Source: Polaribacter sp. SA4-12
Lineage (GTDB): Bacteria > Bacteroidota > Bacteroidia > Flavobacteriales > Flavobacteriaceae
Reading direction: 5' to 3'
Length of the DNA: 64,000 nt
Assembly (NCBI RefSeq): GCF_002163675.1
Contig: NZ_CP019334.1
Coordinates: 382,001 to 446,000 of the forward strand
Below the pieces are notes generated by a model. The model was given only the letters and a program-made list of their open reading frames with translations, had not been told where the DNA came from and made no database searches. A program made the translations under genes and the position numbers. Below, in pieces: positions 1 to 64,000 of the stretch. Every line of letters begins with the position of its first letter. Position 1 is the first letter of the stretch.

Positions 1-102
1 TTAGAAGTGAATAATTACAATATTTTCTTAGGAAAAAATTGGGAAGACAAAAAGATTAAAGAAATGATGGATAAAGAGAATCAACATAACAGAACAAGAT
101 AA
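1..102 (+). CDS. 2TM domain protein, C-terminal fragment (cut by window edge)
   Basis: An open frame runs from base 1 to a TAA at 100-102 and encodes the last 33 residues of a protein. The visible tail contains LGKNWEDKKIKEMMDKE, the same closing motif (GK-x-WE-x-KKIKE-x-M) found at the end of each of the next five proteins, so this is the 3' end of another 2TM-domain gene. Its stop codon overlaps the next start as TAATG, implying translational coupling. The transmembrane part lies outside the window. It could equally be a free-standing 2TM protein or the tail of a longer 2TM-containing protein. Confidence 0.75.
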   Translation, partial: LEVNNYNIFLGKNWEDKKIKEMMDKENQHNRTR

Positions 103-425
103 TGGAAAAAGAATTCACTAAAGAACAGCAATATGTTCTGGCTCGTAAAAGAGTAGAAAAGATTAGTAAGTTTTATAAACATTTAGCGAGTTACATTGTT
201 GTAAATATATTTTTAACTGCTATTTTTATTGTAGGTGATATGAATGATGGAGATTCTTTTAAAGAAGCTTTTACAGATTACCATAATTATAAAATTTGGT
301 TGTATTGGGGAATCGGAATTGCTTTTCAGGCTTTAAATACTTTTGGTTTAAATCTGTTTATGAGTAAAGACTGGGAAGAGAAAAAGATTAAAAAATACAT
401 GGACGAACAAGATAATAGAAGGTAA
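102..425 (+). CDS. 2TM domain-containing membrane protein (array member 2)
   Basis: This 107-residue protein has the two-helix layout of the 2TM domain (PF13239). An N-terminal basic helix contains ARKRVEKISKFYKHL. It is followed by two hydrophobic segments at roughly residues 26-46 and 66-86, and a closing cytoplasmic motif SKDWEEKKIKKYMDE. In Bacteroidota this domain often sits at the N-terminus of LytS-type histidine kinases or as small proteins beside LytTR regulators. The gene overlaps the previous stop by one base and ends two bases before the next gene, so the array is co-transcribed and probably co-translated. The molecular role of stand-alone 2TM proteins is unknown to me; membrane sensing or kinase modulation is inference. 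Confidence 0.85.
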   Translation: MEKEFTKEQQYVLARKRVEKISKFYKHLASYIVVNIFLTAIFIVGDMNDGDSFKEAFTDYHNYKIWLYWGIGIAFQALNTFGLNLFMSKDWEEKKIKKYMDEQDNRR

Positions 426-427
426 TT

Positions 428-715
428 ATGGATTCTAATCAAATACAACAACAGCGTTATTTGAAAGCTCAAAAGAGAGTAAAAGACATTAAAGGGTTTT
501 ATACGCATTTAACAATTTACTGTTTAATTATACCCGTAATTATTTTTATGAATTTAAAATTTGAACCTCATTTTCATTGGTTTTGGTTCTCTGTTTATGG
601 TTGGGGTTCTGGACTTTTTATTCATTGGTTAACCGTTTTTGGATTCAAGTTATTAGGAATTGGAAAAAATTGGGAAGAGAAAAAAATTAAAGAGTTTATG
701 AACGAGAATAATTAA
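428..715 (+). CDS. 2TM domain-containing membrane protein (array member 3)
   Basis: This 95-residue paralogue starts two bases after the preceding stop. It shows the array signature: AQKRVKDIKGFYTHL near the N-terminus, two membrane segments (about residues 28-46 and 55-75) and the tail GKNWEEKKIKEFMNE. The loop between the helices contains the aromatic stretch HFHWFWFSVYGWG, nearly repeated in the next protein, so members 3 and 4 are probably the most recent duplicates. No enzymatic motif is visible. It is likely an inner-membrane protein with both termini in the cytoplasm. Confidence 0.85.
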   Translation: MDSNQIQQQRYLKAQKRVKDIKGFYTHLTIYCLIIPVIIFMNLKFEPHFHWFWFSVYGWGSGLFIHWLTVFGFKLLGIGKNWEEKKIKEFMNENN

Positions 716-719
716 GGTT

Positions 720-1028
720 ATGCAACAAAATTTCACAAAAGAACAATCATATATTAAGGCAAAAAAGAGAGTTAAAGATATAAAAGGATTCTATATCCAT
801 TTCTCTGTTTATTGTATTGTAATTCCTATAATAATTGCAGTAAACTTACTGTTTTCTCCAGGTTTTCATTGGTTTTGGTTTTCGTTATTAGGTTGGGGAG
901 TTGGTGTTTTCTTTCACTGGATGGCTGTTTTTGGGTTTAGAAAAATAGGTTTTGGAAAAGATTGGGAAGAAAAAAAGATTAAAGAATTAATGGAAGAACA
1001 ACAAAAAAAGGACAGAAACCATGGATAA
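720..1028 (+). CDS. 2TM domain-containing membrane protein (array member 4)
   Basis: This 102-residue protein is closely similar to the preceding one: AKKRVKDIKGFYIHF, then two hydrophobic helices separated by GFHWFWFSLLGWG, then GKDWEEKKIKELMEE. It overlaps the next gene by 8 bp, which supports coupled translation. There is no signal peptide, enzymatic motif or extra domain. The assignment rests on paralogy within the array and the fit to the two-helix 2TM architecture. Confidence 0.85.
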   Translation: MQQNFTKEQSYIKAKKRVKDIKGFYIHFSVYCIVIPIIIAVNLLFSPGFHWFWFSLLGWGVGVFFHWMAVFGFRKIGFGKDWEEKKIKELMEEQQKKDRNHG

Positions 1029-1356
1029 TAAATTTAGACAAGAAGACAGTTTTTTAAGAGCTAAAAAGAGAGTGAAAGCTATAAAAGGGTTTTATGTTCA
1101 CTTAATTGTTTATGTTTTATCAAACATTTGTATTAGTGGAATTATCATATGGGGATTAATGGAAAGTGGTTATCGTTTTGAAGATACTCTTTCTAATTTC
1201 GGAGTGTATTCTACTTGGGTTTTCTGGGGAATAGGAATGTTTTTTCACTGGTTAGGCGTTTTTGGTTTTAAGTCTTTAGGCTTTGGTAATGATTGGGAAG
1301 AAAAGAAAATTAAAGAATTGATGGACAAAGAAGAGCAACGTAATAAAAATATGTAA
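1021..1356 (+). CDS. 2TM domain-containing membrane protein (array member 5)
   Basis: This 111-residue paralogue begins inside the 3' end of the previous gene (8 bp overlap). It opens with RAKKRVKAIKGFYVHL, has two membrane helices (about residues 27-47 and 65-86) joined by a longer loop (ESGYRFEDTLSNFGVYSTW), and closes with GNDWEEKKIKELMDKEE. The longer inter-helix loop resembles that of member 2 rather than members 3 and 4, so the array holds two sub-types. Its function is not established. Confidence 0.85.
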   Translation: MDNKFRQEDSFLRAKKRVKAIKGFYVHLIVYVLSNICISGIIIWGLMESGYRFEDTLSNFGVYSTWVFWGIGMFFHWLGVFGFKSLGFGNDWEEKKIKELMDKEEQRNKNM

Positions 1357-1360
1357 AGCG

Positions 1361-1672
1361 ATGGAAAACCTAAGTGAGAAAAAATTATTAAGAGCAAAAC
1401 TAAGAGTAGAAGAAATTAAAAAATTCTACAAACACGTTGTTACTTATATATTGGTAAATTTGTTTTTAGCTTTTGTTTGGAATTTCTCTTTTAAAATATT
1501 TGGAGATTTTAAAGTCAGTAATCAATTTGATGGAGATGGTTTTACGCACATTCCTATTTGGTTGGTTTGGGGAATATTTTTAGTATTTCATGGTTTAAAA
1601 ACTTTCGGATATCTTAATTTTTTTGGTAAAGATTGGGAAGAAAGAAAGATTAAAGAATTTATGGAAGAGTGA
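1361..1672 (+). CDS. 2TM domain-containing membrane protein (array member 6)
   Basis: The last array member has 103 residues and starts four bases after the previous stop. It has the motif RAKLRVEEIKKFYKHVVTY, two membrane segments (about residues 25-45 and 67-85) and the tail GKDWEERKIKEFMEE. The loop (SFKIFGDFKVSNQFDGDGF) differs from its neighbours. A 223-bp gap with repeat-like sequence separates it from the LytTR regulator downstream, so the regulator may have its own promoter. The histidine kinase that would complete the system is not in the window and may lie upstream of base 1. Confidence 0.84.
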   Translation: MENLSEKKLLRAKLRVEEIKKFYKHVVTYILVNLFLAFVWNFSFKIFGDFKVSNQFDGDGFTHIPIWLVWGIFLVFHGLKTFGYLNFFGKDWEERKIKEFMEE

Positions 1673-1735
1673 AGTTAGTTGTAAAGTTTCAAAGTAACAA
1701 AGTAACATAGGTTTAAAGGTTCAAAGGTCGTTTAT

Positions 1736-1776
1736 GTCATTCCGAAATGAGCTTTTTTAAGCGATTGAGGAATCTT
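1736..1776. repeat. REP-like intergenic repeat, copy 1 (diverged)
   Basis: GTCATTCCGAAATGAGC at 1736-1752 and GAGGAATCTT ending at 1776 can pair imperfectly (TTCC with GGAA). The same theme, GTCATT-x-CGA ... AATCT, recurs at 6698 and 50748. A second common Flavobacteria intergenic phrase, CTGAACTTGTCGAAGTCC, follows at about 1808-1825. These fill much of the 223-bp gap between the 2TM array and the response regulator. Confidence 0.5.
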
Positions 1777-1895
1777 AATAATTAATAATAACAAACAAAT
1801 ATTAGACTGAACTTGTCGAAGTCCAGTAATCAAAAATTTCAATAATCTATTAATCTAGCGATCCAATAATCTATTTAAAAATAATATATAAAAGA

Positions 1896-2651
1896 ATGAA
1901 CGTATTAATAATTGAAGATGAAAAGCCAGCAGCAAGAAGGCTAAATAGAATGTTAGCAACATTAGATTTAGAAGTTCAGCAAATGTTACATTCTGTAGAA
2001 GAGTCTTTAAATTGGTTGCAAAACAACGAACATCCAGATTTAATATTTTTAGATATTCAGCTTTCTGATGGATTGTCTTTCGAGATTTTTGAAGAAATTG
2101 AAGTCAAATCGGCTATTATTTTCACCACTGCTTATGACGAATATGCGTTAAAAGCGTTCAAACTAAATAGTATCGATTATTTACTAAAACCTTTAGACGA
2201 AGATGAGCTAAAAGTAGCTGTAGATAAGTTTAAAGAGAATAGACCAAAACAAACAGATGTTCAAGTTAACTTGGATGACATTCGTAAATTATTAGTAAAC
2301 CCTGTTGATAGAAAGTTTAAAAAAAGATTGACAATTAAAGTAGGGCAGCACATAAAAATTATTCCTATTGATGAAGTAGAATGTTTTTATAGCGAAAATA
2401 AATCGACTTATATTCATACAAAAGAAAACAGAAATCATCTTTTAGATCATTCTTTAGAATATTGGCAAGAACAATTAAATCCTGAACATTTTTTTAGAGT
2501 TAATAGAACTTTTATTGTGCACATAAACGCAATGAAAGATATCATAGCCTATTCTAATTCGCGTTTAAAATTAGTTTTACATTCTTATAACGAAACTGAA
2601 ATTATTGTAAGTAGAGAGCGTGTAAAAGAGTTTAAAAATTGGATTGACTGA
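1896..2651 (+). CDS. LytTR family two-component response regulator
   Basis: This 251-residue protein combines an N-terminal receiver domain (about residues 1-115) with a C-terminal LytTR DNA-binding domain (about 145-250). The receiver shows the acidic pocket IIEDEKP, the phospho-acceptor Asp in LIFLDIQLSDG, the conserved Thr in IFTTAYDEYALKAF and the Lys in LLKPLDEDEL. The LytTR part contains CFYSENKSTYIHT and FFRVNRTFIVHI. Such regulators are normally phosphorylated by LytS-type kinases and activate transcription by binding direct repeats. Placement after six 2TM proteins fits the Bacteroidota pairing of 2TM modules with LytTR regulators; the partner kinase is not seen here. Confidence 0.95.
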   Translation: MNVLIIEDEKPAARRLNRMLATLDLEVQQMLHSVEESLNWLQNNEHPDLIFLDIQLSDGLSFEIFEEIEVKSAIIFTTAYDEYALKAFKLNSIDYLLKPLDEDELKVAVDKFKENRPKQTDVQVNLDDIRKLLVNPVDRKFKKRLTIKVGQHIKIIPIDEVECFYSENKSTYIHTKENRNHLLDHSLEYWQEQLNPEHFFRVNRTFIVHINAMKDIIAYSNSRLKLVLHSYNETEIIVSRERVKEFKNWID

Positions 2652-2758
2652 TGCAGTTTGTTTTAGTATTTAGTTTGTTGCTAAAAGAATAAAACTCGTA
2701 ATTCACTAATTAAAGAATATAAAATATTATTTGGATTTAAAAATACAATTTGTCTACA

Positions 2759-3121
2759 ATGCATATAAAAAACATTAACCAGAACGAGTCGATTGATAAA
2801 AAGAATCAATCAAATCAACTTTTGGATACAGTTTCCAATCCACAGACAAATGAAGAATTGGCTGAAGAAAAACCAGCTAAACGAAAAAGGAAAGAAGCCA
2901 CTGAAGAACAATTAAAAAACCCGTTTCATGGAGTAAAACTAGTCCAGGTTTTAGAACGTTTGGTAGCACATTATGGTTGGGAGTATTTAGGTGAGCGTGT
3001 AAATATTCGCTGTTTCAAGAACAACCCAACTATGAAATCAAGTCTCGGGTTTTTAAGAAGAACAGCTTGGGCTCGAGAACATGTTGAGGATGTCTATTTA
3101 GAGATGTTAGAAGAAAAATAG
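2759..3121 (+). CDS. VF530 family DNA-binding protein
   Basis: The C-terminal half (about residues 55-120) is the small VF530 domain (PF09905, formerly DUF2132): NPFHGVKLVQVLERLVAHYG, then WEYLGERVNIRCF, then SSLGFLRRTAWAREHVE. The family is described structurally as DNA-binding, but its cellular role is not settled. The N-terminal half is a low-complexity, charged tail containing a Lys/Arg cluster (KPAKRKRKEATEE) that could help contact DNA. I start at the ATG at 2759; an in-frame TTG at 2750 would add three residues. It stands alone between the response regulator and nrnA. Confidence 0.85.
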   Translation: MHIKNINQNESIDKKNQSNQLLDTVSNPQTNEELAEEKPAKRKRKEATEEQLKNPFHGVKLVQVLERLVAHYGWEYLGERVNIRCFKNNPTMKSSLGFLRRTAWAREHVEDVYLEMLEEK

Positions 3122-3205
3122 TCCCAAATTTCTTTCAAAAAATATTCAATTTATTTCATTTCTATTAAACTTTAAATACTTCCTTTTTCACTTCAATAAT
3201 AAACC

Positions 3206-3213
3206 TAACTTTG
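3206..3213 (+). promoter_or_regulatory. Bacteroidota -7 promoter element upstream of the first nrnA-like gene
   Basis: TAACTTTG matches the Bacteroidota -7 consensus TAnnTTTG and is followed by CATCC, as also seen before mnmA. It lies 58 bases before the start codon. No clear -33 box is visible. Confidence 0.5.
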
Positions 3214-3271
3214 CATCCTTTTAAAAAAGGATACAATTGTAGTATAAATTGCAATTGCAAAAAAATAATAC

Positions 3272-4279
3272 ATGAATATTTACAAACAAATAGAAGCAGA
3301 AATTCAAGCTGCATCAAATATCGTTATTACAGCTCATAGATCTGCAGATGGAGACTCAATTGGTTCTTCTTTAGGTTTACTTCATTTTATAGAAAAATTA
3401 GGTAAAAAGGCTGTTGTTTGTCATCCAGATAAAGCTCCAGATTTTTTATATTGGTTAGATACTTCAGCGATTCTTTTAATGGAAGAAAATCCAGAAGAAG
3501 TAACTGCACAAATGCAAAAAGCAGATTTAATTTTCTGTTTAGATTATAATGCAACAAATAGAGTAGGGCCAGAAATGCAAGTTTTGTTAGAAGAGGCAAC
3601 TTGTAAGAAAATAATGATTGATCATCATTTAAATCCTGAAGAATTTCCTACAATAACTGTTTCTGAAACAACTGCTTCATCAACATCTCAATTAATTGTA
3701 GATTTAATAGAGCAATCAGGTCATTTAGACTTGTTAGACGAAAAAATAGGAACACCTTTATACTTAGGTATTTTAACAGATACTGGTAGTTTTAGATTCA
3801 ATTCTGTAAAACCAAGAACACATGAGGTTTTAGCTAAAATTTTAGCAGCAGGAGTAGAACATCATTTAATTCACGAAAAATTAAGCGACAATAATACTGA
3901 AAGTCGTTTGCGTTTGCAAGGATATGCAATGAGTGAAAAGTTAGAGATTTTATACCAACACAATGTTGCTATTATTTCTTTATCTAAAGAAGAATTGGCT
4001 AAGTACAATTACAAAAAAGGAGATACAGATAGTTTGGCAAATTTAGTTTTGTCTATAAAAGGGATGAAAGCTGCCATTGTTTTTACAGAAAGAGATGGAA
4101 TTATGAAAATTTCTTTTAGATCTAAAGGTGCAGAAAACCCTGTAAATGTTTTAGCTAAAGAGCACTTTAATGGTGGAGGACATGCAAATGCTTCTGGTGG
4201 AATGAGTGATTTAACTGTAGAAGAAACATTAGAAAAATTAAAAGGATTGATTCCTCAATATTTTAAAAAACAAGAATAA
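3272..4279 (+). CDS. nrnA: DHH/DHHA1 bifunctional oligoribonuclease / pAp phosphatase (NrnA type), paralogue 1
   Basis: This 335-residue protein carries all motifs of the DHH superfamily NrnA group: AHRSADGDSIGSS (motif I, metal-binding Asp), FCLDYNATNRVG (motif II), MIDHHLNPE (the DHH motif), GILTDTGSFRFNS (motif IV) and the DHHA1 glycine box NGGGHANASGG near the C-terminus. The family degrades short RNAs of 2-5 nt and dephosphorylates pAp, using Mn2+. A second full-length copy with the same motifs lies at 53017. It is monocistronic, with a clear terminator after it at 4305. NrnA is the established name for the family; which copy is the main nano-RNase cannot be told from sequence. Confidence 0.92.
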   Translation: MNIYKQIEAEIQAASNIVITAHRSADGDSIGSSLGLLHFIEKLGKKAVVCHPDKAPDFLYWLDTSAILLMEENPEEVTAQMQKADLIFCLDYNATNRVGPEMQVLLEEATCKKIMIDHHLNPEEFPTITVSETTASSTSQLIVDLIEQSGHLDLLDEKIGTPLYLGILTDTGSFRFNSVKPRTHEVLAKILAAGVEHHLIHEKLSDNNTESRLRLQGYAMSEKLEILYQHNVAIISLSKEELAKYNYKKGDTDSLANLVLSIKGMKAAIVFTERDGIMKISFRSKGAENPVNVLAKEHFNGGGHANASGGMSDLTVEETLEKLKGLIPQYFKKQE

Positions 4280-4304
4280 TTTTTTAAGAGATTTAAAACA
4301 ACAT

Positions 4305-4342
4305 AAAGAGGTTTAACTGAAGGGTTAATCCTCTTTTTTTTT
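4305..4342 (+). terminator. Rho-independent terminator after nrnA paralogue 1
   Basis: AAAGAGG (4305-4311) pairs with CCTCTTT (4330-4336), extended inward by TTAAC/GGTTAA with small mismatches, and is followed by a run of T to 4342. Confidence 0.8.
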
Positions 4343-4448
4343 ATACAAGGGTTTTTATTTAGAATTTTATTGAAAACTATTTTCAACAAAATCTTGAAAA
4401 AATTTCACATCCATTAAACTTTGATTATTTTTAACAAAATTTACGAAG

Positions 4449-6020
4449 ATGAGTCAGAAGGAAGAATTTTTTGAATACATTAATAATGGTTATAAAACCA
4501 AAGGAGACGCTATAGAGTTAGGAGCAGCAATGTTGGGCGAAGAAACCATAACAGACGCAATTGTAAAAATTCCTTTAAAGACTTTAAATAGACATGGTTT
4601 AATAGCTGGTGCAACAGGTACAGGTAAAACAAAAACATTACAAGTTTTAGCAGAAAACCTTTCGGAAAAAGGAATTCCGGTGTTGTTAATGGATATTAAA
4701 GGAGATTTATCTGGTTTGGCAAAAGCAAGTCCTGGTCATGCAAAAATAGATGAGCGTCATGCAAAAATTGGTTTTCCTTTTACAGCTAAAAAGTTTCCGA
4801 TAGAAGTGCTTACAATTTCTGAACAAGATGGAACAAGAATGCGTGCTACAGTTTCTGAATTCGGACCAGTTTTATTATCAAGAATTTTAGATTTAACAGA
4901 AACACAAAGTGGAATTGTTGCCATCATTTTTAAATATTGTGATGATAATAAATTACCATTATTAGATATTAAAGATTTCAAAAAAGTATTACAGTTTGTA
5001 ACGCAAGAAGGAAAAGAAGAAATCCAAAATGAATATGGACGAATTTCAACATCTTCTACAGGCGCAATTTTGCGTAAAATTGTAGAAATAGAACAACAAG
5101 GAGGAGATTTATTCTTTGGTGAAAAATCTTTTGAAGTTGAAGATTTAACACGCGTAGATGAAGATGGAAAAGGAATTATTTCTGTTTTACGTTTAACAGA
5201 TATTCAAGACAAACCAAAGTTGTTTTCAACATTCATGTTGCAATTATTAGCTGAGGTTTATGAAACTTTTCCTGAACAAGGAGATAGTGGTAGACCCGAA
5301 TTAATCATTTTTATAGATGAAGCACATTTGGTATTTGAAGAAGCGTCTAAAGCTTTATTAAACCAAATAGAAAGCATTGTAAAACTAATTCGTTCTAAAG
5401 GTATTGGTTTGTATTTTGTAACGCAAAACCCTAAAGATGTGCCAGAAGATATTTTAGCACAATTAGGATTAAAAATTCAACACGCTTTAAGAGCTTTTAC
5501 AGCAAAAGATAGAAAAGCAATTAAGTTGGCAGCAGAGAATTATCCAGATTCAGAATATTACGATACCAAAGAAGTATTAACCCAATTAGGTATTGGAGAA
5601 GCTTTTGTATCCGTTTTAAACGAAAAAGGTATTCCAACTCCGTTGGCAAGAACAATGTTGCGAGCGCCAATGAGTAGAATGGATATTCTTACAGATAAAG
5701 AATTGAAAAATGTGATTAATAATTCGCGTCTTTTTTATAAATATAATGAAGATTTAGACAGAGAAAGTGCGTACGAAAAGCTGAATTCTAAAATAGCGAG
5801 TATTAATAAAGCAGAAGAAAAAGCGATTAAAGCAGAGTTAGACAGAAAAGAGAAAGAAAAAGAAGCTAAAGAAAAAGAAAAGGAAAAACAAAGAGAAGAA
5901 AGAGCTTCGAGAAGTTCTTCCAGAAGGAGAAGCACTGCACAAAACCCGCTAATAAAAGTATTAACAAGCGCTACTTTTATAAGAGCGGCATTTGGAATAT
6001 TAAAAAAAGTATTGAAATAA
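4449..6020 (+). CDS. HerA-like P-loop ATPase (DUF853 / YjgR family)
   Basis: This 523-residue protein belongs to the helicase HerA-like C-terminal family (PF05872, DUF853). Walker A is GATGTGKTKTLQ near residue 57; Walker B is LIIFIDEAHLVFEEAS near residue 290. The segment KGIGLYFVTQNPKDVPEDIL is characteristic, as is IQHALRAFTAKDRKAIK (arginine-finger region). The last roughly 80 residues are a highly charged Lys/Glu/Arg linker (about 445-495), then a short tail with TSATFIRAAFGILKK. Proteins of this group are predicted ring ATPases related to DNA-pumping HerA/FtsK, but their role is poorly understood. It appears to be transcribed alone or with the following lipoprotein gene. Confidence 0.9.
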   Translation: MSQKEEFFEYINNGYKTKGDAIELGAAMLGEETITDAIVKIPLKTLNRHGLIAGATGTGKTKTLQVLAENLSEKGIPVLLMDIKGDLSGLAKASPGHAKIDERHAKIGFPFTAKKFPIEVLTISEQDGTRMRATVSEFGPVLLSRILDLTETQSGIVAIIFKYCDDNKLPLLDIKDFKKVLQFVTQEGKEEIQNEYGRISTSSTGAILRKIVEIEQQGGDLFFGEKSFEVEDLTRVDEDGKGIISVLRLTDIQDKPKLFSTFMLQLLAEVYETFPEQGDSGRPELIIFIDEAHLVFEEASKALLNQIESIVKLIRSKGIGLYFVTQNPKDVPEDILAQLGLKIQHALRAFTAKDRKAIKLAAENYPDSEYYDTKEVLTQLGIGEAFVSVLNEKGIPTPLARTMLRAPMSRMDILTDKELKNVINNSRLFYKYNEDLDRESAYEKLNSKIASINKAEEKAIKAELDRKEKEKEAKEKEKEKQREERASRSSSRRRSTAQNPLIKVLTSATFIRAAFGILKKVLK

Positions 6021-6066
6021 CAAATCATAAAAAAGAACGTTTTAATTAACGACCAAAAACAATAAA

Positions 6067-6633
6067 ATGAATAAAAAGAACCTCTTACCAATTTTAGTAA
6101 TCGCATTTTCAGTATTTATAATCAGTTGTAGTAACAGCAATAAATTTAAAATTGAAAAAGGAAAAGTTGGTAGTATCACAACAAAAACAACAGTTAAAGA
6201 GTTAAATACTATTTTTAAAAACGATTCTATTGTTAAAAATTTAAGTGAAGGAGCACAAGGAGATAACTATTTTCAAGAAGACGATGAGTATTTTGTTTTC
6301 GAAAAAGGAGGGAAGTTATTATTAACCATTTTACCGAAAGAACAATTAGACTCAACTTCGACAATTAAAAGTATCGAAATTCATGATGAGCGTTTTAAAA
6401 CGGAGTCTGGTATTAATATCAATTCAACATTTTTAGAAATCAATGCAAATAATAATATAGACAGAGTAGAATCTACTTTTTCGTCTGCAACTTTATTTTT
6501 GGACAATTTAAACACTACAATTACCATTGATAATGAAGAGTTGGGTTTAAAAGAGTTTAACACTCAAAAAGTTTCAAAAGAGCAAATCCCTGATTTAGCT
6601 AAAATGAAAACGTTTATCGTTTGGTTTAATTAG
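6067..6633 (+). CDS. Putative lipoprotein of unknown function
   Basis: This 188-residue protein begins with a lipoprotein signal peptide: positively charged MNKKN, a hydrophobic run, and the lipobox VFIISC with Cys about residue 21. The mature part repeats short beta-prone segments (KVGSITTKTTVKEL, ESTFSSATLFLDN) and has no motif that I recognise. KVGSITTKTTVKEL followed by a statement about a default interval recalls small periplasmic proteins that predict their own folding, but that is not enough for a family call. It starts 46 bp after the HerA-like gene and could share its transcript. Confidence 0.75.
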   Translation: MNKKNLLPILVIAFSVFIISCSNSNKFKIEKGKVGSITTKTTVKELNTIFKNDSIVKNLSEGAQGDNYFQEDDEYFVFEKGGKLLLTILPKEQLDSTSTIKSIEIHDERFKTESGININSTFLEINANNNIDRVESTFSSATLFLDNLNTTITIDNEELGLKEFNTQKVSKEQIPDLAKMKTFIVWFN

Positions 6634-6697
6634 GGCATATTATGTCTTTTTTATTTAAAAGACAAAACCGCGCTTTCCATTATATCTTTTTATTAGA

Positions 6698-6777
6698 GTC
6701 ATTGCGAAGTTTATTTTTTTATAAACTGTGGCAATCTCATCATTAGAAAGAGATTACTTCGTTGCACTCGTAATGAC
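6698..6777. repeat. REP-like intergenic repeat, copy 2 (paired, inverted halves)
   Basis: The right half reads, on the minus strand, GTCATTACGAG then TGCAACGAAGTAATCT, nearly the same as copy 3 at 50748. The left half is a diverged copy in the opposite sense: GTCATTGCGA at 6698-6707 and GGCAATCTCA at about 6730-6739. Two halves facing each other resemble the BIME arrangement of bacterial REP elements. It occupies most of the 205-bp gap before the cupin gene. Confidence 0.6.
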
Positions 6778-6838
6778 GCCTATTTAATAAAGTAATAAAA
6801 AGGATGCCATTTCAATCGCTTACGCAAAAACCAATATT

Positions 6839-7207
6839 ATGAAGAAAAAATATACCATTCAAAAATCACCATTTGTTGTACCAACAACAGATGGTAAATT
6901 AATTGAAGAACATTTTGGAAACGCAACAGACGGAAATTCTCAATTAAGTATCGCACATATGATTGCGCCTTCTGGTTGGAGCGAACCATTTCAAACTCCA
7001 AAATTTGATGAATATACATACATCATAAAAGGTAAGAAGCAATTTATTATAGATGGAGAAACAGTTGTTTTAGAGGCTGGTCAATCCATTAAAATAGAAA
7101 GTAATACTAGAGTTCAATATTCAAATCCTTTTGAGGAAAAATGTGAATATATTGCTATTTGTTTGCCCGCTTTTTCTATGAATTTAGTAAATAGGGAAGA
7201 AGAATAA
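6839..7207 (+). CDS. Cupin domain-containing protein
   Basis: A 122-residue single-domain cupin. Visible elements are MIAPSGWSEPFQTPKFDEYTY, which occupies the cupin motif 1 position with a Glu in place of most of the usual histidines, and the motif-2-like turn VVLEAGQSIKIESNTRVQYSNP. The reduced histidine content means metal binding is uncertain. Cupins of this size act as sugar isomerases, dioxygenases or binding proteins, and the substrate cannot be inferred here. It is a single gene between a repeat and the folD terminator. Confidence 0.75.
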   Translation: MKKKYTIQKSPFVVPTTDGKLIEEHFGNATDGNSQLSIAHMIAPSGWSEPFQTPKFDEYTYIIKGKKQFIIDGETVVLEAGQSIKIESNTRVQYSNPFEEKCEYIAICLPAFSMNLVNREEE

Positions 7208-7230
7208 AAAAGAATATTACACAAAAAAAA

Positions 7231-7262
7231 ACGAGCTAATTAATTAGCTCGTTTTTTTTTAT
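7231..7262. terminator. Bidirectional terminator between the cupin gene and folD
   Basis: A perfect 22-bp palindrome, ACGAGCTAATT/AATTAGCTCGT (7231-7252), has a T-run on its right and an A-run on its left, so it can terminate the cupin transcript (plus) and the folD transcript (minus). Confidence 0.85.
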
Positions 7263-7283
7263 ATATAATTTGAAAAGAAAATA

Positions 7284-8159
7284 TTATCTATTTCTTTGAC
7301 AAGCTAATAATGTGTTTTTTAATAACATTGCAATTGTCATTGGGCCAACTCCACCAGGAACAGGTGTAATAAATTCAGATTTTTTAGCAACTTCATCAAA
7401 AGCAACATCACCAACTAAACGGAATCCGCTCTTTTTACTAGAATCTGCTAAACGAGTAATTCCTACATCGATAACAGTAACATTATCTTTAACCATATCA
7501 GCTTTTAAAAACTCAGGAATTCCAATAGCAGCAATAATAATATCTGCTTGTAAAGTAAATTCTTTTAAGTTTTGTGTTCTACTATGGCACATAGTAACAG
7601 TAGCGTTACCAATCTTTCTTTTTTGTGAAAGTAAAATACTCATTGGGCTACCAACAATATGACTTCTTCCTAAAACAACAACATGTTTTCCTGAAGTTTC
7701 CACATTATATCTTTCTAATAATTCTAAAATTCCAAAAGGAGTTGCAGAAATAAAAGTAGGTAAGTTTAATGCCATTTTACCAACATTAGTTGGATGAAAT
7801 CCATCAACATCTTTATCAGGATCAACAGCCATTAAAATTTTCTGTTCATCAATATGTTTTGGTAGTGGTAATTGAACGATAAAACCATCAATATCATTAT
7901 CAACATTAAGAATTGCAATTTCATTTAATAAATCTTCTTCTGTAGTGTCTTCTGGTAATCTAATTAAAGTAGATTCAAAACCAACACGTTCACAAGCTTT
8001 TACTTTTGCATTTACATATGTTATGCTTGCTCCATCATTACCAACAATTATTGCTGCTAAATGTGGTGTTTCAAAACCTCTATCTTTTAAATCTCTTACT
8101 TCTAAAGCAATCTCTTCTTTAATTTCTGCTGATGTTTTTTTTCCGTCTAATAAAATCAT
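7284..8159 (-). CDS. folD: Bifunctional methylenetetrahydrofolate dehydrogenase / cyclohydrolase
   Basis: This 291-residue protein is full length for FolD, which interconverts 5,10-methylene-THF, 5,10-methenyl-THF and 10-formyl-THF using NADP+. Visible signatures are [16 protein letters not shown] with the catalytic Lys near residue 53, [26 protein letters not shown], the Rossmann segment [17 protein letters not shown] and the C-terminal [13 protein letters not shown]. Its ATG overlaps the stop of the upstream glycosyltransferase gene as ATGA, so the two are translationally coupled on the minus strand. A palindromic terminator lies just downstream. Confidence 0.97.
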
Positions 8160-9586
8160 TGTTTGTTTAATATATATATGGTAATAGTTATGTTTAAATT
8201 ATTCAATTCTTTTAATATTGTGTAATTTTTATCTAAGAGATTTATTTCTTCATCGGATAAATTATATACAGTAGAATCGATAACATATTTGTTTTTTCCT
8301 GTAAATCTAGCAAATGATCTTTTATCTCCATTAAAATCAATAAAATCTAATGTAGTGCAATTTGGAAAAAAACTTGCAACTTCAGAGATGTTTATTTTTT
8401 TATTGTTTAAATAATCAATTGCTTTAATTCTCAATGAATGATAAGGAACATGTGCTAAAGTTGCATCCCAACCTTGAGAAATATCTTTTGGATACATCCA
8501 AAAATTTCCTGTTATTAAACCAAAAAAGAGTAGTCCATAAATAAGTTTTTTCTTTATGTAATGTTTTTGAATTATACAGAAAGTTAATAAATTAAGACAA
8601 CAAAATGAAACAATAAAATATCTATGTCCAAATGCATTTGTTGAAAATAATACAGCAATAATTATAAAAATTACTGATGTTATTGATAACAATAAGAGTT
8701 GTTTGTTTTTTGTAGATTTAATTATTTTCTTTCCAAAAATAAATAAACTAATAACTAAAAACAGAAGCATAAATATTCTACCAAAGTCTAAATATCTATG
8801 AATTAGTGTGATTAAATTTTTTATAAATATTCTAGGAGTTGCAACTTTCCATAAACTTGCCCAAGGAGAATCAGGGTGTGTTTGAAGCCAACCTTTTGTT
8901 AGTAATCTCCATATAACAAAAGTAATTCCAGGTAAACTTCCTAAAAAATAGAAGAGTAAAAACTTTAAGTTTAAAGCTGATTTTAGTTTTATTTTTTCGA
9001 TATATAGTTTATTTAAAATTTCAAATAAAAATATACCTCCCAAAAGCATCATACTTCTAAATGAGATAATACTTAGAAAAAATAACCCAATAAATTTTAG
9101 CGTATTATTTTTAAATAAAACACCATTAAATGTTAGCAAAAAGAAAAATACAATAATAACTTCTGGATTAACTAACACAAACTGTGTAGACAATGTGGGG
9201 TCAATTATTAATAATAAAAAAGCTAATAATTGACTTTTTTTATTTTCAACAAAATAAGAAACAAATTTATAAAGTTGATGAAAGGTACCAATAGTAAAAG
9301 GCAGGATTAATAAATGAGAAACCCATAATTTATGACCTAAAATTTTCCAAGAAATAGCTAAAAGAAATCCTAAAAAAGGTGGGTGACCAGGATCAAATTC
9401 ATTTGGAATTGTCCAGTCAAAAATAGAGTTGTAATATAAATGGTTTCCCATTTTTGAGGCAAATAAAACATTGTCCCAAAACATTCCGTTATTCTTAGAA
9501 ATTAAAAAAATACAAAAGCCCAAAAGAATAAAAAGAAGGTTCTTCCTCTTTTCAAAGTTAAATGTGTCTGTTATTTTTTTAAACAT
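8156..9586 (-). CDS. GT39/ArnT-like integral membrane glycosyltransferase
   Basis: A 476-residue polytopic protein with about ten hydrophobic segments. The first periplasmic loop contains [17 protein letters not shown] and [18 protein letters not shown]. The combination of an early acidic residue in the first loop and a D-P-x-H-P-P-type motif is typical of GT-C fold enzymes (ArnT / PMT-like, PF13231) that use polyprenyl-phosphate sugars. The C-terminal about 100 residues form a soluble periplasmic domain. The acceptor (lipid A, protein or glycan) is unknown. It is coupled to folD by a 4-bp overlap, although no functional link is apparent. Confidence 0.75.
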
Positions 9587-9591
9587 TCTCT

Positions 9592-9621
9592 AAATAAAAA
9601 AGGCTGCTAAAAAAGCAGCCT
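9592..9621 (-). terminator. Terminator after ffh
   Basis: AGGCTGCT (9600-9607) pairs with AGCAGCCT (9614-9621). Read on the minus strand, the hairpin is followed by a T-run (complement of the A-run at 9595-9600). Confidence 0.8.
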
Positions 9622-9630
9622 AAATAGTTG

Positions 9631-10959
9631 TTATTTCATTCCTTGCATCATTTGCATCATCTTTTTTCCGCCACCACCTTGCATCATCTTCATCATTTTG
9701 CTCATTTGGTTAAATTGCTTCATAAGTTGATTTACTTCTTGAATGCTTGTTCCAGATCCTTTTGCAATTCTCTTTTTTCTACTTGCATTTATCGTATTTG
9801 GTGTGCTTCTTTCTTCTTTTGTCATTGAGTGGATAATTGCTTCAATACCTTTAAAAGCATCATCATCAATATCTACATCTTTCATAGCTTTACCAGCTCC
9901 AGGAATCATACCAACTAAATCTTTCATGCTTCCCATCTTTTTGATTTGTTGAATCTGACTTAAAAAGTCATCAAAACCAAACTGATTTTTTGCAATCTTT
10001 TTCTGTAATTTTCTAGCTTCTTCTTCGTCATATTGATCTTGCGCTCTTTCAACTAAAGAAACAACATCTCCCATTCCTAAAATACGATCTGCCATTCTAT
10101 CTGGATGGAATACATCAATTGCATCCATTTTTTCTCCAGTACCAATAAATTTTATTGGTTTGTCTACTACAGATTTAATTGATAAAGCAGCTCCACCACG
10201 TGTATCTCCATCTAATTTTGTAAGAACAACTCCATCAAAATTTAAGATATCATTAAACGCTTTTGCCGTATTTACAGCATCTTGACCTGTCATAGAATCT
10301 ACAACAAATAAAGTTTCTTGCGGATTTACAGTTTTATGAATGTTAGAAATCTCATTCATCATTTCTTCATCAACAGCTAAACGTCCTGCAGTATCAATAA
10401 TAACTACATTCTTACCATTTGCTTTTGCATGCTTTATTGCGTTTTCAGAAATTTCAACAGGATTGTTGTTACCAACTTCTGCATAAACTTCTACACCAAT
10501 TTGTTCTCCAACAACTTGTAATTGATTAATTGCAGCAGGTCTGTAAACATCACAACCAACTAATAAAACCTCTTTAGATTTTTTAGTTTTTAAGAAGTTA
10601 GCTAATTTTCCTGAAAAAGTAGTTTTACCAGAACCTTGTAAACCAGACATTAAAATTACAGTTGGCGAACCTCCTAAATTAACGCCTACAGTTTCTCCAC
10701 CCATTAAGTTTGTTAGTTCATCTTTAACTAACTTAACCATTAATTGACCTGGGTTTAAGGATGTTAATACATCTTGACCAAGTGCTTTGGTTTGAACTCT
10801 TTTGGTAAAATCTTTGGCAATTTTAAAGTTAACATCGGCATCTAATAACGCTCTTCTAACTTCTTTTAGCGTTTCTGCAACATTAACCTCTGTAATCTTA
10901 CCATGACCTTTTAAGGTGTGTAAGGCTTTATCTAATTTATCGCTTAAATTATTAAACAT
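9631..10959 (-). CDS. ffh: Signal recognition particle protein Ffh (SRP54)
   Basis: The 442-residue SRP GTPase binds 4.5S RNA and signal sequences of nascent membrane and secreted proteins. Domains in order: N domain (about 1-90, ADVNFKIAKDF), G domain (about 95-295) with the P-loop GLQGSGKTTFSGKLA, DTAGRL, and VLTKLDGDTRGGAALS, then a methionine-rich M domain (about 325-442) with AKGSGTSIQEVNQLMKQF and a tail rich in MMQGGGGKKMM. Length and motifs are normal for the family. It has its own -7 promoter at 10985 and terminator at 9592. Confidence 0.98.
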   Translation of the reverse strand: MFNNLSDKLDKALHTLKGHGKITEVNVAETLKEVRRALLDADVNFKIAKDFTKRVQTKALGQDVLTSLNPGQLMVKLVKDELTNLMGGETVGVNLGGSPTVILMSGLQGSGKTTFSGKLANFLKTKKSKEVLLVGCDVYRPAAINQLQVVGEQIGVEVYAEVGNNNPVEISENAIKHAKANGKNVVIIDTAGRLAVDEEMMNEISNIHKTVNPQETLFVVDSMTGQDAVNTAKAFNDILNFDGVVLTKLDGDTRGGAALSIKSVVDKPIKFIGTGEKMDAIDVFHPDRMADRILGMGDVVSLVERAQDQYDEEEARKLQKKIAKNQFGFDDFLSQIQQIKKMGSMKDLVGMIPGAGKAMKDVDIDDDAFKGIEAIIHSMTKEERSTPNTINASRKKRIAKGSGTSIQEVNQLMKQFNQMSKMMKMMQGGGGKKMMQMMQGMK

Positions 10960-10984
10960 AATTTGTCTTCTTTTTTAGGAATCA

Positions 10985-10992
10985 CAAATATA
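10985..10992 (-). promoter_or_regulatory. -7 promoter element for ffh
   Basis: On the minus strand this reads TATATTTG, matching TAnnTTTG, 25 bases upstream of the ffh start codon. Confidence 0.5.
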
Positions 10993-11035
10993 TGAATTAG
11001 AGACGATTTGTAAAGTGAATCGTATAGTTTTTTAC

Positions 11036-11476
11036 TTATTCTGTCTTTAATAATAAGCTTGTAAAGAAGTTGATTAAATGTATAAAGGTTGATAATAGGA
11101 AAATTAAAAAGGATAAAGCGATTACAATCGTAGAATTATCATTTAAAAGTTGACTTCCAGCATCAGATTGTTGCCCAATCCAATTCCAACTATTATTGGT
11201 AAGAATTAAAAGTATAGCAACAGTTTGAAGTATTATGTGAACTATTGTTAATCCTTTTTTTGATGGTTTTTCTGCCCAATGTAATGAGAAATAATTAATA
11301 CCAATCATAGCAAAAAATATTGCAGAGAATAGATATAAATGAAAATGTGTAATTACTAAATAAGAATCATAAATATTGATATCAAGAGTTTTATCATCAC
11401 TTAAAAAACTAAAAAGGATACATATTGGCACTAATCCAAAGAAAAAAAGGTAGGGTTTCTTAATAATTTTATTCAT
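11036..11476 (-). CDS. Small four-helix membrane protein with a heme-copper-oxidase-like HxH helix
   Basis: This 146-residue protein has about four membrane segments. The second contains YDSYLVITHFHLYLF, which looks like the helix of cytochrome oxidase subunit I that carries the two adjacent histidines (consensus near VVAHFHYVL). The remaining subunit I ligands are absent and the protein is far too short to be an oxidase. I start at the ATG at 11476; a TTG five codons upstream is possible. It follows the DinB-like gene by 23 bp. The resemblance may be real descent or convergence of a short hydrophobic motif, so no function is assigned. Confidence 0.7.
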   Translation of the reverse strand: MNKIIKKPYLFFFGLVPICILFSFLSDDKTLDINIYDSYLVITHFHLYLFSAIFFAMIGINYFSLHWAEKPSKKGLTIVHIILQTVAILLILTNNSWNWIGQQSDAGSQLLNDNSTIVIALSFLIFLLSTFIHLINFFTSLLLKTE

Positions 11477-11499
11477 AAAAATTGAATACAAATTTTTGA

Positions 11500-12036
11500 T
11501 TAAAATTGTTCACTATACGTCATTACTAAACTTTCTGTATGATGTTCTGTGTGATGTGCAGTCCACATTATTATTTCTCTAATGGTCATTTTACCCATTA
11601 ATGGATGAGGAATTACTAATGTATCTAAATTAACATCACTAATTTTTTTAAGTTTGTATTGTAATTTTTTATTCTGTATTTGAAGTTTTGTTATTAATCG
11701 TTCTCTATCCTTTTGCAAAGGTTTTTTTAAATCCTGATTAAAAGCTCTTGTTCTATCTTTGTTTTCTAGTAATTTTTGTTGATATTTTTCAACAATTGTT
11801 TTGTAGTTTCTAAGTTCTCTATTACACAATCCGAATTTATATTTTAAAAAAAATCGAGGATAACTTAGCGCCTTATTTAATAATTGTAAACTGTTAACTA
11901 GATGAAGAATTTGTTGTCCAACAGTCCATTTTCCATCAGGAGATTTGTTCCAATTATCATCTGGTTGATTTTCTAACCAATCAAATAAAACTTGATATTT
12001 CTCTTCTAATAAAATTACAATTGCTTCTTTCTTCAT
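11500..12036 (-). CDS. DinB-like domain protein
   Basis: A 178-residue four-helix-bundle protein of the DinB/YfiT-like superfamily (PF12867). The likely metal-binding histidines are the His in KWTVGQQILHLVNSL near residue 46 and the C-terminal cluster WTAHHTEHHTE near residues 159-168, matching the family's three-histidine pattern. The segment HPLMGKMTIREIIMWTAHH is characteristic. Members bind divalent metal and include thiol-dependent transferases, but the activity here is unknown. It probably forms a two-gene operon with the small membrane protein downstream. Confidence 0.82.
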   Translation of the reverse strand: MKKEAIVILLEEKYQVLFDWLENQPDDNWNKSPDGKWTVGQQILHLVNSLQLLNKALSYPRFFLKYKFGLCNRELRNYKTIVEKYQQKLLENKDRTRAFNQDLKKPLQKDRERLITKLQIQNKKLQYKLKKISDVNLDTLVIPHPLMGKMTIREIIMWTAHHTEHHTESLVMTYSEQF

Positions 12037-12108
12037 TTATAATAGATATATTCAGAAAAATACAAAAAAATATCTTAGCAAGAACTTTTCATACTTGTTG
12101 AAGGTTTT

Positions 12109-14196
12109 TTATTCAGGTTTTACAGCTTCTCTTGTAGCAGTAACTTTACTTAATAATCTTTTTAAAATCATTAAAATAGTTTCTTGGTTTTGTAAAGTAC
12201 CATCATTAAAAGCAGTTGTTATTGTTTCATTTATGATTAAAGTAGGTGTTGTTGTATTATTCATAGCGCTTTTTATAGCTTCAACTTTTGCTAATAATCT
12301 TTCTGATATTTTCAACATTTCTAACTGATTTAACTCTGTACCGACATCTATTAGATCTATATCTAGTCTAACAAAATTAATGTCTTCTTCTGGTATTAAC
12401 TCTTTATAAAGGTTAGGGCCATTTGATAATATGTCTACTTGTACCTCTATACCATTTGTAGGCACTGTACTTGGTACTAAAAAATGACTTTTAAAAACAG
12501 TTGTTACTGGCGATAAAAAATAAATTACTGTGAGATTATCATTATTTATAATTGATACATCGTTAGTCGTACTTTGATTCCATTTTAAATGCACAAATTT
12601 GTTTATTCCATTACTATCTATATAACCATGTTCTAAAGTAGCACCATTATAAAGAGTAATATTAGCTGTTGTTTTAATACCTTTAAATTTACTAGTAGTA
12701 AGTATTGTATTCGATTTTATGGTAATCGTTTTCGAATTTGTGTCTACAGAAAAAACAGCACTAGCAGTTGCATCGATAACTAAGTTATAGTCTCCGATAT
12801 TTAATAAAGAACTTTCATTTATAATTAGTAATTCATTTATACTTGGTATTTCTAAATTTGTTTGGTTTAATTGTTTCCAATATTTTGCATAATCATATAA
12901 TTGACCTAAATTATCAATTGTTGAATATGCTGCAACAACAGTAGCATCTGTTTCTGTGATATTAGTATCTTCAAACATGGTCCAATCATAAGTCAACTCA
13001 CTTATTCCTTTTAATTTTTGAATAGATTTTGTTAGTATTTTATTGTAATGATAAAAATAGATGTCAAATTCATCATCTGTATTATCATTTTTACTTCTTC
13101 TATCAAATACAACAAATCCTGTACTTAAATGATTAACGGCTCCTGTAAGTATTTCTGTTGTAGGTATTAATCCACTTGCATTGGATGTTTTAAAATAGGT
13201 TCTGTCACTTGTAAAAGTGTAACCGTTTCCGTCAACTCTTTTATTGTTATTAGTATCTCTAATAAACATTTTTGCATTTTGAATTGGAACACTTTTTTCA
13301 TCTATTATTTTAGGTGCTATTTCTTTTATAATTTGCCAAGTACCTGTTGATGAATTATTACCAATTAAATGTTCTTCTACAATTAAATTTGTTCCATCGG
13401 ATGAATTGATGATTTTCCCTTTTCTATTAGACCAAAGACCTAAATCTAATCTATTTCCTCTACCACCTCCAGAATAATCTCTAAAATTATATTGTATGGA
13501 GGAAGAAGAACTACTAAAACTAATTCCTTCATCGGCAATAGTAGGCATATATCCATCAAATTGAAGTGGAGTACCAACCATTGTCATGGCGTACTTTACC
13601 ATTTTAAAATTATTAGCTGTTAAATTATTAGAAAATTGCCTTATTTGATATTGTGGATCTGGAGTCGCTAATAACTCAATTCTTCCATCTTGAATGTTTA
13701 CAGTTGAATTTGGATAAAATTTAATTGAAGAAGAACATTCAATGCCTCCTCCTTGCATATTAAATGTACCTGAGTCACTAACGTCTAAAGAAAAATTTTG
13801 ACCGTAATCATTTCTATCATAAGTTGTTCTAATTGCTATTCTTTGTAAATATGAAGTGAAGCCATTGATTGTTTCAAAGTCTTTTATATTAAGTGTGCCA
13901 ATTACTGATATTATACTTCTTGGGGCAGCAGAACCTACAAGTAACATTTCTTTTGAAGCATCTATTGTTAGGTTTCCATTAATTATTAATTGTCTGTCAC
14001 CAATATCGTATATCGTATATTCACTATCAGTTCCTAATCCTACTTGCACTAATGTTACTCCACTTATACTTGCTAATCCAGATAAATCTGTATCTGTATT
14101 TGTTTGTGTAATTATTGTAGCACTAGTTAAAGTAAATGTAGCTTGTACATAAATTGTAAATGTAAAAAACAAAAAAGTTAATATTCTTTTTTTCAT
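12109..14196 (-). CDS. Large secreted beta-rich surface protein (fibre-cluster gene 6)
   Basis: This 695-residue exported protein has a signal peptide (MKKRILTFLFFTFTIYVQA). The body is rich in Thr, Ser, Asn and Ile, with repeated short strands such as RQLIINGNLTIDAS, FNMQGGGIECSSS and TVNIQDGRIEL, which suggest a parallel beta-helix like those of adhesins and tail spikes. The C-terminal about 100 residues change character and become helical with two related units: ISERLLAKVEAIKSAM and LKRLLSKVTATREAV, perhaps a coiled-coil trimerisation or anchoring region. There is no T9SS sorting domain. It lies 17 bp after the previous cluster gene and is likely co-transcribed with it. Function is inferred only as a surface fibre component. 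Confidence 0.72.
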   Translation of the reverse strand: MKKRILTFLFFTFTIYVQATFTLTSATIITQTNTDTDLSGLASISGVTLVQVGLGTDSEYTIYDIGDRQLIINGNLTIDASKEMLLVGSAAPRSIISVIGTLNIKDFETINGFTSYLQRIAIRTTYDRNDYGQNFSLDVSDSGTFNMQGGGIECSSSIKFYPNSTVNIQDGRIELLATPDPQYQIRQFSNNLTANNFKMVKYAMTMVGTPLQFDGYMPTIADEGISFSSSSSSIQYNFRDYSGGGRGNRLDLGLWSNRKGKIINSSDGTNLIVEEHLIGNNSSTGTWQIIKEIAPKIIDEKSVPIQNAKMFIRDTNNNKRVDGNGYTFTSDRTYFKTSNASGLIPTTEILTGAVNHLSTGFVVFDRRSKNDNTDDEFDIYFYHYNKILTKSIQKLKGISELTYDWTMFEDTNITETDATVVAAYSTIDNLGQLYDYAKYWKQLNQTNLEIPSINELLIINESSLLNIGDYNLVIDATASAVFSVDTNSKTITIKSNTILTTSKFKGIKTTANITLYNGATLEHGYIDSNGINKFVHLKWNQSTTNDVSIINNDNLTVIYFLSPVTTVFKSHFLVPSTVPTNGIEVQVDILSNGPNLYKELIPEEDINFVRLDIDLIDVGTELNQLEMLKISERLLAKVEAIKSAMNNTTTPTLIINETITTAFNDGTLQNQETILMILKRLLSKVTATREAVKPE

Positions 14197-14213
14197 TTTG
14201 ATGTTTTACTTAA

Positions 14214-14855
14214 TTAGAAAGTTAAAGCAGTACATGCTGCTAAAGTAGTAGGTTGTGTTGTTTGGCCTATATTGTTTGTTTTAGTAGCGATGTCTTCTAC
14301 ATTTACATCAGTCTTATCATATCGTATTACTTTCCAATTTCCATTTATTATAAGAGACACATATCTAAAATCGTTATTTGTAGCATCTGCATCATCATCA
14401 CCATCAAAAATAAGTTCGTTATTTACTGAATTAAATGTAATTGGTTTCCAAGTATTATCAGCTCTTAAATAGGCATTCTTATTATCTGAACTATAAATTA
14501 CCATTCCTTCGGTTGGAGCTGCTATTTCTGTAGTATTTGTTTCAGTAGGTAAAAGCAGTGCAAGCTTTTGAGTATTGGTTAAATCAAGTAGTAATTCTAC
14601 TTTGGTATTTACTAATTTCCAATTTGTACCATCGTAAATTTTAGTTCTAATCTTATCTAGATCAGTATTATCAAACCAAGTATCACCAAGTAAAGGAGAT
14701 GTTGGAGCAGTTACAGAAGTTGTAACACTATTACTAATAACCGTTTTTAAAGTTCCTTTATTATCAATAACTCTAATTTCTTGAGCAAAACTTAATTGTA
14801 CGCAATTTGCACACAGAATAAATATTAGAATTTCTAAGATTCCTTTATAAGACAT
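14214..14855 (-). CDS. Exported tail-fibre-like protein (fibre-cluster gene 5)
   Basis: A 213-residue exported protein with signal peptide (about residues 1-24, ending SFAQ). It contains IRVIDNKGTLKTVISN near residue 27, which is repeated in the next gene upstream. It then has SPLLGDTWFDNTDLDKIRTK followed by IYDGTNWKLVNT, a phrase family common in tail-fibre and collar-type proteins. A second unit, GMVIYSSDNKNAYLRADN, follows, and the protein ends with TTQPTTLAACTALTF. I infer a surface fibre subunit. Phage proteins of this type lack Sec signal peptides, so cell-surface use is more likely than a prophage remnant. A long hairpin at 14904-14950 separates it from the previous gene. Confidence 0.72.
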   Translation of the reverse strand: MSYKGILEILIFILCANCVQLSFAQEIRVIDNKGTLKTVISNSVTTSVTAPTSPLLGDTWFDNTDLDKIRTKIYDGTNWKLVNTKVELLLDLTNTQKLALLLPTETNTTEIAAPTEGMVIYSSDNKNAYLRADNTWKPITFNSVNNELIFDGDDDADATNNDFRYVSLIINGNWKVIRYDKTDVNVEDIATKTNNIGQTTQPTTLAACTALTF

Positions 14856-14903
14856 TGCTATTAATCTAATCTTGCAAATAAGAATTTTAAGTATTCAAAA
14901 CAT

Positions 14904-14950
14904 ATTATTTAAAAGAGTTGATAATTTAAGAATCAACTCTTTTAAATAAT
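14904..14950. terminator. Long hairpin between fibre-cluster genes 4 and 5
   Basis: ATTATTTAAAAGAGTTGA (14904-14921) is perfectly complementary to 14933-14950, giving an 18-bp stem with an 11-nt loop. Its A/T-rich ends could act as a terminator in either direction or as an mRNA-stabilising element that sets the stoichiometry of the cluster genes. Confidence 0.6.
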
Positions 14951-15001
14951 AGATATAATTAAACAAAAAATTAGAACTTTTAAGGGGTTGCTATTTTAAA
15001 T

Positions 15002-15745
15002 TTAGTAAATCCACTGTACTTCAATAATGTCACCTGCATAAGTAGTCCAATCATTTGGCGCTGCAGCACTAACATCAAGAGTAATAGTATCATCAGCAGT
15101 AAGTGTGTAATCTATAGCAGCTCTAAGTTTTGCTCCGTTTCTAAATACAGATATTTTATTAATAGAAGTTCCCATAGCTAAACCTGTAGCTGTTACAATA
15201 AGATTACCATCTGCTGCTATTGGAAACTCAGTACGACCAGCTGTAATTAAATGAGTAGCTAATAATTTTTTTGTTTCTCCTGTTGCTTCATCTCTAATTA
15301 AGACTGTCCAACCAGTTCCAGCACCTCCATGAGAAGTTGCATCTGCTGCTGTAGTGGCTATAGATGCAGTTGTGGCTGCACCAGCAGTTAAAGTTGGGCT
15401 AACTAGTTTTATTCCATCAAGCGCAAATACTTTACCAGTAGCATCAATATATGTATTGTCTGTTAAAGTACCACCTAATTGCCAAGTAGAAATAATACCA
15501 CCGTCAGTAGCAACGTCTGTAAGTAATGTTAAACCATTTTTTACTTGTAAGAATTTTTTAGTTCCTTTATTATCTATAACTCTAATAGTACCATTAAGAA
15601 CAGACGACTTACTAATGTCTTCTTTTTTACCAATTTTAGTTGTTCCATCTGTTTCTGTTGCATCACCTGTAACTTGCTGTGCTTGTATGTTAGAGCCTAT
15701 CACCATTATAATGGTTAATACAGTTAATTTTAAATATTTAGTCAT
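15002..15745 (-). CDS. Exported tail-fibre-like protein (fibre-cluster gene 4)
   Basis: A 247-residue exported protein with signal peptide (cleavage likely after IQAQ, about residue 22). It carries IRVIDNKGTKKFLQVKNG near residue 55, shared with the 14214 gene, and STWQLGGTLTDNTYIDATG, a fibre-like LGGTLT unit. The C-terminal about 85 residues form a domain whose start (RTEFPIAADG), middle (KISVFRNGAKL) and end (GDIIEVQWIY) align with the C-terminus of the 15843 protein. Codon use is richer in Ala/Gly/Thr than neighbours, common in repetitive surface proteins. Likely a fibre or adhesin subunit. Confidence 0.72.
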   Translation of the reverse strand: MTKYLKLTVLTIIMVIGSNIQAQQVTGDATETDGTTKIGKKEDISKSSVLNGTIRVIDNKGTKKFLQVKNGLTLLTDVATDGGIISTWQLGGTLTDNTYIDATGKVFALDGIKLVSPTLTAGAATTASIATTAADATSHGGAGTGWTVLIRDEATGETKKLLATHLITAGRTEFPIAADGNLIVTATGLAMGTSINKISVFRNGAKLRAAIDYTLTADDTITLDVSAAAPNDWTTYAGDIIEVQWIY

Positions 15746-15842
15746 TCTATTTTATTTTAGATTGTTATTATTTTTAATATTTCAATAAAATTTTAATTAG
15801 TGTTTTTCATATTGCATGTAAATTTGGGGGTTAGTTTTTAGG

Positions 15843-16976
15843 TTAATATAATTGTACTATTCTTATTTTATCGTTTTTATAACATATCGCTTCAGGCTCT
15901 AATTTTATAGTTGAATTATTAACGGCTGTGAAATTTATAAGAACACCGTTTCTGTAAACGTCTATATTCTCAGTATTTGTAATACTTAAAGGAATAGGGA
16001 ATTCAAGTTGTCCATCAGTAGCAATAATTATTACTTGTTTTTGTTGAGAGAGCATTAATAATGGTTTTTGTCTTAAAACTCCTGTATTCTTATCTACAAC
16101 AACAATTAAATCTTCCTTATTTACACTTTCTTGTAAACCTTTTATTGACAATGTATTTGTTTGATCTGTAGTGAGCTCTGTAGGTTCTATTAAATGACCA
16201 CCTAGTTTAATGGTATTTCCATCTTTATGAAGTCCATTTAAGGCTTTTGTTGTTATTGAAACCCAATTAGAACCATCAAATACTTGAATACATTTTAATG
16301 TTTTGTTCCAAACTTGATTTCCAATAACTGGAGTTTTAAACTTTGTACTTCTAGCGATATCATTTGCCACAACTATAAGACCTAATTCATTAGCATCATC
16401 ATAATCTTCATTAACTGGTACCCAGTTAAAGTCATCCCAAATTAATAGAGTGGGGTTTTTATTTGCACCAAAACTTGTAATCCAAATTAAGGTACCTTTA
16501 CTATATGGAGGATTTAGTTCTCTTAAAGAATTTACGATTTTTATAGTACCAGTTCCGTTATTCTGATGTGGTATATAAAGTATTTTTTGACTATCTAAAA
16601 AGACAAAACCTTCATTATTACTTATAATATTTAGTTCTACATTTAAGTATTTTAGTTTACCATCCCAATTAATATTTTCAAAAGTGAAGTTTATAGGAGT
16701 TCCTTCACCAACAATAATAGAAACCATCCCATTTTCATCTGTTCTAATATCGTGTTCTTCTGTATATTCTATACCTGCATCATTTGTTATTGTAAAACGT
16801 AGCGTAATATCTTCTAAATCTAATGGAAGATTTTTTGTTGTTACATCTGTTCCTGGAATCTGAATTTCTTCATTATTTAAAATTAAAGCTTGATAATTAA
16901 AACCTGGAGTTTGACCAAGTACAATTGTACTGGTCAGTAAAAAGAAAAAGAGCTCTATTTTATTTACAAACTTCAT
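15843..16976 (-). CDS. Exported fibre-like protein with FNYQA N-terminal domain (fibre-cluster gene 3)
   Basis: 377 residues from the ATG at 16976; upstream codons in the same frame would put non-signal sequence before the obvious signal peptide (MKFVNKIELFFFLLTSTIVL), so the later start is chosen. After cleavage comes GFNYQALILNNEEIQIPG, a Bacteroidota surface-protein N-domain that ends near residue 130 with SQKILYIPHQNN. The middle has GNQVWNKTLKCIQVFDGSNW and LHKDGNTIKLGGHLIEPTEL, both fibre-like. The C-terminus (QLEFPIPLSIT, NIDVYRNGVLINF, DKIRIVQLY) is homologous to that of the 15002 protein. It begins 13 bp after the beta-barrel gene, so it is co-transcribed. Confidence 0.75.
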   Translation of the reverse strand: MKFVNKIELFFFLLTSTIVLGQTPGFNYQALILNNEEIQIPGTDVTTKNLPLDLEDITLRFTITNDAGIEYTEEHDIRTDENGMVSIIVGEGTPINFTFENINWDGKLKYLNVELNIISNNEGFVFLDSQKILYIPHQNNGTGTIKIVNSLRELNPPYSKGTLIWITSFGANKNPTLLIWDDFNWVPVNEDYDDANELGLIVVANDIARSTKFKTPVIGNQVWNKTLKCIQVFDGSNWVSITTKALNGLHKDGNTIKLGGHLIEPTELTTDQTNTLSIKGLQESVNKEDLIVVVDKNTGVLRQKPLLMLSQQKQVIIIATDGQLEFPIPLSITNTENIDVYRNGVLINFTAVNNSTIKLEPEAICYKNDKIRIVQLY

Positions 16977-16989
16977 TGTTTTAGGTTTT

Positions 16990-17676
16990 TTAAAATCCTC
17001 CGTAACATTTATTCCTTGGGTTATTAATATTAAAAAGTATTCCGTAGGAAATTGCATCTGTATGAAATGTATATTTCTCTTTAATATTACTATCTTTATT
17101 TTCTTCTCTTAAACTATCAGCAATGTTATATTTTACATAGGTTGAAATTCTATCAGACATTGTATATTCTACACTAATACCTTTATGAAAACGGATAAAA
17201 GTTCTATCGAAAGTATTGTCTTTATAAATGTCATTAACTACATCTTTATATTTATTTGTTCCCGTCATAAGCCAATCGTGAGAAAGGTGTGTGTGCACTA
17301 GCACTTTAAATTTAGGTTCATTAACAATCGAAAAATTAACTCCGGTTTTTATTGTTACATACGTTAAACTGTATGTTAGAGGGATACTTTCTGTACCTGA
17401 ATAAAAACCAGTATTAATTTTATAACTATTGTAACTCATTCCTATATCTCCTTTTAATCTATCATTATAAATATTAAATCGAAAACCACTTTCTAAGAAA
17501 AAATCATAAGATTTATAATAATTTAAATCCAATGTGTTTTCCCCCATATTATTAACATAATCTTTAAAATACGCACTTTCTAAACCTGTTTCAAAATAAA
17601 CTTGTTGTGCATTTACTTTAAAAATTAGAATCGTAAAAAATAATAAAAAGCTATATTTCATTTTATTTCTTAACAT
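16990..17676 (-). CDS. Putative outer-membrane beta-barrel protein (fibre-cluster gene 2)
   Basis: A 228-residue protein with signal peptide (a second ATG at 17661 gives the cleaner signal MKYSFLLFFTILIFKVNAQ). Beyond it, alternating polar/aromatic strands such as VYFETGLESAYF, DFFLESGFRFNIY, LKGDIGMSYNSYKI and YVKYNIADSL suggest an 8- to 10-stranded barrel. It lacks PorP/SprF-specific motifs that I would recognise. Its position, 5 bp after a T9SS cargo gene and 13 bp before a fibre-like gene, suggests a role as outer-membrane anchor or export partner for the cluster; this is inference. Confidence 0.72.
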   Translation of the reverse strand: MLRNKMKYSFLLFFTILIFKVNAQQVYFETGLESAYFKDYVNNMGENTLDLNYYKSYDFFLESGFRFNIYNDRLKGDIGMSYNSYKINTGFYSGTESIPLTYSLTYVTIKTGVNFSIVNEPKFKVLVHTHLSHDWLMTGTNKYKDVVNDIYKDNTFDRTFIRFHKGISVEYTMSDRISTYVKYNIADSLREENKDSNIKEKYTFHTDAISYGILFNINNPRNKCYGGF

Positions 17677-17681
17677 TCTAA

Positions 17682-18206
17682 TTACTCTACTTTTATTATT
17701 TTTTTGGTTGCTATATTTTTTCCACTCTCAATTTGTATTAAATAACTTCCCAAACTAAAATTTTTCATAGAAATTACAATTTTATCAGTAGGAGAAAACT
17801 TTTTATTAGCATATACTTTACCATTTATATCATAAATTCTAAGGTAAATCTCATCCGTAGTTTTTTTAGAAAAGTCTATTTTTATATGGTCTACAAAAGG
17901 ATTTGGAGATATTATAAAGTCTAAAGTTTCAGTAATAGAGTTCTTTTTAGAGTTATCTACTTTTAAAGAAATAGTATTCGTTAGAAAACCTTGTTGTACA
18001 GTTACTGATTTTAATTCCTTTTTACCAATTATACTAGATTGACCAACGCTTTGTTGAATGCGATATTTATTGTTATTTGTATAAACAGTAGCAGAACCAA
18101 CTGAGGTTAAGGTAGATTTTTGTACAGAATACTTTTTCACTGTTTGTTGCTGTGAGAAAGCAAAACACTGATGAAGGATTAAAAATAAAAGGATAAACTT
18201 TTTCAT
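17682..18206 (-). CDS. T9SS type A sorting domain-containing protein (fibre-cluster gene 1)
   Basis: 174 residues: signal peptide (ends FAFSQ), a short domain (about 20-90) containing VGSATVYTNNNKYRIQQSVG and KSVTVQQGFLTN, and a C-terminal T9SS type A sorting domain from about residue 100. That domain has the diagnostic IISPNPFVDHIKIDF, LRIYDINGKV and GSYLIQIESGKNIATKKIIK. The protein should be exported by Sec, carried across the outer membrane by T9SS and anchored or released. It is the first gene of the cluster and precedes the barrel gene by 5 bp. Confidence 0.85.
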   Translation of the reverse strand: MKKFILLFLILHQCFAFSQQQTVKKYSVQKSTLTSVGSATVYTNNNKYRIQQSVGQSSIIGKKELKSVTVQQGFLTNTISLKVDNSKKNSITETLDFIISPNPFVDHIKIDFSKKTTDEIYLRIYDINGKVYANKKFSPTDKIVISMKNFSLGSYLIQIESGKNIATKKIIKVE

Positions 18207-18454
18207 TTACAGGTACTATTATGTACGCCATAAATATATGTAAGCTCGTATTTGGTCTCAATAGGGGAATTGCTTAATCTCTTGTAAATTTTTATAAAAA
18301 AAGATCGTTTATAAAAAGATTTTTACACCTATAGTTTCATAATATAGCTTACTGTAGAAGAGTGTGTTAGTGTAAAAGTTGACTGCAGGTTTTATCATTC
18401 AAATATTATTCATACTTAAATTGAGCTAAAAAACGTACTGGAATAATACGTCTC
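18207..18454. other. Intergenic region upstream of the fibre cluster
   Basis: 248 bp lie between the 5' end of the fibre cluster and the 3' end of the YfcC gene, both on the minus strand, so the cluster promoter should lie here. I see no good TAnnTTTG on the minus strand. GGTAC-TATTAT-GTACGCC at 18210-18227 is a short imperfect inverted repeat that could be an operator. Nothing coding is visible. Confidence 0.35.
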
Positions 18455-19951
18455 TTATAAATAAGCAGAAATTGTTAAGAAAGTCATAGAAACTAAAGTT
18501 AAAATAATAATTAAAGGAATTATAAATTTCAACCACTTGTCATAACCAACTTTTACAATAGCAAGTGAAGCTAAAATTAATCCTGTAGGATTTATAAAAG
18601 CAAACAAACCAACTCCTAAAAGATATGCGTTTACAACATGCTCTCTTCCTAAAGAAACCGTATCTGCTAAAGGAGACATCACTGGCATTGTTAAAACGGC
18701 CATTCCTGATGAAGAAGGGATAAAAAATGACAATCCACTATACACAAACATTGTTGAATTTATAAACAAACCTTTACTCATTCCGTCTGTCAATGAACTA
18801 GAATAGTATAATAAAGTATCGCTAATTAAGCCATCTTCCATTAAAATGGTAACACCTCTTGCCAAACCAATAATAAAAGCAACACTTAATAATTCATTGG
18901 CACCTTTTATAAAAGTATTTACAAAAACAGTTTCATTTATTCTGTAGATAAAACCAATTACAACAGCACCAACAAAGAAAACTGCGGTCATTTCTAAAAA
19001 CCACCATTCTAAATTGATCACTCCATAAACCATTACAATAAAACACAGAGCAAAAATAGAAAGTACTAATTTTAGACGTAAAGTAAAGTCGATCGGTTCA
19101 GATGATTTTTGAAAAGAAAACATTTTCTCAATACTTTCTTTTTGATCAAAAATGATAGATTTTGTTGGGTCATTTTTTACTCTCTGAGCATACCTTATAA
19201 TGTATAAAATACAGATAATTAAACCAACTAAAAGCATTACAATTCTTCCTTCAATGCCAGAAGTCCAATTAATTCCTGCAGAGTTTGAAGCAATAATTGT
19301 ACTAAAAGGATTTGTAGTAGACATCATTGTACCAATAGAACTACCAATATAAATACAGGCTAAAGCAACAATAGCATCATACTTTGCAGCAATAAAAATA
19401 GGAATTAAAATAGGGTAGAAGGCAATGGTTTCTTCTGCCAATCCAAAAGTTGTTCCGCCTAAAGCGATTAATGAAGTAACAACAATAATCAGAATAAATT
19501 CTTTGCCTTTTAAAAGAACAGAAAGTCTAGAAATACCAGCTTCAAAAGCACCCGTAAAATTAACAATTGCTACAATACCACCAATAAATAGCACCAGAAT
19601 AATAATATCTGCAACGGCTATAATTCCTTTTAAAGGAGATAAAATAAATTCTTTAATTCCTTGTGGTCTGGATTCTAGTTTCTGATACGTTTCTGGAATA
19701 CTAATAGCTTTATAAATGGCACCAGAAGTAAATTTCTCTAGCGGAATTTTAATTTTTAAATCATCTAAAGTTTTTTGTGATGCTTCTAAAACAATAGCAT
19801 CATCTTTACTTGTTTTTATAAAAGAATTGTCATCCTTATTATAAGCTAAACGATCATATTGACCAGAAGGAATACACCAAGTTAAAAGCGCTACAAAAGC
19901 AGCTATTATTAACAAAATTGTTTGGGCACTAGGGAATTTTATTTTTTTCAT
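18455..19951 (-). CDS. YfcC family transporter
   Basis: A 498-residue, roughly 12-helix inner-membrane protein of the YfcC / C4-dicarboxylate anaerobic carrier-like family (PF03606). The N-terminus has FVALLTWCIPSGQYDRL, typical of YfcC proteins. GGTTFGLAEETIAFYPI and IGSSIGTMMSTTNPFSTIIA are re-entrant-loop-like motifs of the ion transporter superfamily, and FIPSSSGMAVLTMPVMSPLA is the matching second-half loop. Family members are thought to carry amino acids or dicarboxylates; the substrate cannot be predicted. It stands alone. Confidence 0.88.
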   Translation of the reverse strand: MKKIKFPSAQTILLIIAAFVALLTWCIPSGQYDRLAYNKDDNSFIKTSKDDAIVLEASQKTLDDLKIKIPLEKFTSGAIYKAISIPETYQKLESRPQGIKEFILSPLKGIIAVADIIILVLFIGGIVAIVNFTGAFEAGISRLSVLLKGKEFILIIVVTSLIALGGTTFGLAEETIAFYPILIPIFIAAKYDAIVALACIYIGSSIGTMMSTTNPFSTIIASNSAGINWTSGIEGRIVMLLVGLIICILYIIRYAQRVKNDPTKSIIFDQKESIEKMFSFQKSSEPIDFTLRLKLVLSIFALCFIVMVYGVINLEWWFLEMTAVFFVGAVVIGFIYRINETVFVNTFIKGANELLSVAFIIGLARGVTILMEDGLISDTLLYYSSSLTDGMSKGLFINSTMFVYSGLSFFIPSSSGMAVLTMPVMSPLADTVSLGREHVVNAYLLGVGLFAFINPTGLILASLAIVKVGYDKWLKFIIPLIIILTLVSMTFLTISAYL

Positions 19952-20009
19952 CTTTAGAATCTAAACGAGACTTTAAAGATACTATTTTCTTAAAATATGA
20001 GTGTTTATT

Positions 20010-20492
20010 TTATTTCTTTTCTGGAATAAATTCTAAAGCAACTCCATTAATACAATCACGTTTTCCTGTTGTGTTTTGAGGGCCATCATCAAAAGAATGC
20101 CCTAAATGACTACCACAAGTATTGCATTTTAATTCCGTTCTTTTATAACCTATTTTATAATCTACATCTAACTCCACATTTCCTTTAATTGGTCTATCAA
20201 AAGAAGGCCAACCAGAACCAGAATCGTATTTATGTTCAGATTTATAAAGAGGCGTTTTACAAGCGGCACAAACGTAGGTTCCTTTTGCTGTGTTTTTATT
20301 AAAAGAACTCGAAAAAGGGCTTTCTGTTCCTGCTTCTCTTAAAACGTTATATTGTTCTGCTGTTAATAAATTTTTCCACTCAGCATCTGTTTTTTCAATT
20401 GTATATGTTTTCTTTTCTTTGGATGCAATTTGTGCTTTGCTAGAACAGCTTATCAATATAAGAACAGTAAGTAATGAGAAGATATTTTTCAT
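20010..20492 (-). CDS. msrB: Peptide-methionine (R)-S-oxide reductase, lipoprotein form
   Basis: A 160-residue MsrB preceded by a lipoprotein signal (lipobox LILISC near residue 16), so it acts in the envelope. The enzyme reduces Met-R-sulfoxide in proteins. Visible: the two zinc CxxC pairs CVACKTPLY and CNTCGSHLGHSFDDGP, SGSGWPSFDRP, and the catalytic Cys in KRDCINGVALEF. The family length is normal once the signal is removed. It is transcribed alone and divergently from the M48 protease gene. Confidence 0.95.
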   Translation of the reverse strand: MKNIFSLLTVLILISCSSKAQIASKEKKTYTIEKTDAEWKNLLTAEQYNVLREAGTESPFSSSFNKNTAKGTYVCAACKTPLYKSEHKYDSGSGWPSFDRPIKGNVELDVDYKIGYKRTELKCNTCGSHLGHSFDDGPQNTTGKRDCINGVALEFIPEKK

Positions 20493-20677
20493 AAATTTAA
20501 AATCGTTTTTACTTTTGACGAATCTTTTATTTAAAAATTACAAAAGGGAACTTTTTTAACCCTTTTTTATGATAAAAATAGATTTTGTACTTTTAAAAAT
20601 AGTAAAATTCTTTTAATAGTGACAATTTGCATATTATTGTGTCTTATTATATAACGATCATTAAAAAACAGAAATAG

Positions 20678-21502
20678 ATGAAAAAAATAGTTGTATTAGT
20701 TTTAACAGTTTTCCTTTTTGTAGAATGTAGTACAGTACCAATTACGGGTAGAAAACGTGTTAATTTTGTAAGTGATGCGCAGGTTTTACCAGCAAGTTTT
20801 GCACAATATTCTACTTTCCTTACAGAAAATAAAGTTTCTACGAATAGAGTAATGAGCAATCAAATTAAAAGTGTTGGAAAAGATATTTCTGCAGCTGTAG
20901 ATCGTTTTATGCGTGCAAATAATATGAGTTCAGAAGCAGATTCTTATAAATGGGAATTCAATTTAATTGAGGATGAAACTGTAAATGCTTGGTGTATGCC
21001 AGGTGGAAAAGTTGTTTTCTATACAGGTATCATGCCAATTTGTGATAATGAAGATGGAGTAGCAGCAGTTATGGGACATGAAGTTGCACACGCTTTTGCT
21101 AAACACGGACAAGAAAGAATGTCTCAAGGACAAATGCAACAACTTGGTACTTTAGCAGTTGCTTTAGGAACTTCTAATAAAGACCCAGAAACTCAACAAA
21201 TGTGGAATACTGCCTTTGGTATTGGTTCTGGTTTAGGAATGTTAAAATTTAGTAGAGTTCATGAACAAGAAGCAGATAGATTAGGATTGGTTTTTATGAT
21301 AATGGCTGGTTATGATGGTAAAGAAGCTGCAGAGGTTTGGGTAAGAATGAGTAAAAATTCTGGAGGAAGTTCTCAGCCAGAAATTTTAAGTACACACCCT
21401 TCTAATGCGTCAAGAATTCAAGACTTAAGAACGTATTTGCCAATCGCTAAAAAATATGCAGCTCAATATAACACAATAGCAAACAACGAAATTAAAAAAT
21501 AG
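20678..21502 (+). CDS. M48 family metalloprotease, lipoprotein
   Basis: A 274-residue lipoprotein (lipobox FLFVEC near residue 17) with the M48B zinc-protease domain. VMGHEVAHAFAKHGQERMS holds the HExxH zinc motif near residue 134, and RVHEQEADRLGLVFM provides the third ligand Glu. AWCMPGGKVVFYTGIMP is the conserved edge-strand segment. STVPITGRKRVNFVSD is the usual N-terminal region of the LoiP/YcaL-like group, which take part in outer-membrane quality control. A strong terminator follows. Confidence 0.93.
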   Translation: MKKIVVLVLTVFLFVECSTVPITGRKRVNFVSDAQVLPASFAQYSTFLTENKVSTNRVMSNQIKSVGKDISAAVDRFMRANNMSSEADSYKWEFNLIEDETVNAWCMPGGKVVFYTGIMPICDNEDGVAAVMGHEVAHAFAKHGQERMSQGQMQQLGTLAVALGTSNKDPETQQMWNTAFGIGSGLGMLKFSRVHEQEADRLGLVFMIMAGYDGKEAAEVWVRMSKNSGGSSQPEILSTHPSNASRIQDLRTYLPIAKKYAAQYNTIANNEIKK

Positions 21503-21528
21503 TATAAAGAATAGATTTCCTATATTGT

Positions 21529-21563
21529 AACCGTTCAAAAAATTATTTTTGAACGGTTTTTTT
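21529..21563 (+). terminator. Terminator after the M48 protease gene
   Basis: AACCGTTCAAAA (21529-21540) pairs perfectly with TTTTGAACGGTT (21547-21558) and is followed by T to 21563. Only 15 bp separate it from the MFS gene start, so the downstream gene needs its own promoter or read-through. Confidence 0.9.
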
Positions 21564-21577
21564 ATAAAATAGATTCT

Positions 21578-22885
21578 ATGTTAAAAATTGGTGATAAAAA
21601 ATTAATAAACGCTTGGGCTTTTTACGATTGGGCAAACTCAGTATATTCTTTAGTAATTAGTACCGCCGTTTTTCCTATTTATTACGCCGGTTTAACATCT
21701 TCAGAAGGTTTTGCAAATGCAGAGGGTAAAATTACCTTTTTAGGAACTTTATGGACACCAACTACTTTGTATAACTATGCGTTGGCATTTTCATTTTTAG
21801 TTGTAGCATTAATATCGCCAATGTTATCTGGTATTGCAGATTACGCAGGTAATAAAAAGAAATTTTTAAAAGGCTTTTGTTTATTAGGATCTATTTCTGT
21901 AATGTGTCTCTTCTTTTTTACAGGAAAAGAAACACTTTGGGTAGGTATTCTATTTACCATTTTAGCAAGTATTGGTTTTTGGGGAAGTATTGTTTTTTAC
22001 AATGCCTATTTGCCCGAAGTTGCACATCCTGAGCAGCAAGATAATGTAAGTGCAAAAGGATTTATGTTAGGCTATTCTGGTTCTATTTTACTATTGCTTT
22101 TATGTTTGGTTTTAATTGAAACAGAAGTTTTTGGTATGTATGATAAACAATTTGGTTCTCAATTATCATTTGTTTTGGTTGGTTTGTGGTGGCTTGGTTT
22201 TGCTCAAATTACGTATGCTAAATTACCAAATGAAGAAAAAAAGGTATTGCCAAAAGACAATCATTTTATTAAAGGAATTAAAGAAATACAAAAAGTAGCA
22301 AAAGAATTATTTGCCTATAGAGAACTAAAGATATTTTTAATATCCTTCTTTTTACTGAGTATTGGTGTACAAACTATTATTTTAATGGCAGGTATATTTG
22401 GAACCGTTTTAGGTTTAGAAACTTTAAACTTAATAATGACCATATTACTCGTGCAATTTGTAGGTATTTTTGGTGCTTTTCTTTTTTCTAGACTTTCTAA
22501 TAGAATAGGAAATATAAAATCTTTAAAAATAGCAATTGCTATTTGGGGATTGGTCTGTTTTATTGGTTTTAACCTAACAAAAGAGACACCTCATATAGAA
22601 ATGTATTTTTATATTTTAGGTGCTTTAATTGGTTTAGTAATGGGTGCAATTCAATCTTTGGCAAGATCTACGTATTCTAAACTATTACCACAAACAGAAG
22701 ATCATGCTTCTTATTTTAGCTTTTTTGATGTTACAGAAAAAATTGCGTTGGTGATTGGTATGGTTACATTTGGAGTATTAAATTCTATGATATCCATACA
22801 ATCTAGTGTGTTAGCTTTAGCCGTTTTCTTTTTAGCAGCTTTTATATCTATCAGTAGAATTAAGAAAACAAAATACGTAAGATAG
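21578..22885 (+). CDS. MFS transporter, UMF1 (Atg22-like) family
   Basis: A 435-residue protein with about 12 membrane helices. The N-terminus INAWAFYDWANSVYSLVIS is the hallmark of the UMF1/Atg22-like MFS family (PF11700). SPMLSGIADYAGNKKKFLKG is the loop 2-3 motif, FYNAYLPEVAHPEQQDNVSA is family-specific, and LARSTYSKLLPQTEDHASYF lies in the C-terminal half. Bacterial members are uncharacterised; yeast Atg22 exports amino acids from the vacuole. It is the last conserved gene before the accessory island. Confidence 0.9.
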   Translation: MLKIGDKKLINAWAFYDWANSVYSLVISTAVFPIYYAGLTSSEGFANAEGKITFLGTLWTPTTLYNYALAFSFLVVALISPMLSGIADYAGNKKKFLKGFCLLGSISVMCLFFFTGKETLWVGILFTILASIGFWGSIVFYNAYLPEVAHPEQQDNVSAKGFMLGYSGSILLLLLCLVLIETEVFGMYDKQFGSQLSFVLVGLWWLGFAQITYAKLPNEEKKVLPKDNHFIKGIKEIQKVAKELFAYRELKIFLISFFLLSIGVQTIILMAGIFGTVLGLETLNLIMTILLVQFVGIFGAFLFSRLSNRIGNIKSLKIAIAIWGLVCFIGFNLTKETPHIEMYFYILGALIGLVMGAIQSLARSTYSKLLPQTEDHASYFSFFDVTEKIALVIGMVTFGVLNSMISIQSSVLALAVFFLAAFISISRIKKTKYVR

Positions 22886-22895
22886 AATTGGGTTT

Positions 22896-23015
22896 TTAAT
22901 TCTTTTTATTTAATTTTTTGATTGCTATTTCTAGGATTTGATTTTCCGATATTGGACTATTTAGATATTCAATATTTTCTTTTTCGGAATGGCAAATAGA
23001 ATATTTATAGGTCAT
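22896..23015 (-). CDS. Small hypothetical ORF (39 aa), possible gene remnant
   Basis: A short frame encodes a protein beginning MTYKYSICHSEKENIEYLN and continuing SPISENQILEIAIKKLNKKN to a TAA. The composition (paired charged residues, an amphipathic helix at the end) looks coding rather than random, and it sits immediately past the MFS gene on the opposite strand. It may be the tail of a decayed cassette gene or a real small protein. There is no family match that I can name. Confidence 0.4.
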   Translation of the reverse strand: MTYKYSICHSEKENIEYLNSPISENQILEIAIKKLNKKN

Positions 23016-23033
23016 TTATTTTTGATTTGGTTT

Positions 23034-23128
23034 AATTGAGTTTAAGCACTTAATTTAGTAAATAAAAATGAATATAAAATTTGCAAAAATTTTTATTAAG
23101 TAGGCTAGAACTAACCATTATTATGCAA
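23034..23128 (-). repeat. Cassette-associated 3' element, copy A
   Basis: This stretch shares two blocks with copy B at 51141-51220: TTTAAGCACTTAATTTAGTA (23041-23060) with AAATAA following, and TAAGTAGGCTAGAAC (23098-23112). In both copies it lies just past the 3' end of a minus-strand orphan gene. Between the blocks, copy A has a decayed version of the hairpin present in copy B. Confidence 0.65.
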
Positions 23129-23142
23129 GGTGTTGTTCTTCG

Positions 23143-24474
23143 TTATTTCATTACGCTTATTTCCTCTTTATCTCGAATTTGTTTGTTAGATAATTCTTTT
23201 TTTACAGTCTTATTTTTTAATTCAGGATTTTTAGCAGTTAAGTCATCAATTAATTCTTGAACTGGTCTTTTGGGTATTTCTAATACGGTATATTCTTCTT
23301 CGAAAATTGATTTGTAAGTTTCCTTAAATTTATTTTCTTTTCGTAATTCAGAGAATAATGGCCAAGTTTTATAGTTTTCCTTGTCAACTTCTCCGTTATT
23401 ACCAATTTTAGCCATTAATTTATAGCAATTTTCAAAATCTTCAGTAAGTACTAAATGTGCTAATTTAAAATCATCACTACTTGCGCTCCAATCTTTTGAA
23501 TCAATAATTAATTTTGCTTTGGCTTTATCTTTTTGTAGATATTTTGAAAGAGATTGATTAATAACAAAAACATTTTTAAAAGAATCATTAAAATGATTTT
23601 TTTGATTGCAACCAAACTCTAATAAAATATCTGCTAATTTAAAATGTTCTGCACTTAATAGATCAAAACAAATGTCATTTAGACTTCTATCTGCATTTTT
23701 AATATCATCTGGTAATAATTTCCTCCAGATAGTATGCGTTAACTTTGTAGTCAATTCATATAGACATTTATAAGCAGAAATGAAATATGGTAATTTTGTG
23801 CTTAACCTTTCGTTTAATTTTGTTTCTCCAATTTCACAATTATTTTCGTTACAAACTTTTAAATATTGACTTGATACTATTCCATAACAATGAACAAACA
23901 AATTTCTTCTTTGAGTGATTTCTATAAATGTTGTCCAAATTGGAAGATTTTTTCTTAAAGGGATTTTTATTTTTTTTTCAAGATAATCAAATTGTTCAAT
24001 ATGATTTTTCCTTAAAATACTTTCGATTTCTTTTTCAATAATATATTCTTTAGCATCTTCAATAGACTCAAATTTAACTAATTCAGAAAATGTTAGTTCT
24101 CTTTCTGATTGATTTATATATTCTGGCCTAATTTTAAATAATTCTCTCAGTAGTTTATTTAAGAATGCATCGTATTGAGATATTAGGGAAACAAATAAAC
24201 TTTCAGGTATTATTTTAGAAGCCAAGTCTGAAATCTCAAAATTCTTTGATAAAGTTTCAAATATTTTGGAATCTTCATATTTTATAGATATTGATTTCTT
24301 ACCTTCTTCATCTTCAATCTCATCTATGTTATTTTTTAAAAAATCTTGAAACTTTTCCGTTGCTTTTTTTTGATATGGCTTAAGTAAAAGCATAGTCATA
24401 GGTAAAGTATCTTTAATTGAATCTAAGTGTCTTAAAAATCTATGTAGGTTTTCATTTAATCCTTCTCCATTCAT
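23143..24474 (-). CDS. HEPN-domain protein, candidate RNase of an accessory island
   Basis: This 443-residue protein is not similar to any housekeeping gene that I know. The central all-helical region (about residues 85-270) contains EITQRRNLFVHCYGIVSSQY, in which R190-N-x3-H195 is the R-x4-6-H catalytic motif of HEPN ribonucleases; ESLFVSLISQYDAFLNKLLR is the expected first helix of the RiboL-PSP-HEPN type. The C-terminal half (about 275-400) looks like helical repeats. HEPN proteins are frequent in toxin and anti-phage systems, but here no antitoxin is obvious beside it. Its codon use looks similar to the genome, with a slightly higher Lys/Glu/Asn load. Confidence 0.7.
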   Translation of the reverse strand: MNGEGLNENLHRFLRHLDSIKDTLPMTMLLLKPYQKKATEKFQDFLKNNIDEIEDEEGKKSISIKYEDSKIFETLSKNFEISDLASKIIPESLFVSLISQYDAFLNKLLRELFKIRPEYINQSERELTFSELVKFESIEDAKEYIIEKEIESILRKNHIEQFDYLEKKIKIPLRKNLPIWTTFIEITQRRNLFVHCYGIVSSQYLKVCNENNCEIGETKLNERLSTKLPYFISAYKCLYELTTKLTHTIWRKLLPDDIKNADRSLNDICFDLLSAEHFKLADILLEFGCNQKNHFNDSFKNVFVINQSLSKYLQKDKAKAKLIIDSKDWSASSDDFKLAHLVLTEDFENCYKLMAKIGNNGEVDKENYKTWPLFSELRKENKFKETYKSIFEEEYTVLEIPKRPVQELIDDLTAKNPELKNKTVKKELSNKQIRDKEEISVMK

Positions 24475-24579
24475 ATTTATCGTTTCTGTTTAATTATGTA
24501 TTGAAAGTTACTTTTAATAGTGTAATAATTTAGCAATTTTTACTATACGGTGTTGGCAACAGTTTTTTATTCTTTTTTC

Positions 24580-25011
24580 CTATGTAATAATGTCTTTTAA
24601 AGAAATTAGAACCATTGCTATAAGAAGTGAAAATGAAACAATGAATGTAACAATTTGCCAAATAAATCCATTCCAAGTTATTTTTCCAAGTTTTTTTGAT
24701 TTTATTCTGTCACTTTCAATTTCGTTTAGTTCTTCTGTCTCTCTTTTTCTTGCGATTCTAGCAGTTAATTTAAAATCCTCGAGTCTATTTAAAACTACAA
24801 AAATTCCTAAACCGATAGATATTATAATTAGACTGCAACCTATCCAAAATAAAAATTTCTGTACAGAAGTTAAAGTTAAATTATCTGTTTGAATAAAGTC
24901 AATTATATAGCCTAACAATCCTATGGCTAATGCAATGATTAAATTATTTGCAAATCCTAATTGTGAAATTCGAATATTTTGCCATTTTAAAAAGCTTTTG
25001 TTTTCTTCCAT
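24580..25011 (-). CDS. Small membrane protein of unknown function (accessory island)
   Basis: 143 residues with about four membrane segments: two near residues 24-42 and 51-76, then a charged cytoplasmic stretch (FKLTARIARKRETEELNEIE), then two merged segments at about 113-138. The N-terminus FLKWQNIRISQLGFANNLI precedes the first helix. I cannot assign a family. It follows the 25030 gene by 18 bp and probably forms a pair with it. Confidence 0.6.
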   Translation of the reverse strand: MEENKSFLKWQNIRISQLGFANNLIIALAIGLLGYIIDFIQTDNLTLTSVQKFLFWIGCSLIIISIGLGIFVVLNRLEDFKLTARIARKRETEELNEIESDRIKSKKLGKITWNGFIWQIVTFIVSFSLLIAMVLISLKDIIT

Positions 25012-25029
25012 TAATTTTTGATTGTATTT

Positions 25030-25539
25030 CTATGCATTCAGATTTTCCCAATTATTAATAAGTATAGATTCTATGTTATTTTTAATTCTAGATTCACTGA
25101 TTCTAATTCTTGAATTCTCACAACTTTTAACAGGGCATCTGTTAGTTATAAATCGAAGTGGAACATCATTGTGTTTATTACAAAACATTTCCAAATCAGT
25201 GATAGAAGGATTTCCATTCGTTTTGAAGTAAACATTCCATTTGTATGAAATTTCAGTTTCTTCGTCTAGTTTTTTATTAAATTTCATTATTTTTTTTTGA
25301 GTTTTTGAATAATAACTCTTTTTTCTTTTGATAACACGAATGAATATGAAGATTAAGAAAAGTACTATTAAAACATAAATAATTCTTACTTTAAAGTCAT
25401 AAATAATTTTTAATACTTCATTGAAAGTAATTCCTTTAACAAAACTTGTTATTTTAATAGAAGTAAGTCCTATCAAACCAATAATTGACCAAGCAATTAT
25501 TTTACTACCAACAGGGTCTTTCCATATTTTTTTAAACAT
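25030..25539 (-). CDS. Two-helix membrane protein with Cys-containing soluble tail (accessory island)
   Basis: 169 residues. The N-terminus MFKKIWKDPVGSKIIAWSI resembles an opening often seen in Bacteroidota membrane-anchored accessory proteins, followed by two membrane segments (about 14-32 and 52-69). The soluble tail holds a possible zinc-binding set: CNKH near residue 121 and CPVKSC near 136-141. It ends in basic helices. No enzymatic motif is evident. Its adjacency to the 24580 membrane protein suggests a two-component membrane unit; this is inference. Confidence 0.6.
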   Translation of the reverse strand: MFKKIWKDPVGSKIIAWSIIGLIGLTSIKITSFVKGITFNEVLKIIYDFKVRIIYVLIVLFLIFIFIRVIKRKKSYYSKTQKKIMKFNKKLDEETEISYKWNVYFKTNGNPSITDLEMFCNKHNDVPLRFITNRCPVKSCENSRIRISESRIKNNIESILINNWENLNA

Positions 25540-25603
25540 ATTATCTCTTGTAATTTTTCGTTTTAATAATTGTTGCTAACGTGTTTGTACAATGTTTTAA
25601 TTA

Positions 25604-26182
25604 TTAATCGTTTGTATAATAAGAATTTAATCTAATATACTTTATTAATTCATTGAATAGTGGGTTGTAAGTATTTTCAGCTCCAACACCCGTTAAATAA
25701 TTATCCATAAAAGTTTCTGCAATAAAAATTTCCTCCAAATTATCTGGGTTTAACATAATTATTTGCAAATATCTTACAGCAGGAAATTTTCTTTTGCCTT
25801 CTCTTATCTTGAAGTAAACGTATAAAAAAGGTCTATGTTTTTTATATGCTCTATTTAGTCCTAAATCATCAGATATAGAGCCAATTTCATCTTGTTTGTT
25901 GTTCTTAACTATTTCTTTCTTAAAATCTTGAAGAGTTAACACATTTTCAAAATAACCAATATTATTAATCATTTCACGAGGATAATCATTTCCATTAACA
26001 AATGCTTGACCATTAACCACTAATAACGATTTGTTTTTATCTAAATCAAAACCTATAGATTCAATCGTTTTAGATTGTTTTTTTGCTTTGAAAAAACCAT
26101 TTTCTTCTAGAGGATATGGTTTAATTACTGAACAAGAATTAAATATGCTAATTGCTAATAATAGTATTAATGTTTTCTTCAT
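25604..26182 (-). CDS. Hypothetical lipoprotein (accessory island)
   Basis: 192 residues with a lipoprotein signal (ISIFNSC, Cys near residue 17). The mature part contains GFDLDKNKSLLVVNGQAFV, then YPREMINNIGYFENVLTLQD and FLYVYFKIREGKRKFPAVRY, a mixed alpha/beta domain with no family that I recognise. It is monocistronic, bounded by intergenic stretches carrying the island's boundary-like sequences at about 25571 and 26205. Confidence 0.6.
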   Translation of the reverse strand: MKKTLILLLAISIFNSCSVIKPYPLEENGFFKAKKQSKTIESIGFDLDKNKSLLVVNGQAFVNGNDYPREMINNIGYFENVLTLQDFKKEIVKNNKQDEIGSISDDLGLNRAYKKHRPFLYVYFKIREGKRKFPAVRYLQIIMLNPDNLEEIFIAETFMDNYLTGVGAENTYNPLFNELIKYIRLNSYYTND

Positions 26183-26317
26183 AATTATTTTTCTTTAATA
26201 TTGTACTCGTTATAAGAGAACAAAACTCTCTTTTAATTTACTAATATTTTTTTCATTGTCTTTTCCTCAAGTATAAATATCAGTATAGTAAAAGTACGAA
26301 ATGTAACCCCATTATTT

Positions 26318-26331
26318 TACGGAAAACCGTA
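26318..26331. promoter_or_regulatory. Palindromic operator candidate
   Basis: TACGG-AAAA-CCGTA is a perfect inverted repeat with a 4-nt spacer, in the 261-bp gap upstream of the 25604 lipoprotein gene and next to the TonB receptor terminator. The size suits a dimeric DNA-binding protein. Confidence 0.35.
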
Positions 26332-26354
26332 GTCTAAAGTGCATTTTTCCGCAA

Positions 26355-26383
26355 TAAAAAAAGCGTTGCAGAAGCAACGCTTT
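26355..26383 (-). terminator. Terminator after the TonB-dependent receptor gene
   Basis: AAAGCGTTGC (26360-26369) pairs with GCAACGCTTT (26374-26383), with loop AGAA. On the minus strand the complement of the A-run at 26355-26362 gives the T-tract. Confidence 0.85.
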
Positions 26384-26443
26384 AAAATATGTATTTGTTA
26401 AGGTTTTTCAATCGCCCAAAGGAGATTTTAAAAAGCTATTTTG

Positions 26444-28708
26444 TTAAATATTAAAGTTAATACCTAACACAATGTTTCTTCCTTGGTTTAAAATTCCATC
26501 CGCTTTTAAGCGAGATAAATGATTGATGTATTCTTTATCAAAAAGGTTATTTACAGATAAACTTGTAGAAAACGTGATATCGTTTACTATAATATCTCCT
26601 CCAAAACTTAAATTAACTAAGTTATATGCTGGTGAATCTGTTTCATAAACGCCAACATTGTTTTGAGCAAAAGTACTTTCTAAAGTGACAGAACTGTATC
26701 CTTTTTGCAACCACTTGTTAATATTAAATTCAGATCTAAAAGTGTTTTTCCAAGTATTCGCAGGAATTAAAGGCAAATAATTTCCGTTATCTTGTTTACC
26801 AATAACGGTTTCAAAAGAGCTTTCTAAATGCAACCAATCTAAAGGATGCGGATGCAAGTGAAACCCAAATTCGCTACCATATAATTTGGCATCTTCTTGA
26901 ATGTAACTATAAACATCTTCTCCGTCTTCAACTTCCCCAGTTGGGTTTATATAAATATAATCGTTTAAATAATTATAAAATCCGTTTGCAAAAAACTCAA
27001 AATGATCGGTTTTATATTCTAAAGAAAGATCAATTTGTGTATTTTTTTCATTTACTAAATCACTATTTCCTTTCTCAAATCGGTTTGTACCATGATGCAC
27101 GCCATTAGAAGCTAATTCTGCAAAATTGGGCGCTCTAAAACCTGAAGAAAGATTTATTCTTGACGTAAAATTATCTGTAATAGAAGTTTTCAAACCCAAA
27201 GAAGTTGTAAAACTATTATAAGATTTATCTAAAGCCTCAAAAACATGCACATCTCCTTCATGCGAAATTTCATGTCTTTCTGTTACAATACTTCTATTAT
27301 CAAAACGGATTCCTGCTTGTAAAGTATTTTTATTCCAAGTGTAATTTGCAGTTGTAAAAACTCCAAAATCATTGATCGTTGCATCAGGAATTAAGATTTC
27401 TTCACCGAAATTAGTATTTGTTTGGTATAAACCTTGCACACCAGATAAAATTTCGAAACCACCAACTTTTGGAAAGTGATATTTTACATTATAAGTATAC
27501 GTTTTTAGCTTCATTCTTAATGCAGCTTCTTCACCTTCTTCGTGTTCATCTTCATGCTCATCTTCATCATGGTCTTCGTCTTCGTGATGCTCCTCAAATT
27601 CTTGTCGGTCATTAAAAGTATATCCTAAATCGATGTCTAACTTTGAGTCTCCAAAAAAGATATGATTGTGAGAACTTAAAACATGATTATCAATTTCTTG
27701 ATACGGCTCTAATAAGGATTTACTTTTAGATTGTTCAGTTATTCCTTCTTCTGGCAAACCTAACTTCGATTTGTTATAATTATATCTAATTTCTGATGAA
27801 AAATTATCTTTAGAATATCCAATTCCTGTTTTAAAATCTCTTTCATTAAAACGCGTATTTGTAACTCTTTCTTCTGTTGGAATTTTATAATCTGAATGCG
27901 TAGCAAAAGTTCCTCTTGCTAAAAATTTCCAGTTATCACTAGATGTTTTATATCCTAAAGAAGAATTTGTACCTAAAGTATTGCTATAAAAACGTTGATT
28001 AAAATTGATGTTATTACTATTTTCTAAGGCAAATTTTTCTGGGTTGATATACAAAACTCCACCCAAAGCATCAGAACCATAGAGTAGGGAAGCAGGTCCT
28101 TTTATAACCTCTATACTGCTAATTCCTGCATCATTTATACCCAAACCATGTTCGCCACCAAATTGTTGGTTTTCTAAACGGATTCCTTGTGTGTACACTA
28201 AAACTCTATTACCACTTAAACCTCTAATTACGGGTTTCCCGATAGAAGATCCTGTAGATATTTGTGATACTCCAGCAATACTTGTAATTCCTTCTGAAAG
28301 TGTTGTAGCGCCTAATTTTCGAATAGATTTGGCAGACAATCGTTCTACTTTCATTACGTTTTCTGACTGTAATTTATTAAAAGGTGCAGAAACAATAATT
28401 TCATCCATTTCAAAAGACGATTCTTTTAATTGAATGTTTAAAAGTGTATCAGCATCTACTTCAATTACTTTTGAAACTGTTTTATATCCTAAGTAAGAAA
28501 AAGTAATTTTTATTTTTCCTTTCGGGATATTTTTTAAAACGTACGTTCCATCTTCTTTAGAAGTGGTTCCTTTATGGATTTCTGGTGTGTTTATTTGTAC
28601 TTCAGAGATAGGGTTATTGTCTATATCTGTGATTTTTCCTGAAATGCTATTTTGAGCATTAACAGAAAAGCCTGCTACTAGAAGTAGCAATTTTATGAAT
28701 GTTTTCAT
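26444..28708 (-). CDS. TonB-dependent receptor, probably for a transition metal
   Basis: 754 residues from the ATG at 28708, which starts a clean signal peptide (MKTFIKLLLLVAGFSVNAQ); the longer frame upstream lacks one. Domains: CarboxypepD_reg-like domain (about 22-105), plug (about 115-225, with GSSIGKPVIRGLSGNRVLVY and GPASLLYGSDALGG), then a 22-strand barrel ending RNIVLGINFNI. An extracellular loop near residues 375-400 is almost entirely His, Asp and Glu (EEHHEDEDHDEDEHEDEHEE), which argues for zinc, copper or nickel. The His-rich exported protein upstream supports this. The metal is not determined. Confidence 0.9.
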   Translation of the reverse strand: MKTFIKLLLLVAGFSVNAQNSISGKITDIDNNPISEVQINTPEIHKGTTSKEDGTYVLKNIPKGKIKITFSYLGYKTVSKVIEVDADTLLNIQLKESSFEMDEIIVSAPFNKLQSENVMKVERLSAKSIRKLGATTLSEGITSIAGVSQISTGSSIGKPVIRGLSGNRVLVYTQGIRLENQQFGGEHGLGINDAGISSIEVIKGPASLLYGSDALGGVLYINPEKFALENSNNINFNQRFYSNTLGTNSSLGYKTSSDNWKFLARGTFATHSDYKIPTEERVTNTRFNERDFKTGIGYSKDNFSSEIRYNYNKSKLGLPEEGITEQSKSKSLLEPYQEIDNHVLSSHNHIFFGDSKLDIDLGYTFNDRQEFEEHHEDEDHDEDEHEDEHEEGEEAALRMKLKTYTYNVKYHFPKVGGFEILSGVQGLYQTNTNFGEEILIPDATINDFGVFTTANYTWNKNTLQAGIRFDNRSIVTERHEISHEGDVHVFEALDKSYNSFTTSLGLKTSITDNFTSRINLSSGFRAPNFAELASNGVHHGTNRFEKGNSDLVNEKNTQIDLSLEYKTDHFEFFANGFYNYLNDYIYINPTGEVEDGEDVYSYIQEDAKLYGSEFGFHLHPHPLDWLHLESSFETVIGKQDNGNYLPLIPANTWKNTFRSEFNINKWLQKGYSSVTLESTFAQNNVGVYETDSPAYNLVNLSFGGDIIVNDITFSTSLSVNNLFDKEYINHLSRLKADGILNQGRNIVLGINFNI

Positions 28709-28869
28709 GAATTGAATTTTACTATTTATTAAAAAGTATTTTTTTTCTAAAAAGTAATAAGCCATCAGTTTGTTTCCTAGAGTGGAATTGAAAGGTTTAT
28801 TAGTTTTTAGATTACCTAGAAAGTTCTCCACTGCTCTAGAACAGACACAGTTTTTATAGAGAATTTTAT

Positions 28870-29184
28870 TTAAATAGTAAAATTTGGTGGACCTCTAGAG
28901 TGTTTTTTAGAATGATAAACTTCTTTTATAACTTGAGGTTTATCAATAAAAATAGTCGTGTAAAAGTGTGTTGGAATTACATCAAAATTAGATGTAAAAT
29001 CCATAGAAAATATAGTAAGATGCTTGTGAAACTCATCACAATCTACATGTTGTTTGTGTATGTGGTGTTCACTAATAGATGTACAAACACTATGCTCATG
29101 ATTTTCTAAATCGTGCAGTATCTCTATTGATGTTGGTATCATCAATAGTAAAAGGAAAAAAACGCTAAATATTTTTTTATGCAA
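28870..29184 (-). CDS. Small His-rich exported protein
   Basis: 104 residues with a signal-like N-terminus (KKIFSVFFLLLLMIPTS). The mature part is rich in His and Cys: HDLENHEHSVC, SEHHIHKQHVDCDEFHKHL. Small proteins of this kind often precede metal-related TonB receptors in Bacteroidota and may bind zinc or copper in the periplasm. It starts 5 bp after terC and precedes the receptor by 161 bp. The metal and exact role are inferred only. Confidence 0.75.
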   Translation of the reverse strand: MHKKIFSVFFLLLLMIPTSIEILHDLENHEHSVCTSISEHHIHKQHVDCDEFHKHLTIFSMDFTSNFDVIPTHFYTTIFIDKPQVIKEVYHSKKHSRGPPNFTI

Positions 29185-29189
29185 TCGGT

Positions 29190-29954
29190 TTATTTTTTTC
29201 TAACTTTTAAATTAAGCATTTCTACACCCAATGAAAAAGCGATCGCAAAGTACAAATATCCTTTTGGAATAACACCTACAGTTTTGTTAAAAATTTCGGT
29301 GTGTGATAAATGTGCTCCTTCTGTAATTAGCATAAAACCTATTAATATTAAAAAAGACAATGCTAACATTTGAATTGTAGGATTTCTATTTACAAAATGA
29401 CTGATCGGTTTAGAGAAAATCATCATAATAATGATAGAAATAATTACAGCAATTACCATAATAAGTAATGCTCCATTTATACCATTTGTCATACCAACAG
29501 CAGTTAAAATACTATCAAAAGAAAAAACAATATCAATTAATATGATTTGAATAATTACGTTTGAAAATGATATTAATTTTGGAGATTTTAATACTTGATC
29601 TTCATTGGTATGTTCTACTTTCTGACGAATTTCTTTGGTACTTTTATAGAGCAGAAAAAGACCTCCTAAAAATAAAATGATACTTTGCCCCGTTAATGCT
29701 GTTTTAAGCCAACCGTAATTTAATTCTAAAAAAGGTTCTTTTAAAGCGATTAGATAAGAAATACTAAAAAGCAATAATATTCTAGTAATCATTGCTAAAG
29801 CTAAACCCAAAAGAGTTGCTTTTCTTACTTGATTTTTAGGAAGTTTATTTGCAGATATTGATATAAAAATAATATTATCTATACCCAGAATAATTTCTAG
29901 AAACGTTAATGTTAATAGGGCAACCCAAGTATCAGCGTGAGCAAAAATTTCCAT
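29190..29954 (-). CDS. TerC family integral membrane protein
   Basis: 254 residues with about seven membrane segments, matching the TerC family (PF03741). LTFLEIILGIDNIIFISI opens the domain with the conserved acidic residues in helix 1, IDIVFSFDSILTAVGMT repeats the pattern in the second half, and FLGGLFLLYKSTKEI is characteristic. Other TerC members export Mn2+ or metallate secreted proteins. Its position 1 bp after a lipoprotein gene and 5 bp before the His-rich gene links it to metal handling in this operon. Confidence 0.92.
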   Translation of the reverse strand: MEIFAHADTWVALLTLTFLEIILGIDNIIFISISANKLPKNQVRKATLLGLALAMITRILLLFSISYLIALKEPFLELNYGWLKTALTGQSIILFLGGLFLLYKSTKEIRQKVEHTNEDQVLKSPKLISFSNVIIQIILIDIVFSFDSILTAVGMTNGINGALLIMVIAVIISIIIMMIFSKPISHFVNRNPTIQMLALSFLILIGFMLITEGAHLSHTEIFNKTVGVIPKGYLYFAIAFSLGVEMLNLKVRKK

Positions 29955-29955
29955 A

Positions 29956-30438
29956 TTATTTTACTTTATAAATCGTACCATCTGTTGCAAACTTACTAAA
30001 ACCAATTTTTGCTTTAAAGCTGTAAGAATTATCTGTTACTTCTGTTATTTGCACATAAATTGGATCTTTGTCCAATTCTTTTTTTGGCGATTTCATCTTC
30101 AAAGAATAAAAGAAATTATTTTTCCATTTGATATATAATGTATCAATATGTTTAATTCTTTTTACACCTGAAGTACTATCATTAGAAATACTTACAATCT
30201 TCTCATATTCTTCAATTTGGATGCTATCTTTTCTTGTGATGATGGTTTTACTATAACCTTCACCTGCAGGAATTTCGAAAACACCTTCTTTAAATCGATT
30301 AGAATTATCTTTAAGTTCTGATTTGCAAGAGAAAAGAACAAAGAGAAGAGAAAATAGACTCAATAAAATCGCTATTCCTTTTTTTTGTTTGAAAGTAGAA
30401 ATTTCTATGTTCTTTTTTCTCTTTTCTATATTTTTCAT
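29956..30438 (-). CDS. Conserved lipoprotein downstream of purB
   Basis: 160 residues with a lipobox LFVLFSC near residue 38 after an unusually long, basic N-terminal segment (MKNIEKRKKNIEISTFKQKK); a shorter start inside it is possible. The mature part is a small beta-rich domain (EIPAGEGYSKTIITRKDS, YIKWKNNFFYSLKM). It lies 2 bp after purB and 1 bp before terC, so it is co-transcribed. In related genomes I recall proteins at this position carrying the misleading label DNA topoisomerase IV; nothing in the sequence supports that. Confidence 0.72.
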   Translation of the reverse strand: MKNIEKRKKNIEISTFKQKKGIAILLSLFSLLFVLFSCKSELKDNSNRFKEGVFEIPAGEGYSKTIITRKDSIQIEEYEKIVSISNDSTSGVKRIKHIDTLYIKWKNNFFYSLKMKSPKKELDKDPIYVQITEVTDNSYSFKAKIGFSKFATDGTIYKVK

Positions 30439-30440
30439 AA

Positions 30441-31784
30441 TTATATTCCTGTATAATTTGCAGGCGTTATTGCCTTCAATTCTTCTTTAATTTCTGATGA
30501 AACTTCTAAAGTATCAATAAAATTCGCAATTGATTTTTGATTGATTTTTTCATTAGTTCTTGTTAATCCTTTTAATGCTTCATAAGGATTTGGATATGCT
30601 TCACGTCTTAAAATTGTCTGAATTGCTTCTGCAACAACAGCCCAATTATTTTCTAAATCGTCTTCAAATTTTTGTTTGTTCAACAATAATTTATTCAATC
30701 CTTTTAAAGTAGAAGTAAAAGCGATAATTGTATGTCCGAAAGGTACACCAACATTACGTAAAACCGTACTATCTGTTAAATCACGTTGTAAACGAGAAAC
30801 AGGTAATTTTGCAGAAAGATGTTCGAATATTGCATTTGCTAATCCTAAATTTCCTTCAGAATTTTCAAAATCAATAGGATTTACTTTATGAGGCATTGCA
30901 GAAGAACCAACTTCACCAGCCTTAATTTTTTGTTTAAAATAATCCATAGAAACATACGTCCAGAAATCTCTATCTAAATCTAGTATAATTGTATTGATAC
31001 GTTTTAAGTTATCAAACAATGCCGCTAAATGATCGTAATGTTCTATTTGTGTTGTTGGAAAAGAGTGGTATAAACCTAACTTTTCTTGTACAAATTTACT
31101 TCCAAATTCTTTCCAGTCGATATTTGGATATGCAACTTTGTGTGCATTGTAATTACCTGTTGCACCACCAAATTTAGCAGCGCTTGGTATGTCATTTAAT
31201 AAATTAAATTGTTCTTTTAAACGAACTACATACACCTCAATTTCTTTACCTAATCTTGTTGGAGATGCAGGTTGACCATGCGTTCTTGCTAACATAGAAA
31301 TGTCTTTCCATTCAACAACCAATTCTTGTAATTTTTCTAAAACTTCAAAATAATGAGGTACATAAACTTCATTCATTGCTTCTTTAATAGAAAGCGGAAC
31401 TGCAGTATTGTTTATGTCTTGAGAAGTCAATCCAAAATGGATAAATTCTTTATGAGCTTGTAAACCTAAAGCGTCAAATTTTTCTTTGATAAAGTATTCA
31501 ACAGCTTTTACATCATGATTTGTAATGCTTTCAATATCTTTTATTTTCTGAGCATCTGCTGCAGTAAAATCGATATAAATTTTACGTAAATCATCAAATA
31601 AATCATTGTTGAAATCAGCTAATTGTGGCAAAGGAATTTCGCACAAAGCAATAAAATATTCAATTTCTACACGAACTCTATATTTTATTAAAGCTTCTTC
31701 AGAAAAATAGTTTGTTAATTGTGAGATTTTACCTCTATAACGACCATCAATAGGAGAGATGGCATTTAATTGTGTTAATTCCAT
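30441..31784 (-). CDS. purB: Adenylosuccinate lyase
   Basis: 447 residues, full length. The enzyme catalyses two fumarate eliminations in purine synthesis (SAICAR to AICAR, and adenylosuccinate to AMP). Visible: DGRYRGKISQLTNYFSE at the N-terminus, THGQPASPTRLGKEIEV, the family signature GSSAMPHKVNPIDFENSEGN with the flexible catalytic loop near residue 295, and LQRDLTDSTVLRNVGVPFGH. It has a -7 promoter at 31807 and heads the minus-strand run purB, lipoprotein, terC, His-rich protein. Confidence 0.97.
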   Translation of the reverse strand: MELTQLNAISPIDGRYRGKISQLTNYFSEEALIKYRVRVEIEYFIALCEIPLPQLADFNNDLFDDLRKIYIDFTAADAQKIKDIESITNHDVKAVEYFIKEKFDALGLQAHKEFIHFGLTSQDINNTAVPLSIKEAMNEVYVPHYFEVLEKLQELVVEWKDISMLARTHGQPASPTRLGKEIEVYVVRLKEQFNLLNDIPSAAKFGGATGNYNAHKVAYPNIDWKEFGSKFVQEKLGLYHSFPTTQIEHYDHLAALFDNLKRINTIILDLDRDFWTYVSMDYFKQKIKAGEVGSSAMPHKVNPIDFENSEGNLGLANAIFEHLSAKLPVSRLQRDLTDSTVLRNVGVPFGHTIIAFTSTLKGLNKLLLNKQKFEDDLENNWAVVAEAIQTILRREAYPNPYEALKGLTRTNEKINQKSIANFIDTLEVSSEIKEELKAITPANYTGI

Positions 31785-31806
31785 TTTTTAGTTATGTTGT
31801 TAAATG

Positions 31807-31814
31807 CAAAAATA
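31807..31814 (-). promoter_or_regulatory. -7 promoter element for purB
   Basis: The minus strand reads TATTTTTG, matching TAnnTTTG, 22 bases upstream of the purB ATG. Confidence 0.5.
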
Positions 31815-31829
31815 GTCAATTTAACAGAT

Positions 31830-32426
31830 TTATAAAGTCGATTTTCGATGTTTTTCTATCAATTCTAAAATATGTTTTCCACGCGCTTTACAGCCTTTAC
31901 TTTCGTGTATAATTTTAGTTGCTATCAAGTGTTTTAATTCTGGATGAATCCACTCATTTTGTAATCCGAAGAAATACAAAAAATTCATTGTATACGCTCT
32001 TACAGCTATTTTTTGAGGTGTAATTAACCAATCGAAACCAGTTGCTACAATGGTATCTATATGGTTTATTGTGAGTTGGTCTTTTACTTCATTCTCATTC
32101 TTGGAATAATAAGCATTTGCTAAATGTTCACAAATTTTTGCACAAGGTCTAATGGCACTATCAAATTTTACGGTTTCAATTTTTGATGTAAATTCATCTA
32201 AATGAGGTAAAATCCATTCTAAATGATGGTGTGTACAAATCCATTCTAAAATCCAAGCAGCTTTTATAGATACTTTATTATCAACATCAAAAGTAATGGT
32301 AACCAATTCTTTAAATAAATTTTGATTTTCTAATACAATATTTGAAACTCTTTGTCGGTTTTCTCTTTTAGCACTACCTAAGTTATTGAGTTGTTCTGTT
32401 AAGAAAAGGAGATTATTTTTTGGCAC
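31830..32426 (-). CDS. HEAT-like helical repeat protein upstream of purB
   Basis: 198 residues, starting with GTG at 32424-32426 (the only reasonable start). It is all-helical, with repeats such as KVSIKAAWILEWICTHHHLEW and SAIRPCAKICEHLANAYY that fit HEAT/armadillo-like scaffolds. KGCKARGKHILELIEKH ends the protein. It precedes purB by 45 bp. Homologues in this position are sometimes labelled adenylosuccinate lyase by transfer from their neighbour, which the sequence does not support. The function is unknown. Confidence 0.72.
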   Translation of the reverse strand: MPKNNLLFLTEQLNNLGSAKRENRQRVSNIVLENQNLFKELVTITFDVDNKVSIKAAWILEWICTHHHLEWILPHLDEFTSKIETVKFDSAIRPCAKICEHLANAYYSKNENEVKDQLTINHIDTIVATGFDWLITPQKIAVRAYTMNFLYFFGLQNEWIHPELKHLIATKIIHESKGCKARGKHILELIEKHRKSTL

Positions 32427-32434
32427 TATTAATG

Positions 32435-32442
32435 TATATTTG
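32435..32442 (+). promoter_or_regulatory. -7 promoter element for the MORN-repeat gene
   Basis: TATATTTG matches TAnnTTTG, 18 bases before the ATG at 32461. Confidence 0.5.
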
Positions 32443-32460
32443 TTCTAAAATTCTATCTAA

Positions 32461-33180
32461 ATGATAAATATAAAAAGACTGTTTTTTGTTTTAGCCTTTT
32501 TTGCTTGTTTTTTTACAAGTGAAACGATTAATGCTCAAAAACTGAATCAGTTTGATAAAAATAAGAAAAGAACTGGAGTTTGGAAAAAATATTATCCAAA
32601 TAAGAGAATTCGGTATGTTGGTGAATTTAAAAACGGAAAAGAAGTAGGTGAATTTAAATTTTATGACATTAGAGCGTCTGATCATCCAGTAATTATAAAA
32701 ACTTTTTTCGAAGATTCAGACTCATTATTTGTCCAATTTTATACATTAAGTGGTAAAATTGAGACAGAAGGTGTTTTAAATGGTAGAAAACGTACCGGAA
32801 ATTGGAAATATTTTTATGCTAACGGAGAGTTAATGTCTGAAGAAAACTATAAAGAGGGTAAATTAGAGGGAGAACAATTAATCTATTATCCAGATGGACA
32901 GGTAACTGAATTTGCAGTTTATAAAAATGGATTAAAGGATGGCGTTATAAGTAAGTATTCTAGTAAAGGAATTCTGATTGAGGAAATTACATTCACAGAA
33001 GGAAAACCAAATGGATTGGCAAAGTATTTTGAACTCAACGGAGATTTAAAAGAAACAGGTTATTATAAATTTGGAAAAAGAATAGGTACTTGGGAGTATT
33101 ATATGGATGGTGAGGTAGCTACTGAAGATCAATTAAAGAAGAAGAAAAAATCTACGTATACTAAAAGGAAAGAGGATTAG
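32461..33180 (+). CDS. Exported MORN-repeat (YwqK-like) protein
   Basis: 239 residues with a signal peptide (hydrophobic LFFVLAFFACFFTSETINAQ) and at least six MORN-type repeats: KKRTGVWKKYYPNKRIRYVG, RKRTGNWKYFYANGELMSEE, KEGKLEGEQLIYYPDGQVTE, KNGLKDGVISKYSSKG, GKPNGLAKYFELNGDLKETG and GKRIGTWEYYMDGEV. The architecture is that of the YwqK group, often labelled antitoxin although most Bacteroidota members are simply exported MORN proteins. No toxin partner is beside it. Confidence 0.88.
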   Translation: MINIKRLFFVLAFFACFFTSETINAQKLNQFDKNKKRTGVWKKYYPNKRIRYVGEFKNGKEVGEFKFYDIRASDHPVIIKTFFEDSDSLFVQFYTLSGKIETEGVLNGRKRTGNWKYFYANGELMSEENYKEGKLEGEQLIYYPDGQVTEFAVYKNGLKDGVISKYSSKGILIEEITFTEGKPNGLAKYFELNGDLKETGYYKFGKRIGTWEYYMDGEVATEDQLKKKKKSTYTKRKED

Positions 33181-33373
33181 TTTTGGAGTTTTAAAGTCAA
33201 AAGTATAAAAATTGTAGAGTTTAAGAGTTTGTTACTTCGTATTTTTTCTGAAGAATTAATAAAAATATATCTAGAAATTTTCATCCTTGCCAATAACCAA
33301 CTAGTAAATTTCTACATAAAACAAATCGATATAAACATCAATTATTTCAATCAAAATATCTCTTACAAATTTG

Positions 33374-33381
33374 TAACTTTG
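33374..33381 (+). promoter_or_regulatory. -7 promoter element for mnmA
   Basis: TAACTTTG matches TAnnTTTG and is followed by CATCC, identical to the arrangement before nrnA at 3206. It lies 18 bases before the ATG. Confidence 0.6.
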
Positions 33382-33399
33382 CATCCTCAAAATTAAAAA

Positions 33400-34587
33400 A
33401 TGAAACGAGTAGTTGTTGGCCTTTCTGGTGGTGTAGATTCTAGTGTTACTGCACATTTATTAAAAGAACAAGGTTATGAAGTAATTGGTCTTTTTATGAA
33501 AAATTGGCACGATGATTCTGTAACTATTTCTAATGAATGTCCTTGGTTAGAAGATAGTAATGATGCAATGATTGTTGCAGAAAAATTAGGAATTCCTTTT
33601 CAAGTTGTAGATTTAAGCAATCAATACAAAGAACGTATTGTCGATTATATGTTTGATGAATATAGTAAAGGAAGAACACCAAACCCAGATGTACTTTGTA
33701 ATAGAGAAATAAAGTTTGATGTTTTTATGGACATTGCTTTAAAATTAGGTGCAGATTATGTTGCTACAGGTCATTATTGTAGAAAAGGAGAAGAAATTAT
33801 AGACGGAAAACCAGTTTATAAATTATTGGCAGGAAAAGACACAAATAAAGATCAGTCTTATTTTTTATGCCAATTATCGCAACAACAATTAGTAAAAGCA
33901 CTTTTTCCTATTGGCGAATTAACAAAACCAGAAGTTAGAGAAATTGCAAAAGAAGCAGATTTAATTACTGCGGATAAGAAAGATTCTCAAGGTTTATGTT
34001 TTATTGGTAAAGTTCGTTTACCTGAATTTTTACAACAAAAATTACAACCAAAAGAAGGTGTTATTGTTACAATTCCTGTGGATTTTGAGCAGTATACAAA
34101 AACAACGCCACAGTTTGAAAACAAAGAAGCTGAGTTAGCTTATTTTTCAACAAAATTCTCTTACAATAAAGAAGATGGTAAAGTTGTTGGGAAGCATCAA
34201 GGTGCTCATTATTTTACAAAAGGTCAGCGTAAAGGTTTAAATGTAGGTGGTACAAAAGAAGCATTATATGTTATAGAAACTGATGTTGATGAAAATGTAA
34301 TTTATACTGGAGAAGGAAAAAATCATGCAGGTTTGTACAGAAATGTCTTGTTTGTTTCTAATGAAGAAATTCATTGGATTCGTGAAGATTTAACGCTAAA
34401 ACCAGGAGAAAAAATGACGGTTGAAGCAAGAATTAGATACAGACAAGCTTTAGATAAAGCCGTTTTGCATAAAGTGGAAACAGGTTTGTATGTAGAGTTT
34501 GAGAACAAACAATCTGCCATACAAGAAGGTCAATTTGTGGCTTGGTATCAAAATGAAGAATTATTAGGATCTGGAGTAATTTCTTAA
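33400..34587 (+). CDS. mnmA: tRNA-specific 2-thiouridylase
   Basis: 395 residues; 2-thiolates U34 of tRNA-Lys, -Glu and -Gln. Visible: the PP-loop [32 protein letters not shown] with the catalytic Cys, [27 protein letters not shown], and the second catalytic Cys in [15 protein letters not shown]. An insertion of about 30 residues near position 235 ([15 protein letters not shown]) appears in place of a shorter loop. Full length. A terminator-like hairpin after it spans the start of the next gene. Confidence 0.97.
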
Positions 34588-34606
34588 TAAAAATATATAA
34601 AATCGT

Positions 34607-34651
34607 AAAAAAGTAGTAATTTCGAAATATGAAGAAATTACTACTTTTTTT
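34607..34651 (+). terminator. Terminator-like hairpin overlapping the start codon of the S8 peptidase gene
   Basis: 34607-34623 (AAAAAAGTAGTAATTTC) is perfectly complementary to 34634-34650, giving a 17-bp stem with a 10-nt loop. The ATG of the next gene (34629-34631) lies in that loop and the right arm codes for KKLLLF. A T-tract at 34645-34651 follows, so it is shaped like an intrinsic terminator of mnmA while also sequestering or presenting the downstream start. Confidence 0.75.
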
Positions 34652-36302
34652 GTTTTTAACTACTTTCTTTCAAGCTTCTAGTCAAGAAGATGCTTGGGTT
34701 TTCTTAAAAGACAAACCAAACAAAACAACTTTTCTAAATAATCCTTTAACAATGCTTTCTCAAAGAGCATTAGATAGAAGAGCTAAACTAGTTATCTCTT
34801 TAGATTCTATAGATGTGCCTGTTGATGAATCTTATTACAATCAAATTAAAAACGAAGGAAATATTACTGTTTTAGCCAAGTCTAAATGGTTAAATGCAGT
34901 TCATATTCAAGGAGAAGTAGAAGATATAAATAATTTATTATCAGCCTATAGTTTTATAAGTCATATTGAATTTGCAAATAAGTCGTTAAATACAAACGGA
35001 AAAACATCATCAAAATTAAAAACAACAGCACCCAATCATTATAATAAATTAAATGAAACACTAACTGATTTTGATTATGGTGAAGCAGATAATCAAATTA
35101 AAATGTTAAAAGGAGATTATCTGCATGAGCAAGGTTTAACAGGAGAAGGTCAAATTATAGCAATTATAGATGCAGGTTTTCCAAATGTAAATACACTTGA
35201 TGCTTTTCAAAGAATTAGAGATAATGACCAAATTTTAGGAGGATATAATTTTGCTGATAGAAATACAGACTTTTATACAAGAAGTAGCCACGGTACTCAT
35301 GTTTTATCATCTATTGCAGGTTATATAGAAAATGAATTTGTTGGTACTGCACCAGATGCAAAATTTTATTTATTTATATCAGAAATTTCTGGATCAGAAA
35401 CTGTTTTAGAAGAATCACTTTGGGTTGAGGCTGCAGAAAGAGCAGATAGTTTAGGTGTAGATGTTATAAATACGTCTTTAGGGTATACAACTTATGATAA
35501 TGCTAATCACAGTCATACATACGCTGATTTGGATGGAAAAACAACATTTATTTCTAGAGGAGCAGAAATTGGAGCTTCTCGTGGTTTACTTTTGGTAAAT
35601 GCAGCAGGAAATAGTGGAAATAAATCTTGGAAACATATTGGTGCGCCTGCAGATGCTCCTTCAGTAATTACTGTTGGTGCTGTTAATGCTTCAGGAGAAA
35701 TTGCTGCTTTTAGTTCTTACGGACCAACTTCTGATGGAAGAATTAAACCAGAAATTTTAGGGCAAGGTCAAAACCCTGCGCTAATTGATTATATTTCAGG
35801 TGAAATAAAAATAACTTCAAGCGGTACTTCCTTTTCTTCGCCAATTATGGCAGGATTAATAGCTTGTTTAAATCAGAATGAAGGTTTTTTGTTAAAATCA
35901 TCAAATAAAACAACAGATAATTTTAATACGTATCTTAAACAATCTGTTTACGAATCTGCAGATAAATACAATAATCCATTAGATCAATATGGATATGGAA
36001 TTCCGAATTTTGAAGTTGCTCTTAATAATTATATAGGTAGCACAGGTGCAGTTTATGATGCGATGCTTTCTAAACTTATGGTTTATCCAAACCCAACAAT
36101 TGATTCATTTAATATTTCATTAGATACAGAAAACTTAAATGATTTCACAATTCAAGTTTTCAATATTTTAGGAAAAAAGGTTTTAGAAAAAGTAAATTCG
36201 AATTCAAGAACGGTTGATATTTCATTTTTAGAAAGTGGAGTTTATATTTTAAAAATTTCAAAAGATAATCAGCATAAAACTTTAAAGTTGATAAAAAAAT
36301 AA
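34629..36302 (+). CDS. S8 (subtilisin-like) serine peptidase with T9SS sorting domain
   Basis: 557 residues: signal peptide (MKKLLLFLFLTTFFQASSQ), an inhibitor-like propeptide (about 20-140), the S8 catalytic domain and a T9SS type A sorting domain (from about 485, KLMVYPNPTIDSFNISLD). The catalytic triad is visible: Asp in IIAIIDAGFPN near 180, His in SSHGTHVLSSIAG near 221, Ser in SSGTSFSSPIMAGL near 400; the oxyanion Asn is in LLVNAAGNSGNK. It should be a secreted or surface protease. Its start codon lies in a hairpin loop, and its stop overlaps the next ATG as TAATG. Confidence 0.95.
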   Translation: MKKLLLFLFLTTFFQASSQEDAWVFLKDKPNKTTFLNNPLTMLSQRALDRRAKLVISLDSIDVPVDESYYNQIKNEGNITVLAKSKWLNAVHIQGEVEDINNLLSAYSFISHIEFANKSLNTNGKTSSKLKTTAPNHYNKLNETLTDFDYGEADNQIKMLKGDYLHEQGLTGEGQIIAIIDAGFPNVNTLDAFQRIRDNDQILGGYNFADRNTDFYTRSSHGTHVLSSIAGYIENEFVGTAPDAKFYLFISEISGSETVLEESLWVEAAERADSLGVDVINTSLGYTTYDNANHSHTYADLDGKTTFISRGAEIGASRGLLLVNAAGNSGNKSWKHIGAPADAPSVITVGAVNASGEIAAFSSYGPTSDGRIKPEILGQGQNPALIDYISGEIKITSSGTSFSSPIMAGLIACLNQNEGFLLKSSNKTTDNFNTYLKQSVYESADKYNNPLDQYGYGIPNFEVALNNYIGSTGAVYDAMLSKLMVYPNPTIDSFNISLDTENLNDFTIQVFNILGKKVLEKVNSNSRTVDISFLESGVYILKISKDNQHKTLKLIKK

Positions 36303-37243
36303 TGACAAATAAAATAACAGAATTATTCAATATAAAATACCCAATTGTTCAAGGAGGAATGGTTTGGGTTTCTGGATGGAAATTAGCTTCTGCAGTTTCT
36401 AATGCTGGAGGTTTAGGTTTAATTGGTGCAGGTTCTATGTACCCAGAAGTTTTAAGGGAACATATTCAGAAATGTAAAAAAGCAACTGATAAACCTTTTG
36501 GAGTAAATGTGCCAATGTTGTATCCTGATTTAGAAAAAATTATGGATATAATCCTTGAAGAAGGAGTGAATATTGTTTTTACTTCTGCAGGAAATCCAAA
36601 AACTTGGACTGCTTTTTTAAAGAATAGAGGAGTTACCGTTGTTCATGTAGTGAGCTCTGTAAAATTTGCTTTAAAAGCTGAAGCAGCGGGTGTAGATGCA
36701 GTTGTTTGTGAAGGTTTTGAGGCTGGTGGACATAATGGTAGAGAAGAAACCACAACTTTTACGTTAATACCAATGGTAAAAGAACAGGTGAGTATTCCTG
36801 TAATTGCTGCAGGAGGAATTGGTTCTGGAAGAGGGATGTTAGCAGCAATGGTTTTAGGTGCAGATGGAGTTCAAATAGGGAGTAGGTTTGCTGCAACTGA
36901 AGAATCTTCTGCGCATCAAAATTTTAAAAACACAATTGTTGATGTAAAAGATGGAGATACTCATTTAACTTTAAAAGAATTGGCTCCTGTAAGATTGATT
37001 AAGAATAAGTTTTACAATGAAGTACAAGAATTATATCAGAAAAACCCAACCAAAGAAGAAATCAAGGAATTGTTGGGGAGAGCAAGAGCAAAAAAAGGAA
37101 TGTTTGAAGGAGATTTAGATGAAGGAGAGCTAGAAATTGGTCAAATTGCAGGGTTAATTCATGATATAAAACCAGTAAAAGATGTTTTAAATGAGATTGT
37201 TGAAGAATTAAACTCAGTTAATTCATTGAATTTCAGTTTTTAG
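36302..37243 (+). CDS. FMN-dependent nitronate monooxygenase / enoyl-ACP reductase (FabK)-like enzyme
   Basis: 313 residues, TIM-barrel flavoprotein of the 2-nitropropane dioxygenase family (PF03060). YPIVQGGMVWVSGWKLASAV opens the barrel, VSNAGGLGLIGAGSM, VVCEGFEAGGHNGRE (flavin-binding glycines and the conserved His region) and PVIAAGGIGSGRGMLAAMVLG form the phosphate-binding loops, followed by ADGVQIGSRFAATEES. The family includes both nitronate monooxygenases and FabK; the two are not separable here. Translation is coupled to the peptidase gene by a TAATG overlap. Confidence 0.9.
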   Translation: MTNKITELFNIKYPIVQGGMVWVSGWKLASAVSNAGGLGLIGAGSMYPEVLREHIQKCKKATDKPFGVNVPMLYPDLEKIMDIILEEGVNIVFTSAGNPKTWTAFLKNRGVTVVHVVSSVKFALKAEAAGVDAVVCEGFEAGGHNGREETTTFTLIPMVKEQVSIPVIAAGGIGSGRGMLAAMVLGADGVQIGSRFAATEESSAHQNFKNTIVDVKDGDTHLTLKELAPVRLIKNKFYNEVQELYQKNPTKEEIKELLGRARAKKGMFEGDLDEGELEIGQIAGLIHDIKPVKDVLNEIVEELNSVNSLNFSF

Positions 37244-37297
37244 TGTTTGTTTTTTAATTAAAACAGCTATTTTAGATATTTTCTCAATTAATGGCAT

Positions 37298-37305
37298 TAT
37301 CTTTG
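37298..37305 (+). promoter_or_regulatory. -7 promoter element of cold-shock gene copy 1
   Basis: TATCTTTG matches TAnnTTTG and lies 55 bases before the start codon. The same element, with the same surrounding sequence, recurs 401 bp downstream. The long leader that follows (about 50 nt, AAACGTTGTTAGTAATTAAA) is preserved in both copies, as expected for a cold-shock 5' UTR. Confidence 0.6.
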
Positions 37306-37360
37306 CAATTCAATAAACGTTGTTAGTAATTAAACAAGCAACACATTTAATATTATTATT

Positions 37361-37552
37361 ATGAATAAAGGTACCGTAAAATTTTTCAACGAATCTAAAG
37401 GATTTGGATTTATTACTGAAGAAGGAAACAACAAAGAACATTTTGTGCATGTGTCAGGATTAGTTGATGAAATTCGTGAAAACGATGAAGTTGAATTTGA
37501 CTTACAAGATGGAAAAAAAGGATTAAACGCAGTAAACGTAAGAGTATTATAA
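37361..37552 (+). CDS. Cold-shock domain protein, copy 1
   Basis: A 63-residue single CSD protein. NKGTVKFFNESKGFGFITEE contains RNP-1 (KGFGFI) and EHFVHVSGL is the RNP-2 region (family consensus VFVH). It ends KKGLNAVNVRVL. It binds single-stranded nucleic acids and probably acts as an RNA chaperone. It is nearly identical to the next gene, differing at two residues (Lys/Thr near 28 and Val/Ile near 37). It has its own promoter and terminator. Confidence 0.95.
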   Translation: MNKGTVKFFNESKGFGFITEEGNNKEHFVHVSGLVDEIRENDEVEFDLQDGKKGLNAVNVRVL

Positions 37553-37583
37553 TATATATTTATTACTAGTTAATTTTTTAACT

Positions 37584-37616
37584 AAAAGCCTATCAAATTT
37601 TGATAGGCTTTTTTTT
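37584..37616 (+). terminator. Terminator of cold-shock gene copy 1
   Basis: AAAAGCCTATCA (37584-37595) pairs with TGATAGGCTTTT (37601-37612), loop AATTT, followed by T. The same stem occurs after copy 2. Confidence 0.9.
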
Positions 37617-37698
37617 ATGCATTTTATTTAATTCTATTTCTGATGAACGTTATTTTAAATAAAATAAACATTTTATGCTATTCCTCAATTAATGGCAC

Positions 37699-37706
37699 TA
37701 TCTTTG
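37699..37706 (+). promoter_or_regulatory. -7 promoter element of cold-shock gene copy 2
   Basis: TATCTTTG, 401 bp after the copy 1 element, with the upstream and leader sequences conserved apart from a few substitutions. Confidence 0.6.
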
Positions 37707-37761
37707 CAATTCAATAAACGTTGTTAGTAATTAAACAAGCAACACATTTAATATTACTATT

Positions 37762-37953
37762 ATGAATAAAGGTACCGTAAAATTTTTCAACGAATCTAAA
37801 GGATTTGGATTTATTACTGAAGAAGGAAACAACACAGAACATTTTGTACATGTGTCAGGATTAATTGATGAAATTCGTGAAAACGATGAAGTTGAATTTG
37901 ACTTACAAGATGGAAAAAAAGGATTAAACGCAGTAAACGTAAGAGTATTATAA
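37762..37953 (+). CDS. Cold-shock domain protein, copy 2
   Basis: 63 residues with the same CSD as copy 1: RNP-1 KGFGFI and EHFVHVSGL. The promoter, leader, coding sequence and terminator are all conserved, so the whole transcription unit was duplicated in tandem. The two proteins should be functionally equivalent; any difference is more likely in expression. Confidence 0.95.
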   Translation: MNKGTVKFFNESKGFGFITEEGNNTEHFVHVSGLIDEIRENDEVEFDLQDGKKGLNAVNVRVL

Positions 37954-37982
37954 TATATTTATTACTAGTTAATTTTTTAACG

Positions 37983-38014
37983 AAAAGCCTATCAAATTTT
38001 GATAGGCTTTTTTT
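37983..38014 (+). terminator. Terminator of cold-shock gene copy 2
   Basis: AAAAGCCTATCA (37983-37994) pairs with TGATAGGCTTTT (38000-38011), followed by T. It ends 27 bp before the YwbE start. Confidence 0.9.
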
Positions 38015-38040
38015 ATTTTCGTATTTTAAAATTTCAAATT

Positions 38041-38238
38041 ATGATTGACGGAAGACAAAGAAAAAATATTAAAATAGGTTTATTTGTTGAGATTGTACAA
38101 AAACCACATCAAAGAACAGGAGAATTAACAGAAGGTATAATAGCAAAAATTCTAACTAAATCTCAAAACCATCCTCATGGTATAAAAGTTCAGTTAGAAT
38201 CTGGTATTGTTGGTAGAGTAAAAAATATTCTAGAATAG
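38041..38238 (+). CDS. YwbE family protein
   Basis: 65 residues from the ATG at 38041; the frame is open further upstream, into the terminator, but that part (FFYFRILKFQI) is not plausible protein. It matches the YwbE family (PF09962, DUF2196): GLFVEIVQKPHQRTGELTEG, ILTKSQNHPHGIKVQLESG and IVGRVKNIL. The fold is a small beta-barrel of unknown function, possibly nucleic-acid binding. Confidence 0.88.
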   Translation: MIDGRQRKNIKIGLFVEIVQKPHQRTGELTEGIIAKILTKSQNHPHGIKVQLESGIVGRVKNILE

Positions 38239-38246
38239 AAATATTC

Positions 38247-39149
38247 TTAGTTAATCGGAATTTTAATTTCGTATACTTTTCTACTCTTATTGTTTAGCTT
38301 ATTTTCTCTTAGCCACGCATTGTGAATTTTGAATTCTTTATATGTAAGTCCAAATTTTTTGGCAAAAGAAGTAATATTTACAATAGCGGTATCAACTTTT
38401 ATAGTTCTCGTTTTTGGCAATGTATATAAGTCTTCTTGGTCAAACACAAAACCATATTTTTCTGGGTTAGAAATTACTTCTTTTAAAGCGATAATTCTAA
38501 ACACATATCTTTCTGTTTCATCTGGCAGTAAAGCATCATAGTAATTATCTAATTGTTGCGTTTTAAGTCTCTTGCTAATTCCATAATTTCCTGCATTATA
38601 TGAAGCTGCAGCCAATGTCCATGAGTTAAAACGTTTTTTAGACTTTATTAAATACTCAGCAGCTACTTTTGTAGCTTTTTCAATATTATAACGTTCATCT
38701 ACGTTGCTGTTTATTTCTAAACCATATTCTTTACCAGTAGCTTTCATAAAATGCCACATTCCTGCTGCTCCAACAGAAGACGTTTCATCAATAAAAGCAC
38801 TTTCTGCTAAAGCTAAAAATTTAAAATCGTCTGGTAAACCATATTTTTTAAGTAATGGCTCTAAAATCGGGAAGTACTTATTTGCTCTTTTTATTAGTAA
38901 CAAACCATTAGATTGCCAATAAGTATTAACCAATAGCTCTCTATCCATTCTTTCTCTGACATCTAATTTTTCTAAAGGAACTCTTTCACCTGCAATATTT
39001 AAATTTTCAGGAAGTTTTAATGCCTTTATTCTGTATGTTTTGTGTGTGCTAGTTTCAGGATCTGTTTCTGTTTTATTTATAGCGTTATAAAATAACAGCG
39101 TAATTATTAAGATGCTAAGTAGTGAAAGGAAACGTAAAGGTTTATTCAT
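38247..39149 (-). CDS. Lytic transglycosylase (SLT domain, MltD-like)
   Basis: 300 residues from the ATG at 39149 (a TTG three codons earlier is possible). An N-terminal membrane anchor or signal (residues 6-24) precedes the SLT domain (about 105-225), with the catalytic Glu in KFLALAESAFIDETSSVGAAG, the motif GMWHFMKATGKEYGL and AAASYNAGNYGISKRL. It cleaves peptidoglycan glycan strands to 1,6-anhydro-muropeptides. The C-terminal about 50 residues resemble a LysM-like cell-wall binding region (ITSFAKKFGLTYKEFKIHN). Confidence 0.92.
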   Translation of the reverse strand: MNKPLRFLSLLSILIITLLFYNAINKTETDPETSTHKTYRIKALKLPENLNIAGERVPLEKLDVRERMDRELLVNTYWQSNGLLLIKRANKYFPILEPLLKKYGLPDDFKFLALAESAFIDETSSVGAAGMWHFMKATGKEYGLEINSNVDERYNIEKATKVAAEYLIKSKKRFNSWTLAAASYNAGNYGISKRLKTQQLDNYYDALLPDETERYVFRIIALKEVISNPEKYGFVFDQEDLYTLPKTRTIKVDTAIVNITSFAKKFGLTYKEFKIHNAWLRENKLNNKSRKVYEIKIPIN

Positions 39150-39195
39150 AATGTACAATTTTAGTTTTTTTTTAAAATATGAAAATACTCTGATA

Positions 39196-39855
39196 TTAAC
39201 AAGTTAATACTTCATCAATAATTTTTGATATTTTCTTTCCTTTTGTTATAATCATAACATGACTTCCACCTTTAATTTTTATGCAATTACCTATGTTCTT
39301 TAATGGAAATACATGATCATCTGTACCATGAATATGTGTGATATTTTGAGAGATTTCTTCTTGTTGCCAGTTTAAAACTGCGCTAATTGACCAATTAATA
39401 TATGTTTTACTTCTAACAGAAAGATATTTGTTATAAGTTTTTGCTCTTTTTTTAAGAGATTTTCCTAAAAAATATTTAGCATAAGCTTCAAAATTAGAAA
39501 CAATATTGGTTGGGAAAAGTTTATATGCTTTGGTAAACTTTGCCAATTTAAACCGTTTTGGTAATTCATTATTAGTTTTAACACTAGAAATTAAGATCAC
39601 TTTTTTAGTATCCATAAACTTGCTCATTTCTTGCACCATAATTCCTCCAAAAGAAACTCCTACTAAAACGGGGTCTTTCTCTTTAACGTCTTCGCACATT
39701 CTCATTGCATAATTAGAAATAGACTCTTCTAATGCCAGTGGTCTTTTCCATTTTAGATAATGAATTTGATACTTGTCTTCTGGTAAATTTAAATTTTCAA
39801 AAATTTCTGGACCAGCAGCTAACCCTGGTACAAGGTATATATGAATTTTGTTCAT
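39196..39855 (-). CDS. Alpha/beta hydrolase
   Basis: 219 residues, no signal peptide. The oxyanion region is HIYLVPGLAAGPEIF, the nucleophile elbow is PVLVGVSFGGIMVQEM (G-V-S-F-G, Ser near 68), and the likely acid Asp and His are in ITHIHGTDDHVFPL and GGSHVMI. It is a single-domain esterase/lipase-like fold with unknown substrate. It is transcribed alone, in the same direction as the lytic transglycosylase but 46 bp upstream of it. Confidence 0.85.
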   Translation of the reverse strand: MNKIHIYLVPGLAAGPEIFENLNLPEDKYQIHYLKWKRPLALEESISNYAMRMCEDVKEKDPVLVGVSFGGIMVQEMSKFMDTKKVILISSVKTNNELPKRFKLAKFTKAYKLFPTNIVSNFEAYAKYFLGKSLKKRAKTYNKYLSVRSKTYINWSISAVLNWQQEEISQNITHIHGTDDHVFPLKNIGNCIKIKGGSHVMIITKGKKISKIIDEVLTC

Positions 39856-40137
39856 TTTTCTTATTCAATCAATTTTTTTTTAATATTTTTTCGTGCCCTA
39901 AGACAACTTTTAAAGGTACGTTATTCCAAAGCTTTATTTCTTCTTTGTTTGTTAATTTATGTAATAAAAGTACTGTGTTAATTCATTAAAGACCTATCAA
40001 TATTAGGATCAAAATATTGATCAATTGAGATCACTATGAAAGTCTTCTTATCAGTTAAGTTATGTTGATTGCAACTTAAAAATGATTAGTGAGGATACTC
40101 GTAAAATGTATTTCAGAGCTTTTAGTTAGATTTAATA
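39856..40137. other. Intergenic region with a short inverted repeat
   Basis: 282 bp between the hydrolase start and the end of mtaB. The only structure that I see is GATCAA-AATA-TTGATC at 40007-40022, a perfect 6-bp inverted repeat with a further GATC at 40031, which could be an operator. There is no coding signal. Confidence 0.3.
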
Positions 40138-41454
40138 TTATACAAAATTAAATCTAACCAAACCATCTTCATCAATTTCAGTAAGCGTAATTGTGTGTAA
40201 TGTATTTACTAATTCAGGATTCCAAGGTGTTTTTACTTTTACATAATTTTCTGTAAATCCATTTATAAAACCTTCTTTGTTTTCATTTTCAAACAAAACG
40301 GTTAAAGTATTATCTAATTGGCTTTCATAAAAAGAACGTCTTTTCTTTGCGGATAAACCTCGTAACATTTTACTACGTTTTGCACGTACTTTTTTAGGTA
40401 TAACTCCATCAAAATCTACAGCTTCAGTATTTGGTCTTTCAGAATAAGTGAAAACATGTAAATATGAAATGTCCATTTCGTTTAAATAGTTGTACGTTTC
40501 TAAGAATAATTCATCGGTTTCACCAGGAAAACCAACAATTACATCTACACCAATACAAGCATTTGGCATTACTTCTTTTATTCTAGTAACCCTATTTGTA
40601 TAAGTATTAGTTAAATATCTACGTTTCATCTTCTTTAGCAATTCATCACTACCAGATTGTAGAGGAATGTGAAAATGAGGAACAAACGAACTTGATTTTG
40701 ATACAAAATCAATAGTTTCATCCTTTAATAAATTTGGTTCTATTGATGAAATTCGTAAACGATGAATACCATCAACTTTATCTAATTCTTTAACTAATTC
40801 TAAAAAGGTATGTTCGTGTTTTTTATTTCCAAATTCACCTTTACCATAATCACCAATATTAACACCTGTTAATACAATTTCTTTTATTCCTTTTGATGAA
40901 ATTTGTTTAGCATTCTCAATAACGTTTTCTAAAGTATCACTTCTAGAAATTCCACGTGCTAAAGGAATTGTACAATATGTACATTTATAATCGCAACCAT
41001 CTTGTACTTTTAAAAATGCACGAGTTCTATCGCCAATAGAATAAGATCCTACATAAAAATCGGCATCAGAAATTTCACATGAATGGACTTCTCCAACATT
41101 ATTTTTAGTTAAGTCGTTAATATAGCTTGTAACATTAAATTTTTCAGTTGCTCCTAAAACTAAATCTACACCATCAACATTTGCTAATTCCTCAGGTTTT
41201 AATTGTGCGTAACAACCTATTGCTATTAAAAAAGCATCTTCATTTTTCTTTAAAGCATTTTTAACAATGGATTTAAAGCGTTTATCAGCATTGTCTGTAA
41301 CAGAACATGTGTTTATTACATAGACATCTGCATTTTCTTCAAAATCCACACGCTCAAAACCTTCACCCGTAAAATTACGAGCAATCGTTGATGTTTCTGA
41401 AAAATTCAGCTTACATCCTAAAGTATAAAAAGCTACTTTTTTTTCTGCATTCAT
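40138..41454 (-). CDS. mtaB: tRNA (t6A37) methylthiotransferase MtaB
   Basis: 438 residues. This radical SAM enzyme converts N6-threonylcarbamoyl-adenosine-37 to its 2-methylthio form. N-terminal MTTase domain cysteines are in YTLGCKLN, VINTCSVTDNADKR and AIGCYAQLKPEEL. The radical SAM cluster motif is in QDGCDYKCTYCTIPLARG (CxxxCxxC). The last about 65 residues are the TRAM domain. The TDNADKR motif after the second Cys distinguishes MtaB from MiaB. Its promoter is at 41475. Confidence 0.96.
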   Translation of the reverse strand: MNAEKKVAFYTLGCKLNFSETSTIARNFTGEGFERVDFEENADVYVINTCSVTDNADKRFKSIVKNALKKNEDAFLIAIGCYAQLKPEELANVDGVDLVLGATEKFNVTSYINDLTKNNVGEVHSCEISDADFYVGSYSIGDRTRAFLKVQDGCDYKCTYCTIPLARGISRSDTLENVIENAKQISSKGIKEIVLTGVNIGDYGKGEFGNKKHEHTFLELVKELDKVDGIHRLRISSIEPNLLKDETIDFVSKSSSFVPHFHIPLQSGSDELLKKMKRRYLTNTYTNRVTRIKEVMPNACIGVDVIVGFPGETDELFLETYNYLNEMDISYLHVFTYSERPNTEAVDFDGVIPKKVRAKRSKMLRGLSAKKRRSFYESQLDNTLTVLFENENKEGFINGFTENYVKVKTPWNPELVNTLHTITLTEIDEDGLVRFNFV

Positions 41455-41474
41455 TCTTGTACATTTAAGGATTG

Positions 41475-41482
41475 CAAATTTA
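41475..41482 (-). promoter_or_regulatory. -7 promoter element for mtaB
   Basis: The minus strand reads TAAATTTG, matching TAnnTTTG, 20 bases upstream of the mtaB ATG and within the 39-bp gap to the divergent GNAT gene. Confidence 0.5.
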
Positions 41483-41493
41483 CAATTTTATTG

Positions 41494-41991
41494 ATGATTT
41501 TTGAAACCGAAAGATTACTAATTAGAAAACTAGTTTTAGATGATTTACAACCTTTTCATGAGCTTGAAAGTAATCCGTTAGTTTTAAAATACGCAACAGG
41601 AGAACCGAAAGATTTTGATGAAAATAGAAATGAACTAATCGAATTAATTTCTAAATATAAGCAACCAAAAAATGATTTTTGGATTTATGCTATTGAAAGA
41701 AAAATAGATAGGTGTTTTATAGGTACAGTTGCTTTAGTAAAAGATAATATAGATGATGAAATTGGGTATCGTCTTTTAGAAAAATATTGGAAACTAGGTT
41801 ATGGCTCTGAGGTATGTAAAGGTTTAATTTCTTATTGCAAGAAAATAGGAATGAAAAAAATTATTGGTTATGTTGTTGATGAAAATAGAGCCTCAGCAAA
41901 AATATTAGTGAATAATAATTTTGAAATTGTCAAGAAATTTATAAGTGATGATATAAAATTACCAGAAACTAAATATGAGTTAGAATTATAG
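41494..41991 (+). CDS. GNAT family N-acetyltransferase
   Basis: 165 residues from the ATG at 41494 (a TTG one codon earlier is possible). It is a RimJ/RimL-like GNAT domain (PF13302). FETERLLIRKLVLDDLQPF opens the domain, FIGTVALVKDN and EIGYRLLEKYWKLGYGSEV include the acetyl-CoA pyrophosphate loop region, and VDENRASAKILVNNNFE is the typical late motif. The substrate is unknown. It is transcribed divergently from mtaB. Confidence 0.88.
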   Translation: MIFETERLLIRKLVLDDLQPFHELESNPLVLKYATGEPKDFDENRNELIELISKYKQPKNDFWIYAIERKIDRCFIGTVALVKDNIDDEIGYRLLEKYWKLGYGSEVCKGLISYCKKIGMKKIIGYVVDENRASAKILVNNNFEIVKKFISDDIKLPETKYELEL

Positions 41992-42019
41992 ATACAATAG
42001 TTAGTTTGTAAATAAAAAG

Positions 42020-43162
42020 TTAAAATAATTTCCCTTTAATTTTTGCTTTTAATTTTTCTGATACGTTCGTAGGAAAAGGTTTGTCTCCATGTAAAATATC
42101 TACCATTAAATCACTAAACCTTTGTCCGTGTTTTTTAAGTAAATAATTTCTTGCAGGATTATTATGATAAAAGAATTTAGACAAAGTAACACCAGATTGT
42201 AATTCTGGTAATAATTTTATATTTAACTTTTCAATATATAATTTTTCAGCAAGCTCTTTATTCAAATTACTTTCAATAATTGCTTCAGCCACATATTTTC
42301 CACTTAAAATTGCATTAGAAATTCCTTCTGCAGTTATTGGTTCTGCAAAACCTGCGGCATCACCAATTAAAAAAACATTGTTTTTTATAAAACCATCAGT
42401 TCTTGGTGCAATAGGAATTTGAAATCCATGTGCATCTTCTTTTATAATGTTTTTAATGCCAAGTGTTTGCAAATATTTTTTGTAATACTCTTTAAGGTTT
42501 ATTTTTCCTTTTTTAGTAGTTAAAACTCCTAATGATAAATGATTTTTCTTTGGAAAACTCCAAGCATAACCAAATGGAACAGCATCAATATCAAAACGAA
42601 CACTTGTAGATAATCTTTTAAAGTCTTCTTCAGAAACTTCAACTTCATATTCTAAAGCTGGTATTAATTTTCTAGTATCTTCTTTCCAACCAGCCATTTT
42701 TGCAGTCGGACTAAGAACGCCATCTGCTGCAATTACAAAATTTGCAGAAATTTCACCTTGAGAAGTATTTAATATTGACTTATCGTTTAAAAATTCAATA
42801 CTTTTTAAAGTATGATTTTCTAATAATGTTACTCCAAATTCTTTTGCTTTTTCTACAATTAAGTTATCAAAAGCATCTCTCATAATCATTGTAATGATTG
42901 GCTTTTCTTTAGCAGATTGGTAAAATATTTTACCATTATTAAAGTAACTATCAACTGCAAAAAATTCACGTTCAATTACTGCATCAATTTCGAAAGGCAT
43001 ATTTTTCCTTCCTCTATTTACAAAACCACCGCCACAAGTTTTATAACGAGGTAATGCTTCTTTTTCTATGATAACTGTAGAAATCCCTTGTTTTCCTAAG
43101 TAAAATGCTGTGGAAGCTCCAGAAGGTCCACTACCAATTATTGCTACATCAAAATGTTTCAT
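42020..43162 (-). CDS. FAD-dependent oxidoreductase, geranylgeranyl reductase family
   Basis: 380 residues. The N-terminal dinucleotide-binding fold is AIIGSGPSGASTAFYLGKQG, then the family-specific RYKTCGGGFVNRG with the conserved Cys region. NFVIAADGVLSPTAKMAGW is the second FAD motif and VFLIGDAAGFAEPITAEGIS the third. The family reduces isoprenoid side chains or hydroxylates aromatic rings; in Flavobacteria such genes often relate to quinones or lipids, but the substrate here is unknown. A TATATTCG promoter lies at 43188. Confidence 0.9.
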   Translation of the reverse strand: MKHFDVAIIGSGPSGASTAFYLGKQGISTVIIEKEALPRYKTCGGGFVNRGRKNMPFEIDAVIEREFFAVDSYFNNGKIFYQSAKEKPIITMIMRDAFDNLIVEKAKEFGVTLLENHTLKSIEFLNDKSILNTSQGEISANFVIAADGVLSPTAKMAGWKEDTRKLIPALEYEVEVSEEDFKRLSTSVRFDIDAVPFGYAWSFPKKNHLSLGVLTTKKGKINLKEYYKKYLQTLGIKNIIKEDAHGFQIPIAPRTDGFIKNNVFLIGDAAGFAEPITAEGISNAILSGKYVAEAIIESNLNKELAEKLYIEKLNIKLLPELQSGVTLSKFFYHNNPARNYLLKKHGQRFSDLMVDILHGDKPFPTNVSEKLKAKIKGKLF

Positions 43163-43187
43163 AGATTAAAAAGTATAATGTTTATTG

Positions 43188-43195
43188 CGAATATA
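43188..43195 (-). promoter_or_regulatory. -7-like promoter element for the geranylgeranyl reductase-like gene
   Basis: On the minus strand this reads TATATTCG, one base off TAnnTTTG, 25 bases before the start codon. Confidence 0.4.
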
Positions 43196-43202
43196 AAGAA
43201 AC

Positions 43203-44213
43203 TTACCAGTTTATTCTTGCTAGAATAGGGTAGTGGTCTGAATATTTTTCAGAAAAAGTATTGAATTGATTTATGTTAGCATTTTCATCAGAAAAAATAA
43301 AATCTATTCTCATAGGGAATGGATATTTAAAAGTTTTACCAAAACCTTTTCCAGCTTCTATAAAAGCATCTTTTTTGTTTTTTGATACTTGGTTATAAAC
43401 CCAAGAATAAGCCGTGTTATTAAAATCTCCACAAACTATTTTTTTTCCTTTCCAATTCTTCTCATGGGTCAAAAATAATTCAGTTTGTTCTGCTTGTTGC
43501 TTAAATCGATCTTTTAGTGTTTTTATTAATTTCTCTGAATTTTCTTGTCCAAAATTTTCTTTATCAGGAGAAATACTAAGTGATTGTAAGTGTAAATTAT
43601 AAACTCTAATTGTATCTTTTTTTCTAATAATATCAGCAAAAATAATATTGTTAGACGTGTTTTTTAATTTTAAAGAACCTTGATTAATGATTGGTAGTTT
43701 TGAGTAAATAGCCATTCCAAAACGTCCTCTAGCATATTTTTTTTCGATGTATTTGTATGGAAAGTCAAGTACATATTTTGGAAGTGACATGTTTTCTTGA
43801 ATTGTTAAAACATCAGGATCGTTATCTTTTATAAAAGAGATAATTTTTTCTTCTATACCTTCTTCATTCAACCAATTCCAATGATTAAATGTTCTAACAT
43901 TATAACTCATCACTTTTAAATCGGTGTTTAAAGGAGTGTTTTTCTTTGATAATTTATAGAAAGGAGTTACTGTAAACCAACCAATTAATAAGATAAGACT
44001 AGATAATATTAATTGCTTCTTTAATTTAATTAACCAATAAATAACAAAAGCTAAATTGATTAATAATAGTATAGGAACAAAAAGACTTAAAATTGCAAAA
44101 AGTGGAATTGTCTTTGGTGATACGTAAGGTAATAAATAAGACAACAGTAATAATGTTGCAAATAAAGAATTTAAAAAGTAGAGTAGTTTATCAATGGGGG
44201 ATAATTTTTTCAT
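43203..44213 (-). CDS. Membrane-anchored endonuclease/exonuclease/phosphatase (EEP) family protein
   Basis: 336 residues: three hydrophobic segments (about residues 12-30, 36-60 and 68-88), then an EEP-fold domain (PF03372). LKVMSYNVRTFNHWNW carries the metal-binding Asn, DPDVLTIQEN the Glu, KIVCGDFNNTAYSWVYNQ the Asp/Asn pair, and RIDFIFSDEN with YSDHYPILARI the final Asp and His. The catalytic domain should face one side of the inner membrane. The substrate (nucleic acid or lipid phosphate) is unknown. It is the last gene of the mutL operon, 1 bp after the second rhomboid. Confidence 0.9.
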   Translation of the reverse strand: MKKLSPIDKLLYFLNSLFATLLLLSYLLPYVSPKTIPLFAILSLFVPILLLINLAFVIYWLIKLKKQLILSSLILLIGWFTVTPFYKLSKKNTPLNTDLKVMSYNVRTFNHWNWLNEEGIEEKIISFIKDNDPDVLTIQENMSLPKYVLDFPYKYIEKKYARGRFGMAIYSKLPIINQGSLKLKNTSNNIIFADIIRKKDTIRVYNLHLQSLSISPDKENFGQENSEKLIKTLKDRFKQQAEQTELFLTHEKNWKGKKIVCGDFNNTAYSWVYNQVSKNKKDAFIEAGKGFGKTFKYPFPMRIDFIFSDENANINQFNTFSEKYSDHYPILARINW

Positions 44214-44214
44214 A

Positions 44215-45069
44215 CTATTTTCTACCTTGTTTAAATAAAAACTCTTTTTCAGCTTTGGTTAATGTATCATAACCAGATTTACTTATTTTATCTAAAATTC
44301 CATCTATTTGTTGTTGGTTTAAAGAACTATTTTGAACAGGCTTTTTTGCTCTTTTAGGTGATTTATAAACAGTTTTAAAAGGTTTCTTTTTTGATGTAAA
44401 CAACGATGTAATCTTATCCCAAATTTTTAAATCTTTATTCGTTGCTTTATTTACATATAAAAAACCAAATAAAGCGCCTCCTAAATGTGCAAAATGTCCA
44501 CCTGCATTTCCTCCAGATAAAGCTAAAACATCTAAACCTACCCAAATTGCAGCTAGATGCCATAATTTAACAAAACCAATAAAACGTAATTTTAATTCAT
44601 AATTTGGTATGTAGGTTGTTAAGCCAATAAAAATTGCAGAAATTCCTGCAGAAGCTCCAACTAAAACAGCTGATTGTCCTTCAAATAAAGGAAAATAATT
44701 CATACTTAATAGAAATAAAATCCCACCAAAAAGTGTTCCTAAGACATAAAAAGTCAGCAATTTTTTTTGAGTAAAATATTCAATAAATAGGTTACCTATA
44801 AAATATAAGGTTATTAAGTTTAGTAGAATATGTAAAAAGTCTGCATGTAAAAAGCCATAGGAAATAATTGTCCAAGGTTTAGAAAGTAATGAAGAAAAAC
44901 TATTGTCTAAAGAAAACCATTCTACAATAAAATTCATTTCTCCTTTATATAAATCTTGGAACACAGATGTAAATAAGGTAAAAATAAATATTGCCAGATT
45001 TACGTAGATTAATTTTTCTACAATAGTTCCGCTTTTATAACTTGATTTTATTTTATCTATAATACTCAT
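44215..45069 (-). CDS. Rhomboid family intramembrane serine protease, copy 2
   Basis: 284 residues with six membrane helices in the first about 205 residues and a soluble C-terminal tail. The catalytic Ser is in VLVGASAGISAIFIG, where the usual GxSG reads GASA, and the His is in HFAHLGGALFGFLYV. The conserved HILLNLITLYFIG (helix 2 His/Asn) is present. The tail has basic linkers (KSPKRAKKPVQ) and a helix (NQQQIDGILDKISKSGYD). It overlaps the first rhomboid by one base (TAATG). Confidence 0.92.
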   Translation of the reverse strand: MSIIDKIKSSYKSGTIVEKLIYVNLAIFIFTLFTSVFQDLYKGEMNFIVEWFSLDNSFSSLLSKPWTIISYGFLHADFLHILLNLITLYFIGNLFIEYFTQKKLLTFYVLGTLFGGILFLLSMNYFPLFEGQSAVLVGASAGISAIFIGLTTYIPNYELKLRFIGFVKLWHLAAIWVGLDVLALSGGNAGGHFAHLGGALFGFLYVNKATNKDLKIWDKITSLFTSKKKPFKTVYKSPKRAKKPVQNSSLNQQQIDGILDKISKSGYDTLTKAEKEFLFKQGRK

Positions 45070-45797
45070 TAATGTATTTTAAATTGATTTCTTTTCCAAT
45101 ACCAAGCTATTAAAAAACCTATTAATGCACCACCAACGTGTGCAAAATGGGCAATATTTCCAATTGAATATTTTGTCATTCCGAAGAATAAATCTCCTAA
45201 AATAATTACTGGTATAAAATATTTTGCAGCTATTGGAACAGGGAAAAATATCAACGCTAATTTTGCATCTTTAAAATACATTCCAAAAGCAACTAAAACT
45301 CCATAAACTGCTCCTGAAGCTCCAACTGCAGGTGTGTGATATAAATTATAGAATTTAATCATTTCTTCATTCGTTAGTGCAATTCTTGAGTCATTATAGC
45401 TCCCAGCATCTAAAATACTTTGAATATCACCAGCAGAAAGTCCAAAATTCATTAATTGTTCATAAATGCCATTAAATTGATAATAATTAGCCAAAGTATA
45501 AATTAAACCAGCTCCTAATCCTGCAGAAAAATAGAAGAATATAAACTTTTTCTTTCCCCACATTTGTTCTAAGGGAGTTCCAAAAGCCCATAAACCATAC
45601 ATATTAAATAAGATATGACTAAAACTACCATGCATAAACATGTGCGTTATATATTGCCAAATCCCAAAATGTTCGTTTTTAGGATAATGTAAAGCCAAAA
45701 TATTTGTAAAATCTAATTTTAAAAGTTGTGGAGCAACAAATAAAATTACATTAATAATGATTAAATGCTTTATAGCATCTGTAAGTTTATTATTCAT
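45069..45797 (-). CDS. Rhomboid family intramembrane serine protease, copy 1
   Basis: 242 residues, six membrane helices. It shows the canonical active site: VGASGAVYGVLVAFG (GASG, catalytic Ser) and IAHFAHVGGALIGFLIAW (His). SHILFNMYGLWAFGTPLEQM provides the helix 2 His and Asn. An insert between helices 3 and 4 (about residues 105-145) is longer than in copy 2. It starts 2 bp after mutL and overlaps copy 2. The two copies probably differ in substrate. Confidence 0.94.
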   Translation of the reverse strand: MNNKLTDAIKHLIIINVILFVAPQLLKLDFTNILALHYPKNEHFGIWQYITHMFMHGSFSHILFNMYGLWAFGTPLEQMWGKKKFIFFYFSAGLGAGLIYTLANYYQFNGIYEQLMNFGLSAGDIQSILDAGSYNDSRIALTNEEMIKFYNLYHTPAVGASGAVYGVLVAFGMYFKDAKLALIFFPVPIAAKYFIPVIILGDLFFGMTKYSIGNIAHFAHVGGALIGFLIAWYWKRNQFKIH

Positions 45798-45799
45798 TT

Positions 45800-47614
45800 T
45801 TAACTATTAAATAGATTATCTATTTCGTTTAATGTTAGTGTTTTAAAGGTTGGTTTTCCAAAAGGAGAAGTCGTAGGTTCTTTACATGAAAATAAATCAT
45901 TTACTAAACCTTCTTGTTCTCTTTCAGAGAGTTGTGTACCTGTTTTTATTGATAATGTTCTTGCAAAAGACTTCGCCATTACATCAAAATGACTAAAACT
46001 TGCACCTGGCACTTCTAAATCTATATCACTTAATAACTCTTCTAATATAATGGTTATTTTACTTTCTGTAACAGATACCGGTATTCCTTTTATAGTAACA
46101 CTGTCTTTTGTAAATTCATCAAAAGAAAAACCTGCATTTTCTAATTCGGTTTTAATCGTATAAATCATTTCTATTTCTGCGGATGAAAAAGAGATTTTAA
46201 CCGGAAATAATAATTGCTGACTATTTGCTTCTTTAACAGTAATACTTTCTAAAAATTCTTCATATAAAATTCGTTGATGCGCCAATGACTGATTGATTAA
46301 AACGACACCAGATTTTATAGAACTTAGTAAATATTTACGCTGAATTTGAAACGTTTTTTGTGTTTTTATTTCTTGTTGATTGTCAAATAATTCGATCTGT
46401 TTTTCTTCATCAGTTACAGCAACAGAAGTATATAAAGATTCCCAACTTTCTGTTTGTTGTTCTCTTCTGTATGGTGTATGAACTTCTTTTTTTGTTTCTT
46501 CTTTAAACGGATTAAAATCTGGATCAACAGAGATTTGTGGTGTTTTTGTTGATTTTGTATTCGTGTTTAAATGATAAGGAGTATCTAAGTTAGCATCTCT
46601 ATTAAAATCTAAAAGAGGTGCAACATTATATTGACCTAAACTGTGTTTTACAGTCGCTCTTAGCATTGCATACAATGCTTTCTCATTATCAAACTTTATT
46701 TCCGTTTTTGTAGGATGAATGTTAATGTCAATTGTATTTGCGGGTACTGTTAAATATAAAAAATATGAGGGATGTGAACCTTGTTCTAGCAAACCATCAA
46801 ATGCATTTACAACAGCATGATTTAAATAAGAACTTTTTATGAAACGATCATTTACAAAAAAGAATTGTTCACCACGTTTTCTTTTAGAAAATTCTGGTTT
46901 TGCAACAAAACCCTCAATAAAAACAATATCAGTTTGTTCATTTATAGGAACCAACTTTTCATTCATTTTGGCGCCAAAAATACTTACAATTCGTTTTCTT
47001 AAATTACTGCTTTTTAAATGATATACTTCATTATCATTATGATGCATTAAAAAAGCAATTGTTGGATGTGCTAAAGCTACTCTTTGAAATTCATCAACAA
47101 TATGACGTGTTTCAACAGTATCTGATTTTAAAAAATTTCTTCTTGCTGGAATATTATAAAACAAGTTTTTTACAGCAATACTTGATCCTTTACTCGTAGA
47201 AACAAAATCTTGTGAAACAATTTTACTTCCTTCAATTTTTATTGAAGTACCCAATTCTTCGTTTTCTTGCTTTGTTTTTAACTCAACATGAGCAATTGCA
47301 GCAATAGACGCTAAAGCTTCTCCTCTAAAACCTTTTGTAGAAAGATTAAATAAATCTTCTGCTTTTTGAATTTTAGAAGTTGCATGACGCTCAAAACACA
47401 TTCTAGCATCTGTTGCGCTCATACCTTTTCCGTCATCAATAACTTGAATTAACGTTTTACCAGCGTCTTTTAGTAATAATTTTATATTGGTTGCACCAGC
47501 ATCAATTGCATTTTCTAATAACTCTTTTACAACAGAAGCAGGACGTTGAACGACTTCTCCTGCTGCAATTTGGTTTGCAACATGATCTGGTAATAATTGA
47601 ATAATATCAGACAT
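45800..47614 (-). CDS. mutL: DNA mismatch repair protein MutL
   Basis: 604 residues. The N-terminal GHKL ATPase (about 1-330) has KELLENAIDAGATNI, DDGKGMSATDARMCFERHAT, FRGEALASIAAIAHVE and STKGSSIAVKNLFYNIPARR. A low-complexity linker (about 340-400) leads to the dimerisation domain. The endonuclease motif DQHAxxE of many MutL proteins appears changed to NQSLAHQRILYEE, so metal-dependent nicking is probably lost or uses other residues; the CPHGRP zinc motif is also altered to SPFGKPT. It overlaps the upstream small gene by one base. Confidence 0.96.
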   Translation of the reverse strand: MSDIIQLLPDHVANQIAAGEVVQRPASVVKELLENAIDAGATNIKLLLKDAGKTLIQVIDDGKGMSATDARMCFERHATSKIQKAEDLFNLSTKGFRGEALASIAAIAHVELKTKQENEELGTSIKIEGSKIVSQDFVSTSKGSSIAVKNLFYNIPARRNFLKSDTVETRHIVDEFQRVALAHPTIAFLMHHNDNEVYHLKSSNLRKRIVSIFGAKMNEKLVPINEQTDIVFIEGFVAKPEFSKRKRGEQFFFVNDRFIKSSYLNHAVVNAFDGLLEQGSHPSYFLYLTVPANTIDINIHPTKTEIKFDNEKALYAMLRATVKHSLGQYNVAPLLDFNRDANLDTPYHLNTNTKSTKTPQISVDPDFNPFKEETKKEVHTPYRREQQTESWESLYTSVAVTDEEKQIELFDNQQEIKTQKTFQIQRKYLLSSIKSGVVLINQSLAHQRILYEEFLESITVKEANSQQLLFPVKISFSSAEIEMIYTIKTELENAGFSFDEFTKDSVTIKGIPVSVTESKITIILEELLSDIDLEVPGASFSHFDVMAKSFARTLSIKTGTQLSEREQEGLVNDLFSCKEPTTSPFGKPTFKTLTLNEIDNLFNS

Positions 47615-47889
47615 TAATTTCCCTTGAAAATAGATAAATCGAAATCTATGATGTACAAAAAGATAAGTACTAAGATTGCGATAATGATAAATAGTGTTTT
47701 GTTTACACTTTTATCTGAGTTTTTTAAATCATAAAAAGCATCACTAAACTTCGTTTTTAGCCCTTTATTTTTACCAGTAGTTGATCTAAATTGATCTAAT
47801 TTGTGCTCAATTTTATAAGGATTTCCATCTCCTTTGTAATAACGAGGTTGGTAATCGAATTTATTATGTGTACGTTTTAAGAATCCCAT
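47614..47889 (-). CDS. Small single-pass membrane protein upstream of mutL
   Basis: 91 residues: a basic cytoplasmic part (FLKRTHNKFDYQPRYYKG, KNKGLKTKFSDAFYDL) and one C-terminal membrane helix (about residues 65-84). It is conserved in this position in Flavobacteria as far as I recall, often with the label riboflavin synthase subunit beta, which comes from the nearby ribH and has no support in the sequence. It heads the operon with mutL, two rhomboids and the EEP protein. Confidence 0.75.
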   Translation of the reverse strand: MGFLKRTHNKFDYQPRYYKGDGNPYKIEHKLDQFRSTTGKNKGLKTKFSDAFYDLKNSDKSVNKTLFIIIAILVLIFLYIIDFDLSIFKGN

Positions 47890-48200
47890 AGTTTTAGAAT
47901 TATTGGTTTATAAAGATTTAAAATAAATCAATTACTGTACCAATTATTTTAGACCATTTCTATATTGAAATGACAGTAATAATATACTCTTTTTTACTTT
48001 CTTCTTACTTGTAAATAAGAAATTCTAACAAAAGAGTCTGCTTTGATTTACTAACTTAGAAAAGAGAAAAATCATCATTTTCTTTTAAATTAATTTCAAA
48101 AGAGAAATTGTATCAGCATTTCAAATTTACAGAATTAAAAGGAATTCTTCAAAAAATGATGTTAAAAGTGTTCTTAAATTTTTAACTAACAAATTGTGTA
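47890..48200. other. Intergenic region between ribH and the mutL operon
   Basis: 311 bp with no credible ORF. AT-rich. A weak REP-like phrase, GAAATGACAG at about 47966-47975, is the reverse of CTGTCATTTC and may be a decayed repeat. I see no clear terminator for ribH, although AGAAATTCTAACAAAAGAG has short self-complementary pieces. Confidence 0.4.
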
Positions 48201-48707
48201 CTAAAAACCAATACTCTCACTTGTAGTATCAATATTTTTAAGTGCCGCCATTTTAATAGCTGCAACAGCACATTCTGTTCCTTTGTTTCCTAACTTACCT
48301 CCAGATCTATCTAGAGATTGTTGTTTTGTATTATCTGTTAAAACACAGAAAATTACAGGAACATCGTACTTAATATTTAAATCTACAATACCTTGTGTAA
48401 CACCTTCGCAAACAAAATCGAAATGTTTTGTTTCTCCTTGAATTACATTTCCAATTGCAATGATTGCATCAACTTGTTGAGATTGAATCATCTTTTTACA
48501 ACCATAAACCAACTCAAAACTTCCAGGAACATCCCAAGAAACAATGTTTTCTTTCGTTGCGCCACAATCTATTAAAGTTTCAATTGCGCCTTTTTGTAGG
48601 TTTTTTGTGATTTCAGGATTCCATTCTGAAACAACAATCCCAAATCGAAAAGATTTCGCATTTGGGATTGTTGCTTTATCGTAATGTGATAAATTAGTAG
48701 TAGCCAT
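48201..48707 (-). CDS. ribH: 6,7-dimethyl-8-ribityllumazine synthase
   Basis: 168 residues; the penultimate step of riboflavin synthesis, usually as an icosahedral 60-mer or decamer. Visible: FGIVVSEWNPEITKNL (substrate Trp), SWDVPGSFELVYGCKKM (SFE motif), DAIIAIGNVIQGETKHFDFV (phosphate loop with the catalytic His) and PVIFCVLTDNTKQQSLDRSG. Full length. It lies 76 bp after the TPR protein gene and may share its transcript. Confidence 0.96.
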   Translation of the reverse strand: MATTNLSHYDKATIPNAKSFRFGIVVSEWNPEITKNLQKGAIETLIDCGATKENIVSWDVPGSFELVYGCKKMIQSQQVDAIIAIGNVIQGETKHFDFVCEGVTQGIVDLNIKYDVPVIFCVLTDNTKQQSLDRSGGKLGNKGTECAVAAIKMAALKNIDTTSESIGF

Positions 48708-48783
48708 TTTATTTAGTTTGCAGTATTCAGTAATCAGTATTCAGTCAGCTATAAACTGCTAACTGAAACTGTTTTACTGTTTA

Positions 48784-49551
48784 CTATTTTACAGCATATT
48801 TTGCAGCTGCTAAATATTTCTCTATATCTCTACCTTGGTCAGATTTAGAATAGTTTTCTTTAATTTTTGTAAATAATGATTCAGCTTTACTATAATTCTT
48901 TAATTCCATTGCAGTTTGTCCTGCTTTGAATAAGAATAATGGCGTTGTAAAATCATTTGTTTTTTTATTTGCTGCTTTTTCATAATAATCTAAAGCATCA
49001 CTTGATTGATCGATATCTGCAAAAGCATCACCAATTGCACCTAAAGCAACAGGACCTAACATTTCGTCATCAGAATCAAATTTACTTAAATACTCAATTG
49101 CTTTTTCGTAATCTTTTAATTGTAAGTAAGAAACACCAGCATAATAATTTGCTAAGTTTCCAGCTTCTGTTCCGCTAAATTTATCAGCAACGTTTAAAAA
49201 ACCATAATTTCCATCAGCACCTTCTAAACCTAAGTTTAATAAAGAATCTATTCCTGTACCTGCAGTTGCAGCTTCATCAAAATATTTTCTTGGAAAAGCC
49301 AATTCATTAGAAGCTTTTACTTCATTTGGTTCAACTATATATTTAGTGTATCCTAAGTATCCTAAAAAGATAACAACAATAGCTATTAAAGCTATAAATA
49401 AAGGTTTACTATTTTTCTCAATCCATTGTTCAGATTTAGAAGCAGTTTCATCTAAAGTGTTTAAAACCCCAGCTGTTTCAAATTCTGATTCATCCATTTG
49501 GATTTCTTGTTTCTTACCTTCTGCCTTATATTTTTTCTTGTATGTTGCCAT
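48784..49551 (-). CDS. Membrane-anchored TPR protein (YfgM-like)
   Basis: 255 residues from the ATG at 49551; the nine upstream codons in frame (MSPLIFNET) are unlikely to be translated. The N-terminal cytoplasmic segment has a single membrane helix (about residues 60-80, PLFIALIAIVVIFLGYLGYT), then periplasmic TPR-like repeats: GNLANYYAGVSYLQLKDYEK, EMLGPVALGAIGDAFADID, and FLFKAGQTAMELKNYSKAES. The layout matches YfgM, an ancillary factor of the Sec translocon, but the match is architectural only. Confidence 0.85.
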   Translation of the reverse strand: MATYKKKYKAEGKKQEIQMDESEFETAGVLNTLDETASKSEQWIEKNSKPLFIALIAIVVIFLGYLGYTKYIVEPNEVKASNELAFPRKYFDEAATAGTGIDSLLNLGLEGADGNYGFLNVADKFSGTEAGNLANYYAGVSYLQLKDYEKAIEYLSKFDSDDEMLGPVALGAIGDAFADIDQSSDALDYYEKAANKKTNDFTTPLFLFKAGQTAMELKNYSKAESLFTKIKENYSKSDQGRDIEKYLAAAKYAVK

Positions 49552-49666
49552 CGTTTCATTAAAAATTAGTGGCGACAAAAATAGTTTTTTTAATTGGATT
49601 TTAAAAGCGGATAATTCGCTAAATTTTCAATAATTTGCAAAACCTTTTCAATATCAAATTCTATTC

Positions 49667-50746
49667 ATGTATTTACAGAAAATTTCTTTACTTAATTTTA
49701 AGAACATTGTGTCTCAATCTTTTGATTTTCAGCAGAAAATAAATTGTTTTGTGGGTGATAATGGCGTTGGTAAAACAAATATTTTAGATGCCATTTATTA
49801 TTTATCTTTTACAAAAAGTTACTTTAATTCTGTCGCTGTTCAGAATATTAGACATGGAGAAGGGTTTTTTATGGTTGAAGGTGACTATCTTTTAAACGAA
49901 AGAAACGAAAAAATTGTTTGCAGTCTTAAAAAAGGACAAAAGAAGGTTTTAAAAAGAAATGGTAAAAGCTACGAGAAGTTTTCTGAACATATTGGTCAAT
50001 TACCTTTGGTTATTATTTCTCCGGCAGATAGAGATTTAGTTACAGAAGGAAGTGATACAAGAAGAAAGTTTATAGATGGTGTAATCTCTCAACAAAATAA
50101 AAGCTACTTAAAAGATTTATTGTCTTATAATAAAGTATTAAGTCAAAGAAATGCTTTGTTAAAGTATTTTGCTGCAAATAGAACTTTTGATGCTTTAAAC
50201 TTAAGTGTTTATGATGATCAATTATCTGAATATGGAAGTAGAATTTATGAAGTCAGAAAAAGCTTTTTAGAAGATTTTATTCCGATTTTTAATGAGAAAT
50301 ATCAAATAATATCTGGTGATAAAGAACGCGTTAATCTTTTGTATAAAAGTCAGCTACACGATAGTTCTATAAAAGAATTATTGCAAAATTCATTAGTAAA
50401 AGATAAGATTATACAGTATACTACATCAGGAATTCATAAAGATGATTTGAGTTTTGAAATAGGAGATTACTCTATTAAGAAGTTTGGATCTCAAGGTCAA
50501 CAAAAATCATATTTAATTGCTTTAAAACTGGCGCAGTTTGAGTTTATTAAACAACAATCTAATGTGATTCCTATTTTATTGTTAGATGATATTTTTGATA
50601 AATTAGATGAAAATAGAGTTTCTCAAATTATAGATTTGGTGAATAATGATGAATTCGGACAAATATTTATAACAGATACGCATTCTGAAAGAACAGAGAA
50701 TATATTAAAACAAGGAAGTAAAGAATATCAGATTTTTAAGTTATAA
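49667..50746 (+). CDS. recF: DNA replication and repair protein RecF
   Basis: 359 residues. SMC-like ATPase that loads RecA at gaps together with RecO and Rec[15 protein letters not shown] opens the protein, [20 protein letters not shown] is Walker [20 protein letters not shown] is characteristic, [18 protein letters not shown] is the ABC signature and [16 protein letters not shown] is Walker B. Full length. It is followed by a DUF721 gene, a common pairing. Confidence 0.97.
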
Positions 50747-50747
50747 T

Positions 50748-50778
50748 GTCATTACGAGGAAGAATGACGAAGTAATCT
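50748..50778 (+). repeat. REP-like intergenic repeat, copy 3
   Basis: GTCATTACGAG then GAAGAATGACGAAGTAATCT, immediately after the recF stop (50744-50746) and 29 bp before the DUF721 start. It nearly matches the right half of copy 2 (6750-6777, minus sense). It shows the repeat inserting within an otherwise tight gene pair. Confidence 0.6.
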
Positions 50779-50807
50779 GCTAATAAATATCCCAATAATC
50801 CAAAATA

Positions 50808-51104
50808 ATGTCAAAAAGAGAAAACGATTCCTTTTCAATAGAAGATTTAATGAAGAGTTTTATCAAGGAAAATAACTTGAGTAAAGGAATGCAGAAAATA
50901 AAAGCTGAAGAAACTTGGAATAAAATGATGGGACCAGGAGTTGCTACACATACAACTTCTGTAAAACTGCAAAACAAAACATTGGTTGTTAATTTAAATT
51001 CTTCTGTTTTACGTGAAGAGTTAAGCTACGGAAAAGAGAAAATTATTAAAATGATGAATGAAGAAATAGGAGAGGACGCTATTTCTAAATTGATGTTGGT
51101 GTAA
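50808..51104 (+). CDS. DUF721 (DciA-like) protein
   Basis: 98 residues, DUF721 family (PF05258). SKGMQKIKAEETWNKMMGPG is the conserved opening, then ATHTTSVKLQNKTLVVNLNS and SSVLREELSYGKEKIIKMMNE. DciA proteins of this family load the replicative helicase in many bacteria lacking DnaC; whether this Bacteroidota member does so is inference. It follows recF, consistent with a replication/repair context. Confidence 0.85.
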   Translation: MSKRENDSFSIEDLMKSFIKENNLSKGMQKIKAEETWNKMMGPGVATHTTSVKLQNKTLVVNLNSSVLREELSYGKEKIIKMMNEEIGEDAISKLMLV

Positions 51105-51140
51105 TTTTTAAGGGTTCGCTAACGGTTTTTAGTGTTTTTT

Positions 51141-51220
51141 TTTGAGTGTTTAAGTACTAAATTTAGTAAATAATTACTGACCAAAAAAATCCGTGAGGAT
51201 TTTGTAAGTAGGCTAGAACC
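51141..51220 (-). repeat. Cassette-associated 3' element, copy B
   Basis: Shares TTGAGTGTTTAAGTACTAAA with ATTTAGTAAATAA, and GTAAGTAGGCTAGAACCAAA, with copy A. Between the blocks, AAAATCC-GTGA-GGATTTT (51186-51203) forms a perfect 7-bp hairpin followed, on the minus strand, by T residues; it may terminate the DUF4365 transcript. Confidence 0.65.
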
Positions 51221-51261
51221 AAACAATATAATATACCAGTTGTTTTGCATTGCCTTTTCTG

Positions 51262-52290
51262 TTAATATAATTCTATCTGACCATACTCATTAATTTGTTC
51301 TATAGTTTCAGATATTATCCAATTATCATTATTGTTAATCTTATTTAGAAATTCAAGACTGTTTTTTTTAAAGTAATAACCATACAATAAAGTACAGAGT
51401 TGTTTGATATTTAAATCTATATAATCATCAGTTAGAATGCTTTCAAGAATTTCTCTTTTTGAGTTAACTTTAGAAATGATTGCTTCAATTGATTGACCAA
51501 TTGTTCCTCTTGAAATATTATCCTCTTCATCTATTTGATTTAGTAATTTAATTACTTGAGATTTATCAAACATCTGTATTTTTTTTAATACAAAGTTTTT
51601 AATTTCATTATTTATATGTTCTCCTGTATAAAAAATATCTGGATGCCAAGGAATATGAGATACGTAATAAATTAAATTATATGGAATTTCTATATTTTCA
51701 GGATTAAATATGTAATCAATAAATTTTTGCCAAGTTTTTCGTTCATTAACATATCTTCTAAAAAGAACAATACTTCCCAAAGTAAATTCATTTTGATCAC
51801 TAGATTCAAACAATTCTAAAGTATCGGATAAAGAAATAATTGGAATATTATTTGTCAATTTAGGGATGAATATGTTATTGAAGTTTTCAAAATCAAATTG
51901 ATTTGCTCGATTTCCTTTAAATTTAATTGTATTAGTTTCTTTGTTGTTTTCTAAATAGTTTTTTATATCAATCCAAAATCCTTTGTTCAAATCTGGAACA
52001 TAAACTATTCCATAAACAGGTAGCGGATAATTTATCCAATAGCTTCGATGAGAACCAATTTGTATTCTACAATCTCCATTTTTTGAATTATAGTAAGATA
52101 AACCAGATTTTATCTGAATTGCTATACTTTTATTTAATGGTTTTTCATCTTTTATAAATTCGATAATTGCATCAATTCCCAAATCATTTTCTTGCTCTAT
52201 TTTATGAAAAAAACATTCAGAATCCTCTGTGATGGTTTTAATAAAGTTAACTCCTTTTTTTGAAGTTGTATTTGTTTTCGTATTTCTCAT
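51262..52290 (-). CDS. DUF4365 domain-containing protein (predicted restriction-like nuclease fold)
   Basis: 342 residues from the ATG at 52290 (a TTG two codons earlier is possible). The N-terminal about 130 residues match DUF4365 (PF14280), with IEQENDLGIDAIIEF and KSIAIQIKSGLSYYN giving the D...QxK arrangement of PD-(D/E)xK nucleases. The C-terminal about 200 residues are helical and unfamiliar. DUF4365 proteins are frequent in accessory and defence-like contexts. It is the only gene of a cassette-like unit and carries the same 3' element as the HEPN gene. Confidence 0.78.
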   Translation of the reverse strand: MRNTKTNTTSKKGVNFIKTITEDSECFFHKIEQENDLGIDAIIEFIKDEKPLNKSIAIQIKSGLSYYNSKNGDCRIQIGSHRSYWINYPLPVYGIVYVPDLNKGFWIDIKNYLENNKETNTIKFKGNRANQFDFENFNNIFIPKLTNNIPIISLSDTLELFESSDQNEFTLGSIVLFRRYVNERKTWQKFIDYIFNPENIEIPYNLIYYVSHIPWHPDIFYTGEHINNEIKNFVLKKIQMFDKSQVIKLLNQIDEEDNISRGTIGQSIEAIISKVNSKREILESILTDDYIDLNIKQLCTLLYGYYFKKNSLEFLNKINNNDNWIISETIEQINEYGQIELY

Positions 52291-52316
52291 TTTCAAATTT
52301 GCAATTTTGCTTTTGG

Positions 52317-52328
52317 GTTGCGCACAAC
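52317..52328. repeat. Short inverted repeat 5' of the DUF4365 gene
   Basis: GTTG-CGCA-CAAC lies 27 bp upstream of the DUF4365 start. Similar short inverted repeats lie upstream of the accessory genes at 24551 (TGTTG-G-CAACA) and, less perfectly, 25571 (GTTGCTAAC). Confidence 0.35.
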
Positions 52329-52439
52329 TTTAACACGAATATGTAATGTTTCAATATTTTATATTCGTAGTTAGCGAAGTTCGAGTTTTTTCCTTTTAGA
52401 AACAAACTAAATTGTCTATCTATTTTTATAATTTAAAAC

Positions 52440-52470
52440 AAAAAAACTCACAACTTTCGTTGTGAGTTTT
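52440..52470 (-). terminator. Terminator after ndk
   Basis: AAAACTCACAAC (52443-52454) pairs perfectly with GTTGTGAGTTTT (52459-52470), loop TTTC, with an A-run to the left that gives U residues on the minus-strand transcript. Confidence 0.85.
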
Positions 52471-52495
52471 AAAACAATATATTTTACTTAAATCC

Positions 52496-52915
52496 TTAAA
52501 ATTGCTCTCTACCAGAAAAGTGAAAGTTACCTTCAATTTGAGCATTTTCATCAGAATCAGAACCATGTACTGCATTTTCTCCCATAGAAGTTGCATACAT
52601 TTTTCTAATAGTACCTTCTGCAGCATCAGCAGGATTTGTAGCACCTATTAAAGTTCTAAAATCTTCTACAGCATTCTCTTTTTCTAAGATTGCAGCTACA
52701 ATTGGTCCTCTTGTCATGAACTCAACTAATTCACCAAAAAACGGACGCTCATTATGCACAGCATAAAAAGTTTCAGCATCTGCTTTTGTCATTTGTGTTT
52801 TCTTTAAAGCTACAATTCTAAACCCTGCAGCGTTAATTTTGTCTAAAATTGCACCAGTGTGTCCGTTTTCTACAGCATCTGGTTTAAGCATTGTAAATGT
52901 TCTATTTGTTGCCAT
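52496..52915 (-). CDS. ndk: Nucleoside diphosphate kinase
   Basis: 139 residues. Transfers the gamma phosphate from ATP to NDPs through a phospho-histidine. Visible: [57 protein letters not shown] and the active-site His in [15 protein letters not shown] near residue 119. Full length. It has a -7-like promoter at 52973 and its own terminator. Confidence 0.97.
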
Positions 52916-52972
52916 GATATTGACTTTTTAATTTTATATTGGTTATTGTGAATGTGTTTCACAAATTTGCCG

Positions 52973-52980
52973 CGAAATTA
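52973..52980 (-). promoter_or_regulatory. -7-like promoter element for ndk
   Basis: The minus strand reads TAATTTCG, one base off TAnnTTTG, 57 bases upstream of the ndk ATG. Confidence 0.35.
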
Positions 52981-53002
52981 CATAATTTTTTTAATTAAAT
53001 TG

Positions 53003-53010
53003 TATATTCG
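53003..53010 (+). promoter_or_regulatory. -7-like element immediately before the second nrnA-like gene
   Basis: TATATTCG is one base off TAnnTTTG and ends 6 bases before the ATG at 53017. If it is the real promoter, transcription would start at or near the start codon (a leaderless mRNA). Confidence 0.35.
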
Positions 53011-53016
53011 CAACTT

Positions 53017-54045
53017 ATGATTTTAGAAGGATTTGAAGCGTTGAAAAGCTTTCTTGAAAAACCAAGAAATATTGTAGTTGTTGGACATAGAAATCCTGAT
53101 GGAGATGCTATGGGTTCTACATTGGCTTTAAAACATTATTTAGATAAAAAAGGTCATAAAGCAATTGTTGTTGTACCAAATGAATATCCAGAATTTTTAC
53201 ATTGGTTGCCAGGTTCTAAAACAACATATCGTTTTGATTGGCAAAATACCCAATCTCAAAAAGCAATTAAAGCATCAGAAATTATTTTTCTATTAGACTT
53301 TAATGCATTGCACAGAGTTGGGCATGATATGCAAAAAACATTAGAAAAATATCCGAATGATTTTGCTATGATAGATCATCATCAACAACCAGATGCTGTA
53401 AAATATATGTATTCAGATGTTACTATTTGTTCTACTTCTCAAATGGTGTATCAATTCATAGAAATGAACAATGATTTAGATTTGATAGATGCAGATATTG
53501 CTACTTGTTTGTATACAGGTATTATGACAGATACAGGTTCTTTTCGATTTAGATCTACAACAAGTACTACGCATAGAATTATAGCATCTTTAATTGATAA
53601 AGGTGCCGAAAATGATAAAATTCATAATAATGTATATGATGCAAATTCGTATAATAGATTGTTATTATTAGGACAAGCATTAAGTAATTTACAGATTTTA
53701 CCGACTTATAATACAGCATATATTACTTTATCAACAGAAGAAAAAAAACGGTTTGATTTTCAAAAAGGAGATACAGAAGGAATTGTAAATTATGCGCTTT
53801 CGTTAAAGGGTATCGTTTTTGCTGCTATTTTTATTGAAGATATTGAACAAGGAATTGTAAAAATATCTTTCCGCTCTAAAGGAAACTTCTCAGTAAATCA
53901 GTTTTCTAGAAATCATTTTAATGGTGGAGGGCATGATAATGCTGCTGGAGGGAAATCTAATTTATCAATGGCGGAAACGGTAACTGAGTTTGTTACATTA
54001 TTACCACAATATCAAAAAGAACTAGAAGTATCTTATGAAGATTAA
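53017..54045 (+). CDS. DHH/DHHA1 NrnA-type phosphoesterase, paralogue 2
   Basis: 342 residues with all DHH motifs: GHRNPDGDAMGSTLALKHYL, FLLDFNALHRVGHDM, AMIDHHQQPDAVK, GIMTDTGSFRFRSTT and NGGGHDNAAGGKSNL. It is a full-length paralogue of the 3272 gene, clearly diverged. Both keep every metal ligand that I can see, so both are probably active on short RNAs or pAp. It overlaps gldI by 11 bp and heads the operon nrnA2-gldI-FKBP-cyclophilin/FKBP-PAP2. Confidence 0.92.
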   Translation: MILEGFEALKSFLEKPRNIVVVGHRNPDGDAMGSTLALKHYLDKKGHKAIVVVPNEYPEFLHWLPGSKTTYRFDWQNTQSQKAIKASEIIFLLDFNALHRVGHDMQKTLEKYPNDFAMIDHHQQPDAVKYMYSDVTICSTSQMVYQFIEMNNDLDLIDADIATCLYTGIMTDTGSFRFRSTTSTTHRIIASLIDKGAENDKIHNNVYDANSYNRLLLLGQALSNLQILPTYNTAYITLSTEEKKRFDFQKGDTEGIVNYALSLKGIVFAAIFIEDIEQGIVKISFRSKGNFSVNQFSRNHFNGGGHDNAAGGKSNLSMAETVTEFVTLLPQYQKELEVSYED

Positions 54046-54568
54046 ATTTTTAATTTTTACCAGTATCTTGTGTTTTGGTTGCTCAAAAGTTGAACCAAGA
54101 AAACCGATTAACCCTAAGCCATCGTCAACTATATTAAAAGAAACGATTGAAGAATCTATAAAGTTGAATAAAATTGAAGACGAAAAAGTTATATTAATTA
54201 TTAAAATAGATTCTACAAGTAACTACCAAGTTTCTCCTAATGGGTTTTGGTATACATATATCAATAAAATAGAAGAAAATAATCCAACTCCAAAAACAGG
54301 AAATATTGTTTCTTTTGAATATAATATTACTGATTTACAGGGAACTGTAATTTATAGTAAAGAAGAATTAGGTTTAAAAGAATACAAAGTAGATAAAGAA
54401 GATTTTATAAATGCGCTTCAAACCGGAATAAAGTTGATGAAAGTTGGAGAAACCATTACATTTGTCATTCCATCATACAATGCTTTTGGTATTTCTGGTG
54501 ATGGAAATAAAATAGGAATGAATCAATCAATAAAAAGTACAGTAACATTAATCAATATAAATAATTAA
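54035..54568 (+). CDS. gldI: Gliding motility-associated peptidyl-prolyl isomerase GldI
   Basis: 177 residues, a lipoprotein (lipobox ILCFGC near residue 16) with a FKBP-like domain (about 75-177): TGNIVSFEYNITDLQGTVIY, ALQTGIKLMKVGETITFVIP and SYNAFGISGDGNKIGMNQSI. Length, lipobox and context next to further isomerases match GldI of Flavobacterium johnsoniae, needed for gliding. Several FKBP active-site aromatics are not obvious, so catalytic activity is uncertain. It overlaps nrnA paralogue 2 by 11 bp. Confidence 0.85.
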   Translation: MKIKFLIFTSILCFGCSKVEPRKPINPKPSSTILKETIEESIKLNKIEDEKVILIIKIDSTSNYQVSPNGFWYTYINKIEENNPTPKTGNIVSFEYNITDLQGTVIYSKEELGLKEYKVDKEDFINALQTGIKLMKVGETITFVIPSYNAFGISGDGNKIGMNQSIKSTVTLININN

Positions 54569-54570
54569 AA

Positions 54571-55299
54571 ATGAAAGTAATTAAAAGTATTTTATCAATT
54601 GCAGTAGTTGCATCAATGTTTTCTTGTGGAAACCAAAAAGCAGATGTTAAATCTTTAGAAACAGAAATAGATTCTGTAAGTTATGCAATTGGTTTAACTA
54701 TGTCAAGTCAATTAAAACAAGGTTTTGATGAAGTAAATAAAGATATTTTAACACAAGCAATTAAGAACGGTTTAGATTCTACAAATTTATTAATAGAATC
54801 TAAAGATGTGCAAAATGTAATTAAAACTTATTTCCAAAAAAAGCAAGCTTCAAAAATGAAAGAGCAGCAAGAAAAAGCAGCTAAAGATGCAGAAGCAAAA
54901 TTTGGAGAAAATAAAAAAGCTGGTGAAGATTTTTTAGCTGAAAATAAAACAAAAGAAGGTGTTGTAACTACTGCAAGTGGTTTGCAATACATTATTTTAA
55001 AAGAAGGTAATGGTGAAAAACCTGCTGATGCAACTGCAAAAGTAAAAGTTCATTATCATGGTACTAATTTAGAAGGTAAAGTTTTTGATAGTTCTGTAGA
55101 TAGAGGAACTCCTACAGAATTTGGTTTAAACCAAGTAATTAAAGGTTGGACAGAAGGTGTGCAATTAATGCATGTAGGTTCTAAATACAAATTTTTTATT
55201 CCTCAAGCATTAGCTTATGGAGCACAACAAAAAGGGGCTGATATTAAGCCGTTTTCTACATTAGTTTTTGAAATTGAATTATTAGAAATTAAAAAATAA
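54571..55299 (+). CDS. FKBP-type peptidyl-prolyl isomerase, lipoprotein (FkpA/Mip-like)
   Basis: 242 residues with lipobox VVASMFSC near residue 17. The N-terminal helical dimerisation part (about 30-120, VSYAIGLTMSSQLKQGFDEV) and C-terminal FKBP domain (about 130-242) follow the FkpA/Mip layout. FKBP signatures: ASGLQYIILKEGNGEKP, KVHYHGTNLEGKVFDSS, GWTEGVQLMHVGSKYKFFIP and LAYGAQQKGADIKPFSTLVF. It assists folding of exported proteins. It starts 2 bp after gldI. Confidence 0.93.
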   Translation: MKVIKSILSIAVVASMFSCGNQKADVKSLETEIDSVSYAIGLTMSSQLKQGFDEVNKDILTQAIKNGLDSTNLLIESKDVQNVIKTYFQKKQASKMKEQQEKAAKDAEAKFGENKKAGEDFLAENKTKEGVVTTASGLQYIILKEGNGEKPADATAKVKVHYHGTNLEGKVFDSSVDRGTPTEFGLNQVIKGWTEGVQLMHVGSKYKFFIPQALAYGAQQKGADIKPFSTLVFEIELLEIKK

Positions 55300-55307
55300 T
55301 ATAATTA

Positions 55308-56465
55308 ATGAAGAATCTAAAATACTTAATAGTTATTGTTGTTTTTCTTACAGCCTGTACACCAGATAAGTACAAAGGTTTAGAAGACGGAGTTTATGCT
55401 GAAATCTTAACAAATAAAGGAGAGGTTTTATTAGAGTTGTATGCAGAAAATGTGCCTATGACAGTAGCTAACTTCGTTTCTCTTGCAGAAGGAACAAATA
55501 GCCAGTTGTTAGATTCTTTAAAAGGTAAAAAATTCTATGAAGGAGTAATTTTTCATAGAGTTGTTCCTAATTTTGTAATACAAGGTGGTGGTTTTACCCC
55601 AGAAGGAAGAAAAAACGCAGGTTATGTTTTTGGTGATGAATTTCCAAAGAGTGAAGATGGAGATTTAATGTACAGACATAATGATGCAGGTATTCTTTCT
55701 ATGGCAAATGGAGGGCCTACTACTAACAATAGTCAGTTTTTTATTACACATAAACCGATTCCTCATTTAGATGGTAAACATTCAGTTTTTGGTAAAACAA
55801 TAATTAATTCAATTCAGTTAAAAGAATTGAAAAGTAAAATTAAAGATTCTTTACAATTAAAGAAATCGATAGATTCTACTAGAGTGGCTGTTGTAAATAG
55901 TATTGTGCAAAATGATACTATTTTGTCTGTAAAAATCATAAAATTAGGAGCTAAGGCAGAAAGTTTTAATGCTGCCGAAGTTTTTGATACTGAATTTAGC
56001 AAGTTTGCAACTTCAGAAGAAGATCGTAAAAAAGCTGAAGAAGAAACAGAAAAAGCGAGATATGCTAATTATTTAGTTGAGAAGGAAAAATTTTCAGCTA
56101 AAATGAATGAGACAGAAGCAGTAAAAACATCTTCTGGACTTAGAATTTTAAAGTTAAAGAAAACTTCAGGAAAAAAAATAGTTGATACGAAACCATTAAC
56201 TATAAATTACACGTTGTATACTGCGGATGGTAAAAAGATTCAATCTACTTCAGATTCAAATGGAAAACCTTTTATTTGCCAGTTAAATGATCAACAAAGA
56301 CCAATGATTGCGGGTTTTAAAGAAGGAGTTTTAACAATGAGAGAAGGAGAGAAGGTACGTTTATTTATTCCTTACTATTTAGGTTATGGTGAGGCAAAAT
56401 ACGGACCTTTCCCTGCGAAATCTGATTTAGTATTTGAAATTGAAGTTTTAAAAATAGGTAAATAG
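55308..56465 (+). CDS. Two-domain peptidyl-prolyl isomerase: cyclophilin fused to FKBP
   Basis: 385 residues, lipoprotein signal (VFLTAC). The first half (about 25-200) is a cyclophilin: VPMTVANFVSLAEG, FYEGVIFHRVVPNFVIQGGG, GILSMANGGPTTNNSQFFIT and HLDGKHSVFGKT. After a charged linker (about 225-265), a FKBP domain begins: SSGLRILKLKKTSGKK, AGFKEGVLTMREGEKVRLFI and YYLGYGEAKYGPFPAKSDLV. Both domains keep their main features, so it could catalyse by two unrelated folds. It follows the FKBP gene by 8 bp. Confidence 0.92.
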   Translation: MKNLKYLIVIVVFLTACTPDKYKGLEDGVYAEILTNKGEVLLELYAENVPMTVANFVSLAEGTNSQLLDSLKGKKFYEGVIFHRVVPNFVIQGGGFTPEGRKNAGYVFGDEFPKSEDGDLMYRHNDAGILSMANGGPTTNNSQFFITHKPIPHLDGKHSVFGKTIINSIQLKELKSKIKDSLQLKKSIDSTRVAVVNSIVQNDTILSVKIIKLGAKAESFNAAEVFDTEFSKFATSEEDRKKAEEETEKARYANYLVEKEKFSAKMNETEAVKTSSGLRILKLKKTSGKKIVDTKPLTINYTLYTADGKKIQSTSDSNGKPFICQLNDQQRPMIAGFKEGVLTMREGEKVRLFIPYYLGYGEAKYGPFPAKSDLVFEIEVLKIGK

Positions 56466-56466
56466 T

Positions 56467-57027
56467 TTGTTAGAAGATATTATACAAGGTGATAAAAATC
56501 TATTAATTTTCCTAAATATTTTAGGAAGTGAACAATGGGATCCATTTTGGTTGGCAATAACCAATCAACTTTCTTGGAGTCCATTGTTTATTTTTATTTT
56601 CTACTTAACAATTAATGCTTTTGGTTGGAAACGTGGTGGAGTTATGATTCTATCGATGATTCTATTGGTTGCATTTTCAGATCAATTTACAAACCTTATT
56701 AAGAACTCTGTAGAACGTTTACGACCTAACAATGATCCAGCAATTAAACATTTATTAAGAACTCTAATTAAACCTCAGAGTTATAGTTTTATGTCTGGTC
56801 ATGCAACAACATCAACTTTTTTCTCTGTTTTTGTTGTTTTGCTTTTAAGAGATAAATATAAATATATTTATTTTATATTATTTTGGCCATTAATTTTTGC
56901 TTATAGTAGGTTGTATTTAGGTGTCCATTTTCCTATTGATATTACTGTAGGAATTATAATCGGTGTTACTTTCGCAAATATTTACTATTTCTTTTTTAAG
57001 AAAATTGATAAGAAGCTTTTTACTTAA
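56467..57027 (+). CDS. Phosphatase PAP2 family protein
   Basis: 186 residues with five or six membrane helices. It uses a TTG start at 56467, one base after the previous stop; no earlier ATG fits, and the N-terminus (LNILGSEQWDPFWLAITNQ) is typical of the family. PAP2 motifs: KNSVERLRPNNDP (KX6RP), YSFMSGHATTSTFFS (PSGH-like, catalytic His) and SRLYLGVHFPIDITVG (SRX5HX3D). It probably dephosphorylates a lipid such as undecaprenyl diphosphate; the substrate is inferred. A bidirectional terminator follows. Confidence 0.9.
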   Translation: MLEDIIQGDKNLLIFLNILGSEQWDPFWLAITNQLSWSPLFIFIFYLTINAFGWKRGGVMILSMILLVAFSDQFTNLIKNSVERLRPNNDPAIKHLLRTLIKPQSYSFMSGHATTSTFFSVFVVLLLRDKYKYIYFILFWPLIFAYSRLYLGVHFPIDITVGIIIGVTFANIYYFFFKKIDKKLFT

Positions 57028-57076
57028 TTTTTTTATCGATTAGTATATTAATAAAACATTCAAGTCTATAAATAAT

Positions 57077-57109
57077 AAAGCTCCATCTGAATAAGATGGA
57101 GCTTTTTAT
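57077..57109. terminator. Bidirectional terminator between the PAP2 and endonuclease genes
   Basis: AAAGCTCCATCT (57077-57088) pairs perfectly with AGATGGAGCTTT (57094-57105), loop GAATA, with T on the right and A-rich sequence on the left. It serves the two convergent genes. Confidence 0.85.
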
Positions 57110-57129
57110 TTATAAAATTAAGAGTATGA

Positions 57130-60100
57130 TTATTTTTTTACGAACTTTTTAATCATTTTTTCTTCACCATCATTAATTTCGATGATATAAATTCCTTTCG
57201 TTAAAGAATTTACTTTAATCGTATTATTAGTAAGTTTTCCTTGCTTAACAATCTGACCTAAAGTATTACTGATTGAAAAAGAGATGTTTTCAGAATCTGT
57301 ATTTTCTATTCTAATGTTTACAAAATTTCCAGAAACAGGATTTGGATATAACATAAAATCATCTTCAAAACTAAATGCTGTAGTATCTAAACTTTTAATA
57401 AAAGTTGTAGAATTAGTAGCTGTTTTTTTAGAAGATTTTGCAGAACTAGTACCAGTTTTACCAGTGATAATTACTTGATCAATATAAATATGATCTGCAT
57501 TTGCACTTGCATCATTTTGGAATCTAAACTGTGCATTATTTACCAAGTTATAGTTTGATGCATCTAAAATTACAATGGCAGAATAAAAGTTATTGTTTTC
57601 AAAATCAGTACCTCTTGCATACGTTGCAACAGTTGTCCAAGAACTTCCATTATAATAACGCAACCAGAAGTCTTCATTGTTTTCCATACTATAAGAATAG
57701 AATTGAAATTCAACTTCTACAGTATCATAAGAAGATAAATCATAACTTTCTGATGTCATTGCAGAAACTGTACCTGAGTTATCTCTAATTCTGATTGAAC
57801 TGTTTCCTTCAAAAGAACGAGAACCAGAATAGCGATAACAATCACTTCCTCCATCTGTCCAATTATCCCAACCAGATTCAAAATAAGATTCAGAAATTAT
57901 TGTTGATGTATTTGTTGGTTGTGCTAAAGTTGAAACAGAAACTGAATTGCTTTCAGCAGTATTTCCTGCAGCATCTTTTGCTACAATAGAAAAATTATAT
58001 ATAGTATTTTCTGTTAAACCTATCACTGAAAAACTAGTATTTGAAACAGTACCAATTATTGAAGCTCCATTTAAAACATCATAACTAATAACAGCAACGT
58101 TATCAGTTGATGCAGCCCAAGTTAAATCTAAAGAGGTTTGTGTAATGTTAGTTGCAACTATTCCATTAGGAACAGAAGGGTTTGTTAAATCTACTGTTGT
58201 AACATTTACATTATTACTAGAAGTTGATATATTACCAGCTTCATCTTTTGCAAAAACAGAAAAACTATATGACGTTGCAACTTGTAAATTAGTTACACTA
58301 TAGTTATTGTTAACAGTACTACCAATTAAATTTATTCCATTATAAACATCATAACCATTAACAGCTGTATCGTCAGTAGAAAGTGACCAAGCTAAATTAA
58401 CTGAAGTTTCAGTAATATTAGAAGCAATTAAATTTGTTGGAGCAGAAGGTGCAGTTGTGTCTGATGTTGTGCCACCGTCAATAATATGATTTCCAAGTCC
58501 ACTAAAAGTATCTTGTGCTAATGAATTCCATTCAGAAATAGTATAAGAAGAATTCGGATTAGTAATAGATGATTTTCTTTGTAATGTTACATTTTGAGCA
58601 AAATTAGCACTACTTGAAGCATTACCAATTAAATCTATTAAAACATCATTTTTAAATAAACCAACAGCGTCATTTCCGTTAAAAGACATCACTGAACTAT
58701 CTGTTAAATTTGCAATATTTAAAATAGTAGAAGTTGCGCTACTGTTTGCTATAACAAATACTTGTCCGTTTGCTAAATTTCCACTTAAATTAAGAACACT
58801 AGAAAAAGATCCAGAACCATTTGTAGCTTTCTTTAAAGAATAAGAAGATAAATCTACTGTATTTCCTGTAAAGTTTGCAATTTCTAAAGCTTTATTGTTT
58901 GATGAACCTTCAACATATTCAGAAATTAATAACTCTGATGTTGTTCCGTTTGTTGGAGCAGATTCTGTAGTAACAATTACAATATTACTTTCATTAGAAA
59001 TGTTTCCTGCAGCATCTTTTGCTTTTACTGAAAAGTTATAAGATGTTTCTGAAGTTAAGCCTGAAACAGAATAATTTGTTGAAGAAACGGATGCAATAAG
59101 TATTGTATTTTGATAAACTTCATAACCAGTAACAGCAACATTATCTGTTGAAGCATTCCAATTTAAATCTACTGAAGTTTGCGAACTATTAGATGAAGTT
59201 AAACTCGTTGGAGCAGTTGGTGCAGTAGTATCAGGAACTGGTAATGTTGTTATAAAAACAGTATTACTTGCTGATGAAATATTTGCTGCAGCATCAAAAG
59301 CAGTAACAGAAAAGTTATATGAAGTATCTTCTGATAAACCCGTTACTGAATATGAGTTACTTGTAACAGTTGTTATTTTTGTTCCGTTTTGATAAACATC
59401 ATAACCTGTAACTGCTGTATCATCTGTTGATGCAGACCAATTTAAATTTAATGTTGTTTGAGTAATATTAGAAGCTACTAAATTCGTTGGAGAAGTAGGA
59501 GGAGTGGTATCACTTGTAGATCCTCCATCTATAGAATGATTTCCTAAACCACTAAATGTATCTGTAGCTAAAGAATTCCATTCTGCAACTGTATAAGATG
59601 CGTTTGGATTTGTAACTGATGATTTTCTTTGTAAAGTTACATTTTGAGCAAAATTAGCACTGCTTGAAGCATTACCAATTAAATCAATTAGAGCATCATT
59701 TTTAAATAAACCAATAGCATCATTTCCGTTAAAAGACATCACTGAACTATCTGTTAAATTAGCAATGTTTAAAATAGTAGAAGTTGCGCTACTGTGTGCA
59801 ATAACAAAAACTTGTCCGTTTGCTAAAGTCCCACTTAATGTTAAAGTACTAGAAAAAGAACCACCACCGTTTGTAGCTTTTTTTAGAGAATACGATGATA
59901 AATCTACAGAAGCACCTGTAAAGTTTGCGATTTCTAATGCTTTATTATTTGAAGAACCTTCTATGTATTCAGAAATTAATAGTTCTGTTGTAGTTCCGTT
60001 TCCTGTTCCTCCAGAAGTTGTTGTTACGGAAACTGTATTACTATTAGAAGAAGTATTTGAAGCGGAATCAAATGCTTTTACAGAAAAAGAATAAGAAGTT

Positions 60101-61086
60101 CCAGCAGTTAATCCTGTAACAGTATAATTTGTATTAGATGTTGTACCAACTTGAGTTGTTCCGTTAAAAATACTATAACCACTAACAGCAGTATTGTCTG
60201 TTGATGCATTCCAAGATAGGTTAACAGAGTTTTGAGTAGTATTAGAAGCTACTAAATTTGTTGGAGTTGTAGGTGCTTCAGTATCAATTGTTCCAGAACC
60301 ATTTCCAAATTTATCCTCAGCTTGTTTACCTCCCCAAATTTGAGTTGCAAAAGCAGGATTATCTATAAAAGGATTTCTATTTCCTTGAATACCTTCTAGA
60401 ATAGGATTACGTTGCATTTCGAAATTAGAAACAGGATCTTCTGCATTCCAATCTAAAAATAAAGTTATCATATTTGCATCAGCAGCAGTTGTAGAACCAA
60501 TTCCAACACCATTTGGTAAACATTGATTTCCGTATCTTAAATACATATACATCATCATACGAGCAACATCTCCTTTCCATTCATCACCAGGATACCATCC
60601 ACCAGAAACATCACCTGCATTACCAGAACCAGCAGCAAACCTTTTGCTACTTCTTTGTCCGTTAAATGAAATGTCTGAAGCTCTTAAATGATGTGCATCT
60701 GCACCAGGACCAGAAGTTCCTAAATTAGGGTTTCCTAAAGATTTTGGATACGTATGTTCTCTGTTCCATTGTGTCCCAGAAGTTCCACCGTTTAAATCTT
60801 TGCTTCTTGATCTATCTGTTACATAGTTTCCATCTGAATCACTATATCCGTAGATTAATAACACTTTTGTATTATCATTTGGGTCTAAATCAGTTTGTTT
60901 TAAAGCATCCCAAACACCAGGTGTATAAGATAAGTTTGTAGTATGAGTACTAATAATTTTTGATGCCAACTCATCTTTAAGAGTCGTACCATTTAAGGTT
61001 AAATTCACATCATTGTAATAAGATGGGATTTGTGAAAATGCCGAATATGAAATAATCAGCAATGTAATGAGTAATAATTTTTTCAT
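57130..61086 (-). CDS. Secreted endonuclease I with FN3 and lamin-tail domains and a T9SS sorting domain
   Basis: 1318 residues. Signal peptide (MKKLLLITLLIISYSAFSQ), then an endonuclease I domain (PF04231, about 25-260): WNREHTYPKSLGNPN with the active-site Arg-Glu-His, GADAHHLRASDISFNGQRS and GDEWKGDVARMMMYMYLRYG. Next come five fibronectin III repeats (near 270, 525, 620, 875 and 960), interrupted by two near-identical lamin-tail-like domains (about 367-515 and 719-867). A MAM/CUB-like beta domain (about 1055-1220) and a T9SS type A domain (YPNPVSGNFVNIRIENTDS, to the end) close it. It is a secreted nuclease with adhesive spacer domains. Confidence 0.92.
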   Translation of the reverse strand: MKKLLLITLLIISYSAFSQIPSYYNDVNLTLNGTTLKDELASKIISTHTTNLSYTPGVWDALKQTDLDPNDNTKVLLIYGYSDSDGNYVTDRSRSKDLNGGTSGTQWNREHTYPKSLGNPNLGTSGPGADAHHLRASDISFNGQRSSKRFAAGSGNAGDVSGGWYPGDEWKGDVARMMMYMYLRYGNQCLPNGVGIGSTTAADANMITLFLDWNAEDPVSNFEMQRNPILEGIQGNRNPFIDNPAFATQIWGGKQAEDKFGNGSGTIDTEAPTTPTNLVASNTTQNSVNLSWNASTDNTAVSGYSIFNGTTQVGTTSNTNYTVTGLTAGTSYSFSVKAFDSASNTSSNSNTVSVTTTSGGTGNGTTTELLISEYIEGSSNNKALEIANFTGASVDLSSYSLKKATNGGGSFSSTLTLSGTLANGQVFVIAHSSATSTILNIANLTDSSVMSFNGNDAIGLFKNDALIDLIGNASSSANFAQNVTLQRKSSVTNPNASYTVAEWNSLATDTFSGLGNHSIDGGSTSDTTPPTSPTNLVASNITQTTLNLNWSASTDDTAVTGYDVYQNGTKITTVTSNSYSVTGLSEDTSYNFSVTAFDAAANISSASNTVFITTLPVPDTTAPTAPTSLTSSNSSQTSVDLNWNASTDNVAVTGYEVYQNTILIASVSSTNYSVSGLTSETSYNFSVKAKDAAGNISNESNIVIVTTESAPTNGTTSELLISEYVEGSSNNKALEIANFTGNTVDLSSYSLKKATNGSGSFSSVLNLSGNLANGQVFVIANSSATSTILNIANLTDSSVMSFNGNDAVGLFKNDVLIDLIGNASSSANFAQNVTLQRKSSITNPNSSYTISEWNSLAQDTFSGLGNHIIDGGTTSDTTAPSAPTNLIASNITETSVNLAWSLSTDDTAVNGYDVYNGINLIGSTVNNNYSVTNLQVATSYSFSVFAKDEAGNISTSSNNVNVTTVDLTNPSVPNGIVATNITQTSLDLTWAASTDNVAVISYDVLNGASIIGTVSNTSFSVIGLTENTIYNFSIVAKDAAGNTAESNSVSVSTLAQPTNTSTIISESYFESGWDNWTDGGSDCYRYSGSRSFEGNSSIRIRDNSGTVSAMTSESYDLSSYDTVEVEFQFYSYSMENNEDFWLRYYNGSSWTTVATYARGTDFENNNFYSAIVILDASNYNLVNNAQFRFQNDASANADHIYIDQVIITGKTGTSSAKSSKKTATNSTTFIKSLDTTAFSFEDDFMLYPNPVSGNFVNIRIENTDSENISFSISNTLGQIVKQGKLTNNTIKVNSLTKGIYIIEINDGEEKMIKKFVKK
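58470..58950 (-). repeat. Internal repeat unit 2 (lamin-tail module) within the endonuclease gene
   Basis: About 480 bp encoding ELLISEYVEGSSNNKALEIA through the end of the module, highly similar at DNA level to 59525-59995. Shared runs include CATCACTGAACTATCTGTTA in both copies. A within-gene duplication. Confidence 0.85.
59525..59995 (-). repeat. Internal repeat unit 1 (lamin-tail module) within the endonuclease gene
   Basis: Partner of 58470-58950, encoding ELLISEYIEGSSNNKALEIA. Differences are mostly synonymous or conservative, indicating recent duplication or gene conversion. Confidence 0.85.
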
Positions 61087-61222
61087 AATTTAAGTATTAA
61101 GGGTTTTGTTTGTTGATACTGCAAAATAATTAAAAAATGGATGCGATTTTATCACTTAAAAGTGAATTGTTAATTAGATATTAACAATAGCTATTTTACT
61201 AAAAAAATAGATAAAAAATGGT

Positions 61223-61230
61223 TAAATTTG
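61223..61230 (+). promoter_or_regulatory. -7 promoter element for pheT
   Basis: TAAATTTG matches TAnnTTTG, 27 bases upstream of the pheT ATG. Confidence 0.55.
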
Positions 61231-61257
61231 CGGCTTACAAACCCGGAAAAATAAAAT

Positions 61258-63684
61258 ATGAAAATATCATACAATTGGTTACAACAATTTTTACAGGTAG
61301 ATTGGGAACCTATAAAAACAGGAGAATTGTTAACCGATTTAGGTTTAGAGGTTGAAGGAATTGAAACCAAAGAATCTATAAAAGGAAGCTTAAAAGGAAT
61401 AGTTGTAGGTAAAGTTTTAACTTGTGTACAACACCCTAATGCAGATAGATTAAAAGTAACTACAGTAGATTTAGGATCAGGAGAACCAGTTCAAATTGTT
61501 TGTGGAGCACCAAATGTAGCAGCAGGTCAAAAAGTACCAGTGGCAAAAGTTGGAACTACTTTATATGATGATAAAGGTGAAGGTTTTAAGATAAAAAAAG
61601 GGAAGATTAGAGGTGAAGAAAGCCTTGGAATGATTTGTGCTGAAGACGAATTAGGTTTAGGTAAAGGTCATGATGGAATTTTAGTCTTAGATGAAAAACT
61701 TACAGTAGGAACTCCTGCTGCAAAAGTTTTTAATATAGAAACAGATTATGTTTTCGAAATTGGTTTAACGCCAAATAGATCTGATGCAATGAGCCATTTT
61801 GGTGTTGCAAGAGATTTACGTGCAGGTTTAATTCAAAAAGATATTAAATTAGAATTAATTTCTCCTTCAGCAAGTAATTTTCATGTTGATGAAAGAACAC
61901 TTCGTATAGATGTAGAAGTAGCTGATAAAGATTTAACGCCTCGTTATTGTGGTATTACAATCACTGATGTAGAAGTTAAAGATTCTCCAGAATGGATACA
62001 AAATAGATTAAAAGCAATTGGTTTAACACCTAAAAATAATATTGTAGATATTACAAATTATGTGTTACACGAATTAGGACAGCCTTTACATGCTTTTGAT
62101 GCTCAAAAAATTAAAGGAAATAAAATTCTTGTAAAAACATTAGAAGAAGGTACTAAATTTACCACTTTAGATGAAGTTGAAAGAGAATTATCATCAGAAG
62201 ATATTATGATTTGTGATGCAGATTCTAACCCACTTTGTATTGCTGGTGTTTTTGGAGGTTTAAAATCTGGAGTTACAGAGAATACAACTTCTATCTTTTT
62301 AGAAAGTGCATATTTTAATCCTGTTTCTGTTAGAAAAACAGCGAAACGTCATGCTTTAAATACAGATGCTTCTTTCCGTTTTGAACGTGGAATTGATATC
62401 AATATGACAGAATATGCTTTAAAAAGAGCAGCTTTGTTAATTGAAGAATATGCAGGAGGTAAATTAGCTTCTGATATTTCTGATTTTTATCCTGAGAAAA
62501 TTGAAGATTTTCAAGTGTTTTTCTCTTATGAAAACGCAAATAGGTTAATTGGTCAAGAAATTCCAAGAGAAACTATCAAGAATATTTTAGCTTCATTAGA
62601 AATTAAAATTAATAGTGAAACTAACGGAGGACTTGGATTAACAATACCTTCTTATAGAACAGATGTTCAGCGTGAGGCGGATATTATCGAAGAAATTCTA
62701 AGAGTTTACGGTTATAATAATATTGAATTTTCTCATAAATTAAATACATCAATTTCTTTTGATTCTAACAAAGAAACAAAGGTTGAAAATATTGTTGCAG
62801 ACCAATTAAGTGCTTTAGGTTTTAACGAAACGATGGCTAATTCATTGACTAAGCCAGAATATACTTCGTTATCAGAAGATATTAATGAAGAGGCTAATGT
62901 AGAAATGTTAAACCCGTTAAGTAACGATTTAAAAGTTTTACGTCAATCTTTATTATTTAGTGGTTTAGAATCTGTTGGATATAATATCAATAGAAAAAAT
63001 AATTCTTTACAGTTTTATGAGTTTGGTAAAACATACCATAAATACAGTGAAAAATACGAAGAGAATAAACATTTAACGCTTTTTGTTACTGGAAACAGAA
63101 CTAAAGATAGTTGGAGTGTTGCAAATAAAACATCTGATTTCTTTTACTTAAAAGGAATTATTACTTCTCTATTAGTTAGATTAGGAATTGATAAGGTAAA
63201 ATCTTCACCTGCAAAACAAGATGTGTTTTCTGAAGGAATTTCTCTTGGTTTGGGTAAAATTAAATTAGTTGAGTTTGGAGTTGTAAAACAATCAATACTA
63301 AAAGAATTCGGAATTAAACAAGAAGTTTTATTTGCTGATTTTAATTGGGATACTATTTTAAAATTAGTCGGAAACAAGAAAATTAAAGTAAGTGAATTAC
63401 CTAAATTCCCAGTTGTAAAACGTGATTTAGCTTTATTGTTAGATTCTAAAGTAGCATTTAATGATGTTTATAATTTAGCTTTTCAAACGGAAAGAAAATT
63501 ATTAAAAGAGGTAGATTTATTTGATGTTTATGAAGGTGATAAATTACCTGAAGGAAAAAAATCTTATGCAGTAAGTTTCTTATTACAAGATGAAACAAAA
63601 ACTTTAGCAGACAAACAGATAGATAAAATAATGCAGAAGCTTCAGCAAACTTTCGAAAAAACTTTCGAAGCTGTTTTAAGATAA
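61258..63684 (+). CDS. pheT: Phenylalanine--tRNA ligase subunit beta
   Basis: 808 residues, full length for the bacterial beta subunit. Domain order: tRNA-binding EMAP-like domain (about 40-150, VGKVLTCVQHPNADRLKVTT, IVCGAPNVAAGQKVPVA), B3/B4 editing domain (about 205-395, NIVDITNYVLHELGQPLHAF), B5 (about 400-475), the catalytic-like core (about 490-695) and the FDX-ACB anticodon-binding domain at the C-terminus (from about 715, FPVVKRDLALLLDSKVAFND). It forms an alpha2beta2 enzyme with PheS, which is not in the window. It has its own promoter and a strong terminator. Confidence 0.98.
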   Translation: MKISYNWLQQFLQVDWEPIKTGELLTDLGLEVEGIETKESIKGSLKGIVVGKVLTCVQHPNADRLKVTTVDLGSGEPVQIVCGAPNVAAGQKVPVAKVGTTLYDDKGEGFKIKKGKIRGEESLGMICAEDELGLGKGHDGILVLDEKLTVGTPAAKVFNIETDYVFEIGLTPNRSDAMSHFGVARDLRAGLIQKDIKLELISPSASNFHVDERTLRIDVEVADKDLTPRYCGITITDVEVKDSPEWIQNRLKAIGLTPKNNIVDITNYVLHELGQPLHAFDAQKIKGNKILVKTLEEGTKFTTLDEVERELSSEDIMICDADSNPLCIAGVFGGLKSGVTENTTSIFLESAYFNPVSVRKTAKRHALNTDASFRFERGIDINMTEYALKRAALLIEEYAGGKLASDISDFYPEKIEDFQVFFSYENANRLIGQEIPRETIKNILASLEIKINSETNGGLGLTIPSYRTDVQREADIIEEILRVYGYNNIEFSHKLNTSISFDSNKETKVENIVADQLSALGFNETMANSLTKPEYTSLSEDINEEANVEMLNPLSNDLKVLRQSLLFSGLESVGYNINRKNNSLQFYEFGKTYHKYSEKYEENKHLTLFVTGNRTKDSWSVANKTSDFFYLKGIITSLLVRLGIDKVKSSPAKQDVFSEGISLGLGKIKLVEFGVVKQSILKEFGIKQEVLFADFNWDTILKLVGNKKIKVSELPKFPVVKRDLALLLDSKVAFNDVYNLAFQTERKLLKEVDLFDVYEGDKLPEGKKSYAVSFLLQDETKTLADKQIDKIMQKLQQTFEKTFEAVLR

Positions 63685-63712
63685 TAAAGTATTATCTTAG
63701 TGTAATAAATGA

Positions 63713-63745
63713 AAAAAACCATCTCTTATGAGATGGTTTTTTTTA
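63713..63745 (+). terminator. Terminator after pheT
   Basis: AAAAAACCATCTC (63713-63725) pairs perfectly with GAGATGGTTTTTT (63730-63742), loop TTAT, followed by T. Confidence 0.92.
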
Positions 63746-63884
63746 TAATCAACTAATTCAAATTACACATGAAAACAGTTTACAACGTTGTCTTCAATAA
63801 TACTTATACAAGTACTGTGCCAAAATGAAATGTTTTATATGGAAATGATAATTAAAATAGATTTTTATATTTTTTTAACAAAAA

Positions 63885-63908
63885 AACGATCCTTAATTAA
63901 GGATCGTT
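63885..63908 (-). terminator. Terminator for a minus-strand gene at the window edge
   Basis: A perfect 24-bp palindrome (AACGATCCTTAA/TTAAGGATCGTT) preceded by an A-run, so on the minus strand it ends in T. The gap 63685-64000 holds this and the pheT terminator and no internal gene. Confidence 0.7.
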
Positions 63909-63975
63909 AAATTTTATTGTTTTCTAATATAGATAAATCAGCTATTTAGCTTTTCTTTTATCAACTTAAAATATA

Positions 63976-64000
63976 TTATACAGCGTGTTTATGTGCTTTG
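63976..64000 (-). CDS. Possible C-terminal end of a minus-strand gene (truncated by window)
   Basis: On the minus strand the edge reads KAHKHAV then TAA (stop at 63976-63978). With a minus-oriented terminator 68 bp further on, this is plausibly the end of a gene outside the window. Only seven codons are visible, so the frame is a guess and no function can be given. Confidence 0.25.

Follow-up and report, generated by a model that had tools for sequence, protein, structure and literature searches.

Gene organization

The window (the whole stretch of DNA analysed, 64,000 nucleotides) comes from a Polaribacter-type genome and contains the six consecutive minus-strand genes described in the first-pass annotation, all six open reading frames having been recovered. 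They are designated g1 to g6, and their features are as follows:

17682..18206, minus strand: g1, short T9SS type A cargo of 174 aa, identified by sorting-domain matches and by short full-length relatives beside distant barrels
16990..17676, minus strand: g2, outer-membrane barrel of 228 aa with eight long strands predicted
17005..17007, minus strand: codon of Cys224, the sole Cys of g2, in its C-tail (NKCYGGF)
15843..16976, minus strand: g3, FNYQA-domain protein and putative base, 377 aa when read from the likely start, the reading frame being open already at 17057
16554..16913, minus strand: N-terminal FNYQA domain of g3; it has the IPG insertion that occurs in barrel-adjacent copies
15846..16049, minus strand: domain X at the C-terminus of g3, residues 337-404 when counted in the long ORF
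15002..15745, minus strand: g4, putative connector protein of 247 aa without known domain
15536..15586, minus strand: N-terminal motif Y of g4 (IRVIDNKGT), similar to the start of g5
15005..15178, minus strand: C-terminal domain X of g4, from profile comparison, limits approximate
14903..14951, minus strand: 20-bp hairpin in the g4-g5 gap, from folding energy
14214..14855, minus strand: g5, putative variable tip or linker of 213 aa, with conserved N-terminus and exchangeable remainder
14730..14780, minus strand: N-terminal motif Y of g5 (EIRVIDNKGT)
12109..14196, minus strand: g6, optional and putatively distal protein of 695 aa, with variable N-terminal and conserved C-terminal part

Each of the six products has a basic and hydrophobic start and, as judged by eye, a plausible signal-peptidase site, in agreement with the signal peptides attributed to all of them. 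The longest ORF of g3 (15843-17057, 404 aa) would overlap the barrel gene, and the start at 16976 is preferred because the orthologue at locus L037 suggests it; with this ATG the reported spacings of 5 bp (g1-g2) and 13 bp (g2-g3) are correct. Phrases of the tail-fibre type were present as noted earlier, FDGSNW in g3, LGGTLT in g4 and YDGTNW in g5. The hairpin between g4 and g5 has a folding energy of -21.6 kcal/mol (z -7.4) in the window; energies ranged from -18.4 to -30.9 in 13 g4-g5 gaps versus 0 to -1.7 in 14 g3-g4 gaps, the latter mostly shorter. Locus L075 is not part of set A7; its g4-g5 gap is too long for folding.

Conservation and distribution

Of 166 genomes of the genus, 14, window included, keep both the order g1-g5 and the genomic site; the Ffh gene adjoins the cluster at all 14 loci. 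Clustering beyond chance is confirmed, since the order is kept in 13 other genomes of the genus with a strong barrel match. The genes are thus conserved together in relatives, as g1-g5 within the genus and as triads in the family, but the original view of six genes as one cluster holds in part only: a triad core, a separable fibre module and an optional g6 can be told apart. The last of these occurs at six of the 14 type-I loci within the genus, and all six have a g5 of one and the same C-terminal class, an association that is not independent of phylogeny.

Mean pairwise identity across 13 loci, a set from which L076 and L113 were excluded (split g3, or g5 missed by the filter), was 74% for the FNYQA part, 66% for g3C, 60% for the barrel, 57% for g1 and 56% for g4. 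In g5 the start (51%) was better conserved than the rest (38%, minimum 9%). Split or short genes (g3 in L076 and L114; g4 in L114, L218 and L219; a shortened barrel in L116) were counted where their pieces matched, while weak barrel matches (G104 in the genus, six in the phylum sample) stand outside the counts.

Of the 237 genera sampled in the family, 36 have barrel relatives, a figure that counts the genus of the window. At all 42 distant loci (two in the genus, 40 in the family) a short type A cargo, a full-length relative of g1, adjoins the barrel; an FNYQA gene is present at 40 of them, the two misses (L118 and L128) stopping at contig ends. The phylum sample added two triads, L220 and L221. 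The three-gene core of T9SS cargo, barrel and FNYQA protein is therefore widespread.

The gene g4 is present in 42 of the 166 genomes of the genus. In 28 genomes the trio g3C-g4-g5 occurs without the barrel and with another T9SS cargo; at all 28 of these barrel-less g4 loci it is accompanied by a 378-398-aa protein of one family, two members of which were tested and both carried a CHU_C type B T9SS signal. The trio is a separable fibre module, and by its reuse with the 378-398-aa protein the same fibre genes are accompanied by two kinds of T9SS cargo.

The cargo and the barrel

The assignment of g1 as a T9SS type A cargo was borne out by matches above cut-off to Por_Secre_tail of Pfam (E 2.8e-12, 47.2 bits, cut-off 27) and to TIGR04183 of NCBIfam. 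The g3-g6 products showed no T9SS signal in the Pfam scan.

The beta-barrel was likewise recovered, the AlphaFold model of g2 being a confident barrel with eight long strands whose fold matches are generic small barrels. By sequence g2 matches OMP_b-brl (Pfam) below cut-off (E 0.014); it has no NCBIfam match at E<=1, and thus none to T9SS_PorP_fam, and the three PorP-family genes of this genome lie elsewhere, away from the cluster. Nor was there a match to PF19573 (DUF6089) at E<=1. A DUF6089 gene is located elsewhere in the genome between nadK- and uppS-like ORFs (names by eye), and its size, neighbours and tail suggest that it is PorG, a component of the type IX secretion system. A profile comparison of the barrel with PorG gave no homology (prob 4.6). 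Since the modelled eight-stranded barrel appears too narrow to pass a fibre, a role as anchor is more likely for g2 than one as exporter.

The FNYQA protein

The N-terminal domain of g3 resembles Bdello_MAT_N (NF053851), with 19.8 bits and an E-value of 5.2e-4, below the curated cut-off of 60 bits. Among the FNYQA proteins of the triads, 23 of 44 match Peptidase_G2 and 15 of 44 Bdello_MAT_N (best 2.2e-8) at E<=0.01. As described in passages of PMC10769870, the MAT proteins of Bdellovibrio bacteriovorus have a signal peptide followed by a beta-rich domain of about 130 aa and a variable phage-like or adhesive tip, and form surface fibres. The triad FNYQA proteins share a conserved domain of about 130 aa after the signal peptide and a variable C-terminal part: their N-terminal segment (131 residues) averages 46% identity (n=44) versus 25% for the rest (n=43, one short remainder having been dropped). 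They differ from MAT in that three or four genes together specify the fibre here, and in its partner barrel and T9SS cargo. A further mark of the MAT class is a trimeric beta-prism fibre at the cell surface. The AlphaFold model of g3 has a mean pLDDT of 67.8 and is poor in the middle.

The IPG insertion, scored by a regular expression that misses L113 (IPGEA), was found in 53 of 54 barrel-adjacent FNYQA proteins, in none of nine that are adjoined by cargo only, without a barrel, and in 8 of 22 others, a group that includes loci cut short by flanks. Five of these eight come from triad loci, as the second FNYQA copy there; the remaining three represent two proteins (one seen twice) from two genera of one other family. 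The link of the insertion to barrels is not independent of phylogeny.

The connector, the tip and g6

Homologues of g4 numbered 910 at E<=0.001 among 8000 candidates scored, and no Pfam domain was present on any of the 120 listed. Domain X is common to the C-termini of g3 and g4, and motif Y to the N-termini of g4 and g5. The profiles compared comprised, after filters, 20 g3, 41-42 g4 and 51-58 g5 sequences. Motif Y of g4 and g5 aligned in hhalign with a probability of 95.8 over 17 columns; the similarity spans only 17 residues, and the stretches compared were excised so as to surround (D)NKG, a choice that biases towards a match at that point. By comparison, eight mismatched pairings of X and Y profiles all scored below 2%. 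An independent, weaker sign of Y is that at many loci the g5-start profile matches g4, with E-values of about 1e-3 to 1e-5. The predicted fold of X matches phage tail chains (HRP29, LME-1, a T7-type entry and TSP4 of phage CBA120), with 12-29% identity in the rows covering X; unlike these, X is C-terminal here and lies on exported bacterial proteins.

The C-termini of 59 g5 proteins fall into 16 classes, two of which are common to both locus types. A scan of 27 g5 proteins found YadA heads in one and Peptidase_S74 in two, both from other genera; one of these two also has CBM5/12. Some of the 27 match phage tail-fibre families with E-values down to 1.7e-45 (among 25 listed families of 43). The g5 of the window gave no family match above cut-off and, among the matches listed, no fibre-family match at E<=0.01. 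A C-terminal membrane anchor of the YadA type, the mark of trimeric autotransporters (type Vc), had no Pfam match in g3-g6 or in the 27 g5 proteins, and g6 matched nothing in Pfam, NCBIfam or PHROGs at E<=1.

Cysteines in the barrel tail

Tail cysteines (tail being the last 12 residues, and L148, with a Cys before an acidic tail, counting as none) occur in 27 of 53 aligned barrels, as Cys-X-Cys in 20 and singly in seven, as in the window. The 53 barrels have 47 Cys in 636 tail residues versus three in 9,621 other mature residues. Among 664 background ORFs no CXC tail and 36 with any tail Cys were found. Tail cysteines are lacking in 7 of 13 aligned type-I barrels of the genus, or 9 of 15 when L081 and L082 are added.

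Barrel and PorG tails were compared in 32 genomes (three of the genus and the 29 with a PorG match among 30 taken from the 40 family barrel genomes). All 23 Cys-bearing barrels match the PorG of their genome in tail-Cys number (19 double, four single), the five PorG tails that read PCxxCFE being tallied as two Cys; the other nine barrels have no tail Cys. This sample took in four of the seven single-Cys barrels and none of the Cys-less barrels of the genus, and the co-variation is not independent of phylogeny. The tails also read alike, the PorG of genome G217 ending in PCYCDF and the barrel of G452 in TCYCDF. The g2 barrel shares with PorG its eight strands, a similar size and the tail Cys or CXC; it differs in being patchy and linked to fibre genes, whereas PorG is near-universal, and no sequence homology between the two was detected.

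According to passages of PMC12635249, SprF and PorG are disulfide-bonded to GldK of the gliding track, the SprF tail motif being CXC. In the T9SS gliding adhesin complex the barrel tail is joined to Cys343 of GldK; the GldK encoded in this genome has three Cys, at frame positions 18, 285 and 342. The locus resembles SprB-SprF in combining a T9SS-linked adhesin with a dedicated outer-membrane barrel that has a Cys in its periplasmic C-tail. It differs in that the barrel has eight long strands rather than the 14 of the FadL/PorP kind and, in the window, one Cys rather than CXC, and in that the cargo is short and of type A and the fibre proteins have no CTD.

Proposed function

The locus had been read as a chromosomally encoded surface fibre or adhesive appendage, and this is the best reading still: homologues were not confined to prophages, and the genes are conserved together in related genomes. 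It very probably specifies an adhesive fibre at the cell surface, which may be trimeric and would act in the manner of phage tail fibres and of the Bdellovibrio mosaic adhesive trimers. In the arrangement proposed, g3 would be the base, its conserved FNYQA domain lying at the outer membrane next to g2 and the T9SS-exported g1; g4 would connect the base to the tip, and g5, with g6 where present, would be an exchangeable binding tip. The chain itself, in which X of g3 would dock Y of g4 and X of g4 would dock Y of g5, is a proposal for and against which the arguments are evenly balanced. The barrel, as an anchor, and g1 probably hold or deliver the fibre. Where a periplasmic tail Cys is present it might form a disulfide with GldK, in the way that SprF and PorG do, and the fibre would then bear force or move; this tether to the gliding track is possible, if slightly against expectation, and cannot be general, given the 26 barrels without tail Cys. 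Taken together, a modular, phage-fibre-like adhesive surface fibre held by barrel and T9SS cargo, possibly track-tethered, is a fairly likely description of the cluster.

That the genes are instead an ordinary adhesin set, whose export is unrelated to g1 and g2 and whose barrel is an OmpX-like accessory with a tail Cys serving, for example, dimerisation, is unlikely. The generic fold matches of g2, the Cys-less barrels (26 of 53) and the nine FNYQA proteins with cargo alone are all consistent with it, and the contact of g1 and g2 with the fibre is itself deduced; but the constancy with which cargo (42/42) and FNYQA genes (40/42, misses at contig ends) adjoin the barrel, the absence of CXC tails from the 664 background ORFs and the agreement with PorG tails (23/23) argue against such a set. 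Quite improbable is a dedicated export device. Here g2 and g1 would serve only while the fibre proteins, which lack a CTD, are being secreted, with g1 escorting them by way of the T9SS; once mature, the fibre would be set free or retained by lipopolysaccharide. Such a device would fit the presence of a T9SS signal on g1 and on none of the fibre proteins, and type A substrates are handled by PorV and then released or LPS-bound (PMC12618676, PMC12635249); FNYQA is, however, the most conserved part of the fibre and bears the barrel-associated insertion, which fits a lasting contact better than a passing escort, and which phylogeny could also explain. A domesticated prophage tail or tailocin piece is highly improbable, for although some g5 relatives match phage tail-fibre families and the X fold resembles phage tail chains, the N-termini are of the Sec type (by eye), the Ffh gene lies beside every one of the 14 loci, no phage gene was found among or beside the six genes, as originally stated, no relative of the barrel, g3 or g4 from pattern scans of IMG/VR was confirmed by tblastn, and g3 and g4 had no match in 50,697 phage records.

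The adhesive fibre held by barrel and cargo could also be cast more widely, as a second, phage-derived and track-linked appendage of the Flavobacteriaceae, with an X-Y head-to-tail chain and a GldK-bonded barrel with its short T9SS cargo, the barrel-cargo pair being the kind of element that a MAT-like N-terminal domain binds. This wider proposal is tentative and, as a whole, rather doubtful. The MAT authors state that what the N-terminal domain of MAT binds on the surface has yet to be identified (PMC10769870); with barrel plus T9SS cargo as a genomically fixed partner of a related domain, the matter can be put to the test in bacteria that grow in culture. Should the Cys tail link the barrel to GldK, SprF and PorG would be joined by one more outer-membrane passenger on the gliding track, and the Cys barrels (27 of 53) could be compared with the Cys-less ones. 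One way in which marine Bacteroidota may vary what they adhere to is suggested by the interchangeable g5 tips.

Conservation of the gene cluster

Barrel profile A1 matched 17 of the 166 genus genomes, 14 of them strongly. The first-pass annotation had treated six genes as one set. Five of these, the short T9SS type A cargo (g1), the predicted 8-stranded barrel (g2), the FNYQA-domain base protein (g3), the connector (g4) and the variable tip or linker (g5), were found in this order in 14/14 strong genomes, the window included, but the 695-residue distal protein (g6) was present in only 6/14. The signal peptides of the cluster proteins were assigned by eye. The neighbours of the 14 genus loci with barrel (type I) include Ffh on one side (14/14), DinB (12/14) and MsrB (12/14). 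The six g6-bearing loci share a single class of g5 C-terminus and are also the six type I genus loci whose barrels possess a tail cysteine; these three traits may simply be markers of one lineage.

A g4 profile matched 42/166 genomes, which comprised all 14 with a strong barrel and 28 others. At each of these 28 barrel-less loci (type II), g4 has a g3-like protein on one side and between one and three g5 genes on the other, and behind these comes a 378–398 amino acid protein of one family, both tested members of which (n=2) carry the CHU_C type B T9SS signal. The C-terminal part of the g3-like protein is the same as in g3 and its N-terminal part is different. None of the 28 type II loci scanned contained g6. 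Since the g4 module occurs in both locus types, the fibre genes are joined either to the barrel and type A cargo or to the 378–398 residue cargo.

Several peculiarities of single loci were recorded. Split or short g3 or g4 genes, each in a single genome, occur in L076, L114, L218 and L219, and may reflect decay or assembly error; in L076 it is g3 that is split, the g1–g5 order being otherwise as in the rest of the 14. L075 has 1.5 kb without a matching gene between g4 and g5 (6853–8319), possibly an inserted or decayed gene; the corresponding gap in its close relative L074 is 123 bp. A small membrane protein is specified between the Ffh and DinB-type genes (window 11036–11491), with a weak COX1-like match below the cut-off and counterparts in L035 and L036. 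The g4–g5 gap of the window holds a perfect 20-bp hairpin (14903–14951), and strong hairpins were present in 13/13 type I g4–g5 gaps folded; these may be terminators or attenuators which set the base-to-tip ratio.

Distribution of the triad

In the family sample (397 genomes) the barrel profile matched 41 genomes in 36/237 genera, the Polaribacter genome itself counted. The survey covered a single locus per genome for the remaining 40, together with two distant genus loci (n=42). A short full-length type A cargo adjoined the barrel in 42/42, and an FNYQA gene was present in 40/42, the two misses being loci at contig ends. The order among the 54 FNYQA proteins with both neighbours was cargo-barrel-FNYQA (44) or barrel-cargo-FNYQA (10). 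Nine FNYQA genes had the cargo as sole partner beside them, and 22 had neither within reach, six of which were second copies in triad loci. The phylum sample (345 genomes) gave 11 matches, of which six were weak; two strong matches were new, one in G623, a member of a different family of the same class, and one in G645. Both were again triads.

Six loci (L044, L045, L046, L049, L050 and L054) are barrel-less two-gene cassettes of a short T9SS type A protein and a 305–665 amino acid FNYQA protein; by eye, a Der-type GTPase gene was seen in four (L045, L046, L049, L054) and a regulator-like gene of ~186 residues in five. L119, L122, L124, L126, L131 and L148 have two tandem FNYQA genes (~1,050–1,135 residues) behind a single barrel, the tail of which is acidic and contains no cysteine within the last 12 residues. 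L051, from another family of the order, pairs the same short cargo and an FNYQA protein with another type of barrel, which is 379 amino acids long and matches OMP_b-brl_2 above the cut-off; this may be a triad that arose independently.

Base and tip

Mean identity across 13 type I loci drops from 74% in the FNYQA part to 38% in the g5 remainder (minimum 9%). The 59 g5 proteins fall into 16 C-terminal classes, two common to both locus types. Among 27 g5 proteins scanned, some matched phage tail-fibre families, one had YadA head repeats and two, both from other genera, had Peptidase_S74, one of these with CBM5/12 and a glycine-rich domain as well. The short g5 of the window itself matched none of these families at E≤0.01. 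Peptidase_G2 was found in 23/44 triad FNYQA proteins of other genera. The E-values and Fisher tests count related sequences as independent and serve as guides only.

Cysteines in the barrel tail

SprF and PorG are described as disulfide-bonded to the gliding-track protein GldK through cysteines of their periplasmic C-tails (Liu et al. 2025, PMC12635249), the motif being CXC in F. johnsoniae and a single cysteine in P. gingivalis PorG (PMC12635249). The last 12 residues of 53 aligned barrels contain CXC in 20 and a single cysteine in 7; outside these tails there are 3 cysteines in all 9,621 mature residues. Among 664 background ORFs none had a CXC tail and 36 had any tail cysteine (0 and 11, respectively, among the 324 crudely called exported). 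DUF6089 (PorG) is near-universal (38/39), with tail cysteine in 30/30 examined. Nine of the 32 barrels from genomes compared for DUF6089 have no tail cysteine, and the 23 others all agree in cysteine number with their own DUF6089 (19 double, 4 single). GldK is present in the window's genome, with cysteines at frame positions 18, 285 and 342; judged by position, the latter two would correspond to the published Cys285 and Cys343. Because of the SprF/PorG-like tail, the agreement with PorG and the presence of GldK, the barrel is a candidate further passenger of the track, although half of its relatives are without tail cysteine and the comparison ignores phylogeny.

Relationship to known systems

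The cluster would work like a mosaic adhesive trimer (MAT) fibre of Bdellovibrio and like a T9SS adhesin-carrier pair. It was assigned to neither, since g3 falls below the cut-off of the MAT N-terminal domain model (MAT_N) and the g2 barrel belongs to neither PorP/SprF nor PorG. Type B cargo is reported to require dedicated PorP-like barrels for secretion (PMC12618676) and to stay on them (PMC9143113). No description of a gene set like this one was found in the literature searched. The MAT report leaves open the partner of the MAT N-terminal domain (PMC10769870). In the present cluster, a T9SS cargo may be a working partner of the fibre, the re-use of the fibre genes with two kinds of cargo being taken as the best sign of this.
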